DNA from: Romanomermis culicivorax
Taxonomy: Eukaryota; Nematoda; Enoplea; Mermithida; Mermithidae
Assembly: GCA_963922205.1 (NCBI GenBank)
Contig: CAWUHX010000015.1
Coordinates: 496,001-560,000, forward strand
DNA: 64,000 nt
Direction of reading: 5' to 3'
Shown here: piece by piece, positions 1 through 64,000 of the stretch
Layout: each line of letters starts with the position of its first letter
How positions within the stretch are numbered: the first letter of the stretch is position 1
Notes under the pieces: generated by a model
Databases searched by the model: none
Told to the model about the DNA's origin: nothing
The model's input: the letters and a program-made list of their open reading frames with translations, nothing else
Translations under genes and position numbers: made by a program

Positions 1-196
1 GCCGTCAAAATCGTTTACATCCAGCTCTTACTGTGAAATTTTTCACTAGAAAAATTGTTAAAGGTTAGGTCAGTGTGCTCACAAATTTCCAGTCCTATAT
101 GATATACTGTTTATCAGAAAATCGTGAAAATCTGAAATACTACTTGTCTTCCACTTTTATTATTTGGAAGTATTTCAAGAAAAACAGACTATAGAA
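1..196 (-). repeat. MITE family A copy (cut by window edge)
   Basis: Ends with the family's right arm, a stretch equivalent to CATTTCAAGAAAAACAGACT, after the conserved interior (TTACTGTGAAATTTTTCACT, then a 'cttgcttccactttt'-like block). About 250 bp full length; around fifteen copies lie in this window in both orientations, mostly in introns and intergenic DNA. Confidence 0.6.
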
Positions 197-550
197 ACTA
201 ATTTTGAATGAACGCTGTCTTTAACTTTTTAGTTCAGTAGAAAATGCATGCCTTTCCCGAGACTTTTAAAAGCTGTAAGCTTATTGAGTCCTGACTGAGA
301 AGATACTGTACATTTCTGATACTACTGCCCGAATAAGATCCAGTTTATATCATCTATAGTCAGTTTGTATTGAAATGTTCCGGAATAATAAAAATGGTGA
401 GCAAATACATTTTCATATTTCATCTTCAGATCTTCATCATACTTTTACGATTTTCTGTTAGACCACATTTGCTATAGTAGACATTTATGAGTCTACTCAA
501 CTAATATTAAAAAGTTTTTGAATAAAAAATGATTTTAAACACAGTAATAT

Positions 551-727
551 AGTCTGTTTTTCTTGAAACGCTTTCAAATAGTAAAATTTTAAAGCAAGTA
601 CTATTTCATATTTTCACGATTCATCGGGATATATATCTATAGTAAAGCTTTATGCAAACGAATTTGACGACATCACCAATTCGTGTCATTTTTAATTTAA
701 AACATTTAATAAGAAATAGGCTATAGA
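551..727 (+). repeat. MITE family A copy
   Basis: Starts GTCTGTTTTTCTTGAAACGC and keeps the 'caagtactatttcatatttt' block; internally shortened relative to the copy at 15629-15882. Confidence 0.6.
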
Positions 728-1681
728 CACTTATAAATACAATCATTCTTTTAAATGTTTTTATTCAGTTTTATTACGTTTTTTTATTTTTTAACGTACC
801 TCATTTGATGTACTTTATTCATCATTTACCCCATTTTATTTACCTTTTTGTTTCTAAGCCAGTTACCATTTCCTCTAATTCTTATTCCATAAAATGTTCT
901 TGAGGAACAAATTTTCGACATAAAGTGAAAAGCTTTATCATTTCCAAAAAAGCAATAGGCTCACTATAAAAACCAACAAAATAAAGCAAATTAAGCAGAA
1001 AGTAGAATTTATTAAAGTGAATTGAAAACTGTTTTTATAAATCACGTTCAAAGACATAATAAAGTGTAGCAAAAGGGCTACCCGACTGATTCACGCTTTG
1101 TGCGCTCCACTGATATAACTTACGTTAGTGGATAAAATCAATATGCAAATACACTTTTTGTGCCAAATAATCAATAAATTGATATAAGTTTCATCCGATC
1201 AATCAAAAATTTGGATTCTTTTATTCCCCTTTCCCGTTTATTCTCATTCCCTGGCTTTTTTCACGAATGTTATTTTTTTGGCGTTTTGTCTATTCTTTTC
1301 AATGAATAATTCACTCTGCAAAAACTTAGGAGTGAACTTATTCACAATTTATAAAGTCGAAAAATATGAAATCGCTGTTTCGAGGAGAATGCGGAATAAA
1401 TGCACAACAAGAATAAGTTTTCGGTTTCCAATATTTTTTCGTTACCCTATTTCGGACTTTTTGGAAGTTGGCATTATTTCAAACAGATAGTTTTCATATA
1501 TTTTTTTCTGTGGAGTTTTTCATATAATTTTTTAAACAAGAAACTACCAGTTTCAAAAAGACAGTAGCAAAAATACATGAAATAAATACATCTTTTCAAT
1601 GAGGCGGCATCACTCCACGAATATGTTTCATTTTGAACCCAAAAAAGTGTTTGATTTACTTGTTTCGATTAGTCATCTATA

Positions 1682-1809
1682 TGGTCTGTATTTTTGAAAT
1701 ACTTGTAAATAATAGAAATTGAGATTTTTGCGATTTTCTGTCAAGTCATATCAAAACAGTACTAATTGTTATCTTTCAATTTAGAAGCATTTTGTAAAAA
1801 TGGGCTGTA
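1682..1809 (+). repeat. MITE family A copy, internally deleted
   Basis: Retains both arms (GAAATACTTGTAAATAATAG and AGAAGCATTTTGTAAAAA) with most of the interior missing. It sits just upstream of the first visible anoctamin exon, in its intron. Confidence 0.5.
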
Positions 1810-1883
1810 GCACATCATTAGTTTATTTCTAACCTCGTTTTTGAGAACAGATAACTGCATGTCCACTTGATTTTTTCTTCCAG

Positions 1884-4800
1884 GCGACGCTTTGGACGAC
1901 CTCACCAAACAAAGGCGCTATTTTGAAAAGAACCTCCGCCGCGAGGGTCTAGTCCTCGAAATGGACCCCGTCGAAACACGCAAGTTTTCCGCAGGTTTAG
2001 TAGTCGCGTCCGCCGTCACCAATCGCCAACAGCCGCCGCCGACGCCAGCTACCGCGGCAACAGCCCCGCCTTCGGCGGCGCCGCGTCTTTGCTTCGTCAA
2101 AGTTCACGTCACATGGGAGGCGTTGTGCCGTGGCGCCGAAATGCTCCAAATGCGGATGCCCTTACGCTATAATACTCGTTACGGCGATTCCTTATCTTCA
2201 TTCACCAGGCAATCTACATTTAGTTTGAAAAAATATTACTGGCCGCCGCCTTTTTTGGTCCGTTTTTTCCGTTTATCTCCCGACGAAGACGCTCTGGTCG
2301 ACGAAAGCACACCACAAAGAGTTACGGCCCAATTCAATATGGCCCGTTTGGATCAATTTTTGGTCGAAAATCAAGAAACATTTTTTTCGTCGGCTCAACG
2401 TATACGAGTCGTCTACGATATTATGCAACAGACTAAGTGCGACCCGAAAAATAGCAAAAAACGGGGTCTGCAATGGCTCCTAAAACATAGGGTCTATACG
2501 GGCGCCTACCCACCCCACGACGGAAACGCCAACGTCCGACATTTGGACGTTAGGGAAAAAAACCTTTGGAGCCAAAGGCAAATTTTACGTCTGACATGGG
2601 CCAATTTTAAACGTACGTTCAAATTCCAACCCCTGAACTTGGTTAGGCAGTACTTCGGCGAAAAAGTGGCTCTTTACTTCGCCTGGTTGGGATTCTACAC
2701 TCAAATGTTGATCTTCCCGAGCATTGTAGGCATAGTGTCTTTTTTGTACGGTATTTTTTCGTTGCCCAACAATCCTATAAGGAATCAAATATGCAATAAT
2801 TCCACTGCTCCGGGTAATTTTACCATGTGCCCTGTGTGCAGGGTGCCTAACTGCGATCCTTGGATTATGGCTGAATATTGTGATAGTGCCGAATGGAATT
2901 ACAGGTAGGCTGGAAGATTATAAAACATTTGATTTAGGATTGCATAGTACCCAGAAACCTTAAATTTGCTCTGTGTGAAAGTTGATTTTTTCAAATGAGC
3001 CTCGGAGCGTAGAAAGATGTTCATGCAGTAGTCGACTGTATCAGTTAGAAGAATAACCTGAAAAAAAGAATTTGGCATACAATGTAGGTTTATTATTCGT
3101 TTACGGATTTCTGCGCATCATTCAGCATTCCTAGGTTCATTTGAACATTAATAGATTATAGTGTACCTTCACGGACAACTGCACAGATTTCGGTTGACAA
3201 AAATGTTTATTCGCACGAGGGAACGTTTTTTAGTGAAAATTCTAATATGGAACAGGTTAAGTACCACTTGATAGCTCGAAGTAATTTGAATGTTACATAA
3301 GTCTTTCTTCCCAGTGGAACTTATTTACATCAAAATTTGCTTAAGAGTAATCTTCTGCGGTAAATATGTTCATGTATGATCTCGCTAACTACAAGTAATA
3401 CGAGCACCGAGACCCAAAAATTACTTCCGATACTCATGATCTGAACGCATGTCGTCATTAATCTTTAGTCTGTATCATTATAAAATGCATCAAAATTGAA
3501 AAATCACAAAAATTGGTACTGTTGTCCAAATCGTTGACACAAAGCATTTGTCATAAACTTTTTTAGTCGAAAATAACGTTTAGTTGAGTTAGTTTGCAAA
3601 TTCGCAAATGTACATAACGTGGGGTTTAGCAGAAAATTACAAAAATATAAAATATTACTTGCTTTCCATAAAATAGCATTTGCTTTCCACTTTCGTTTAA
3701 CAAACATTTCAAGAAAAACGAACTCCAAACTTCGCTGACATTCAACCTCACTCCCGAAATATTACAGTTTGAAAGCCGATCACATAAACAATATTACACT
3801 TCCCAGAAAGATTTTTCCACTTGTCGTATGCTTTTTTGGCTGCTGAGATCTAGTATAGGCAACTTTTTTAATGCGATTTTGCATTCCCAATTTTAATACA
3901 AGCTTGAACAAAAAATGAAACACAACGACTTTTCCAAGTGCAGCCTACATCATCATCAGGGAGTAATGAGAGGAAAACAGAATTCACAATAACATTCTGT
4001 TCAGCTCATTTAATGCATAACAAATGATTATTTTCTTTGGAAGATAGGACTAATTATTCCAATTTTTCAATCTTTTTCATAAATCGAACTACATTTGTCA
4101 ACGTTTTCTTTGCGAATTTTTACTCAGAAAATTTCTCGTATCATTATCATTATCACTATCTTTAGGTTCTTATGTCATATCTGTCAGGAGATTCTGTTTC
4201 ATATCATAATTTCTTGGCGTTAAAAGATGTTGAGAATGATGCCAAAACAAATGTTTGGCAAAACGTCATAAAAGCTGAAAATCAACCGATATTTTGTCAG
4301 TTGATGAAAAAATACACAGACATAGATAATATGTATGAAAAATGTGTTGCGAGTTATATTGAACATTAAGCGATGCTGTAGAACTAGCACCATTCTAGAA
4401 AGGTACTTTCTGATTGAGATGCAAAAAGAGTCACACAAATCATCAACACACATTAGCCTGGTGAGTATATTTTATATTTTTGTCGTTTATTTGCTAAACC
4501 GTTCATTATTATATGACACTGAAAATTTATTAGCCCACTCAATCAACTCTTTGAAAAATTTAAAAATCCACAGTGTAGAGATGACGATACTTATAAGTCT
4601 TATAGAAAATAAACTATTGAACAAAAGTTAGTCACTATGAAGATTTGTGCTTATTAGGTTTGATCACGAATCTCACGTTTTTGTCGCCATGTTCACTTTA
4701 CTGTGGGCCACCGTTTTCGTCGAACTTTGGAAACGCCGCGAAAGCGAACTGGCCTGCGAATGGAACTGTTTCAATAGCCAACAGGATGACGGCGGTCTGC

Positions 4801-7800
4801 GTCCAGAATTCGAAGCCCGCACCCGGCACCACCGCATCAGTTTAGTCAGCAACGAAGAAGAGCCCTACGTGTCGAAATGGCGCCGCGGATTCTGGTTGAC
4901 ACAAAGTTTGTCGGGCATGTTGTTCCTAATTTTGATCGTCATAGCCTCTCTAGTCGGTTTGATAGCCGTCCGAATTTTGATCTACAAATTATTGAAAGAT
5001 TTCGATGGTTTTTGGCGTCAAAAACAATTCGAACTGGCCAGTTTGGCCATCCACGTTTTAACATTCTTGGTAGTAATGACTTTAGGTGAGTTTGAAGATT
5101 TTCTCGTTCAATTTTTGCCACTCTAGGGTCACGTCTTAAAACACGGATATTCAAGCAACGGATACTGTTTGATAAACACAGCTAAGATGATTTACGTGAT
5201 CATATTTCTGTGCCCTTAGAATAGTTTTTCTACGGCTGCTTGTAATTCATGGGACAGGCAAATATCATTTCCTCACCAAATTATATAATTTTCAGTTTCA
5301 AATTTGCGAGTCCATGCACCTCATGATGCCAAAGGAAACTTTTCGTAGACTTATATAGTAAAAGCTTCACAAAAACGATTCATCGCATGGAAAGGTTTGC
5401 TTTCGATACCTCCGAATGTATCAGCATTTCGTAAAAGCTGACTATTATGTTCGTAAGTTCTTACTAGCGAAGATCTCTGAAATCAAAACGTTATAATGTC
5501 CCACAGCGTGTGGAGTAATGTAACACTGATCATTTTTTCCTGGGACCTCCTTACATATAAATTTGTATAAAATATTGTGCAAAGCAATATTTTATTATAC
5601 CGTATTATACTGTAATTTTTCCAAAGGTAAAGACTGATTTTACACTGACACAGAGTTGTAAGTTCTCAAACTTCACTGAAATCCAGAATTGTGTAATTCA
5701 GAAATTAGTAGAGTATCTTAAGGCCCATCTATACTTTTTTCGCTAAAAAACATACGCAAGCGATTTGCTCTCCAAGTATTGGAGCAATTTCAGTGTATAA
5801 TACATCGCAAGGTAGATATTGAAATTTACGATCGAAAGATAACAAACACGTTCAACAAGCATCTAATGTGCGCTTTAAATCCAGCTTTGACGCAAGAAAC
5901 GTAAGAAACGCAAGGTGCTTACAAAATAGCTGATTTCTGCAACACTAAGCAATTTTTTTGCAAAATACACTTCACTGGATAGAACTCATCAAGATTTTTC
6001 TTGCGCACTGAGAAAATGAGGGATTCGTTCGATTTTGATCGTTGCAATCACTTGCGACAGATTTTCGAGAAAAAAGTATAGATGGGCCTTAAGTTACATG
6101 GGCATACTTGCAGTTCTCACGATGCTTTGTCGAATGCATGCTTTGCCGTTATATATGCTTCACTGGTTGCAGAGATCGGTTATAAGCAAAGTTCTTACCG
6201 TTTACCACATGTATTCAAATTTTAGTGTAAAGAAGATCCACAGTGGAAAAATTACTATAGTCTGTATAGGATTTTGGTATAGGATTTTTTTATAGGATTT
6301 AGATATGATCTGTTGAATGCATTATAAGATGAGTTATTTAGCAATTTAGACTTGGACAAGTGATTTTTTTCAAAAAGACTTTGACAGCTGTGAGGTAAAT
6401 TCGTTAGCATGTCGATCAGTTGTTATCGGAATTTTCTATCTCTAAATGAACGGGTAACAAAAACGACTTCAGGTTTGTGATGAAACACTTTCAATGACAA
6501 ATCCAAAATATCAAAGGAAATGAGTATATTTAAGGCTCAAATCGTTCAAGATCATTTGCTTTATTTTTGTTTACTGGATTACTGATTGGAGACAAAACGG
6601 ACCACGGATCTCAACGAGAAAAAAAGGCGACCGGTGATGACTTCCATAACTTTCGAACGGATGAAGCTTTTTTATTGCGGATTGCGACATTAGAATCCCG
6701 TATTCATCTTGGTTGCAAGGGCTAAGTTTTATGCTTCTCACTTTTACGGCTTCTGCATAAACGTAAATTTTGTAAAAGTGGTCATTTTTCAAAAAGTAAA
6801 AGTGGCGAAGTCAAAGTAAAAGTTGTGCTAACGTGAAACAAGTTTCATAATGTTGTTCAAACCTAATAATACTATAAAAATCAGCCAGATTTGTAATTTA
6901 CACGTAATTCAACAGTTTCTTGTTTCATTATGGGCAAAATTTTTCCAAAATCAAGAGCTTTAACTTTGAAATTTTAAAAAAGCAAAATCAATTCCGCCAT
7001 TGACCAGTTCAAAAAAAGATCAAACTTAGTGTTGAACAGAAAAGGGGGCACACTTAAACGGCTCTCTTGTAGTTTTCAACTGTTATATGGTTTTTATTAT
7101 TGGATCTATTTTACTTCTTTTCTGTTATAAAACATGCTGATTCTTTCAATTTTTTAGCAAAAAACATGAAACTTTTCAGTATTTACGCAAGATGTTTTAT
7201 CGATCGATGGCAGCAAACCGCATTAAAAAAGCTTTATCCATTTGAAAGCTATGGAAGTCAGTACCGGTCGCTTTTTTTGGCTCACCCTTATATCTGTATT
7301 CGTCGATATTACTGTTTAGAACAGACTCTTATAAAATCTTTTACTGTAATAGTAAGGTCCCTATGCTCCATTTCCACATGCCGTTCATTGCTTTTGACCC
7401 ATAATAATCGTAAATCTACTTTTGCAAGGCTGGATATACGAAAAAATTGCTCACCGATTAACAGAGGTCGAATGCCCCAGGACTCAGAACGACTATTTGA
7501 CCAGTTACATATGGAAAGTTTTCATTTTCGAACTACTGAACAATTTCGCTCCAATTTTCTACGCAGCGCTACTGCGCGGTCGAATTTTGATCGAACCCAG
7601 CCAGCAAAGTTACCTGCAAGAAATGTGCGATCCAGGCGGTTGCCTGAACGAAGTGGTCCAAGCAATTTCTATTCTCTTGTTAGCCCGACTTTTGATCAGC
7701 AATCTAGCCGAAATTGGTTTTCCGCATTTGAAATCCATATGGAAGGACATGCGCTTGACCACAGGGGGCCTGGTCGTGCCGGACAACGCTTTGACCGACG

Positions 7801-10800
7801 ACCCTAACTACGTAACGCACGTGCCTTGGTGGCACAAGGATTACGTGCTCAACGATCCCAAATTAGACGGCGTCTACGCCGAATTTTTGGAAATGATGGT
7901 TCAATTCGGGTATGTGACTTTATTCGTGGCCGCATTCCCACTGGCGCCCTTAATATGCCTGGTCAACAATTTAGTGGAAATTCGCCTTGGTAAGACCAAT
8001 CAACAACTGCTGTCCATATTTGCGGTTTGTAGACTATTATAGTCCGTAACAGCCTGACAGTGATCATTTTTTTGGTTTGAATCATATTTACTTTAGAATT
8101 TTCACAAATTCAAAAACTTCAGTATGAATTTCTAGTTTAGTCGATTACGGTATTTTTTCTTCATATATTCTGATAATCTATCAGCTGTTTTTGACTACTA
8201 TGTCGAAAACATCTTAATATAAAATGGCTTCACAAACAACGAAAATTGAACGGACCGAACAAGTTATAGCAGTTGATCCCGACTTTCAAGAGCGGCGAAA
8301 TTTTTTTCTTAAATTTTTTTCTGGAGTTAGAGCGATGGTGACGTTAGAGAAACTATCGTAGCTATAAATCATACTAATAATTTCCATTCCAAATCAGAAA
8401 ATTACAATGTTTGTCGATTAGTTCAAAACCTGTCAACCACAAAAATCAGTGCTTCCACTTCAAGTCTCTTCTATCGTTTGTACTCTGTGGTAATCAAGCA
8501 TTATTATGTCACACAATTAGATTTACATTTCACATTTTTCGGTCAGTGAATAGATCTAATTTATGAATTCTGTGAATGACCAAACAGCTGCCTTTCCGGC
8601 AGGTGATACTATACGGTTAATTCATTTTCGAAATGAGCATCAAAATGCAAAGAAATTCTTGGGCGAGTGATTAACATGCATCGTACACCAACATTTATTT
8701 TCTCAAGTTACGAGGGACGTTGAAAAAGTTCTTAGCCTGAAGTCGTACATCTGATTGCAATAGAATCTCAAAAACAATTTTATTTTTCAATATCTCCATA
8801 AACACTTGTACCCATTCAATTTGTGTTGTAAACTTTCGATAACATGGAAATAAAAACTTCTGGATTAGGCTTCAAACCATGTTTCTGTGGTCCCCTGAAG
8901 CTCAAAATCGTCTGAAAATCTGGTCCCACGAGGGAGTTGTTTCAAATGTCTAAATAGATAAAAGTCATTTGGTGCCAGTTTGGGACGGGTGCTTTACGGT
9001 TTCGAATCCACGGCAGCCTGAACAACTCGAACCGTGTGGACTGTAGCTTCGCCGTGGAGGAACAGGACGCCTGTGCTCAGCATTCCACGTCGCTTTCCCT
9101 TTATTCTTTGTCGCTACTTAATCATTAATTTGCATAATCGCTTTTAATTGTAGTCTTAAGTGGCGTGTAATCAAATGGAGCCGCAGAAATCTGACGCCAT
9201 GATTTTGCCGGTCGATTTGACAGCTCGAAACTTTTCAGGTGGTGGAAAATCGGCATGCTTCCACTGCATAGATTTCTGCTTCCTTTCTAAATCCCAGTGA
9301 TGAAGCCACGTTTCATCCCCAGTAACAAGACGAGCATAAAAATCAATGGGGCTCGGTACAAAGTCAAAAGATCTTCATTCTATTTTTCTTTTTCTTCTTT
9401 TTCGGTCTTTTTCAAGTTTTCCAAAATTTTTGGATGCCCAATCGGTATAAACTTTGGAAATTTGCAAATGATCGTGAATAATATTTAAAATAATCCCAGT
9501 AGGGACCCCAACTTTCGAAGCAAATATAGACCTATTCGCCAATTTTGAGCAATGGGGGTGGCAACCTGATCAATAATCTCAGGCTTGGTCTCTTGCACAA
9601 GGACTTGGTTCATTCTCGATTGATCGGCGCCCACGTTTGAAATCTGTTGCCTAATTATTGACTGTCGCTTAGGAAGGGAATGTGTCACAATAAATTTTGG
9701 CCATTCCTTCACGAATTTCGATTACCTTCCAAAGTCAAAAATTTAAAAACTGACCGGAATTAAAATTTTTGAATTTTCATTTTCCTACGAGTGAAGAAAA
9801 TAGAAGTGCCAAAAATAGAGATTAGTTGATGAAACTTTACGCAGACAATGTTGGATGGATGTAGATTCTTTGTGTAAAGTGAAATTTTTCTTTAGACCAC
9901 TCTATCCGAAAACTTTTTGAACACGCCTGGTATAGTCCTAACTGCTAAAGTTAATCTGAGAAAAAAGATGATGGTGTATGCAGGTTAGTAACCATTTTCA
10001 TGAGCGTCTTTTTCCATTCCGAGACTCATTTTGGAAATGGATGAACAACATTGATACTGAATGCGAAGAAAAGAGTGGCCTTTTACTGTCTGATTATGAG
10101 AAGATTTCATGCTCCATAAATATGCGATATTTTGTCAAATTGCAGAATTTTCTCTATTGAACAATTTGACCAAAATTTTTATGCTAATTAGAAACAATCC
10201 ACGAGAGCTATCATTTTAGACCAAAGATTTGCGCATAGTTTTTGTATTATTGCTTTTCATACATCTACCTCGGGGAGTGGGCAGTTTTTGGAGTCTGCCT
10301 CATACAGAAGTTGGACGAATGAGTTTTCTTGAGGAGAGAAAACAATAGATACTTCGGCTTACGTCCAATATTTGGGGAGAGTTTATACAGAGTCTGTTTC
10401 AAAGAATCAACATTTATATTTAACGCAGCAAATTGATTATCAATTGATAATTCTTGACGAGATCCAAAAAAACATCAATTAAAATGTGTTACCTTTATTT
10501 TTGACAAAGTTACGCAGCGCCAAAGTTTGGGCTGACCAAAAATACAGCTCTCACATGAGTTTAATAAAAAAGAAACGCTGGCAAAGAAATTACAGTTTGT
10601 TTTTCTAAAAAGCATTCAAAAAGGAAAGCGTGCAAAGATCATACTATTCCACATTTTTGTGATTCTCTCTAAAACACGTATCATATAGTACCGTCAATTT
10701 GCGAGCAAGCTAACCTTGGCAATTTTTGGGTAAAAACTTGACCGATAAAACGATTTTGAAGACACCAGTTTTTTATTCTTTTAATTCACAAATATTTCAT

Positions 10801-11661
10801 ACAAACAGAATTCAGACTGAATTCTAAATCGAAAACAAGGGAGCGTAATTCGATGTCTTTTCGGAAACTGTAATATAACAGCTATGCGAGTCACCCCGTA
10901 TGCTCATAATAAATTTCTAACATCTTTCCGCAGATGCTATCAATTTTGTGACGGCCTTCCGTCGCCCCTTGCCCGTCCGCGTGCCCGGCATCTTAATTTG
11001 GCGCCGTTGCCTCAACATCATCATCAAATTGGCCGTTTTGTGCAATGGTGGTTTTTTAGCTATGACCAGCGAAATAATACCCCAAATGATTTACCGATAT
11101 TTCTATTCGCCCGACAAATCTTTGAACGGTTATGTGGAATTTTTCCTGTCCAAATACAACGTGTCCGATTGGCCGGATTTCCAACGGGAGTACCCGGGCG
11201 TGGAATATTGTTATTTCCGCGACTTCAAAGCCTACAAAATCGTCTGGTGGCAAATTATGGTGGCCCGTTTGACTTTTTTCACGCTGTTCATTTTGTTTTT
11301 CTACTTTTTCCAGTGGGTTTGCGAATTTTTGATCAACGATTTACCCGAGAGCGTCAAAATGCAACTGGAAAAAGAGAAATTTTTGCAAAGGCAGACTTTT
11401 TACGGACGAGAGATCAAAATCGACCCCAGCAGCGCCACACCGACCCGACGTCCGTCCCGCATAACGCAAGACGAATTTCCTTTTTTTAACAACGACAATA
11501 GAATGTCGGTCGAGTCGAAAACAGTAGCTGATAATAAAGATCAACAACAAAACGACCCAACTGTAGTTTGTGACTTACGTTGTTACTCGGTTTCCGATTT
11601 GCATAACAGAAACAATGGTCGATATTTCAGGAGGGACGATAGTACGAACAGTAATGTTTGA
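1884..11661 (+). CDS. Anoctamin (TMEM16) family protein, 3' four exons (5' partial)
   Basis: Exons 1884-2904, 4658-5085, 7429-7989 and 10934-11661 join in frame (phases 2, 1, 1) to give about 911 residues ending at TGA 11659-11661. The first base of the first codon comes from an upstream exon not seen in the window. Visible order: cytoplasmic dimerisation domain (residues about 1-250, with VHVTWEALC), cysteine-rich first extracellular loop (CPVCRVPNC), then the membrane region. The Ca2+-site acidic residues of the family are visible: the E of SNLAEIG, E634 and E637 in YAEFLEMM, E666 and D670 in NNLVEIRLD; spacing between the two pairs equals that in mouse ANO1 (E705 to E734, from memory). The position matching ANO1 N650 looks like Ser. 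CDPGGC before TM6 is typical. Known members are Ca2+-activated chloride channels or lipid scramblases in plasma or internal membranes; which one this is cannot be told. The D670 codon is split by the last intron. Confidence 0.95.
3464..3726 (-). repeat. MITE family A copy
   Basis: Full-length copy in anoctamin intron 1 of the window: begins TAGTCTGTATCATTATAAAA and ends CATTTCAAGAAAAACGAACT. Confidence 0.65.
4450..4630 (+). repeat. MITE family A copy, partial
   Basis: Interior of the family (TTTTTGTCGTTTATTTGCTA, then the 'cactcaatcaactctttgaaa' part) is recognisable; arms are eroded. Lies immediately before the anoctamin exon at 4658. Confidence 0.45.
5722..6088. mobile_element. piggyBac-like MITE with TTAA target duplication
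   Basis: 367 bp bounded by inverted repeats GGCCCATCTATACTTTTTTC and GAAAAAAGTATAGATGGGCC, with TTAA on each side (5718-5721 and 6089-6092). No coding capacity. TTAA target sites are characteristic of piggyBac transposons; assignment beyond that is inference. Confidence 0.8.
6617..7285. mobile_element. Element with ~65-bp terminal inverted repeats
   Basis: The stretch at 6617-6690 (GGCGACCGGTGATGACTTCC) is repeated inverted at 7207-7285 (GGAAGTCAGTACCGGTCGC), including an AAAAAGCTT-type block on both sides. About 0.67 kb in an anoctamin intron; no transposase remnant seen and no clear target duplication. Confidence 0.6.
8711..9931 (-). pseudogene. Decayed mariner (Tc1/mariner) element
   Basis: Ends carry imperfect inverted repeats (GACGTTGAAAAAGTTCT and AAAACTTTTTGAACACGCC). 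Read on the minus strand, broken frames show mariner transposase landmarks: VKEWPKF-like N-terminal helix region around 9500-9710, SKVYTDWASK near 9425, VTGDETWLHHWD around 9300-9327, then WKHADFPPPEKFR. The family motif HDNAPVHT appears as HGEATVHT near 9040-9060, so the second catalytic aspartate is replaced by glycine, and the third catalytic region is out of frame. Several frameshifts and stops make it inactive. It lies in the third visible anoctamin intron, opposite to the gene. Confidence 0.85.
10593..10770 (+). repeat. MITE family A copy
   Basis: TTTGTTTTTCTAAAAAGCAT start, then the 'tttttgtgattctctctaaa' and 'gcgagcaagctaaccttg' blocks of the family; the right arm is missing. Upstream of the last anoctamin exon. 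Confidence 0.5.
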
Positions 11662-11666
11662 ATAAA
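11661..11666 (+). terminator. Poly(A) signal of the anoctamin gene overlapping its stop codon
   Basis: AATAAA begins on the last base of the TGA stop (TGAATAAA). If used, the 3' UTR would be only about 15-30 nt. No further AATAAA was seen in the next 200 bases. Confidence 0.5.
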
Positions 11667-12171
11667 AACATATTTATTTGTTCGAAAAATATTCCATTTA
11701 TTTGTTAAAAATGGCGAAAAATCCGACAAGGACTGTTTTCGAAAATCTGGCAGTAATATTTCTATTCCGTTTTATTTGAGGAGTAAAAACAGTTCTTGCT
11801 GGATCAATTTGACTGGTTTTTGTATATGATCTTTCAGAATTCATTATTTTGTTGAACAATATAAAACGATTCTCGATTGATATACCCGGAATTCGGACCC
11901 TTATCTTCTTCGGCTATTAATTGAAACTAAATTTCACTTTTCTAAAATCGATCCCAAAATTAACGTTTAGAGATTTGAGTTATCATGTGCATTCCGATAA
12001 ATTCATAAATGATAATTTTTAGAAAATCTGCTGGGGGTTAAAACCCTCCACGTGCATGTGCGGCTGTGACCGATCGAATTTCAGTGCACGTGAAGTGCAA
12101 CCAATCATATTTAAGGCCAGTTTTTTCTGGTCCAGTTAGATTCGTCACGTCCGCCGTGGCCGTGCCGTGAA

Positions 12172-12178
12172 GTATAAA
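12172..12178 (+). promoter_or_regulatory. Candidate TATA box upstream of the UBE2K-like gene
   Basis: TATAAAT lies in a locally GC-rich stretch (12040-12180) with repeated CACGTG-type motifs, about 680 bases before the ATG at 12854. It would place a start site near 12200. The distance to the ATG is open, and the GC-rich stretch could equally be part of a repeat. Confidence 0.2.
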
Positions 12179-12853
12179 TGCAGCTTAACACTCGGTGGAC
12201 GCCTGGATATGCTGATCAAGTCATACCTATTGCCTATGCTGATATTTCAGTAAGCAACCACAACAAGACAGTGATTCGCAATGTTAAAAACAGATTTCGA
12301 GTGAACCCGAATTTGGCAGATTTTGAACGAGTTTCAAAAATCCCGAGAAATTGTTAAGGAACGAAAGTATGGAATATAATAAAAGCTACATGTGTTTATG
12401 TCCAAAAAAACTAAAAAAACAACTATATGTAGCAAAAAGCGCCAAAAAAATTTAGTATTTCTCTCAGTTTTTGGTAAAATTGATAACTTACTGATAAAAA
12501 ATCTGAGTTTTTTTTCTGGATTATGGACAGATAAGGAAGGGCCTTGAGTTCAGGCATTCAGTCGGTCGTCATAGTGAGGAAATCCGCGGACAGCATGGCA
12601 TGTAATTGGGTTGGAAAGATGGACAGTATTACGACTTGGGTCAAATGCTAGCGACACGCGCACTTGAGACAATATAAGGATGTTTACACTGATGAAAGCC
12701 AAAATCGCTTGTTATAGGTTGTATTGTATTACACCGTTGTTTAAAGTCAGAAATTTTACAACTGGTCATTCGTCTGTGGACGGATTTGTTTAACTTTTGC
12801 TCTTTTAGTCTACTAACCATAACTTTGAAGGTTGGACATTTTATGCAAAAAAT

Positions 12854-15800
12854 ATGGCCAAGTCATCGAACATGAGAATGCTCAGAGAATTAAGAGATTG
12901 GCAAGATGAAGAAACCGATGTCGGAATCAAATTGGAGAAAGTTGGCGATTCCTTATCACGATTTAGAGGTTAGCGCTTTTCAAGCATGTCAAGCACTTTT
13001 TTGAAACGTTAGGTTTTCGTATCAGGCGTCTGTTTTTTATAAAATGATTATAAATCGGAAAATGACAAAAATTAGTATTGTTTTCGAAATCGTTTGCACA
13101 AAGCCTTTACAATAATATTTATTTATTGTGATAGCTGTGCACCGATTGTAAAATTTTTTGTGCTTTTTCTGCATTTACCGGTTTACAATCCAAGCTTACA
13201 CTTACTCAAAGTAGACATTGCTCTCTCTCTCTCTCTCTACATACCTGCACAAAGACCGAAGAAAAGTAAACTGCCGACAACATACATAATATGCAAGATA
13301 TAGTGATCCTCAGGCTGATTAGCTGTATTTTGGCTCATAGCTAACTGTGGTCGATCGGTTCGTCCTGGGCCCTATCGCATATGTTAGGAGTTAAGAGTTA
13401 GGAGCTAGGAGCTAGAAGTAATGGCGGAATTACGGTTGCAGATATCGGGAGCTAGGATACTCCTAGCCCAGGGGGTATTAATGCGTCTGGTGGCCACCCA
13501 TCTTATAACGTGTGTTATGCAAAAGGTACTTGAGGAGGCATAATTCGTATAACGTGCTTGCTAATTGATAGCCTAAGCCTAATCCTAATCCTAAGCCTAA
13601 GCATATGCCTGACCCAAAGCCTAAGCCTAATCTTATTGACCGCAGGTTCGTACTGTTGCCTAAAGTTACTCAAGGTACCTTTTGCATTACGCACGTTATA
13701 AGATGGGTGGCCACCAGACGTACTGATACCGCCCAGGGGTTTAGAAGTAAATTTAGAAGAAAGTGAATGTTTTTAGAGCGATTCTAGGTAGATTTCTAGG
13801 TGGGTTACAGATGAATTATGAGAAATTTTTCGGGAGTATTTTTACTCCCAGAAGTATAAACAAAATCTAGGAAGGTCCTCTGTCTCCTAGGATCCTAGGA
13901 TCTTTGGAAAATTCATAAGTGCAATCAGGGATTTCTACAGGTAGAACCGAGTAGCAAGTGAACTGAGGCGCGGAAAATAGAAAAATAGAAACCGATTACT
14001 GCCTATAGATTCTAATGACATATATTTTACAATTTTCTGTTTTTGTCTGAACAATGCTAAGAAATTTAACTACAAACTGTTGAAGAAGAAAGTGGGTAAG
14101 AAACGAAAAATACAAAACGAACCAGAAATGAAAAAATGAGTAAATGAGTAAAAACGCAAGCATTGAAAAATATATACGAGTATGTTTTCAATCATATTTG
14201 TAACATTGGCGCTACAGTTTTTCAAAAATTCACCAAGTTACTGTATTTTCGATCAGCATTGTTATGGTACAGTGACAAAAAGGCAAAAACCAGCGTATCT
14301 TTATCTTTGTGTATCTTTTGGAACGCTAACATTGCACATTTTTGGATTTCACTGATGGCCAGGCGATTAAATATTTTTCTTTCCTAAAAAAACAGCAGCT
14401 TGACCATCAATCGATCACTTTTGCTGAAGTAATTCCAAAACAAAATTTAAAATGACTTAAAAATGGTGTATCTCTATTTTGACGGAATCGACGTAGTTGA
14501 AGCCTCAGTTAAACTCGATACCTCCTCCGGATTTTACTGCCAGTTTGGTATAGGCTTTCTGTATTTGTCAGACAGCCGTAGAATGTGCCTTTTGCTTCGA
14601 TTCTTGTCAAAATTGCTCTTTTTCATCTAAAAATTCATCTAATCTTTTAACACTCCTATTTCATCTTGTTACGGACTCTCTGGCAGAATCGTTAGATACC
14701 AAAAGAAATCAATTTACATAAAAATTTCATTGTTTTAATTTATGGATTTCAAAAAACTGGCTGTCATAACACGCACTGCTTTTTCCATACATCTACGAAT
14801 GAAATAAATATAAGAAAGCTTGGCAAAACTCCTAGCTCCTTTATTCCTGTTCTTAAAAGGAAAAACAAAAATTGTTCTTGATCTAGGAGTTTATTTGCAA
14901 CGAGGTATAGGAAACTTCTAGCCTTTGAGTATTTTTCCTCCTAGGCTGAAAACCATACATGTTCTTGGGGCGTTTAACCCCGGGCAGAACTTTGGCTGAC
15001 CTCTCCAGAATTCTCATTCTTTTATGATTTTTACATTTTTACATGAAAACTTGGAAAATTTCACGCAAAAATGTTGAATATTATTAGTAAAAAATGCATT
15101 TTCTCCTGTTGGGACCGAAAGAGCATATGAGGAACATCTAAAAACGAAGTTTTTATTTTGATCAGTTTTGACCGAGTTCCAAGCAATTTTGAAACAAAAA
15201 AATTGTGGCTAACCCACAAAATTTCTATGTTGTACATGTATGCTCGTAACACCTAAACTCCTTGCTGTCTGCAACAAAGTCCAGACGAGATCTGTCACAT
15301 TCTGCTTACCAATCACTCATTTTCCGAGCGCGTGTTGAGAGTGGTCACAGCAACCACCTGAACTAAGATCTGTTGCAAATTAAGCGCACCTTTCCTGTTG
15401 CTCGGTTGGCTCAATTGGTTAGAGCGTTCGAACGGTAGCCGCAAGGTCCCGGGTTCATGTCCCATTAAAGCCCGGAGTAGCGGGAAAAGGTTGCCTCAAC
15501 ACGCAGTTGTCAAGTCACCTAAACACTTTTAGTTTAGTCAAAAGAATCTAACACAGTAACATATTTCAAACATTTCTATCATATAAACAGTCTAAAAAAC
15601 CATTTATAGTACAAGTTAGATGCAACTGTAATCTGTTTTTCTTGAAATGCTTGTAAGTATTAAGAGTTGAATGCAAGTACTATTTCATATTTTTGTCATT
15701 TTCTGCTAAACTATGTGTCGCGTAAGATTGTAAATTTGTGAGCCTATTCATCTAACCATTATCATTTTTTGAGTAAAACGTCTTGTAAGTGAAAGCTCTG

Positions 15801-18800
15801 TGCAGACGACTTTAAGGAGATACTTATTTTTCTTCATTTATCAATTTACAAGCATTTCATTAACAAAAGAAATATATATAGTTAACAAATGAATGAGGAA
15901 CGGGGTTTTGCAGTTTGCACTTTCAAACATTTTTGAAAAAAGTTTGTATACAAGGTTAGCTAGATTTATGAATGACACTATACATACTGTATACTTTGAT
16001 CAAAAGACAATAATACTAAAGAGATAAAAAACTTGTTCGAGAAATCGATCTAGGATAAGAACATTTGATTTTGATGCAAGCAAGCACAAACTCGTTCATT
16101 CTGAATGACAGACATAGACAATGAAAAAGCCATAAGATATTGGTCTTTTTTGTAAATCATCGACCAATGGTGAAAAACCCGATAATCGGTCGATGCCTCG
16201 GTCGATCACTATTTGGAGCTCCAGGTAGGAGGCTTATTTACACACTGCGAACTTCGTCAGTTGTAAGTGTATAAAAGTCGAAATAGTTGGGGGTAAACTG
16301 TAGCTGTGAACACCTTGAACTAAACTGTAACAGCTTATTTCATCTGTCCCAGGTATTACAAAATGTTTACGCGGACCCTCTTTTAGACCACCACGCATGA
16401 TGTTATCACTGTTCCATTTTTCGCACTGTAAAATTTTTTATTTTTGTCTGAGCATAGCCGAGTAGTGTGTTTTGGATGATCCCTTCTGAAATCTTGCCTC
16501 TGAGCCGCGCTAAGGAATTGAGTAAAATAATACTCAGGAAATCCCTTGATCACTGAACCTCAGTTCGATTTGAACTAGCACAAATTTTGTGAGGTTAGTT
16601 AAAAATCTTTTTGCTAAAATCTGTTTTGTCAAGGCAGTATAAGGGGCCCTCCAGACACGCCCTTCGTCAACGGTACATTCGTATTGGACATCGAAATAAC
16701 GGAACATTACCCTTTCCGGCCGCCGAAAGTACGTTTTGTAACTCGAGTCTGGCACCCGAACATAAGTTCGGTCACCGGAGCCATATGTTTGGACTTGTTG
16801 CGCGACCAATGGGCTGCCACGATGACTATACGCACCGTCCTCTTGTCCATCCAATCGTTACTGTCCGATCCGAAACCCAACGACCCGCAAGACGCCGTCG
16901 TAGCCGGTCAATATTTGAACCACAATGAAATATACAAACTGACGGCGCGGTATTGGAGCCATCATTTTGCTAAGGTACGTCTGCGAGACGTGCTGGCACC
17001 AGGCCCGTATTTAGAGGGGAAGGGGGGCGGAATACCCCCTAATTTTTTTAGAATAAAATTTTAGCAATATTATTGTAATTATACATCACAATTCCCAAAT
17101 TAAATTATTGTATTTACATACTTTTCGTCAAACATAGAATTTAGCCACTAATCCAAGCACAAATAAACTAACTGAAAATTAGTCGTCTTTAGTGCAAAAA
17201 TGATTTTCTTTTTATTCAGTAAATTCTAAAATTTTTTTGGAAAATTACCCCTTTTTTAAAAATCCTGAATACGGGTATGGCTGGTACAATATTTTGACCG
17301 ATAAGATTTTCAAAGCGAGACTTACTGTAATAATTTATCGCTACAGTAATAGCTCATCCTAACATACTTCTGTCGGTTTTTCAAAGCGCCCGCTGAAGAT
17401 CGAGGCATTAAAATCAATGAAACACGTCTTACCATGCAGAAACGCTTCAGTCTAAAGATAAAAGCATAGGTTATGCTGCAGTTTCTGATTCTCACACTCT
17501 TGTTGATTGAAGTTCTGATCCGAGTCCAACTAAACATGATTAGCATTGCAGCTCTTCTAAGTTCAAAGTTGATCAGAAATTTCTGGAGTTGTGAAGAACT
17601 TGGATTGGGATTGTGAATTATTGTCGGTATAGTGGGGGTATTATCCCTATGTGAAATCCTCAAAATTGATTACTGGTTGCTTAATTTTGAGCCAAATTGA
17701 CGTGTTTAGCGAACAATTTCCTGCACTACCCAGCCAAATTTTCAACTCTGACCCTGGGGACCTCTAGTCTGTTTTCTATAAGCGGCTTGTACTGCAGAAT
17801 TTTTAATTCAAAAAGTTTCTGAGGGTGGTTGGTCTTAAGACACGATTCCTGAGAGGATTCAACATAATTGTGATAAGTAAAAAATTAACCCTACCGGAAA
17901 ATCACATATTTGGTGTAACTTAATGCACTAGGAAAGAAAATGATATTCATTTCGTCTGAAAATCAAAACTCGCATAGCTGCAGTAAGACGAAAAATGAAA
18001 ATTTTTGATTTTTTCGATTTTTGACATACACTTCTTTCAACTTTTGCAACTTTACCTATGTCAGACATCGTGTTCTGAAAATTTACCCATTATTAGGCCA
18101 ATAGATGGGCTACAATTTACTGTAGGATTCATTAGTGTGAAGTGCTTATTAGGAATACACTGGTCCATGAAGCATCAAATTTTGAGAGCAAAATTTGTCA
18201 TTTTTTCACAAAAATCATTCTATATACTGCTAAAGCTCAGAAGGACCAAAAAATTCAGTATACAATAGATAGCTTACGATATCTTCTACCTTCTGACAAA
18301 AAAATTACAAAAATTCATGCACTGCTAGAGGGTCGCATTTTTACAGCCTAATTTTTGACATTTTAAAACTGCATAAAAAGTGTAAAATGCAAAATTCAAA
18401 AAACATTTTCATATCACACTATAGAGCATTGTATCCTGTATCAAATACACGGTCAATAACAAAGTTACTTCATGCCTAGGCCGATACATCTCAAGTCACG
18501 TAAATAGACAAAAAAATGCTTAAAAATGCGATGATTCCAAACTTTGGGATACTGTAGAATGGTGAATTTTATTTTTTAATAAGTTCGGGAATTATATTAA
18601 TATTCACCATACGAAACATGTTTTACTGTCTCATTTTTAAAATTTATCAAGTTCTATTAGTTCCACAGTGGATGTCAGAACTTCCAGAAAATACAATTAT
18701 AAGACAGTGTTCAAACTTCAGGTTGTGCGACCCTCTAGCAGTACATGAATTTTTGTAATTTTTTGTCAGCAGGTAGAAGATATCGTAAGCTATCTATTGT

Positions 18801-20500
18801 ATACTGAATTTTTTGGTCCTTCTGAGCTTTAGCAGTATATAGGATGATTTTTGTGAAAAAAATGACAAATTTTGCTCTCGAAATTTGATGTTTCATGGAC
18901 CAGTGTATTCCTAATAAGCACTTTACACTAATGAATCCTACAGTAAATTGTAGCCCATCTATTGGCCTAATATGGGGTAAATTTTCAGAACACGATGTCT
19001 GACATAGGTAAAGTTGCAAAAGTTGAAAGAAGTGTATGTCAAAAATCGAAAGAATCGAAAATTTTCATTTTTCGTCTTACTGTAGCTATGCGAGTTTTGA
19101 TTTTCGGACGAAATGAATATCATTTTCTTTCCTAGCGCATCAAGTTACACCAAATGTGTGATTTTCAGGTATGGTTAATTTTTTACTTATCACAACTCTC
19201 TGTATAAGAAGCTGAATTCTCTCAGACATTGCCTCTTTAAAATTTTCGGCTTATACAATTATGAACTCACCTTTCGATCATGTTGAGACGCATTTCGAAA
19301 AAGAACAAATTAATAGAAACGTTGATTAGAAATTGGCGCATCGAAACAAATTGGCACATCCCAGAAATTGGCACAATTTGCACATCTTGTGCTGACTGCT
19401 ACTGAACATATCAGGCCAGTTTTGTGGATCGTTTCAACACTCGTTGATCAAATTTATTGGAAAATGACAAATACGAGATTCTAGTTCGCAGGTCACATCT
19501 TAAATTTGTATTAAATTGAAGCGTGATATAGAAAGAGGCCAAAAAGGCGTCAAATAACTTTTTATTGTACCTCTCAGGTGAGTAAGAATTCGATTGTTTA
19601 CGTTGGTTCAGTAGTCCAGGATTTTTCGGTTGCGCCTATTGATAGTTTTTTCACGAGTTTAATGGTTCATTAATAATCAGTCCTCATTTTGGCTCGATTG
19701 TGAACGCATCAAATGTCGTTTTCGAACTTACGACGGATTTCGTATTAAAACCGCTGTTTCTTGCATTTTGTCTATCACGATGTTTTTTATTTTATTTTTT
19801 TCTAGGTTTTTCTGTTTCTATTTTCTAGAATAACTGAATTTGGGCTTCAGTTAGAAGTCTTCTCTGACGCATAGAAAGTTTACTACTGCGGGTCACTGAA
19901 CTACGGATTACTAAATTTTAACTGGCCAGTCTGACGACTCTGGGGCAGATTACTCCTTGGAAAAAGCCTAATAATAGTTCAATAGATCCCAAAATATGAC
20001 AGAAAATGAAGTGGGTAAGTGACTTTTGGTATAAATGGCTGAGTGGAAGTAAAGATACTTACTCCCGTAAACATTGCACATTACCTTTTCTGTAAATCCG
20101 ATTAGGAGATCTGTGAGCTGTGACTTTAATAACCAATGAACCACTGAACAACAAAAATAGATCAATAGAGTTGCAGGTTAATTCAACTAAAATTCTTGAA
20201 CTTTGTACTAAGGCTGGTTCGCTATTCTGTAGCGCGCTCGGAGAAAATATATACGAAATCAAGTAGGCTCCAGTGAATCACTTCCGCACTAGAGTGAACG
20301 CGTACACTTGTTGATCATTTTCTCAAAATTGATATTCACTGTAATATTTGTTTCAGGCTCCTGATCCGAAGATTCCCGATTACACCGCCAAAATTACGAC
20401 TCTTCATGAAATGGGCTATACTGCAGAACAAGCTATCGAAGCGTTGAGCCATTGCGATTGGGCCGTCGATAACGCTGTGCAGCGCTTATGCGGAAAATGA
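12854..20500 (+). CDS. UBE2K: UBE2K/Ubc4-type E2 ubiquitin-conjugating enzyme with C-terminal UBA domain
   Basis: Exons 12854-12968, 16634-16974 and 20357-20500 (intron phases 1 and 0) give 199 residues, against 200 in human UBE2K. The first exon supplies the N-terminal helix; the acceptor at 16634 was chosen because it makes the spacing FRG-S-I-R-GPPDTP match the human protein. The UBC fold shows YPFRPPKVRF, the HPN motif (79-81) and the catalytic Cys90 in TGAICLDLLRDQW; the next stretch TIRTVLLSIQSLL is typical. Exon 3 encodes a UBA domain (residues about 153-199) with MGYTAEQAIEAL. The family accepts ubiquitin from E1 on the cysteine and builds mainly K48-linked chains in cytosol and nucleus; the UBA binds ubiquitin. 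The first donor is GTTAGC, weaker than usual. No AATAAA was seen shortly after the stop. Confidence 0.93.
13028..13112 (-). repeat. MITE family A copy, truncated
   Basis: GTCTGTTTTTTATAAAATGA start and 'gacaaaaattagtattgtt' block only. Confidence 0.45.
13220..13238 (+). repeat. (CT)n microsatellite
   Basis: About nine uninterrupted CT units in the first intron of the UBE2K-like gene. Confidence 0.9.
13471..13736. mobile_element. MITE with ~65-bp TIRs and telomere-like interior
   Basis: Left arm GCGTCTGGTGGCCACCCATC with ACGTGTGTTATGCAAAAGG is repeated inverted as ACGCACGTTATAAGATGGGT and GGCCACCAGACGTACTGATA. Between the arms (about 13570-13640) are several hexamers of the type GCCTAA and TCCTAA. 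Flanking DNA at 13385-13460 has TAGGAGC-type short tandem repeats. Confidence 0.7.
14949..15245. mobile_element. Short element with CATACATGT terminal inverted repeats
   Basis: Starts CCATACATGTTCTTGGGG and ends TTGTACATGTATGC, about 0.3 kb, non-coding. Same terminal motif as the elements at 27960, 38583 and 42138. Confidence 0.5.
15335..15500 (+). repeat. tRNA-derived SINE, copy 1
   Basis: Contains a pol III A-box-like TTGGCTCAATTGG at 15406-15418 and a B-box-like GGGTTCATGTCCC at 15451-15463. A second copy at 26565-26730 shares the upstream part (GTTGAGAGTGGTCACAGCA against GTTGAGACTACTACAGTGC), so this is an interspersed repeat and not a tRNA gene; no full acceptor-stem pairing was found. 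Confidence 0.65.
15629..15882 (+). repeat. MITE family A, best-preserved copy
   Basis: Arms TGTTTTTCTTGAAATGCTTG and AATTTACAAGCATTTCATT are partly inverted repeats of one another; the interior holds AAGTACTATTTCATATTTTT and TTTTTTGAGTAAAACGTCTT. It serves as the reference for the other copies. Confidence 0.7.
17620..17768. repeat. Short hAT-type MITE remnant (CAGAG...GGGGACCTCT family)
   Basis: The interior (ATTGATTACTGGTTGCTTAA, TTTTCAACTCTGACC) and right end CTGGGGACCTCTAG match the elements at 44888-45067 and 61388-62404; the left end is not clear. Confidence 0.4.
17868..19195. mobile_element. Foldback element with ~480-bp inverted repeats
   Basis: Outer ends TTGTGATAAGTAAAAAATTA and TAATTTTTTACTTATCACAA are perfect complements, and the two arms (about 17868-18345 and 18725-19195) match as inverted repeats over nearly their whole length with few differences. 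A spacer of about 380 bp separates them. Each arm can be read as the same open frame (for example SCSENLP and GIHWSMKHQI in both), explained by the inversion and not evidence for a gene. The near identity suggests recent insertion or arm conversion. It is in intron 2 of the UBE2K-like gene. Confidence 0.85.
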
Positions 20501-20952
20501 GACAACCAAAAATTTTAATAATCTACCACTTCACTGATGATCTCCATTCTCGTACGCCATTTCATGTTCAAATTATTGACTTTTGTAAATATAAATACTA
20601 GTCTCCCAAAATAGGAAAATGACAAATAGTCGTACATGATATACTGGTCAAACAATTTGCGGTTGAGGTGATATGTTCTTGATGCGTGAAGATCGGAAGA
20701 GGAATCATCTTTAACGTCTATAATTATGGTGTCTCAGCTCCAGTATAATCAAAATGTCGAAAAACATCAGAAAACGTGTTTTTTTTGAAAAAAAAATTTT
20801 TCTGAAATTTTTTCTGAGTTTTTTACGAAAGTCTTGACGTTGCTTGGACATTAGAACGTTTCGTTCGCGTCTGGCATCCAAAATTGATTAAATCCTATAT
20901 TTGCAGAAGATGTCCGGTGTAAATTTCCCACAGCCAGAAAAGTCATAAACAT

Positions 20953-21277
20953 AGTCAGTTTCTCTTGAAATGCTTGTAACAGTCAAAAGCAATTGTATTC
21001 ATATTTTTACGATTCTCTGCTTAGCCATATATCACATAGGACTGAAAACATACCCAACTAAACTCTAACAATTTTTCCATTAAAAAATTCTATCGTGAAA
21101 GCCTTGCGTAAACGATGTCGACGACAATGCTAATTTTCGTCATTTTTTGATTTGCAAGCATTTTGTCAAATGTATTGTGTACAAAAATCTGCAATAAAAA
21201 CACGAATGAATGAAGACAGTATATATTTTTTATCATTCTTTAATTTACAACATTTTGTAGAAAACCAGACTACAATG
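20953..21277 (+). repeat. MITE family A copy with duplicated right arm
   Basis: TTTCTCTTGAAATGCTTGTA start; the right arm appears twice (near 21150-21175 and 21240-21270), with 'attttgtagaaaaccagac' at the end. Confidence 0.6.
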
Positions 21278-21761
21278 ATCATTTTACTGGCTAATCGCTC
21301 AATAAATAAATTTGATTCGATTGGCAAATTGCTTGTATAACTTTCTAATTTGGGAACACTGTCCAGTAATTTCGGTGTGGGGGTGTAGAGCAAAAACATT
21401 TATTTTTACAAGATCTGAAATACATAATTTGAAAGATTACCATGACAGACATCAGACACGAAGTCATTAAGAAAGTAAACAAGTAAAAAATCAGTTTCTG
21501 TTCCACATTTGATGATTTCTTGATATTCCATACATTTCGATATCGACATAGATTTTAACATCATGATGAGTAACTTTCATGGTCCTTGACATCATTCCAA
21601 AGTAACTTTTCACAGTGACTTGCACCACTGATGGCTGTCACACTAATCTTTTTAAAGTTTCCCGTACCGCACGAACTTGATGTATTGCATAGCTTCTGAA
21701 AATAAATCGTTTGAACACTACACACTTACACCGCAATTACTGAATACCCTGCAGTGTGTTT

Positions 21762-21930
21762 TCCATGAAATATTTGTAAAATGAAAAACGACACAAAAAT
21801 GCACTTACTTGAGAATCATTTAAACAAAACTTTTACTGTAGAATTTTCTACTCGAAAAATTCTGCGACTCATTTGGATGAAAACGCAAATTCTCAGTTCC
21901 AAATTTATGACGTTTAGTTTGGCAGTTTAT
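21762..21930 (-). repeat. MITE family A copy, partial
   Basis: AAATATTTGTAAAATGAAAA then CTTTTACTGTAGAATTTTCT; right arm lost. Confidence 0.55.
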
Positions 21931-22009
21931 TATTCGGGAGCATCCAGAATAGACAGAACTAAAGTTTACCAGATTATGGCATCGAAACGCATGTTTTTAC
22001 TGAAAGAAC

Positions 22010-22265
22010 TATAGTCTTGTTATAAAATGCCTGCCAAATTAAAAAATGACAAAATAAGTACAGACCTCGAAGTCGTTCACCAAAGGTTTTTACCGTAGCG
22101 TCTTTCACTCAAAAACTGATGTTAGTTGGGTAGACTCGCAAATTTTCAGTGCTATGCGACATAAAGTTTAGGAGGATATGGCAAAAATATGAAGAATTAC
22201 TCGCTCTTCACACTTTAATATTTACAAGCGATTCATGCAAAACAGGCTACAGAAATTGTTGACGC
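22010..22265 (-). repeat. MITE family A copy
   Basis: Begins TAGTCTTGTTATAAAATGCC and ends TTTACAAGCGATTCATGCAA, close to full length. Confidence 0.65.
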
Positions 22266-23519
22266 TACACGGCAGAACTACAAAGATGAGGATATTCAAA
22301 AAGGATCTGGCACCTGAAGTTAAACAATGTTCTTTTACAGTTATACCTAGTTTCGCACACCAACTGAAAGACTTCATGATTCTAAAGTGAATGAAGTCTG
22401 TTCTATTCTCACTACATTATTTATCCAAAAACGGGTTTTCAGGTCTGTTGCAATTACTGGCATTCTGGATATAGAAATGGAATTTTGGGAAAATGCAGGA
22501 AGCTACTATCCTGCTACCTTGTGGAATTAGGAGTTTCAAAAGGCTATCGAACACTCTCAATCCGAAAAGCATGACGCTTGTTGGGCACAGCACTCAAGCT
22601 AGTCCAGGTTCATAAACTATGTGTTCACGTTAAGACTGGTTGCGTGACTTCACACCATCGTCGAAAATGCGACACCTAGTTACCTTGCAGTACGCGTCTA
22701 GTTAGGGTTCAAGATTTCAGACAACAAAAAACTTCTTATCTCGAGAAGCAATAAATAATCAAAGTTTAACTTATAACTAGACGACATTAAAAAATTCTAT
22801 ATCTTTTTTCTACGCTGACTATTTATATTTGACGTACAGTTTTTACCGTGTCATGTCCCAGAGTCATCAGTGTGGATGTTGTTCGTCCATTCTGCACACT
22901 GTTTCACAGTTCATTTTCTATTAACTCAGAAATAATAACTCCAAGAAAATTTCTACGGTGTAGCATTCTTCGCGCTTCGCAGTGATCCTACTGTAGCAAA
23001 TGGTTGCCCTTTTTACTATGATCGGCTGTAGCTGACTTATCCACAAACTTCATAACTCTGAAATATGGCCGGTCTTTACTGCATGATACATCGAAATCTT
23101 GAAGATTAGTATCAAACACATGATACCCATACAGATTCCCAAAACAGTTAGAATATCGAAATTGCGATGGTTTTTTTGGATGTTTCCTTAGACATTATCC
23201 CCCTGACCTAACCTGCTCGAAAACTACCCCAGTAAGTCAGGAAAAACTCGATGGGCTATTGTCAAACTCAAACTGCATAAGAAAGTAAGCATTGAATTCG
23301 TTTTCTTTGCGTAAAAGGCATTCAAAAAAAGCGACAATAACAAAAATTATGCAGACCGTCGACTTCTTTTAATGCAGGGATAATCGATAGGCGACTTCGG
23401 GTACCACTGGTTAGTTTTGTTGAACAAAACGTTGATTATGACTTCAATTTTCATTTGATTTCCTATGCACTACATTTTGATTCTGTCGCTCTTGTTTTTT
23501 TCGAAGATCATCGCAAAAT

Positions 23520-23765
23520 AGCAGTCTTGAAAAGGTTCTGGAACTGAAAAGCAAGTACTACTTCATATTTTAACACTTTTCTACTAAACCATAATGTCAT
23601 ACCAGACCGAAAACTTTTGAGCGTACCAAACTAACCTTCAATAATTTTTTGAGTAAAAAATTTTTCGAGTGAAGGCTTTGTTCAAAGGACTTTGCCGATA
23701 TAACTAATTTTTGTCGTCTTTCAATTTAGAGAGATTTTATAAAAACTAAAAAAACAAACTGGTCA
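23520..23765 (+). repeat. MITE family A copy
   Basis: AAGCAAGTACTACTTCATAT, TTTTTTGAGTAAAAAATTTT and the 'gtcgtctttcaatttagagag' block are all present. Confidence 0.65.
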
Positions 23766-24960
23766 GCTAAAATCTGCGTCATGAAAAATTTTTAAGACTT
23801 CCAAACAAATAAGCGATATTACTGATAGTGTGCAAACAAATGCTTCATTTTTCGAATTCCTGCGTTATCTCATTATTTGGGATAGTTCCGATGTGAAATC
23901 TAAAATCTGCATGAAGTTAGAATGTACACGTTCGTAGTATTCGACAGATTTCTTAAAATGATGCATCGACATTAACCGCAGTTTGGAATGTATGATCATC
24001 GAATCAAGTACCAAAAAACTCTGTTCAATTTTCACACTGATAATCGGGAATTTTCAAGCTCAATTTCAACGGGTTTATTTTGAGGAGACTCTTTTCTGCT
24101 ACGATGACCTCATAGACATCTCCACTTTTTCCTATCAGCGGCATGTATAGGCTCTAACATGTGACTCTGATAATCTTGGAAAAAAATTGGCGATGAAGGT
24201 CGGCAAATGTGAGTTTGAAATTTTTTCAGCGATTCCATACGTTAGATTTGTCAATGACAATTGCTGCACTACATTTTACTAGAAAAAGTTACTTCAGAAG
24301 AGTCGTCTTCCAAATAAAATATAGAAAAAGATCTTCATATCGAATGTTCACGAATTTTTAAAACACTAAACCCACATAGATTACTAGTTGGGCGGCTTTT
24401 TTCGAGGTCGTGAATTATTTTTTCCCAGAATTGCGCATAATCGAGAATTTGACATTTTTTGAAGAAAGCGTCAAACTCTTCACAGATTTTTCGTCAAAAA
24501 GTAAAACATAATCGACAAACGCATTGTGCCATGCTCCACCACTTCAATATACCACTTTTTCCGGCCTCATCGAAGTTGATCTCGTGGGCACAGGAAATTG
24601 TCGCGATTTTTGAGATGCTCGAGTAAGATGTGCATTTTTTCGTTTGCAACTTTTGTTGATTCTAAATCGAGTAAGGGGATAAACCAGCCGTTGTATGATT
24701 GTAATATAATGATAATCTCGGGTAGTGTTGAATAGTAATAGCGTTCGTAATAATAGGAGCCTTAGTGGCACTATTATTACTTATATTTTGCTATATTTAA
24801 TTTTGAAATGATCGATATAGCAGTCGGAGTTTCGGCAAAACGCAGCCTCCCTAGAGATCAGGAAATCAAATTGTATATCTTGAAATAACTGAAACGAGCC
24901 ATCATCAAGGACTGAAAGAAAAATTTATTGAATTGAGTCGACGAGCCTTCCATAATCTTA

Positions 24961-24961
24961 G

Positions 24962-25005
<44 letters not shown>

Positions 25006-25014
25006 GACTACTAC
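24961..25014 (+). repeat. (ACT)n microsatellite
   Basis: About 17 units, one interruption (ACTACGACTACT). Confidence 0.95.
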
Positions 25015-25229
25015 TAGTCTACCAGTACTACTACTATAACTGTTACTGCTTAGTAGTAGTAGACACAATAATTGTCGAAGTTGCAGTAGCAGACATATTT
25101 TACTTTTGAATGGATTTTACTGCAAATGCCGCAAAAAGATGGCAAGTACAAAATTGTACAGCAATAGAAAATAATTGTCAAGCTTGTGTCAGTGTGCATA
25201 ACTGCTGACACTATTTTCATTAAAACCTT

Positions 25230-25475
25230 GATAATCAGATTTCTATGGAATGCGTGTAAAGTAAAGAATGACAAAATATAGTAGTGTCCTCAAAATCGCG
25301 TACTCATAGGTCTTACCGTAAAACTTTTTATCAAAAAATTCTCAACGGTAGCTTGAGTTAGCTCGTGAATTTGCAGCCCTATGGAATTCGGTTTAGTAGA
25401 AAACAACAAAAGTATGAAATAATAGTTGCTTTCTGCTTTTCTTTTTTTTATAAGAATTTGAGGAAAACATCGTAT
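25230..25475 (-). repeat. MITE family A copy
   Basis: CAGATTTCTATGGAATGCGT start, 'cttaccgtaaaactttttat' and 'gaaataatagttgctttctg' interior, ATAAGAATTTGAGGAAAACA end. Confidence 0.6.
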
Positions 25476-26564
25476 CATCTTTTCATAGAAACAGTTCGTC
25501 GTGGTTTATTGTCTACTTCTTTAGCCGTTATCTGAACTTATGAGACACTCACGTGCTTCATCTTTTCTCATATCTTTCACATTATATCATAAATTTCCTG
25601 CTACTTTTTTTTATCATGTTGAGTATAACATTCATCGAAATTTATGAAGCGTTCGCTTAGTTTATCGTTCGGATGGTTTATCCTATTACTGTAAGGACTC
25701 GAAAGCCAGTTTAGCGGTGGTGTTCCGAAATGGGTAATTTAGCACACACACACGAACGTAATTTTCTAGAAGTATCATCATCATCACCGCGTGTCACTAA
25801 ACAACTCCTATTGTTAATTCTATTCAATTTTCCAAAAGTTAATTAGATATTGTCGTTAATTAACGATGATACGGTCTTTTCTATTACGTGAGCCCCGCTT
25901 TTCTGGTGTTTAACCTCGGACGAGTTTTCTAAAGATGACTTTCAAATTAAATGACACAGACCGTTTTTTAGGAAAGTTGCATAAACATGCGTCGTGATTG
26001 ATGGTGGACCTTAGATTTTTGGGCATACCTATTGTTGTTGGACGAACTCCAAAAAAGTGGACTTTCCAGGAGTTGATCGCTTTTTTGCATAATTAGTTTC
26101 TGTGAACACTAATTTTCGGCTGCAGATTCTCTACAGTTCCTGCTCTAGTTAATTTATTTTCAGCGGAGGTGTTGAGAAATTAATTTTAGTTGACGTAGTT
26201 TGTCGTGATGGAACCATCTATTTCAGCGCTAGTACAGTAAGCTTATACTTCGTTTTGCAAATCTACTGAGCATTTATCTTAAACTAGCCAAGCTTCGAAC
26301 CTTCGTACTAATCTGCCGGTTCGTGTAATTGACAGTGTTGTGCTCCTAAAATGTTTCATAACTGATCCTCCCAGCAGACCATTTACAGCCAGACACAATC
26401 ACCTTTTGCTAAAAAATCCTGAATTCACGAGGGAGTTTTCGTGGAAGTTCCAGTTTGGCATAAGATACCATCTGGTGTCCTGAAGCGACCTGATCATTTT
26501 AAATTTACGGACTTTCATTGGAAAAGAGCTGCTCGATATAATTCAGAGCTGCATAAATTCAGAC

Positions 26565-26730
26565 GATACTTTGTTGAGACTACTACAGTGCTCACAGCAG
26601 CCACTTCAACTTAGAACTATAGCAACTGTTTAGGAGAGCACCTTTCTCGATGCTCAGTCAGATCTATTGGTTACTGTGTGTGGATGTTAACCGCAACATT
26701 CCGGGATCGAATCCCGAACAGAGCCTAACT
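26565..26730 (+). repeat. tRNA-derived SINE, copy 2
   Basis: Shares the body of the copy at 15335-15500 and keeps a B-box-like GGGATCGAATCCC near 26701-26714; the A box is eroded. Confidence 0.5.
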
Positions 26731-26852
26731 GTTATTTGAAATTCAGAAACGAGAAGAGGTTGAATCAACAACTGAAGAACTGGAGCCAGTTTCATCAGAG
26801 ACTCAACCTCCAGCTGAGCTGCAGCCTAAGCTGTAGCTTAACTTTCTCGAAA

Positions 26853-27745
26853 CTGTTTTTTCCCACCGGCCTATTCCCCAAATGGGGAAAGGGGTCAAAA
26901 TTTTTTCCCTTTTATTTGAGTGTTTTTATTTGAGTGTTTTTGAGCTTTTTCAAACCTTCTGGTGTTTTTAGAGCCATTAATTCATTAAAATTGAGAAAAA
27001 AATTGAAATTTTCGAGTTTGAAGGCTAGTTTACAAGCATTGTGGAACAAATTTTCCAGCAAACTATACAAGAGCATAATGACTTTGAATTAGATGAGAAA
27101 TCGACGGTCAAGTCCTCTATGATGATAAGTGAGAGCCCAAAAAAGATATTAATTTTTCCGGCGCATGGCGCCGGAAGAGTATTGACATTCTGCGACGCTG
27201 GAAAATCAATTTTCCGAACATTTATTTCAAGAATTATAGATTCGAATTTTGTGTTCAAATGTCGTAATTTCTAGAATTTTATTATTTGAAAAATTTTAAA
27301 ACCAGTAATTTATTCGTTATTCGTAAACTCTCATGAACTTGGCCGAAAAGATATGAATTAGAAGGGTAGAAATTTCCGAAAACTACTTCCATGTAGTTTT
27401 TGAATTGATTTTACGTTAGGAAAGGAATAGGAACAGAAAAGGAATAATCGCTTCAAAAAGCTTAGAGACTTGACGTATTGATCTTTATCAAAAAATGTGT
27501 CAAGTAAAAAATACGGATCTTCATTAAAATCAAGATAAAATATTGGAGATCAGCAATTAAAATATGAGATAATACGTTTAAGATGATGAAAACTGTTAAA
27601 GATTAAATGGTGAGTGATGGTAGACACGCTAAAAGCTGCGCCTGATCTAGGTAATAAAATGCACCAAACTGCATCTTTTCTGTATCCAATCCCCAAAATT
27701 TTCTTCCACAAATGGGGAAAGAGCCCAAAATTTTTTTCCCTTTTC
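26853..27745. mobile_element. hAT-like non-autonomous module with GC hairpin core
   Basis: Starts CTGTTTTTTCCCACCGG and is colinear with the element at 49693-50791 and inverted relative to those at 47183 and 48517 (shared blocks such as TTACAAGCATTGTGGAACAA and CCGAAAAGATATGAATTAGA). The GC core CCGGCGCATGGCGCCGG is at 27158-27174. The right boundary is approximate. Confidence 0.6.
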
Positions 27746-27959
27746 CGAATTTTGTTCTTCAAAAATTGTTTATGGGTTAATAATGTAGCATGACTTAGTT
27801 TGAGATGGGCCATTGAAAGCTCTGCATTCGGAATTGGCATCCCAATCCCATCAATTCTTTAGCTAGTGTTAATATAAAGTAGTATATGTCACGCTTAACT
27901 TCAAACCTAGTTTATGCGTAATCTATCCTAGAAAGTGTCAATTTTTGTCCTAGCAGCAG

Positions 27960-28364
27960 CCATGCATGCACATGGTGGGGGGTTTGGGGGTCTGGACCCC
28001 CACAAGGTTTTGATTGATCCCCAGCAGATGTTGCTGACTCCCCAGCAGATTCTGCTCCCCAACATTGATCAGGAAGTTGATGAAGGAAAATGAGAAAGAA
28101 AAGATGAGAAAGACGCCATAAGAATGAAAATGATGCTGTACAGCGTTTTTCTGAACAGAGCATACATAATTCCAAGGGAGTAACATTAAAACCTATAAAA
28201 AAGCAGACCAAGCGAATATTTTCACATATTTGACCGATTTAGATGTAAGCTTTTGGATTGGATGTTAGAAAAATTTTCTTTTGGTAATCAAGAAAGAAAA
28301 AAATTCTATTGAACGCCCTGTCCTGGCTGACCCCCATCAGAATTTCCATGCTGTGCATGTATGG
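27960..28364. mobile_element. MITE with CCATGCATGCACATGG-type ends
   Basis: Left end CCATGCATGCACATGGTGG and right end CCATGCTGTGCATGTATGG are inverted repeats; next to the left end is a G-rich run and next to the right end a C-rich run. No coding capacity. Confidence 0.55.
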
Positions 28365-28722
28365 TAACAGCTAGTTGATATGCGAGCAGTCCAGGTGATG
28401 CTACTTTGTATGCGCTAACCTATATGGGCGTATGGTAAAACTAAGACCGTGCTATGGTAACATCTATCCCAACTTCCAGCGCTCAAAATTCCACGCACTG
28501 ACAAAGTCGTTTTTTCCCAGAACGTTTTTACAGTCAGCAGTCAAACAACTTGCCAAATTTTCTAAAAATAGGCTTACTGGAGTAGAAAACCAGTTGAATG
28601 CGTCAAAAAACTGAACATCAATTGATGCGAGTCCAACTAATTTTTCTTTACTGTATTTCCACGACGATTCATTTTTTTTTCTTTAGACTCCTGGGCAACT
28701 TCCGTCTATCGTTGCAACATTT

Positions 28723-31700
28723 ATGACTTCCGATCCGATGGTAAAAATTTTTAAAAATGAGCGCAATCGTTCTTTGGCCGTCACGATCGTCGTCGTGGCT
28801 TCGGTCACATTGGGCACGGCTTTCGGCATATACAACACATCGGTGGTCAACAATTTGAAACCGGCCGTGGTGCTCGGTTCTAGTGGTCCAGTCGGAAACT
28901 TTGGGGAAAATTTTTCCACCACTAATTCTACAGCTTCAGCGAGCAATAGCACGCTATTGGACGACTATGGTGGCTTAAGGAGCCGGGGGCCGTCCGAAAC
29001 GACTTGGTCGCTTTTAGTGGCCGCCTTCAGTATCGGCAGCGGTTTGAGCACTTTGGTGGCGCCCGTCGTAGCAGAAAGGGCCGGTCGTAGAACTGGCCTG
29101 TTGCTCAGCGCCCTGTTGAATATCGCCGGCGGCGTCATGTGCGCCCTCTACCATTTGTGGTTCGAATTGGCCATCCTAGGCCGATTCTTCATCGGAGCGG
29201 CGTTTGGCGTCGGCGTACCCTTGGCGGCCATGTTCGTGACTGAAATTGCGCCCACTAAATTGCGAGGCGCCTGCAATGCGGCCATACAAGCCGGAGCGGC
29301 GACGGGTGACGCGCTGGGCATGACTTTGTCGTTGCCGCAAATTTTAGGCACGAATCAATATTCGAATTTGGCTTTAGGTTAGTCAGGACTCGAGCTGATA
29401 AAATTATAATGATGATGATTAGAGAACACAAAAAATGCTAATCATGGGACTGAAGTTCGTCATTCAGCGATAACTCAAAGAACTGAACACTTATTGCCTT
29501 ATACGATTTGGCCCAAAAAGTCCAAATGAAAGGCTTGTAGTGAGCTTCCTAAACAAAGCTGTGACAAGGATAAGTCTAGATAGACGCCGGGAGGAACATA
29601 ATAATGGTTTACTTTACATCAATTTATGCAGTAGGATAGATAGATACAGTAAGATTATGAAAAATGAATGAAAAGGAAATGCTGCGTCCGAACATGAATG
29701 CAAACACGGTCACCCCACAGAGTTCACTCGAAAATCTGAATCGACTTGAAGGACAGCAAAATGCCCAGGCCGTTATCCAGTGTCCCAGAACAACTACATG
29801 GCCCACTTTTGACAGAACGGCTCAGCGATAGTCGAATAGAATATTCAGAACAATGCGAAATGTTTCAGTAGGTTCGAAAAAAGTGCCCATCGGTCCTTGT
29901 CACAAGTCAAAACATCTTCCCTACAGTTTATATCTTCTCGATTGACCGTTATCGACAACGCTGGTCATTTAATGTCCACTAACCGATCACTCATGGTTGA
30001 TCACTCGAAAAACAGAACGCGCTATAGACGCACACTCATATCGTTGATCAGTATACAATTTCTGTTATTCAGGAATGACCTAGAACTGACCTGAAGTCTG
30101 AAAAGTACACAATAATGGGACTAAAGTCTGTCATTCGGGAATAACCTAGAACTGACCTGAAAATCTTGTATAGTCGGCCAACATACAGTGCTCAGATTTT
30201 GTTCACCGGTCATTTTGCGTAGTAATTTCATACACATGGTTACACACTCTGAGCTATTTCACAGAAAAGTGTTTGGTGTTAGTTTATACCTTATCACTTG
30301 AAAATCAAATTGCCAACAGTATTCTGCTATTCTCATTTAAACTTCAAAAGAAAAAGGCCACATCATGAATAAAAATTGATCAGACTAGTCAGTAAACGCC
30401 AAGTTTCTGAGCTGCAATCGTTAGTTTTCAGAATCACGGGCAAGATTAATAAAATGTTCATCTTTTCGAAATTATCTTTGCTACTCCCTTTGATGATAAT
30501 CTGAGAAATGCGAGTTGAAAACAAATTGGTTTTATCAATAATAACGGAGACGTCGACGGTATTTTGTTCCAAATTTGTCGATTCTTCCGGAGAAACCGAT
30601 AAACTTAATGGTATCACATTGTGATACCGATCAGAGGTTAACGACAAACAAAATTATTATATAACAGTCTTATAGCACATTTAGTTTAAAATGATAAATG
30701 GAGCGGAAACCAAAAAAAGTAGGCTCAACTTGGTACGTACTTTTCATGTGGTGGAAAACTTAAAACTGCAGAAAAACGCCAAATTTCTTCACGAAAATGG
30801 TAAAGACCATAATAGTTTTTCCGTATTGAACCTCATCGGTTCATTTCAAAATAAACGGTTTATTCTTTCATCGGTTCATTTCAAAATGAAAGAATTATGG
30901 TTGCTTTGCGCTCATCTACAGTAATCCATTAGTTTTGAATCAATTTTTGGATTGAGATCAGTGTAATATGCGTCTAATTTTACGATGAAGCGCAGTCTAA
31001 TGTTGACTTGTGATCATTTCAAAATTAATGGAGTATGGAACAACTTTGCTCTGCTCAGATTACTGTGATGTAGACATGGTCATAAATTGCTGTAATGAAA
31101 AGACTGTGCGACGGTGTTGGTTATCGCTATAATTTGTTTTTATTGGAATACTTATAAATTGCAGAAGTGGAAAGCAAGTACTATTTTATATTTCTAGAAG
31201 TCCCATATGACTGAAACTTCGCGGGTATACTCAATTAATTGGTATCAATTTTTGAATGAAATATCTTATTGTAAAGCTGTATGCAAATGATTTTGAAAAC
31301 AATTTTTGTTATTTTTCAATTTGGAAGCATTTTATAGAAAACAAATTATAATTATATGTGCGAGATTTATTGGCGTCTGTAATACTATAACCCATTTACG
31401 TTGAAATGGAAAATGCAGTGAACCGATGAAAGTAAGTTCACTTCGGAAAAATTAATAAGCATATTACTGTAACCAATGAGAAAAACTTTTTCGTCCATCA
31501 GCGACAAACAGACCGACTGAAAATTTTCTTGAGTAATCTGGTCAAATGTAGTTGGGTGAACTATAGTTCATTTACTTCAAAATGACAGACACAACGATAA
31601 CCACAGAACGATCGGGCTGCTTATGCACTTTTGATTTCGGTAGAACTACGTTTGACACCTTAGTTTTACTCGAGAAATTTCAACCATTTAGCGAGAAATT

Positions 31701-34605
31701 ATCAGCAGTTCTGCTTACTGTCCATGGAGGAGAAATTTTCTTTACACATTACAGTAATGTTTATCTTTTTTTCCGGGTTGAACTTGCTTTCGTGGGATCG
31801 GTGCATGGATCATTTTAAAATGCATGGAGTATAACAATGTTTAGTAAAAATCTGTAACTTGTTATCCCAGGCTTCACAACGATTACATCTTTCGTAATGT
31901 TGATAGTGGTCACTTTCGCCCACGAATCGCCCCGAGCTCTCATTTTATCGGCCAACGACGAAAAACGAGGTCTTAAATCTTTGGAATTCTATTTGGGTAA
32001 AGAAGAAGCGAAAAAAACGTTCGGTTCTTTGTTGGTCGAAAAACGGAATCGAAAAGAAAAGTTGTCGCTAAAAAACGCCTTACAACTTTTTCGTCGAGCG
32101 CCTGTTAAAGCGTTGGCGATGGCAGCGATTGCCCTGACCGTCCAAATATTGAGCGGTGTTTCGGTAATCATGGGATTTTCGACAGATATTTTCTTGGCCA
32201 ACGGGCTATCTTTGGATGCGGCGACTAGATCGACGCTGGTTTTGGGTACGTTTCTACTGTTCTATGAATATGCATGGCCAAGTTCTACTCATTTATCTTT
32301 CCAAAGTGCCGCCTATTTATAGTCTATATTTCGTGAAATGCTTATAAATTAAAAAATGAATCAAATGAAGGTTGACTTGAAAGTTCTTTACACAAAGCTT
32401 CTGCTGTTAAATTTTTCTCTAAAAAAATTTCCTAGGTTCAGCTGGATAACCGTACAAATTTTGAGCTTTTTATGAAGTATGATTTGACAGAAAATAACAA
32501 AAATATGAAAAAGACTTCAGTTTCAAGTATCCTAAATTTTCACTTGATATACTATTAGTTTACTCTAAAGACCACATGACCAAAACTGTCTCGTTTGTCC
32601 ATCTTTGACGAGACTTTTCACTCGGTCCTCCTTTTCTAATTATCGATCAATCAAGTAAGTCTGTCTCATAGTGATGAATATTTCCTACATTTTAAAGCAA
32701 TCCAAACTGTGCTAGTATTAGTGTACTGCTCATGACACAAGAAAAATGATGCAAAATTATATATAACAACGCAAATTCTTCACTGACAGATATTATTCTT
32801 ACCGAGATTTTTGCTTCACCTCCAGTATCACGACTACAAACATTTGCACCGATCGTATTTAATAAAATCCTGCATTGACAAAGTGATTTTCAACTATATT
32901 AGAACTGTTTGCTATGTTTCGAATAGAAAGTTTGTTTTTTTAAATAAAATGCCTCCCAATTGAAAAATAGCAAAATTGGTGCTTTCTTCAAAATGGTTTA
33001 CTAATATGTTACGCAAAAATTGCTAGTGTGATAAAAATCCTTCGCTCAAAGCTTTTACTGTAGAATTTTTTACTCAAAATATTGTCGAGTATGCTCACAA
33101 CTTTCGAGTTCTGTAATTATTTATCCGAAAATTTCAAAAATATGAATTATAGAAGCTTTTCGAGAAAAACAGACTAACGTTGATCATGTGAATGAGAGTT
33201 GTAGTGTAAATAGAATCCTCTAAGAAAAAGTGTGCTCGAACTAATGTCAAATGATGGCAGCATGTGAATCAATCCTGCTCCGATTAAAACAACTATCGTC
33301 TATACGGACCGAGTGGCAGAAAACTTCATCTTTCAAGTGCAGAGTTATTGATGACTTCAAATTCTCACAAAATCAGTTCTGAATTTCAAACATTTTGGAT
33401 CAATTGGTCTCGGCTTTTATATGTGGCTTAGTTATTGACGTAGACTTTGTTTAATTCATGTTTATTGTTTGACTTCTATTGCTAAATATCATTTTCTTCA
33501 AACTTTTTATCCATCATATTTTGGTATAGTTTGTATCCACCAGAAAGAGTGGACATTCATTTTTAGGTTGACTCTCTACTAATCGCGAGCATTCAACGCT
33601 CTTATCAGAACATTCGTAGATCAGAATTACAGTCAGTTGCTGCTATAGTTCATTTAATTTAAAATGATAGACGCAGCGAAAGGCTAGCTACATTGTGACC
33701 CCCTCAAGATTTGCCAATATATGCATGACACTGGATTAGCCGCGGGAACCCCGTTTGCTCGATAAAACACTGAAATAGGTAAATTTTTTGGTAGAAAATG
33801 ATCATTTTTGAACGAAAAATGGTCGAAAATTTAAATTTTTTTCGGCGTTTCGCTCCATTAATACATATTTTCATGATTTTTAGACAAAAATTATATTTTT
33901 TGACTTCGGACTTTTTAGGCGCAAAATTCGCAATTTTTTTTCTCAATGATTCCTTAAAATTTTTGGCAGTTGATGACCCCACCCACAATAAGTCGCTTCT
34001 ACAGTCGAAACAATTTTTGAAAAAATGATTGTATATCTCATGCTGTAGGAAAGAACTGATTGTCAGTCCACACACACGAAGCTAAGAATCTTTGCTCTCA
34101 CAACGGATACTATTTAATTTATGTTTGTGTAGGCTTCTGCAACTTCGTTACGTCTTTCATATCGGTCAGACTTATCGAGCGTTTGGGTCGTCGCCGTTTA
34201 CTACTCATCGGGTTGATTGGAACCACGCTAGCCACGTGGTCGTTCACGGGTTTCTCGCTTGTCTTTTCCTACAACAACGACCGGTTGCCACCGGCCTTCG
34301 CATATTCCATGGTGGCGTCTTTGGCCCTATATTCTTTGAGTTATTCGTTCCTGAGCGCCGCAGGTTCGACCATTGCGGCCGAAGTTTGCGATCAAAGTTA
34401 CCGTTCCATAGCTTTATCGTTCGGCTATTTTGTTGCCTTGATGGTCAGCACGCTAACAGTGATGACCTACGAGCCAATCAAAACTAATTTGGGCTTGAGT
34501 TGGGTGTTGTTGCCCTTCTCTTCTTTAGCTTTGCCTTTAATCATTGCTTTATATGTTTGCATATCAGAGACGAGCGGGGTAGATTTGGAAAAAATCAGGG
34601 TTTAG
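28723..34605 (+). CDS. Facilitated glucose transporter-like MFS sugar carrier (SLC2 family)
   Basis: Exons 28723-29377, 31871-32245 and 34133-34605 (both introns phase 1, each splitting a Gly codon) give 500 residues, the usual SLC2 length, with about 12 hydrophobic segments. SLC2 landmarks: FGIYNTSVVN in TM1; a first extracellular loop with three N-glycosylation sequons (NFS, NST, NST); AGRRTG in loop 2-3; GRFFIG with VTEIAPTKLRGA in TM4-loop 4-5; HESPR in loop 6-7 where the family has PESPR; VQILSG in TM7 where the family has QQLSG; ERLGRRRLL in loop 8-9; AEVCDQSYR in loop 10-11; SETSGVDLEKI at the end where PETKG is usual. The ATG chosen is the first after a splice-like TTTAG at 28686; the frame is open back to that site. 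Exact substrate is unknown. Confidence 0.92.
31130..31352 (+). repeat. MITE family A copy
   Basis: In transporter intron 1. GGAAAGCAAGTACTATTTTA and TTTGGAAGCATTTTATAGAA blocks. Confidence 0.6.
32322..32550 (-). repeat. MITE family A copy
   Basis: TAGTCTATATTTCGTGAAAT start and 'cttctgctgttaaatttttc' interior; in transporter intron 2. Confidence 0.55.
32930..33176 (-). repeat. MITE family A copy
   Basis: GTTTGTTTTTTTAAATAAAA start, AAGCTTTTACTGTAGAATTT interior, AGCTTTTCGAGAAAAACAGA end; full length. Confidence 0.6.
33695..34030. repeat. Relative of the 38.6/42.1-kb MITE family
   Basis: TTTTTGAACGAAAAATGGTC, TTCGGCGTTTCGCTCCATTA and TTGACTTCGGACTTTTTAGG correspond to blocks in the elements at 38583 and 42138; ends are degraded. 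It lies just before the last transporter exon. Confidence 0.5.
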
Positions 34606-34873
34606 TAGTGTATCGAATTGATCTATAGACAATCAGATTCCATATTTTGACGTAACACTTTTATGTAGGAAGGGAATTACGCTTTAAATTTGCGAATGTA
34701 TATATTGTCGGGCGTATTGTAGTTTTTTATTGAAAATTTAACGAAGTTTTGCTGAAGTTATGCGCATATTCTAAAGGCTCGACTGCAAAAATTGCCCAGA
34801 TCACGGCATGCGAGTTCTCGCTGATCGGTAGACAGTGTCTCCTATCTTTCCAACTTGGGAAACGCCATTTTTG

Positions 34874-34879
34874 AATAAA
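34874..34879 (+). terminator. Candidate poly(A) signal of the sugar transporter
   Basis: First AATAAA after the stop, about 270 nt downstream. Confidence 0.4.
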
Positions 34880-35407
34880 AATTGCAGTGGCTATACTGTG
34901 TTTATTTTCAAATGATCTTCGAATACAAAGAAATTCGCTGGCATGTTACAATCAATCTGAGAAAAAAGAGCATGCGGAGGATAATTTGAAAATGGTGAAC
35001 TTTTGTATCACACAATATTCTACGGAATACGAGTAGGGCCACTGAAAAAAATCGTTGCCACTTGAAAAGGAAATCGTTGCCTTCGAACGTAATGCACAAC
35101 ATTTTTTCAAGAAGCACGGCAAAAATTTCAAGATGCATGGAAAAAATCAAGATGTAAAAGTTTTTCGATCTTCGATTTTCTTTTCAAGTCCATCGCAATT
35201 TTTTTCAAGTGCACCTCATTTTTTCAAGATAATCTTGAAACAAAGCAAGATCTCCTCTTGAAAAAAATTAAGATTCCTCTTGAAAATAAATCAAAAAATA
35301 GACGGTACATCAAAAAATAAAGATTTCTAAATCAGCCAATCAAGGGCGGTTGCTCCGCCTCCTAAATTTATATATATACCACAAAAATATATCAGGAGTT
35401 CCTGAGT

Positions 35408-37348
35408 CAGGGCCGTTCCTAGGGTTTTAGCGGCCCTGGGCGAACTCAAGTTTAGCGGTACTAAATTTTTTCAATAATTATTCGACACCCCGCCATTTTT
35501 AGGTAATAAATGATTCACTACTTTACATACATTAGTATATCCAAAAACGGTACATAATCTCATTATTACAAGATTTAATTCATTAAAAATAACGCTTATG
35601 AACCGGTTGAATGACAACTCTGGTGTTGTCATAATAAACGACATTACACAGTATGTAACTTGTATGTAATGCAACATCTGCTTATAACACTTAAATAAAG
35701 GTGTCCAAAGGTTTTTCCAAATGAAATTCTGACTTTTCCAGGTTTTCCAGGTCTTTTTTCCAGAATTTACTGTTTTTTCCGGAGAAAAATTCAATAATTA
35801 CACTACCAGGCGAAACTAACCCGCAAAAATTTGCGTCCGAGACGCGTCCTGGACGCGTCTTTTTTGGCAGCACAAAGAAAACTTTCATCCTTCTTGATAA
35901 TTGACATTCATGCAAAAACTGTCAATCATGGTTTTTTCATAATGTGTAGTGGATATGCACTTTGCTTTGACCTACAGTATGACAACATTTGACCTTTTGT
36001 TTATATCTGGTAAATAATGTGTGCTTTCTATAGGGAGGTAAGAAGGGAGCATCAGCAAATTCTTTGGCTTTTTGTGACACAAGCACATGGCCTGTCAATT
36101 TTATTGTCGGCATAGTGTGCTGATCGCGTCCTGGGTGCGTCCCGGACGCGACCGGCATAGACGGTTAGTTCCGGACGCGTCCTGGATGCGACCGGCATAG
36201 ACGCCTGGTAGTGTACTACGTAAAATGGTAGGAATGACAGAGACCTGAACAATGTGCTGAGATAATGCTGTCAACAAACTACAAGACTAAAATCATCGAC
36301 TAGAAATCAACTTTTTTTGCCACTATTGGCACAAAAAGTGCAATGTAGAAAAAACAGATGCTTTACAGAATTATGGAATGTGTGTGCTAGGATGCAGATT
36401 CCATAATTGTGTAAACTGTAAAGCACTCAGTTTTTCCCAAATGGGAACGATATTTTAAAACACGTTTCTGCTCAAAGAAGCTTATGTAGCTGTTGTTTGC
36501 GTACAAGTTAGAATGATTAATACTTATTAGTGACATTAGCGTTTTGAGTGGTGTACTCATATGTACATCAAGGAAGGTTTTAGTACCTGTTTTATTTCTA
36601 ATCTACGTAAATTTTATGTATCTAAAACGTAATGTAATCCGAATCTAGTGATTAAATATTCATCAAAATTTCAACTAAATCTGTCATTAACTAACGGTTC
36701 ACAAAGTACAAAAATGTTCCTCAAAGCGTGTCATAAACTGGAGAGAATCGCTATTCTGGAACTATATTGTCATCATGCGGTCGACCACCAGATCAGGAAA
36801 CAACTTGAAATTAAAAGTGATGCCGAGAAAATTATCTTTTGTAAGCAGGAAAGTCAACATTTGAAAGAAAACCCGTCTCACATATAGTTTTCGTCAGTAA
36901 TGATCGAGTATTTAAAGCTTACAAAAAAATTATTCAGGACAAATATTAACTCATTAGCCTTTTTGACCGTGCACAGCAAAATATGAAATTCTGATATGAA
37001 ATGTATAGTATGTGATTTAGTTGTAAACCGCCCACTATTGGCCTTTTTCATTTAGTTTTGTTCCTTTTTGTAATGCTGCTATAATAATATGATTCTTATT
37101 TTAAAAACATTTTTTCAATGCACTATAACTAACATGGAAGATTCTTAAAATCAAAGAAAATATAATTTTCTGAAACTCGTTTTAATTTCATCATGTACAA
37201 AAAATGTTTACGGAAATTTTGTAATGTTTGCATACAAAAATGGACAATTTTATTAAGGGTCGCTAAAAAGGCATTCTGCAAGCATACAATAGAAAATTTT
37301 CAGCGGCCCTGGGCGGCCGCCCAGTTCGCCCCCCTAAGAACGGCCCTA
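35408..37348. mobile_element. hAT-type element with 8-bp target duplication
   Basis: Starts CAGGGCCGTTCCTAGGG and ends CCCCTAAGAACGGCCCTA; flanks TCCTGAGT (35400-35407) and TCCTGGGT (37349-37356) match at 7 of 8 bases, as expected of hAT insertions. 1.9 kb including the nested MITE; no transposase recognised, so probably non-autonomous. Confidence 0.8.
35802..36214. mobile_element. MITE with CACTACCAGGCG ends, nested in the hAT element
   Basis: Terminal repeats CACTACCAGGCG and CGCCTGGTAGTG, flanked by TA on each side. Subterminal GGACGCGTCC motifs recur near both ends (35840-35860 and 36120-36190). Non-coding. Confidence 0.75.
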
Positions 37349-38582
37349 TCCTGGGTACGTATAGAATGCCTGCTGAGAAACACGATAAAGAAATGAAAAT
37401 TTGGATCATTTTTTGAAATTACTTCGTTTTGAGTGAAAAACAAACATTTCTGACGTTCTTCTGAAAAATCTCGAACAACAATTTTTTTGAAAAACCATTA
37501 GGTCCATTGGCTTCCTGTGCAAAACAATTTCCCCCTTAGACTAAGGACGCAGAATCAGGAGCGCCCTCCGCCCATCAAGCCCTGACTTCAGAAATCCATT
37601 TTGAAGGGTTCCGGTGTATAGAGGCGGAGCAACGCACTTGACTGGCCAGTTTCATAAATTTAATCCTATGATTTGCTGCCTATCTTGATTTTTTTCAAAA
37701 CTTTTTTTACATGGTAACGGATTTTTTTCAAGTGGCCCTTCTCATATTCCGTATTTATTCGATGAAGAATTTTTGCGATTGATTTTAAGACAGCTATCGA
37801 AATTTTCATCATGATGCTGTGGAACTTGACAGGATCAAGGGTTGCCCGAAAACGGCGAACAAAGTTGGTCAAAAATTAAAACTACTTCCATATCGTATCT
37901 GAAACATCGAATAAATGGAATGTTTCTAATTGGTATCATGAATTTGAATTTTACATAATTTCGACAAGATCAAAATTTGTTAACGAAAAAATCAGCTGCC
38001 GTATGCGAGAACGCTACGGACATAAATTTTGATATTTCAGTTGCCGAATCACGGTCGAAATGATCATCTTTCAGAACATAATTATTTCATCGAAATTCTT
38101 GTGAAAACTTCAAGAACTAATTCAGAAATTGTCGTACAAATAAAATATTTAATTCTAAAATTTGGCAATTATTATACAATGCACGATAAAAATAAATTAT
38201 AAAATCTGACGCAATTCTCGCCAAACAAGAGCAACAGCATAAAAACGCAAATTTTGCTATTTTGGATTGAAACCATGTGTCGTCAATTCGTAATAATGCT
38301 AAGGAAATTGATCGGAAGGTGGTCTTAATTTCTTAATAATTTCCTAAAAATTGAATAAAAGTTTGGTTTGCGACCATACATGCACGGCACAGAACTCGTG
38401 AGCTCGAAAATTTTCATTTTTGATGATGAAGGAAAGGGCATCTGTCGCCCAAGCAACATATTCTTCAACCTATAGATTAGTGAAATACGTAAAACACTCG
38501 CTAGATCAGCACGCTCTAATGTTACTTCTGCGTTGTTTGGAAAAATCGTTAAAATACAGCATTATTTGAAATCTTATGACTA

Positions 38583-39020
38583 TACATGTAATGGGGGGAG
38601 GGGGGGGAGTGCTATGGGAACCACTCAGAAATCGTCGACCATATGGCTAGCCATTGGGCGACCGCACCCCCCAGGATTTTTCAGTCCTATGGCTAGCCAT
38701 ATGGTAGTCGTAGGAACCCCCATACTTTTGGTCGGAAAATAATAAAAAAATGTCAATTTTTTGATGAAAAACGTCATTTTATGAACAAAAAATGGTCAAA
38801 AATGTGAATTTTGTGGCGCTTTGTGCCATGAATACATTTTTTCGATCTTTTTAGAAAAAATCACTATTTTTTGAACTATTTTTCGGACTTTTTTCGTGAA
38901 AAAAATCGATTATTTCCTTGAGACACCCCTCCCCCCAAAATTTTGGGAATTAATGACCCCGGCCTAAAAAAAGTCGTCCGACCCCCCAGACCTCGGGGCT
39001 CCGTTACATGTATGCTTATA
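38583..39020. mobile_element. ~0.44-kb MITE with ATACATGTAAYGG ends, copy 1
   Basis: Left ATACATGTAATGGGGGG, right CCGTTACATGTAT, interior ATGGCTAGCCATTGGG, GGCGCTTTGTGCC and TTTTTCGGACTTTTTT. It ends about 140 bp past the TTK stop. Confidence 0.75.
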
Positions 39021-39157
39021 ACGAGCCTATCTTCTAATCTTTTGCTAAGGGTCAGCAAAAATTTACTGATGGTCAACCAATGTCTGCCGAGGGTGTGTGC
39101 ATGCATGTTCGCGACATCGTTAGTCGGATTACTACTATTCTACTAATCTTTGGATTC

Positions 39158-42100
39158 TCACTTCAATAATTTCGCATTCGTTTTGGGCGTATTCTTAGAT
39201 GCTAATAATGCTAAATCCTTAATCTTTTCATCACTCAATGAACGCGCATTGACCATTGATCCGTGGGAATATTCTGAAAAAAATTATTTCGTAACGCGAG
39301 CGATAACAATGATACGACAAAAATGCCCCAAATTTCACGTGAAGTTTAACTAATATTTAAAACGAAATCAATAATCAAGGGAGCATAGTCTTCAGCCAAA
39401 GACACTCGTAGTACGAAATGATCAACGAACGAACTTACTCTTTAAGTAAGTGTGATTCAATAATTCTTCGACGCTAGCTCTCTTCCTGGGATCCCTTTCC
39501 AAGCATCTCTGCATGACGTTTAACAAATTGAGATCTTCGATCGGCTCGAATTCGATTTGATATTTACAGTTAGTTATGGCAAACATTTTACAGTTGTTCG
39601 GCACATGTTCGAAAGGCGTCTTACCGTAAACCATGTAATACAGTATACAACCTAAAGACCATACATCGCTTTTAACACCAACCTGGAAGAAAGAGAAGAA
39701 TTATCAAGCGAAGATAATCGTTATATCAAAACGAAAATATACTCTGAATTTGCATCGGTCGACATCTTCAAAAGATGACAATGCTTCGGGGCTCATATAA
39801 TTTGGTGTTCCCATTTGGCATTCTTTAGTTACGGAAGTTTTATTGCTCGGAACGGCATTAGCAATTCCGAAATCGATCAATTTAACCTGGCCACCGACAA
39901 TAAGAAAATTTCTCGGTTTCAAGTCGGAATGGACAATGCCTGAAAAACATAAACAACCGCAATTAATATAAGGTGAAAGACATTCTGTATGAGGAAAATT
40001 AAACATTACAGAAAAATCGATTTTTTTTCAATTTCGACACAATAAATTATGTAGATAGAACTTGGATCAGTCACACAACTTTAAAGGCCCCTTTGGCTCT
40101 TTGCTTTCCATTTTCTAGGCGTTTCGCAAAAATTTTTCTTATCGAAGTATTTCCGAGCATATTTCTATACGCTAGGAACGTATCTAGTTTTACCTTTCTG
40201 GTGAACAACTTGAACAGCTTTGAGCATTTCAGACCAATAAAATGCTAACGTTAAATAATCAAGACGGTTCTGACCGCGTTTTTTGAAAAATGTAGCCAAA
40301 TCAGTATCGCCTTTTTCCATCACGACGTAAAGCATTTGCTCCTGGGATACATAGTCGCTGAAAGGAAAATATGTCAAGGAATTCATAACAGAGAAGTGAG
40401 AAAACGTGTTTTGAGGTAATAAAATTACTGCAGCCTTACGTGTCGAAAAACATTCAAATAAAAATCAAAGTTCTGATCACAAAGCCAAAAAATAGCTCTT
40501 GAAATTAGATAAGTCGTAAATTTTTTATCACCATAAACTCGAAAACATGACAACAAAATTTTAAGCGGCAATTATACAATGGCAAAATAATGCTATCATT
40601 GCTTTTTCTGATCATCATTACACTTCAAGAATGATACATTACTATCTTATCATATACTTTTCATTTCAATTTTGAAGAAACGACAACTTACTAATCAAAC
40701 ATTTTAACTACGCGGTTCGAAGATTGTAAAGCCTTCAGGAGCCATATTTCATTCTTATAAGCTTTAATGAGAATATCGTCAGCGTCCGATAAGTCGACGC
40801 ATTTAATGGCGTAGCAAACTTTAGATTCTTCGTTGTATGCTTGATAAACCTCAATAGGAACATTCAGAATCATGTCATCAAACTGCTACCGTCAACGATG
40901 TGATTGATTAAAAAAAGCTCACTACACATGAACCCCCTCGGCCAAGAACGTTTAATACTAAATATTCGTTGTTACTGACGCGCAAAACTTTTTTAGGCTT
41001 CCGATTAACGTCGACAACAAAAGGTGAACACGGATCAGCCGTTTGGCATGCGATATTCTGATAGTCAGCTACGTTGGAAGTTGACGGAGCTTCTCTACTT
41101 TCGACTGATTGTCTGAAAAGTGGAAAATATCTATTCGATGGCAATAGTATGGAGGGAAACCTGATAACATTAAACGAAATAAAAAACTTTTAGTGCAGGG
41201 CAAAATTTTTTGTCAGTATAGAAATTGTTTTGCAATTATTGGTACCAGGGTGTCCAGCGGTTTCCCAAAATGAAATTCCCTGACTTCTTCAGGTTTTCCA
41301 GGTCATTGTTCCAGAATTTTCCTGATTTTTTCAGAGCAAGAATCATCAATAATTCCTACGTAAAGTGGGAAAAAGGTGTGTACCAGGAGGCAGACCGAAC
41401 AATGCGCTAAGGTTTTCCATCAGCTAAACTGTGCCGTCAACAAACTAGAAAACCAAAAAATCAGCTGAGAGTCAACCAATTTTTATAAGTAAGGTTAGAA
41501 CAGCAAAGATCAAATCAGTTTTGGACTGAAAAAGGCAAGTGATACTCAGAAATCAGGCAATCAACCAAAAAATTCAGATTGTTCAACCGGAAAGAACTTC
41601 TGCCATTGCCTCGCTCTGACTAGGAGGTTAAATACGTGTAACATTATAAGGCAGACACGATAATAAAAATTCTATTAAATTAGTTTTGAAATACTTTCAC
41701 AATGTTTTTTTGTTTCAGAAATTTGTGAGCTCAACAATTTTTTTAAAAATCAATTTCCTCCAATTTCGCGTTATTTATGTTTCGAAAATTTAATTTTAGC
41801 TGGCGCATTTTTCGTTTTAGTTGCTGTTCGTTTTCTATAAGTAGCTTTTTTTTATTCTTTGACAGCCAATTTTTCACAATTGTGTAAAGGACCCAAATTT
41901 TTCCTTCGTATGAAAGATTTTTTAAACGCGTTTTCTACTCAAAACAGGCTACTAGGGTTGCTGTTAGTGAGCAAGTTAAAATAATGAGTAATTATTGTAG
42001 TGGTACCGACGTTTTGAGTGGGATATCCGCACCCTAATTAAGCGCTTAACCTGTTTTATTCCTACTAAACATAAATTACCTTTTTCATTTACCGAAGACA

Positions 42101-43842
42101 GCATTAATGTCAAAATGTCCATTTTTGCTGATGGTGTTAAAACATATATGTAATTGGGGAGGGGGGGAGTGCTATGGGAAAACCCCCAAAAAATCGTCGG
42201 CTATATGGTTGGGCAACCCCTTCAGGATTTTCTAATCCTATGGCTAGCCATATGATAGTCATAGGGACCGCCATACTTTTGGTCGGAAAAATACTAAAAA
42301 ATATCAATTTTTAAATGAATAATGTCAATTTTTGAACAAAAAATTTTCAAAAACGTCAATTTTTTTGGTGCTTCGTGCCATGAATACATCTTTTACGGAT
42401 TTTTAAATACAAAAATTACTATTTTTTGAACCATTTTCGGACTTTTTTGGTGAAAACATCTAATTTTTTTCCCTTCAGGGATCTCACCCTAAAATTTTGG
42501 AGAATCAGTGACCCCGGGCCCCACTCGACCTCACCCCAGATCTCGGGGCCCCGTTACATGTATGGCTACAGAAGCACTATAACAATTAAATTCTAATTAA
42601 GTAATGTCACTAGACTTCCTACGAACCGCACTCGGTTTTCCTAACAGAAAACTTGACTTTTAACTTAAGGTTTCCGATGAACAAACAAACAGGACTAATT
42701 CGAGGGACTTACAAGCTAGATCCCCGAGCACTATCTGTGGATACTAATTTTAACTGCTGGCGGATATTCACTTCATCTTCCGACTTCGAACTTGACAACG
42801 AGGTTAGCATATTTTTAGACCGATTATTCATCATCGCATTGCTGTAGGATTTGGTCAAAAAAGGTTCATCTTCAACGATAGGCGGCGTATTCGACGAAGG
42901 CATATGAACTGATTTCAGATTGAAAATTTTTTCTGACGTACACTTTGTATACTCAGATGGCTTAGAGCAAATGGTTATTTCTTCGACTTTATTTTCAACT
43001 GATTTTGATTGTTCAGTATTCTTTATGCCGATGCGTGACGTTGACGGTGTACATAGAATTTTCGCTTCGTTAGAGTCACCTGAAGCATACATAGCGTTAT
43101 CAGAATAAACTAGTGTCATGGAAAATCCGCGTATCAACAATAAAAACATTGATAAGTTGAATACTTCGAAGTTCGACAATGTGCTTTTAACGCGAAAACT
43201 AAACATTTATATGCAAAAACAAAAGATTTGTTCATGCTTAACAGTACAAAGGATTGACTTAAAAAGCAAATGCGGAACTGACAATATTCACTTTACATCT
43301 TACGTAAGACTGTGGAAAACACAAGTCGAGTAATAACCTAAAAAACTCGCTTACTTGAACACGCGTATGCTTCTTTCGACGTCGTAGGACTTAAAAACAA
43401 AGCTTATGTAGGCATATATATATATATATACATAAACTCTTTTTAAATTTAAAACAGTCTGCGATTCTCAACTTCCCAAGCGATGCAGGTCAGGAAATTT
43501 TAAAACATCTAGTCAAGAATGAACAGACTTGTTAATATTACACTTTACTTATTCAAATCTGTTTTAACCACACGGAGCTCAACGACGGCTAATTTCTTAA
43601 TGTGACGTAAGGCGAGCGTGTCGTTGTGATATTTAGCACCTAATGCAGGGTTTACATCGTCATCATCTTCTTCATTTTCGCTGTCTGTAAAAAAACAGTT
43701 CGCTATCACATAGATGCTAACAAATGGCATGTATCGAGACGGAAGTCTCAATGAGCAAAGCATTATTCTAACCCGACGATGCATCTTCCAGCTGTTTTAA
43801 TTTCTCTTCGAACAGTTTCAAACGATCTCTTATTGATGTCAT
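39158..43842 (-). CDS. TTK: TTK/Mps1-like dual-specificity spindle-checkpoint kinase
   Basis: Nine exons on the minus strand, 5' to 3': 43842-43773, 43684-43549, 43198-42713, 41112-40923, 40849-40692, 40357-40194, 39939-39743, 39682-39439, 39273-39158. All intron phases agree and the sum (1761 nt) gives 586 residues. Kinase domain about 280-550: GRGGSC (288-293), Lys310 in YAIK, HSDLKP (405-410, the HSD form seen in TTK), DFG 424-426, [27 protein letters not shown]. Mps1 kinases act at kinetochores to recruit checkpoint proteins. The N-terminal 270 residues are short and Ser/Thr-rich with an acidic patch (EEDDDDVNP); the TPR region of human TTK (857 aa) is not evident. The first two exons lack homology and rest on phase agreement and splice sites alone; an alternative start is ATG 43123-43121. 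The last exon is likewise inferred from phase. Confidence 0.88.
41225..41400 (+). repeat. Repeat copy in the TTK intron
   Basis: The stretch resembling TTTCCAGGTCATTGTTCCAG with a 'cagggtgtccagcggtttcc' start recurs at 35700-35790 (GGTGTCCAAAGGTTTTTCC, inverted context), so it is an interspersed repeat; no coding homology. Confidence 0.35.
42138..42566. mobile_element. ~0.43-kb MITE with ATACATGTAAYGG ends, copy 2
   Basis: Colinear with the copy at 38583: CATATATGTAATTGGGG start, ATGGCTAGCCATATG, GGTGCTTCGTGCC, CCCCGTTACATGTATGG end. It sits in the TTK intron 41113-42712. Confidence 0.75.
43413..43430 (+). repeat. (TA)n microsatellite
   Basis: About nine TA units in a TTK intron. Confidence 0.9.
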
Positions 43843-44313
43843 AGCGACAAGCGACCGTCGTTTGTTACTAATTGACTATCATTATTTTAAATCCTTAAAA
43901 GAAGATTAAATGAAATTTGTATTGCAAGGTAATCGAATCATAATTTTTGAAAAATGAGAAAATGTAAAATTTCAGCTTTTGCAGGAATGTACTTTTAGCG
44001 ACGCCGCCGAGAATTATTTTGCACGAAAGACGTCTAAGCACTGTTTTTTTGTACTTGACCCGTTTGTACTGGCACAAACGACGGTCTAAAACTTGTTTGT
44101 ACTTTTCTAAAAATATTTGAACGAATTTTAGATGAAAATTAACGTGACACGTTCATCCTCACTACTTAATACAAATTATAGTTTCATAAAGTCTGATTAT
44201 TAACTAGTACTCGATTTTTTATTTTTTTCTTAAGGATACTGGCATTAGACAGACTCAAAAGTAAAATTACTAGATATATTAGTAGATTGGAAAACCAGAC
44301 TTCTCTTTTCAAC

Positions 44314-44319
44314 TTTATT
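44314..44319 (-). terminator. Poly(A) signal after the exon-like segment
   Basis: AATAAA on the minus strand (TTTATT on plus), 41 nt past the TAA at 44360-44362. Confidence 0.35.
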
Positions 44320-44359
44320 CCACACTCACATCTACACAGTACAACTCAACATAACAAAT

Positions 44360-44485
44360 TTACAATTTTCCGAAAATAGTTTCTATTTCTTTATCATTTT
44401 CTTCTTCATCTTCATTATTATCATCATCAACTTTTTCTGAATCAGCAAGTGTCTCTTTCGAAATTTGAGTCTTTTGGACTTTCAC
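44360..44485 (-). CDS. Possible terminal exon inside a hAT-type element, product unknown
   Basis: On the minus strand an acceptor (CGTTAG) at 44486-44491 is followed by 42 in-frame codons ending TAA at 44360-44362. The peptide starts VKVQKTQISKETLADSEK, has an acidic run (DDDNNEDEEEN) and ends ETIFGKL. An AATAAA follows 41 nt later. Only this frame stays open from the splice site. No family recognised; such acidic tails are common in nucleolar and chromatin proteins. No partner exon was found, so it may be a captured fragment or a chance open frame. Confidence 0.35.
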   Translation of the reverse strand: MKVQKTQISKETLADSEKVDDDNNEDEEENDKEIETIFGKL

Positions 44486-44887
44486 CTAACGTAATGAAAA
44501 ATACTTATTACCACACTATTAGGTCATCCAAACTAAAGAGTATGTCTGGCCGCATTGTGTATATAACGTGTTTGCTTGTGAGTTGTATGCATGGTACACA
44601 AATAGATCATCGGTTACACTGTGATTGATATATCAAATTGAATTTTCATACTAGACAATTGTTTGTACTGGTACAAACAAGGCCCAAATTTTTGTTTGTA
44701 TTCAGGCCAAAAAGTTTGTAAAGTACAAAAAAAACTATGCGTCTAAGACGGGTTGTTCCATCTATTTATCAGTAATTGCGACCGACCAAACTGCGCTTGG
44801 TTTCTGCCCTAATTTGTGGTATTCGTGGAAAGAATTAAAACGGAATTAACTGACTTCGAAACGTCAGAATGAACGAATGGCGCGCAA

Positions 44888-45067
44888 CAGACTGCCCGAT
44901 GGCGGGGGCTATGAGGGGGGTATCACCCCCACCTTAAGTCTTAAAAATTGATCACTGGTTGCCTAATTTTGAGACAAAATAAAGTGTTTAGTGGACATTT
45001 AGCTTACACTACCCCCGAAAATTTTCAACTTTACTCTACCTGAAAAATCTGACCTTGGGGAGCTCTG
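44888..45067. mobile_element. 180-bp hAT-type MITE
   Basis: Left CAGACTGCCCGATGG, right CCTTGGGGAGCTCTG; perfect 8-bp target duplication GCGCGCAA (44880-44887, 45068-45075). Interior ATTGATCACTGGTTGCCTAA is shared with 17620-17768. Confidence 0.8.
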
Positions 45068-45379
45068 GCGCGCAAGATGTGTGACCAGTTTGCATTTTTA
45101 AGAATTTGAAATCTTTCAGATGTGGAAATAATCTGCGAGGAAAAAACACTATTTTTCTCCAAATCGTGGGTTTTGGGGGAAAATTTCGGAAACGAGAAAA
45201 AAATTTCGACTCTTCCCATTTGGAAAAAAAATTTGGGGTTAAACATGAAAAAGATATTTTGGTGCATTCCAGATGGTCAATTCTGCTCACTGTATCCATA
45301 TTTTCCGGAAAGGTTATTTCACTGCAAATTTGATACTTCGTAGTTTCTTCAGTAGAAATAAAAATGTACTTATACAAAA

Positions 45380-45543
45380 GCTTTAATTACCAATGTTAAA
45401 AATAAATTAGAATATGCCACAGTAGTTTGGAATCCTAATCTCAAGCAAGACATCAAAAGAATTGAGAAATTTCAGCGGAAATTCACTAAGAGAATACTAG
45501 GTTATGATACGTCATTATCTTATGATGAACGTTTGAAACAGGC
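45380..45543 (+). pseudogene. Non-LTR retrotransposon (LINE) reverse transcriptase fragment
   Basis: In frame, KLEYATVVWNPNLKQDIKRI, then EKFQRKFTKRILGYD and LSYDERLKQ, matching the thumb/C-terminal part of Jockey/CR1/RTE-type reverse transcriptases (consensus LEYxSxVWNP...QRxFTKR). The frame stops being recognisable at about 45543, where a different repeat begins (GGGGCCTGCGCCCC). Confidence 0.75.
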
Positions 45544-47182
45544 TTTTTCCAGTCATTTTAGGGGCCTGCGCCCCTAAAGTTCGGAAATGGCTCCTAAAAT
45601 TTTAGATCTAGAATCCATTTTGGCTCCTAAAATTTTGACTTATTCATTTATATTATAGTGAATCGTAGTTATTTTCATTCAATTCTAGATTTAAAGTAAG
45701 TGTTTTACAGGCTCTAAAATCATAAAACATCGAAGATTTTCTGGTGCTTCGCGCCAGATCTCATTATATTAAAAAAAATCTCGACGAAGGGAAACAACAA
45801 GGGGGTTCGACATGGAAAAGATGAATTTTGGAAGAGATTAACAAAATCTCAATTTTTCCATTATTTGTAACTACTATTTTAAATATGGAGCCGAGTTTGA
45901 ACTCATGATCACAAGGGAGAAGATTTTTATAAATTTAAAGTTTAATTTCAATTTGTCAAACTTATGAAAGTATGAACACATTTTTTGTTTGTAAAATGAT
46001 ATATACATGTTTTCGAACCTTGTATGTTTATCAAATAAGTTATCCTTCAATCGATTTTATAGCATTCAAAATCAACAAAAATTTCGTTGCGTATCACCGG
46101 AAAGATATATGTAGGTAATAACAGAACAATAAGAACAGAAGCTGAATCTTCAAAACCCTATACTTTTGAGTCAGAAGGAAATGAACTCAAGTGCTATATT
46201 GGAAGAAGGTCTATGCAAAAATAAACGTAATATCGTGTTTTTTTGCATAAAAAATCCTCTTTGCACAAAGATTTCTCGGCCGATCTTTGTACATGAAGAA
46301 AGAAGCCTGTAACCGAAAACGATGGTTGGAAATCAAATTTTGAACAATAATTTTTTAAAACTCGTATCAGCTAATTGAATATCTATATAATTTAATTATA
46401 TAGTATGTTCTACAATGTGTTACAAGCCCGTTTTTCGATATTCTTCAATTAAAAATTTTTGGCTCCCCTAATTTCAATTTGCTCCCTAAAATTTAGGCCT
46501 AGGGGCCATTTGGTTCCTGGTTTTCAAACCAAAAAAATTCTGATTTGAACCTTCTGGGTTTTGAGCGTTAGAAGTCTTTCTGCTAAAATCGGAGGAAGTC
46601 AGCAATATGACTAAAGAGTCTATTGGCTTGTACCAAACTAGCTACCGTAGGTCACTCAAATGAGCTTCCTATTGGTAAATGCTGATACAGTGCAACAGTT
46701 CTTTAGCAGATCTAATACAACCTTCAGTTGCTATACAGCAACTGGAATCCAACAGCTTGCACCTGAAAAACTACCAGAATACTCCAGAGAACCTTACCCA
46801 ATAGTTCTCGTAAAAGTCGGGGATGTGAGACGCTGCTGCAGAAAAGTATATAGGGCCCAATATAAATCTTGATTGCCACCAAACAATCGATCAATAAACA
46901 ACAAGCGGCCATCCCACTTTATTGGTGTAACAGAACAATAACAAAAAATGTCGGTCGGGTGGCTCGCACAATACACATAAATTTATAAGAATGATCATCA
47001 CGTATCACATATTGCCTTATAAAGGCAGTCATGCCAACGTAATGACGCCTTCTCACCATTTTCACAATTTGCATGGATGGGATGCCTGCTACCATAAGTG
47101 CATCCCCAACAATTAGACCTACGATGGCTTCGTTTCGATCTCACTATAGTTTATAATATTGTTTGTTTAAATGTTTTGTCAA

Positions 47183-48221
47183 CAGTGTTTTTTTTTGCCG
47201 GAGGCAAATGATAATTTTTTTTGGCAAACCAAATTGAGGTAGTCATTTGTACATGTACAAACGGCTCTTTCCCAGTTTAAGGAAGCAAATTTTGGGGATA
47301 AGGTAATGAAAATATGCATTTTGGAAGTTCATAATCTCAAAATTTTTCGGCACTTCGGGCCGGTTTTAACTTTAATAATCATTATTATGTATTACCTAGC
47401 TCAGACGCGGCTTTCAGAATGTCTACCTTCACCTATCATTTAACGTGTAATAGTTTTCATCATCTCAAACGTATTATCTCATGTTTCAAGTGGTAATCTT
47501 CAATATTTTATCTTGATATTTAATGAAGATTCAGTTTTTCAGAAAAATGAGAAAGATCAATACGTCAAGTCTGTAAAATTTTTGAAGCGATTACTTCTTT
47601 CTTAACGTAAAATCAATTCCAAAGCTTCATGGAAGTAGTTTTCAGAAATTTCTACTCTTCTACTCATATTTTTTTGGCCAAGTTCATGAGAGTTAACGAA
47701 TAAATTACTGGTTTAAAAATTTTTCAAATGATAAAATTCTGAAAACTACGACTTCTGAACACCAAATTCGAATCTAGTTCTTGAAATAAATGTTTGAAAA
47801 ATTGATTCTCCAGCATCGCCGAAGGTCAATACACAAAAAATTTTTCCGGTGCTTCACGCCAGAAAGATTCATGCCTTTTTTGGGCTTTCACTTGTCATCA
47901 TGGAGGGATTAACCATCGGTTTATCATCCAATGCAAGTTCATTATGCTATTGGATAGTTTTTTAGACAAATTGTTCCACAATGCTTGTAAATAAGACTTG
48001 AAACTCGAAAATTTCGATTTTTTGTTCAATTTTAATGATTTTTTTTGAAGTTATAAATAAAATTTGAAAATTACACTGATTTGGTTATTAGTCTTTGGCC
48101 ATGACACAGAGGAACACAGGTTACTTATTTATACCTATTTTTGCTACATACAAATTGTACAAATGAAGTATTGGCCGTCGTTTGTACATGTGCAAATGGG
48201 TTATGTACAAAAAAAACCCTG
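47183..48221. mobile_element. hAT-type MITE, 1.04 kb, perfect target duplication
   Basis: Ends CAGTGTTTTTTTTTGCCGG and GTACAAAAAAAACCCTG; TTTGTCAA on both sides (47175-47182 and 48222-48229). TTTGTACATGTACAAACG lies near the left end and TTTGTACATGTGCAAATG near the right. GC cores at about 47348 (CGGCACTTCGGGCCGG) and 47850. Confidence 0.85.
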
Positions 48222-48300
48222 TTTGTCAATCAATAACTTGTTGTCTATCGTTTATAATTCTAACCATGCTAATAATTCGTAGAAACTGATGTATTGTAAA

Positions 48301-48426
48301 TATCGCCATGATCTGTTGAAATCTGAATTCTGTAGTCGGGTAATCCGGGCTTGGAATTCTCTTGATGAAAGTACTGTGCAAATGCTAGTAGTGCAAAAAT
48401 TTTTTCTGATAGACTTAAAAGGGTGA
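48301..48426 (+). pseudogene. LINE C-terminal fragment, probably continuing that at 45380
   Basis: The frame reads YRHDLLKSEFCSRVIRAWN then SLDESTV and a stop at 48424-48426, matching the end of LINE ORF2 proteins (FFSxRVxxxWNSLP). In an intact protein it follows the 45380 fragment by roughly 100 residues, so about 2.4 kb of other repeats appears inserted between. Confidence 0.6.
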
Positions 48427-48516
48427 ATCTGTTACCTTTCTAAGAGGTGTAACTTAAGTCGCTATTTTCTTTAGCAGTCACGCCTTTCACAAATATTTAG
48501 TCTTTATATTTATGAC

Positions 48517-49524
48517 CAGGCTTTTTTTCCGGAGGCAAATGAAAATTTTTTGGGGCAAACCAAATTGGAGTAAGTCATTTGTACATGTACAAACGGCTCT
48601 TTCCCATTTAGGGAAGAAAATTTTGGGGATAAGGTACAGTAAATATGCATTTTGGTGCATTTTAGAAGTTCATAATCTCCAAATTTTATGGTGCTTTGCG
48701 CCCGTTATAACTTTAATAATCATTATTATGTATTACCTAGCTCAGACGCAACTTTCAGAATGTCAGACGCAACTTCATTTATCATATAATCTATAATAGT
48801 TTTCATCATCTCAAACGTAGTATCTCATTTTTAAAGTGGTAATCTTCAATATTTTATCTTGATATTTGATGAAGATTCGTAGTTTTTCCTTGAAACATTT
48901 CTTGAGCAAGATCAATACATCAAGTCTCTAAACTTTTCACAGTGATTATTCCTTTCTTAACATAAAATCAGTTCGAAAGCTTCATGGAAGTAGCCTAGGA
49001 AGTTTCTACTCTTCCACTCATATCTTTTCGGCCAAGGTCATGAGAGTTAATGAATAAATTACTGTTTTCAAAATTTTTAAGATGACAAAATTCTAAAATT
49101 TATGACTTTTGAACACTAAATTCGAATCTAATTCTTGAAATAAATGCTTGGAAAATTAATTGTCCAGCGTCGCCGAATGTTAATACACTTCTTTTTTGAG
49201 CTTTCATTTCTCATCATAGAGGATTTAACCATCAATTTATCATCTAATGCAAACTCATCATGCAATTGGATAGTTTTCTACAAAATTTGTTCCAAAATGC
49301 TTGTAAATTAGAATTGAAACTCAAAAATTTCAATTTTTTTCTAAATTTTAATGAATTAATGGCATTTTTTGAGTTATAAATAAAATTTGAAAATTACACT
49401 GATTTGGTTATTAGTCTTTGACCATGACATAAGGGAAAACAGGTTACTTATTTTACGTATTTTTGCTATGAACATGTACAAATGAAATATCGGCTGCCGT
49501 TTGTACATGTACAAAAAAACCCTG
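48517..49524. mobile_element. hAT-type MITE, 1.01 kb, second copy in the same orientation
   Basis: Ends CAGGCTTTTTTTCCGG and GTACAAAAAAACCCTG; flanks TTTATGAC (48509-48516) and TTTAGGAC (49525-49532), 7 of 8 identical. Colinear with 47183-48221 throughout. TTTGTACATGTACAAACG near the left end, TTTGTACATGTACAAAA at the right. Confidence 0.85.
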
Positions 49525-49692
49525 TTTAGGACGTATTATTTTCGACCTATTAAAATATCATTATTATTAATTCATTATTGTTCATTTTAATGACCAGTCA
49601 TGGACATTAACGAGATCAGCTTGTAGTATTTCTGCATTGCCTATAGACTTAAAATTTTTTTGTGTCATTCCAAATATTTTTCGGGCTGGAAA

Positions 49693-50791
49693 CAGAGTTT
49701 TTTCTGCACCGGGCTTTCTGCACAGTGCCGAAGAGCCAAAAAAAAGTTTCTGCACTGCGGCTTTCTCCCGTTACCACTGTTTGCCCCCGCCCTTTTCCCA
49801 ACTGTAGGTGAAGGGGTCAAAATTTGTTTCCCCATTTTCCCCAAGCCGTTTTTCGCTTAAAAATGCTCATAGATGCTTTATTTATGTATTTTTGAGCTTT
49901 TTCAAACCTTCTGCTGTTTTTAGAGCCGTTGAATCATTAAAATTGAGGAATCATTTGAAATTTTTGAGTTTGATCGAAGTCTAATTTACAAGCATTGTGG
50001 AACAAATTTTCCAGCAAACTATCCAAGAGCATAATAACTTTGAATTACATGAGAAATCGACGGTTAGTCCTCTATGATGAAAAGTGAGAGCCCAAAAAAG
50101 AAATTAATGTTTCCGGCACCCAGCGCCAGAAAATTTTTTGGGTATTGACATTCTGCGACGCTGGAAAATCAATTTTCCAAACATTTATTTCACAAATTAA
50201 ATTCAAATCTTGTGTCCAAAAGTCAATTTCTGGAATTTTATTTGAAAAATTTTAAAACCAGTTATTTATTTGTAAACTCTCATGAATTTGGCCGAAAAGA
50301 TATGTGTAAGAAGAGTAGAAATTTCCGAAAACTACTTCTATGAAGCTTTTGAGTTGATTTTACATTAGGAAAGCAATAATTGCTTCAAAAAGCTTGGAGA
50401 CTTGACGTATTCATCTTTCTCAAACACTGTGTCAAGGGAAAAATGCAAATCTTTATTAAATATCATGATAAAATATTGAAAATCACCAATTAAAACATGA
50501 GATAATACGTTTAAAATGATGAAAACTATTATAGATTAAGTGATAAATGAAAGCTAGGTAATATATAATAATACTTATTAAAGTAATAAAATTGAGCTAG
50601 GTAATATATAATAATACTTATTAAAGTAATAAAATTGTGAGATTATGATCTTCTAAAATGCACCGAAATGCATCTTTTCTGTATCTGATGTGATCAAACA
50701 CATGACTCAAAATTTCTGCACCAGTGTAGAAATCATCAAAAAAATTCTGCACGAAGCTTAAAAAGTCTGCACTGTACAGAAAAAAACAATG
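49693..50791. mobile_element. hAT-type MITE, 1.10 kb, inverted body relative to its neighbours
   Basis: Ends CAGAGTTTTTTCTGCACC and GTACAGAAAAAAACAATG; flanks GCTGGAAA and GCCAGAAA (6 of 8). The interior is the reverse complement of the 47183 and 48517 bodies and colinear with 26853-27745. Contains a 42-bp tandem duplication at about 50552-50637 and the core CCGGCACCCAGCGCC. Confidence 0.75.
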
Positions 50792-50831
50792 GCCAGAAAC
50801 CATGTTTGGGCAGAAAGATAGTGACTAGGAG

Positions 50832-51640
50832 CACTGTTTTTTTCGCGGAGACCCTTTCGCAATTTGGCGAAAGAGGTCAAAATTTTTTTGGCCAAAGAAA
50901 AGAGGTCAAAATTTTTTCCGCTATTTTTTTGCTCGACTTATGAGTCAGAATTTTTTTCGCCAAAGAAAGAGGTCAAAATTTTTTCCGCCTATTTTTTCGC
51001 TCGACTTATGAGTCAGATTGTAAGAATTTTTTAAAATTAATAGAAAAAGATAACAAAAAGTCAAAGCAAGGAAAACCTAAAATGCATACAAATTTGACTG
51101 CTGACATATTCGTGCTTCGCCAAAATAAATAATCGTCATTCGAATCATTCTTGTTTTCGGCGCGAAGCGAATGAAAAATTTTTGAATCCTGATACTATAG
51201 AACGTTGGAAGATGAATCTTTTCAAGACTGATTTTTTGAATCGAAATTTGATTTTCCGGGGACCTAATGATGTTCATGCTTGAACAATGTGGGGATGTTT
51301 CCAACCTGCTGCTAACACTCTAAAAAATTACCTTGAAGCCAACGATGTTTCATAAATTTGGGCGAAACAACAAAATTCCTAAATACACTTTGGTCCGGCG
51401 CGGAGCGCCAAATTTTTTTTTGAATTTTTGATACTAGAACACTGGAAATGAATCTTTTCGACATTTATTTCCTGGATAAGTGGATTATTTTTATTTTTTC
51501 AATTTCAATTCAATCATTTTTCATAGTCAGACAAAATGCACAAAAATATATTGAAAGCATGCGACTAAATTGCACAACCGTGCACAGCAAGAATTTTCCA
51601 GGAGAAGGTCCTTGAACTTTTTATCCAGGGGGTAGGGGAG
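50832..51640. repeat. hAT-like module with two GC cores and a tandem duplication
   Basis: Starts CACTGTTTTTTTCGCGG. A ~75-bp unit (GAGGTCAAAATTTTTTCCGC ... CTCGACTTATGAGTCAGA) is repeated in tandem at 50880-51016. Cores CGGCGCGAAGCGAATG near 51157 and CCGGCGCGGAGCGCC near 51396. The right end was not identified. Confidence 0.45.
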
Positions 51641-52018
51641 TGGGCGAGCAAAAAAACAAAAAAAGTTCTGCAAGCTTGTTTTTTTTACAAATTATGCACA
51701 AAAATCATCAAAAAACTATCTTGGAAAAAGTTCAGGGGGTGTTTGACGAACTTTTTTGGGCTGATGGGGTGGCCAGAATCTCAGGTAAGGGGGTTTACTC
51801 CCCTACCCCTATGTGCATGTATGATGATGATCATCATCATCATCAAAAGTTCATGTTGAAAACGTTAGCTCCGAGAGAAAAAATCGAGAGAATTGGATAA
51901 GAAGCTCAATTTTCGGTGAAATATTGACTGTTAAGAATTATGAATGAGATGAGGTAGGTAAGTCAATTGATAGAAAATGTTGAAGGTCAATAAGTAATAA
52001 GTGGAAGTAGATATGCTA

Positions 52019-52244
52019 ACGGCCGCGCCTAATAGAAAATAATAATTTATACACATGACCGGCGCGAAGTGCCGAAAAATTTTGCGATTTTGACGTTCCA
52101 AAGTTTATCAAAAGGCATCTTCTCGGTTTTGGATTCTGCAAAATTTTTTCCACAATAAGAAAGAACCACGCCCAAATTTCTCTTCTCATTTCCAATTTTT
52201 GTTCCCCAAAAGACCCCATTTGAGGGAAAAACAGTGGTCCCAAA
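52019..52244. repeat. GC-core module, uninterrupted version of the 55.8/56.5-kb module
   Basis: ACGGCCGCGCCTAATAGAAA followed by CCGGCGCGAAGTGCCGAAAA at 52059. It is the uninterrupted counterpart of the sequence split at 55822-55853 and 56539-56640. Ends in GGGAAAAACAGTG. Confidence 0.6.
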
Positions 52245-52436
52245 CTGGTGTTTCAATCATTTGCTGAATGCAAAAAATTATTTTCAGACAGTTCAAAAAT
52301 GTGTAAAGACCGCAAAAAAATTTTGTGAGAAAAATAATTTTCGACACACATTAGGATGCAATATCAAAGATAAACTGATTAGACCACGATATGACACATT
52401 CTAGGTGGTAACAACTATTGAATGCTAACTACTTAG

Positions 52437-53458
52437 TAGGGATGCAAGGAGTAGTGAATTTTGATTTATTCGGGATCAGGTAGTCCTATTTGATTTATTC
52501 GGGTTCGGGTATTGAACCTAAAATTTGTATTACTGCATTGCAGTATGCATACTTGTACATGGGTTATGTTCATTGTGTCAATGCTTCTGATATAATAAAG
52601 TAAGGGCACTTTTGTTGACATGATCTGTGAAGGTATAGAGAAACGATTTGGGAACATAGAACAGAATGAGTAAGAAAAATTACAGTAGAAAGCTGAGCAC
52701 AAGTTTAAAGGAGCAATGACATTTCAGAATGCACATTGTCACATCGCAACATACCTTTATCCATGTTACAGGAATAGATTTTTTCCAAAAATTCAATGGT
52801 AAGACTGGCAACCAGTTTCATTGAAAAATACGTTGAACAAAGTGCAATAGATATAGAACCTCAGCCAAAGGAGAAATGAAACAACATTGCTCGTGAATCA
52901 GATAGCAGTTGGAAGACATTGCTCGTGAATCAGATAGCAGTTCAGAAGCAAATAATCAACAAGCCAATACGCTTATGCTTAATATGATTATCTTGAACAT
53001 GCTTCCTCAATCATATATACTTCAATTTAGTTCTTTCAGGAATATGAAAATTACAAAAAAAAGAAACGACTTGGGATTCCTGAAGACCCTTTGGATTGGT
53101 GGCCATTAAATGAGAAAAAAATTTCCAATTTTGGTGCGTGTTGAGAGAAGATATTTGCCATCACCACCTGCATTATTGCCCTCAGAAAGATTGTTTAGCC
53201 ATGCATGTCTAATTCATGAATCAAGTCGAAACAGAATGAAGGGTGAAACTGCTGAAAAATTATTGTTTGTTAAAATTAATTTGGTAAAATGAAATTACAA
53301 ATTAAGTAAATATTGTTGTTGATGAATTGATTTTCCAGAATATAGGAGCTTCAAAGTCTCCTATAAACCCGAATAAAATTGTCAAATCTATTCGGGTTCG
53401 GTTCGGGTAGCTGAAAATTGCTCGCGTACCCGATATTCGGGTGTCCCTTGCATCCCTA
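52437..53458 (+). pseudogene. Degenerate hAT transposon with transposase C-terminus
   Basis: Perfect 13-bp inverted repeats TAGGGATGCAAGG and CCTTGCATCCCTA; flanks CTACTTAG (52429-52436) and CTACTTGG (53459-53466), 7 of 8. Around 53040-53290 the plus strand encodes the hAT dimerisation region: DPLDWWPLNEKK, a frameshift, then FPILVRVERRYLPSP, PSERLFSHACLIHES and KLLFVKINL. The N-terminal and catalytic parts are missing or unreadable, and a 32-bp segment (GCTCGTGAATCAGATAGCAG) is duplicated at 52890 and 52921. Subterminal ATTCGGGTTCGGGTA motifs recur at both ends. Confidence 0.9.
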
Positions 53459-53528
53459 CTACTTGGTAGGGAAGACATGCTTGCAGTCGTTCCTGAGCTG
53501 GATTATGGCAAGCAATGATCAACCTAAT

Positions 53529-54372
53529 CAGGGTTTTTTGCACAGGCCAGGTTGCAATGTGCAACTTTGGGAGAAACTTTAGTTCCACAGATAAATTTTT
53601 GATTGCTCACTCTAAAATCGATAAATTCGCTTGAATTTAGCAGAAAAACCATCGCAAATTAGTTTTCTTGTATTTCATTCAATCCGGGCCGGTTGTATGG
53701 ATTTGAAACCCCCATTTTCTGAGTTTTGGAGAGAAAATTAAAAGATTAATAATGACTAGACTAGAGTAATTTTTTCTGAATTGCAATGTTCTTAAATGCT
53801 GGAAAATGAATCTTTCTACCTTTTATTTCAAACAGAAGGTTTGATCTTTCAGTGAATTTAATGAATTTTCAGTCAGACAAACTAAAATTAAAAAACTAGA
53901 CAAGCGACCAAGAATTTGGATCGTTCAATCAGCAAGAATTTCTAGCAGCGCCTCACACTCAGAATTTTTTAGTCACTGGAAAGTCAAAATTTTATGAAGA
54001 TCGCAAAAAATTTTGGGAAAATGACCGAAAAAATGTTAGATTTCATCAAATTCTTCAAAAAACAATAGAAGATCAAACATTTATCGATAATATGTTGGTA
54101 ATTAGAACCTATAAGCACTAACTAGAATAACATTTTCTAACTACGCACTAGAATAATGTAAAAAATTATAAATGAATTGAAACCCGGCGCCAAGCGCCGG
54201 AAAATTTTCACTTTTTTCATTTTAGAACGCATAAATAATACATCTCTAGACAGAAAAGTCTATAACCTAATCAAAGGATAGTCAAGCCTCAAGCTGCACT
54301 GTGCAACTTGGCAGAAAAAAATTGGTTGCACTGTACAGCCCGAAATTTGGTTGCTGTGCGCAAAAAAGCCTG
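53529..54372. mobile_element. hAT-type MITE with GC hairpin core
   Basis: Ends CAGGGTTTTTTGCACAGGCC and GTGCGCAAAAAAGCCTG with inner GCAATGTGCAAC and GCACTGTGCAAC motifs. Perfect 7-bp-stem hairpin CCGGCGCCAAGCGCCGG at 54184-54200. Flanks agree only in AACC, so the target duplication is unclear. Confidence 0.6.
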
Positions 54373-54729
54373 AACCACCGTTTTTTTTCCTCGAAGATTT
54401 TTTCCACATGAGAACCGGACCCAAAATTTTTTTCCTCATTTTCCAAAAATTGTCTACATTTTTAAAAACGTTTATAATTTGGCTACGGATGCTTTTTATT
54501 GCATTTTAGGAGCATACCCAAGCATTTTGTTGTTTTTGGAGTCAGAAACCTGCAAAAATGAAAGAAAAAATGAGAAAATTCTGGTTAGGTTAGTCAAAAT
54601 GAGCTCATGAAGAATATATTGGAGTTAGAGCCGATAAAGCGTGTTAACGATAGAATTCTCACGAAGTTATCCGCTATTAAAATTTCTGTGGTTCCGATTA
54701 GAATCATCAAATTTTATTTAGTTCTTGAT

Positions 54730-54746
54730 CCGGCGCCGAGCGCCGG
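54730..54746. repeat. GC hairpin core, clearest example
   Basis: CCGGCGCCGAGCGCCGG, 7-bp perfect stem with a CGA loop, followed by an A-rich/T-rich run. One of more than a dozen such cores; belongs to a module starting near 54379 (CACCGTTTTTTTTCCTCG). Confidence 0.7.
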
Positions 54747-54831
54747 AAAAAATTTTGGATTTTCACCTTCTAAAACGCTGGAAAATAAACCTTCGCAACG
54801 CTGAGAAATAAATTAAGATCGGACTGATGAA

Positions 54832-55290
54832 CAGTTTTTTTTTTGACTTTACAAACGAAACGGTTCAGAGTACAAACTAAAATTTGGGCTTCGTTTGTAC
54901 CGGTACAAACGAAAATTTTTGGACAAAAAAATTTTTTGTTACTCAACAGCTCTTAGAATTCAGTATCAATGGACTTTGTAGGACTTGTTTGTTATGCGTT
55001 CACATCGAAAACGACAAACTAGCAGCTGTGGCATAATAATAAAAGCTTTTTGTGGAGTATTTCACTAGTGCATGTTATGTGCCTCATGATCAAGTGTTTT
55101 GTGTCTGAATTTGTAGCCTTCTTATGTGTCTCGTGGAAATAGCCAACGTATTCATATTTCACAGCACGTTTGTTGCATTTTATAACAATGAATCCTTTTT
55201 TCAGCAATTTTTCGCGAATTTTGGAGTACAAACGGTTTTTGAGAGGTCGTTTGTACCAGTACAAATGGACCGAGTACAAAAAAAGCACTG
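54832..55290. mobile_element. 459-bp hAT-type MITE with perfect target duplication
   Basis: Ends CAGTTTTTTTTTTGACTTT and GTACAAAAAAAGCACTG; CTGATGAA on both sides (54824-54831, 55291-55298). Palindromic GTTTGTACCGGTACAAAC at about 54892 and GTTTGTACCAGTACAAAT at about 55249. It has no GC core. Confidence 0.85.
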
Positions 55291-55344
55291 CTGATGAAGT
55301 GTTATTTGTTCCCTATTTCGGCGAGAACATACTTGTGAGAGGTC

Positions 55345-55516
55345 TGACCAGTTGGGGGGGAAGGGGGTGAATGGAGGGAGAGGGTCGAAAAAAGTCGAAA
55401 TTTTTCCCAAAAAAGGCACTTTTTTGCCAATTTTTTCAAGACTGGGGAGGGGGGTTGGGTATATGGTTGGCCAAGTTGGGGGGGTTCCCCCAAATGCCCC
55501 CAGTTACAGGTATGGG
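55345..55516. repeat. Single G-rich MITE unit
   Basis: ACCAGTTGGGGGGG start, AAAGTCGAAATTTTTCCC interior, CAGTTACAGGTATGGG end: one unit of the array at 55854-56538. Confidence 0.65.
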
Positions 55517-55853
55517 CGCGAAGCGGCGGAAAATTTTTTTGGGTGTTTATATTGTTGAACACTGGAAAATAAACCTCTCCAACAGATATTCGTGAACAGG
55601 AGTTCCAAAATCGCAGTCTAGAATGATGTCTTCAATTTCCATCTCGCAAAAGCTCAGGTTGCAAACGTTAAAAAATTCCAAGCATGGAGAGAAAAATTGA
55701 CAGAATTGATGAAAAATCTCTATTTTCGGCGACATAATTGACTGTGATCGATTAGAAAATGAAACGAGCTAACTTGATTGCTAGAAACTGTTGAGCATTA
55801 ATTAATAAGTCGAGATATAATAACGGCCGCGCCTGATAGAAAATAATTATTAT

Positions 55854-56538
55854 CATACCTGTAAGAGATCCCACCAGTTGGGGGGGGGGGGGGGTAAATC
55901 CGAAATTTTGGGGGCAGGGGTCGAAAAGAGTCGAAATTTTTCCCAAAAAGGCCAAAAACATACACTTTTTTTGCCAATTTTTACCAAGCTGGGTGTGAGG
56001 GGGAGTTGGGTATATGATTGGCCAAGTTGGGGGAGGGGTCTCCCCAATTACAGGTATGGTTATTATCCCGACCAGTTGGGGGGGGGGGGTGGGGTAAATC
56101 CAAAATTTGGGGGGGGGGGTAGAAAAAAGTCGAAATTTTTCCCAAAAAAAGCCAAAAAAAATAAGGGCAAATTTTTTTAATTTTTCCCGAACTGGGGGAG
56201 GGGGTTGGGGGGGAGGTTGAATGATTTTGGGTACAGGCATACCTGTAAGACTTCCGACCAGTTGGGGGGTAGGTAAATCCGAAATTTTGGGGGGGGGGGG
56301 TAGGAAAAAGTCGAAATTTTTCCCAAAAAAGGCCAAAAAACATACACTTTTTGGCAAATTTTTTAAATTTTTTCCCAACTGGGGGGGGGGGGTTGGGGGG
56401 GGGAATGATTTTGGGTACTGGGTCGGCCAAGTTGGGGGGGGGGGGGTCCCCCCCAACCCCCCAAGTACAGGTATGGGTACAGGGTTGGCCAAATTAGGGG
56501 GGTCCCCACCCCCAACCCCCCCCCCAAGTACAGGTATG
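55854..56538. mobile_element. Concatemer of G-rich MITE units
   Basis: Three to four ~200-bp units, each with ACCAGTTGGGG, AAAGTCGAAATTTTTCCC and a TTGG-G-run, separated by junctions such as TACAGGCATACCTGTAAG (56232-56249), where the right end of one unit meets the left end of the next. Outer ends CATACCTGTA and TACAGGTATG are inverted repeats; flanks are ATTATTAT and GTTATTATT. Many G runs of 6-13 bases on the plus strand. Long proline-rich open frames on the minus strand are a by-product of the G runs. Confidence 0.75.
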
Positions 56539-56688
56539 GTTATTATTACACCCATGACCGGCGCGAAGCACCGAAAAATTTTGAGATTTCGACCCTTTTA
56601 AGTTCACCAAAACGCGTCTTTTAGGTTTTGAATTCCCAAAAAATTTTACACAATGAGAACCATGCCTAAAATTTTTTTCCTCATTTCA

Positions 56689-56712
56689 GTACTCTGCGTT
56701 GATACCACTGCT
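56689..56712 (-). other. SMART adapter sequence (artefact), left of gap
   Basis: The 24 bases before the N run are the reverse complement of the SMART template-switch/PCR oligo (its core reads GTGGTATCAACGCAGAG). Library-derived, not genomic. Confidence 0.95.
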
Positions 56713-56812
56713 NNNNNNNNNNNNNNNNNNNNNNNNNNNNNNNNNNNNNNNNNNNNNNNNNNNNNNNNNNNNNNNNNNNNNNNNNNNNNNNNNNNNNNNN
56801 NNNNNNNNNNNN
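56713..56812. other. Assembly gap of exactly 100 N
   Basis: A round 100-N run marks a scaffold join of unknown true length. Adapter sequence stands on both sides. Confidence 0.99.
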
Positions 56813-56828
56813 CACACTCTATCAGATT

Positions 56829-56853
56829 AAGCAGTGGTATCAACGCAGAGTAC
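56829..56853 (+). other. SMART adapter sequence (artefact), right of gap
   Basis: The same oligo in forward orientation (starts AAGCAGTGGTATCAACGC), 16 bases after the N run; the 16 bases CACACTCTATCAGATT between are of uncertain origin. Confidence 0.95.
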
Positions 56854-57075
56854 TTGCAAATAATGAATATCATGCGTAAGCGGCCTCATTTTTTCTCGCC
56901 CGCGAACGTGAAAAAATGAGAGAGAAATCAGTGATTCAGGTTCTTAATGGTGGAAACAACGTTTCGAGCTGCCGAGACTCATATGGAAAAACTGGAAACA
57001 AAACGAGTGTCATTAAGTGAAGATACTGTGAAGTTATTGACCTGATTACATAAAAAAGGCTAATCACTTTCTTAC

Positions 57076-60000
57076 CAGCAGAAACTAAACCTTTGCCGCC
57101 TTGCACCAGTTCGGAAGTCATTTGATCATCGTCGATGAATTGTTCGATGCCGATATAATGTAAACATTTCGTAGCTAAACGGAAATAAGTGGCCAAACAG
57201 AACAGTAGAACGGCCGCCGGGAAGTAGACGTTGAATCCGTTCACGATAAAAGGCATGACGTCCATGTGACCCATAAACTCAAAATTAGATGAAAAGAGTA
57301 AATTCTTAATTTCAGTATTTCTAGGGTTTATCTAAAACTCAGCGTCGGATAGAGCAACAGCCGGTTTTAAAAATTTCTGAGTAAAGTCAGCATTCCAAAC
57401 TTGAATTAGGCTTTCGGATATCGCAGATTTTACCTCAAAAATTGATGGATCCGGATCAAGTTTCGGTTTTCATACATACCCAAAAAGGTTACCTAATGTA
57501 CATCTGACTAGAGAAATTGAATTGTCGAGAATCTATATTAAAAAGGTATTGCAATTTTTTGTCAGTTTTTTCAATTCGAAAAACTTCGAGTTGAACTGTA
57601 AATTTCAGGAAATCACTCCAATGATGCTTATGAATTCAAATAAAAAAGTTAGAAAAATTAAATTTTGACTTTTAAAATGCACCGAAATTCATCTTTTTTA
57701 TATTGAATTCTCATAGTTTTCGCGTTTCCAGAAAATGTTCCTCTAGGGTAGGATTTTCGAAAACACAAGAGATAGATCAATCCGAAAAATTGCAGAATGA
57801 AATCCGGCGCGAAATCTGATAAATTTCTCGGTGTTTTCTGATTTTGGAGCATACAGAACATTTGTTTAAAATCTAGAATTGAATGAAAATAACGATAATT
57901 CTCTAATATAAATGAATAAATCAAAATTTTTACGAGCCAAAATGACCTCCAGACCTAAATCATTAGGAGCCATTTCCAAATTTTTTAGGGGCCCAGGCCT
58001 CCAAAATGACTAAAAAAGCCTACTACATACACAATTATTCAAATGCATTATACATATATACGCTATACACGATATTCAGTTTCGATCAGAGTCTACCCGA
58101 TCTACTGTTCTGGTTCAGGGTCGTGCGAAAGCAGTTTTATGGATCAGGATTCGATGAGGCAATGTTTTAGGATCTGAATCCGGATCCGATGTAGTGGAAA
58201 AAGTGGATCCGTCCCATCTCTAGCAGTCAGTATCTATCTTTTTTAAATCACGGAAATTTTTGCGGGAATTTCTCGGGAGAAACAGTAATTTCGGATCGAG
58301 AACATGTGGACGATGCTACCGTCGGAATCGACGAAAAGATGCATCTTCCAACGATTTAGATAAGTCAAAACGAAAATTTTCAACAATAGTAACTCATTTT
58401 ATGCCTTTTGTATCACGGTTGCAGTCGTAAGTATGATTGTTTCTCTGTGGCATTGCTGAATATGGATACTGTGCTTCACATACTTTTAGATTAGATTGAT
58501 CACTTTTACGTTAAGTGAAAACTCAAAAAATTTGAAATTTTTGGTGCACTTACTCTCAATTAGTGACATAAGTATTTTTTGCTCAATTATGCCAAAATAT
58601 TATTGTTCAGTTATGAAAACACTTACATTTAGTGGTTTTACCGTGAATCGCTTAAACAATCATTTTGTTTTGATATTTAGTAAGTCAACTTTCCTCACAT
58701 CTTAACTCATATCTATGATGATGGCCAAAAAGCAGAACAAATTCCAGGTTTGAAAAAAAGCTAAAATTACTTACCGAAGTATACGCGGTTTCGAGCGGCA
58801 TGGGTACGTGCGTTACATGACTGTCCATATGGATCAAACTGAGGAAGTTCAAACATAAAGGTGGCGTTAAACGACAAAATAATCTGGAATTCGAAAAAAA
58901 TTTTAATCTGCCTGCAATGCGGTTGCAAACTGAAAATTATAAAAGAACCAGTGTCCAAAAAAATCAGAATCGCATATTCAAGTGATGCATGAATAATCAT
59001 TCATTTCAAACCCAAGAAGCCTTTGAACTTGTGTCCATTTACATCAGAGATGCACGGAGTAATTTTATCGGGTGGGAGAGTCTAAAAGTACAAATTTAGG
59101 GGAGATGTGTGCGAGGGGTAAAAATTTCTTCCAAAAAAAACTAATTTTGACAGAAAAACCTGGATTTTGGATTTTTTTTCGAAATTCATTTAGGAGGGTT
59201 CACTCCCCCCAACATATCGTCGGTAGCATCCAGGAAAGTAATAAATTCAGTTTTCACAAAATTGGAGTTATCACTATTTTCGAGGTCTACTTGCACATCT
59301 TTTTCATATGTAAAAATATATATTTTTTAGATTTGTTTTCTCTGGACAACAAAATTTTAGGAAACGAGCGTGAGTATGGAACAGCTAAAGTTTATTGTAT
59401 TTAGACTTATAATTCAATACAAGATGCTGACCATACATGTTCATAGGGGTGGAGGGTAGATCCTCCTAACTGAGACCCTGCACATCCCTTTGGCCCGAAA
59501 AAGTCGTCAAACATCATCCCTAAACTTTTTCGAAGAGTTATTTATTGATGATTTTTAGGCATATTTTGTATGAAAAACATGCTTGTGGAGCTTTATTTTT
59601 GTTTTTGCCCACCCACACTCCACCTCCTCAATGAAAATCTGAGGAGCCACAACCCTGAAAAATTCTTGTCGTGCATATCTAATGCTGACTGTCCTGAACA
59701 TTACTGGGTTCCAAGAATCATAAGTAGATTAAAAGAATCGTTAACAAATGGAATGCTCCAGCAGACAAACGAAATCATATTGTAGAAAAATCAGTCCTCA
59801 TTCTGAAATTGAACGGATTCGAGGAACGTGAACTGTTTCATATTTCATCTTCTACGTCGCAAAATTCCGAACGAAAACACCAATTCCATAGTTTTAAAGA
59901 TTAATGTGAATTGAAGAATATAGATTTTGATACGAACTTTTGCATACTTCTTCAAGATCTTTTGGTGATTCAAATGAAAACAAAACATAAAAAATGTTTG

Positions 60001-60926
60001 CGCTTTCGGAAATTATAAGGATGATAGTTGAGTACTCACTTATTGTTTCGGACATCCAGTATCAGTTCAAGGATTTTTGTAATCTAGAAACATCCAATGA
60101 TCTAACGATTTTGGAAATTTAATCGACGAAAACACTGTTAATTGACAGTTTGGTAGAGAACGAGGTACTGTGAAATTTAAGGGAATGAGAAAACAGTAGA
60201 GTAAAAACAAAAACAGTTTTAACTTCTTCGCCGCCTGAAAAACTCAAGTCGCTAAGCTTCGCAATCGCGAACCAAAGAGCAGTAAAAAATTCCATTAAAT
60301 TTGATATATTTTCAAATATGTATATTTTAATGTAGAGATACTCACATGGCGCTGAATAAAAGCGAATTCTCATCGCTGTTATGATGCGAGTCCAAATGAT
60401 AATAACGATATATTCGGATTCGGAATACTGTGTAATATGCGCAAATACATAAGTAGGAAATGGTTAAAATGGACGACACCTGGAATAATGAAACAGAATA
60501 GAGTGATCACAGTTTGCTGATATATAAGTTTTCATTTCTCATTACTCAGAGAACAAGAAAAATGCACTCAGAATACTGAAAGTTTAGCCTATTCAGTTCG
60601 ATGTCACAGGACACAAACATACGTAATCTCGAGAAAAATTTAGAGACTGATGCATGAAATGAAGAAAGGAACGATTTATCATGTGCCATTGATCCCGTAG
60701 TTGTAAGATCAACCCAAAAAAGTTGATTTTTCGCTAATATTCACTTCTATGTAATCGTAATTCGAATTTTTGGCGGCCAATTGTACGAAAACCGCTGCCA
60801 ATGATAAAACCGGTTTCGTAAGGAAGAATGTAACTTCTGACCAGACGATAAAAATTGTTAGAACCGCGCAGAACGCCGCCAATACTTTTAACAAAGGTCT
60901 TTTCAAAATGCATTCCCAATACCATT
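57076..60926 (-). CDS. LMBRD2: LMBR1 domain-containing protein 2 (LMBRD2), internal exons
   Basis: Four minus-strand exons, 5' to 3': 60926-60745, 60479-60346, 58883-58775, 57277-57076, phases 0, 2, 0, giving 209 codons; the exon starts and ends inside codons, so both termini lie elsewhere. The joined frame shows family signatures: [28 protein letters not shown] (transmembrane), [67 protein letters not shown] (transmembrane), then [16 protein letters not shown], which in the family leads into a cytoplasmic tail. LMBRD2 is a multi-pass membrane protein; in other animals it has been linked to GPCR signalling (established knowledge, mechanism unclear). The C-terminal exons should lie at lower coordinates but none was found between 44.8 and 57.07 kb, where the adapter gap sits; N-terminal exons were not found up to 64 kb. 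Confidence 0.9.
57900..58020. repeat. Inverted relative of the repeat at 45540-45720
   Basis: GGAGCCATTTCCAAATTTTT and GGGGCCCAGGCCTCC mirror TTTTAGGGGCCTGCGCCCC and GGAAATGGCTCCTAAAATTT at 45555-45605. In an LMBRD2 intron. Confidence 0.5.
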
Positions 60927-63900
60927 CTAAATAAATTCAAAGATTAGGAACTTTGTCGGAAGAAAGTTAGAGAGAAAGATTGTTTACTGCGGCCAAAACC
61001 AGAATTGCAATTCTGAGAATTTCAACATAAAAATTTAATTGGAGATTTTAAGGCATTATAAAGCGATTTTAAGCAAAATATCATCACCGTTGTATTGAGG
61101 AGCAAATTTAGGACAGTATTTCAATAGTCCAGCAAAGGTTAAAAACACAAACTGTGGGTCAATCGAAATGCATAAGGAAAACGCTCTTAAATTATTAGTC
61201 TCAAAATCAACGTTTTTTGTCCATAATAAGTCATGGAGCGAAAGAGCAAGTAGTCCTATGACACCAAAGTATTTTTATTCTCAAGCTGAGGATCGAACTT
61301 AACGTCGTATGCTTATTTAAAAGATTTCTGTGCTGTGATATATACACGCCTATTTTCTTGCATGCTGTGCAATCATAGTAGGATCCAGAGCACCCCATGG
61401 GGGGGTATGGGGGGGGGTATTACCCCCCTCTTAAATTTGGAAATTCATTTACTACCCCCATAAAAACAGCTCACTATAGCAAAAAATTTTGGTAGACTTC
61501 ATCCTCTCCCCAGTAGGTTATACTAATTCGAGAAAAATTGCAGAATGTGTGATTCTGAGGAATTACTCACTGCTCTTTTTGACACATTTACTGAGCAAAT
61601 GATAATGGGAAAGTATGCAACTTCTGTGCCATATAGCGATTTTTAGGAAAGGATATCAGCACATTAATATATACTACTTGTAGGAAATCATTATAAATAT
61701 AATTGGGAGATGAAATAATGCGTTATGTATATGAGATTAATAAAAAAATCGCCCCTTGGGAAGAAAAACATTATGTTCTTAAAATTCTGCCTCTTCATGT
61801 TCTCCTTTCCTTTTCCCCGCTTCTGCGTTGGGTCTTCTGTGCGCATATGGTTACCCAAGCTGTGGCATACTTTCCTGCTATGAGTTGAGACATGTGAGGT
61901 CTATTGACGTGGATCAGGAGTGGTACTTGGTTTCAAACTCGTAGTTGATAGTGTAATGGGATTAATAATACTAAAGCCACATTCAGCATCAGGACTTTCA
62001 ATTGGAAGCACTGTTCCAAGCCTAATCAGTGATGGGATAAGCGCATACTGCTGAAGATGCTGGTTGAAACAATGTTTCCAAACGTATGTTGTGCCCGATT
62101 CTTGAAATGTGCAAGAATCAGTTGGCACAACAGTCCTGAAAGTGTGACTATTCTGTGCGTATAATTAGTGCATTAAAGTTGCATGATTGGAAGCTGGAAA
62201 ACGGAGTTGAAATAGTAAATGTTGACTGTAAAAAGCATAAAGTAGGGGCATTAATCAGTTTTGTAAGTTCGAGAAATTACAACCCCCCTCCTTAGCAAGA
62301 AGCTGAGAGCAAAAAAAAAAAAAAAGGTCACGGCATAATTCAAGTACTACCCTTAAAATTTAAGATTTTACCCCTACCTAAATTTTCGACCTTGGGGACC
62401 TCTGGTAGGATCCAATCAAAATTCTATGAAACAAATGAATAAAATATAACAAATTTATCCGATGAATTAATGAATATCAATTCCCTACAGATGAAAGTCA
62501 GATTGTAAGCTTTTTTCTTTTTTCCACATGGGAAACGTACCTTAATTTTTTAAATATATTATCAAACATTCTTCACGTTTGAAAGAATATGAACTTTATT
62601 CAACAAATGTTTTATTTATGAATTTTTCAGCTTATTAGAATATTCTGAAGCTTTACTTTTGATGAAAAATTAACAGGTTTGTTTTAGGTCAAACTATGAT
62701 TTATACGGTGCGATTAATGTTATACGCGATCTGGAGCACAACATAATGAGGCTTTGGAAAATAGGGATCTGACGCACAAAAAAATAATGCTTAGGAAAAT
62801 AACAATGAATAAGGAAAAAAATATTTTCACAATTCATACCAGCCTCATGTTCGAAAAACTTATGAATCAGGCAAATTTTTTTCATATGTTAATTAAAAGC
62901 ACCTCTGTTTAAATCAAATATCCCAATTTACTGATTAGAAAGTGAGCTGACGAATTTTCGATATAAAATTATTCAAAAGTTTTGTGAAAAATCAGAGTGT
63001 GCCTAGTAAAAGCCGCACCTGAACAAAGTTATATACAATAATAAGAATCAGACTTATGCAACAAAATTTTGAGATTTTAAAATAAGTTTTTCTAGTCTTG
63101 AACCACTGAAATTTTTTCGCAAGGCTCAAATTTTTCTTTCATTTGCGCATTATTCCCACAAAATATTGCAGATGAGAAAAAAACAATGCTCAGAGTAATA
63201 CCTCGAACAGCTCCGACCAATTTCCTACTAGGGTAATCACTATTTTTTTATGGAGGGAGCAGTCAATTATCCAAGATCTCGTGGGAGGGAGTCAGCAAGA
63301 TCTAAAAATATTTTTTTTGGTCGAAAAAGAGAAAAAAGAAACTGATTATCAATGATTATTCGTTATGGGGCACCATTTTTGTAGCGCCGAAGTTTTCACT
63401 CATTCACTTTTTGGCTCCAAGAATGTCAGTTTCGACCTATGAATTGATATTATTCCCCGATTTCTGGCCGACCGGGGCGGTGAGGGACAGATGCCGATTA
63501 CTCGAGAGTTGAACGAGAGTCGTAAAAAATTGTTGACTTTTTGGCGGGAGGGTCCCCAATTTCCCAAATCACAGGTATGTTAAAATTTTTGTTTTTCCAG
63601 TGGGTAAAAATTTTGACGGTTGTGAAAAAACTTTAAGCGCAGATTTTTCCACGTTGACTTTTGATACGGAAACCAATCGCTAAAATTTTCGGCACCAACG
63701 TGCCAAACTGGATAAATTTCAGTCTATAACGAAATTTCAATAAATTTCCCAAGCATTCGTGAAATTTATATTTTTTATCGAGTGATTTGTTGGGCCATTT
63801 GTTATTCCCTGATTATCAAATCACTATGCGTTTCTTTCTTTTCCAAAAAATTCAAACAAACATTTTACTTTTCATGGAGCTTTAGAATCAATTTCTTGAA

Positions 63901-64000
63901 ATTCAAATGTAAACTTCGACTCCTGGCTGCACCCTATTTTTCAAAAATAGTAATACAGTCTCTTGCACGACAACAGAATTTTCTTTATTTAAAGATTATG
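60927..64000. other. 3 kb without a recognised gene
   Basis: Apart from the hAT-type element (61388-62404) and an A15 run at 62311-62325, I see no exon with recognisable homology. GC-core-like GGCACCAACGTGCC near 63682 and ATCACAGGTATG near 63570 indicate further MITE debris. Confidence 0.5.
61388..62404 (-). pseudogene. hAT-type element with a transposase remnant
   Basis: With the canonical start at 61386, ends read CAGAGCACCCCATGGGG and CCTTGGGGACCTCTG and the 8-bp flank GTAGGATC is perfect on both sides (61378-61385, 62405-62412). On the minus strand at about 61905-62125 a frame contains IPSLIRLGTVLPIES and SPDAECGFSIINPI, resembling the hAT C-terminal signature (SxDAERGFSxMNxI). No complete frame. 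Confidence 0.6.

Follow-up and report, generated by a model that had tools for sequence, protein, structure and literature searches.

The scaffold gap and its surroundings

The only Ns in the window, that is, in the whole 64-kb stretch of DNA that was analysed, are found at positions 56713–56812 and make up a scaffold gap with a length of exactly 100 N. At the end of the left contig stands AGTACTCTGCGTTGATACCACTGCT (56688–56712), which corresponds in reverse-complement form to 25 of the 26 bases of an amplification adapter. This minus-strand copy lacks only the outermost base of the adapter. The right contig starts with CACACTCTATCAGATT (56813–56828), followed by the complete 26-nt adapter, AAGCAGTGGTATCAACGCAGAGTACT, on the plus strand (56829–56854). 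The 16 bases between the gap and the right adapter, read on the same strand, consist of 15 of the 16 bases of the PacBio barcode bc1019 (ACACACTCTATCAGAT) and one T. The original prediction had described the adapter on both sides of a 100-N gap with coordinates accurate to within one base, and this was correct. The observation therefore stands as far as the adapter is concerned, but the barcode bc1019, which is part of the same oligonucleotide chain, had gone unremarked.

Right of the gap, matches to an LMBR1-family gene are situated on the minus strand at scaffold positions 571,454 down to 553,176. We take this gene to be LMBRD2. The Pfam match nearest to the gap comprises window positions 57176–57280 and lies in a frame extending from 56936 to 57331. 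By eye the exon was extended to 57076, where it is followed by an apparent splice donor (57075–57074), giving 57076–57280 on the minus strand as the last recognised coding stretch before the gap. Since the stretch ends in an apparent donor, the last exons of the gene should lie across the gap. Judged from the sequence, the gene thus appears to run into the gap and to have its 3' end beyond it. A second LMBR1-family gene was found twice in the assembly with near-equal internal spacing (G000:C9:305529–308495 and G000:C191:412729–415696), pointing to a haplotype duplicate that was not purged or to a recent copy.

In the left part of the window, at 39704–41189 on the minus strand, open frames were noticed by eye that look like the exons of a protein kinase, which we presume to be TTK/Mps1-like. 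Within this interval a single frame was scanned, and the Pfam domain Pkinase was confirmed in it at 39704–40027.

Near the end of the left contig there is a tandem repeat with a period of 181 bp and long G runs (56084–56418). Of the ten runs of 8 or more G or C in the window, eight are crowded into the last 830 bp or so of sequence before the gap (55880–56525), partly inside this repeat; when the window is divided into bins of 500 bp such a run occurs in 5 of the 128 bins. The tandem repeat with its G runs is a possible reason for the contig break at this place. As a general cause of the breaks, a dropout of coverage at G/C homopolymers was considered but not borne out by a significant enrichment. 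At the 70 edges of 35 gaps, the window's gap included, such runs were present within 500 bp of 10 edges and at a distance of 1.5–2 kb from 6 (Fisher p = 0.43). A wider test for low-complexity sequence at the gap edges gave 10 versus 7 of 70. Repeat text that looks similar by eye to the 181-bp repeat of the window also borders gaps in L035 and L069.

Copies of the adapter in the assembly

The assembly that was searched comprises 359,112,060 bases in 595 scaffolds. The 22-base core of the adapter occurs in it in 563 exact copies (256 forward and 307 reverse), the 26-mer AAGCAGTGGTATCAACGCAGAGTACT in 562 and the 25-mer without the outermost base in 828. Among these 25-mers are 266 copies lacking the outermost base, as at the left edge of the window's gap. 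The reversed control patterns of the core, the 26-mer and the 25-mer yielded no match in the whole assembly. About 2e-5 copies of the core would be expected by chance in 359 Mb; since 563 copies were found and none of the reversed control, a chance origin of the core is excluded.

The surroundings were read for 78 core copies (L009–L088; 77 of 100 listed places and one further place) and for 20 of the 266 shortened copies without the outermost base (L090–L109). All 98 copies, 78 of 78 with the core and 20 of 20 shortened ones, directly abut a gap or a scaffold end and point inward. The gaps met with in L009–L088 measure exactly 100 N in 51 of 51 cases, the window's gap included; these gaps were chosen for bearing an adapter, and the counts say nothing on adapter-free gaps.

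Identical copies numbering in the hundreds could also be taken for a real genomic repeat, or for a mobile element that contains the oligonucleotide by chance. We consider this extremely improbable, as the copies read lie without exception at gaps and ends of the assembly in inward orientation, the inserts are unrelated in the 78 copies with flanks, and a commercial barcode is found outside many of the copies. The recurrence of the same oligonucleotide at contig ends instead bears out the view of the original prediction that it is an artefact and not genomic. Both the exact 26-mer, with its 562 copies, and the inward placement at read or contig ends are as known for the PacBio genomic-DNA PCR (ultra-low-input) adapter.

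Chemistry and origin of the oligonucleotide

Directly outside the adapter, at least 15 exact nucleotides of bc1019 and a T were found in 303 of the 563 core copies. Among the 78 copies read, wherever at least 15 bases precede the adapter these are bc1019 plus T (in L071 with one irregularity), and the remaining, barcode-free copies stop at or beside the first base of the adapter. A barcode other than bc1019 was not seen among the 78 copies, bc1019 being the only one searched for. On the inner side, the core is followed by TACT in 77 of the 78 copies. The sole core copy departing from this, L070, shows TAAC. Beyond these four bases there are 78 different inserts with a roughly genomic composition, the first insert base being somewhat C-rich (0.29 of the 78 compared to 0.18 in the window).

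The original prediction had proposed that SMART-type cDNA or amplification chemistry was involved in the library. The first 22–23 bases of the adapter are the SMART/ISPCR primer sequence, common to the template-switch and ISPCR primers of SMART and Smart-seq. For this reason one could suppose that template-switching cDNA was present in the library and that the contigs are partly derived from cDNA. In SMART cDNA, GGG follows the template-switch oligonucleotide, or T30 follows the oligo-dT primer. Unlike such products, none of the 78 copies read has GGG after the adapter, and in none do nine or more T follow in a row; there is a single T and then an insert which is different in each copy. In addition, the matches to the LMBR1-family gene right of the gap are scattered in pieces along some 18 kb of the scaffold, which is the pattern of a gene with introns. 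We therefore regard cDNA as a very unlikely source, and this part of the proposal was not upheld. The part concerning amplification was, as the barcode, the adapter and the varied inserts fit the amplification of genomic DNA for PacBio sequencing. The sequence context makes a SMART-derived primer, used as ligated PCR adapter for genomic DNA, the best interpretation of the oligonucleotide. We assume that the adapter belongs to the PacBio ultra-low input kit, a name which is based in part on the papers cited below.

The sequence of bc1019 is given in Table 4 of PMC7962047, and 15 or 16 of its 16 bases are identical here, outside the adapter and one T. In the primers described there the barcode is part of amplicon primers, whereas here it is situated outside a PCR adapter. 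In PMC12613986 the same 26-mer is named as an adapter contaminating PacBio HiFi reads that was removed with lima, followed by pbmarkdup; the word ultra-low is absent from the passage concerned. The two sequences are identical, but in the present case the adapter was left in the assembly instead of being trimmed. According to the relevant passages of other papers, the SMRT Link pipeline "Trim gDNA Amplification Adapters" was applied to ultra-low-input data (PMC10565955), and in the ultra-low-input protocol lima served to remove PCR adapters and pbmarkdup to remove PCR duplicates (PMC11809032, PMC11907880). In at least seven other papers the 26-mer also begins longer oligonucleotides, mostly in transcriptome work, which are presumably SMART oligo-dT primers. 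Because these longer oligonucleotides open with the same bases, the 26-mer alone is undecisive concerning the chemistry, and it is the missing T run that decides.

We are highly confident that the oligonucleotide at the gap is a technical artefact, namely untrimmed PCR adapter and barcode from an amplified PacBio library of genomic DNA. Its sequence and orientation, the contig-end position in every copy read, the barcode and the inserts were observed directly; the course of events leading to them would be as follows. Shearing and A-tailing of the genomic DNA would have been followed by ligation of a PCR adapter with a T overhang, AAGCAGTGGTATCAACGCAGAGTACT. The ligated DNA would have been amplified, and the PacBio SMRTbell library made from it would have been barcoded with bc1019. 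The HiFi reads would then have been assembled with the PCR adapter untrimmed and, in part of the reads, with the barcode untrimmed as well. Wherever no read extended a contig, its terminus would be the end of the last read and would consist of the adapter, sometimes together with the barcode. In a later scaffolding step the contigs would have been ordered by other evidence and a fixed stretch of 100 N put between them. Untrimmed read ends would explain the inward orientation, the occurrence at joined as well as unjoined ends and the partial barcodes.

Concerning the breaks themselves, a passage of PMC11809032 attributes read-free regions in a larger genome to PCR bias in the ultra-low-input protocol, and PCR bias may possibly lie behind the contig breaks here. 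Among the kinds of adapter contamination in HiFi contigs that PMC8864876 describes are, likewise, a contig with the adapter at its end and an inverted duplicate beside the adapter. The contaminated reads described there are rare and contain other PacBio adapters, whereas here a PCR adapter is found at hundreds of places. The artefact is of a known kind, a common lapse in data cleaning without biological meaning.

The adapter and the joining of contigs

The original prediction had further suggested that the scaffolder may have joined the two contigs through shared adapter-bearing reads, making the linkage of the transposon cluster at 44–56.7 kb to LMBRD2 doubtful. In that case a scaffolder or assembler would have linked unrelated contigs, and the cluster and LMBRD2 would not be neighbours. 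The presence of the adapter on both sides of the window's gap would be in line with such an event, and no overlap was found that bridges the gap. There is only an 8-base match at chance level near the tips, and when the whole flanks were compared they had only internal repeats in common. A scan of the left contig for phase-1 splice acceptors revealed no convincing LMBRD2 exon. Nor did the C-terminal tail of human LMBRD2 turn up in the left contig, and it had no match in the window that beat the reversed control, a weak test since this tail is expected to be poorly conserved. PMC8864876 reports mis-joins that arose from PacBio adapters in HiFi reads which had not been sanitised.

Against a join caused by the adapter stands the finding that the adapter is not confined to joined ends but is also present at scaffold starts and ends, which were never joined. 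Among the 50 scaffolds C1–C50 there are 15 with a core copy that starts at base 18 or before, and ten scaffold ends with adapter were read, all of them selected for having one. Six scaffold starts without a listed core copy were inspected as well; five were adapter-free and one carried the shortened form. Because unjoined starts and ends carry the adapter, its presence is independent of joining. Furthermore, the adapter is found on one side only in 41 of the 51 sampled adapter-bearing gaps and on both sides in the other 10, to which the window's gap belongs.

A terminal match between the contigs flanking a gap, in either orientation, was detected in 3 of 51 true pairs versus 1 of 2,550 mismatched pairs. 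In two of the 51 sampled joins the overlap is in the same orientation and backs the join. With the adapter set aside, the contigs at the L010 gap overlap by exactly 19 bp, and at the L079 gap (G000:C49:1365300–1370300) the overlap comprises 1,614 aligned bases with 99.75% identity. The 100-N gap of L079 stands for a redundant overlap and duplicates sequence. The third matching pair, L022, is in inverted orientation. No terminal overlap was present in 48 of the 51 sampled gaps, including the one in the window. Going by these sequence overlaps, at least some of the adapter-marked joins are very likely true.

The adapter is thus probably not the cause of the join in the window, and we consider it quite improbable that adapter-bearing reads led to the linking of unrelated contigs at this place. 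It is also unlikely, if to a slightly lesser degree, that the gap is a wrong join of whatever cause, such that LMBRD2 and the transposon-rich flank are not adjacent in the genome and some further adapter-marked joins of the assembly are wrong too.

At L022 (G000:C5:640500–641300) the sequence that directly follows the adapter in the right contig repeats the end of the left contig in inverted form. The copy consists of two matches of 83–89 bp with 83–86% identity and resembles the adapter-linked inverted duplicates described in part of PMC8864876.

Elsewhere in the assembly, a match to COX1 (Pfam positions 2–436) was found at G000:C117:992573–993922. It contains 11 TGA codons but no stop when translated with the invertebrate mitochondrial code, and some 39 kb separate it from the end of its scaffold of 1.03 Mb. 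Either the gene was copied into the nucleus recently, or mitochondrial sequence has been assigned to a nuclear scaffold.

The biological interest of the oligonucleotide is low, and its value is that of quality control and of a warning concerning the assembly. Annotation of this genome or the construction of repeat libraries would meet the adapter and barcode oligonucleotides as false repeats. At the same time, the adapters mark former contig ends, so that the adjoining joins can be located and rechecked.
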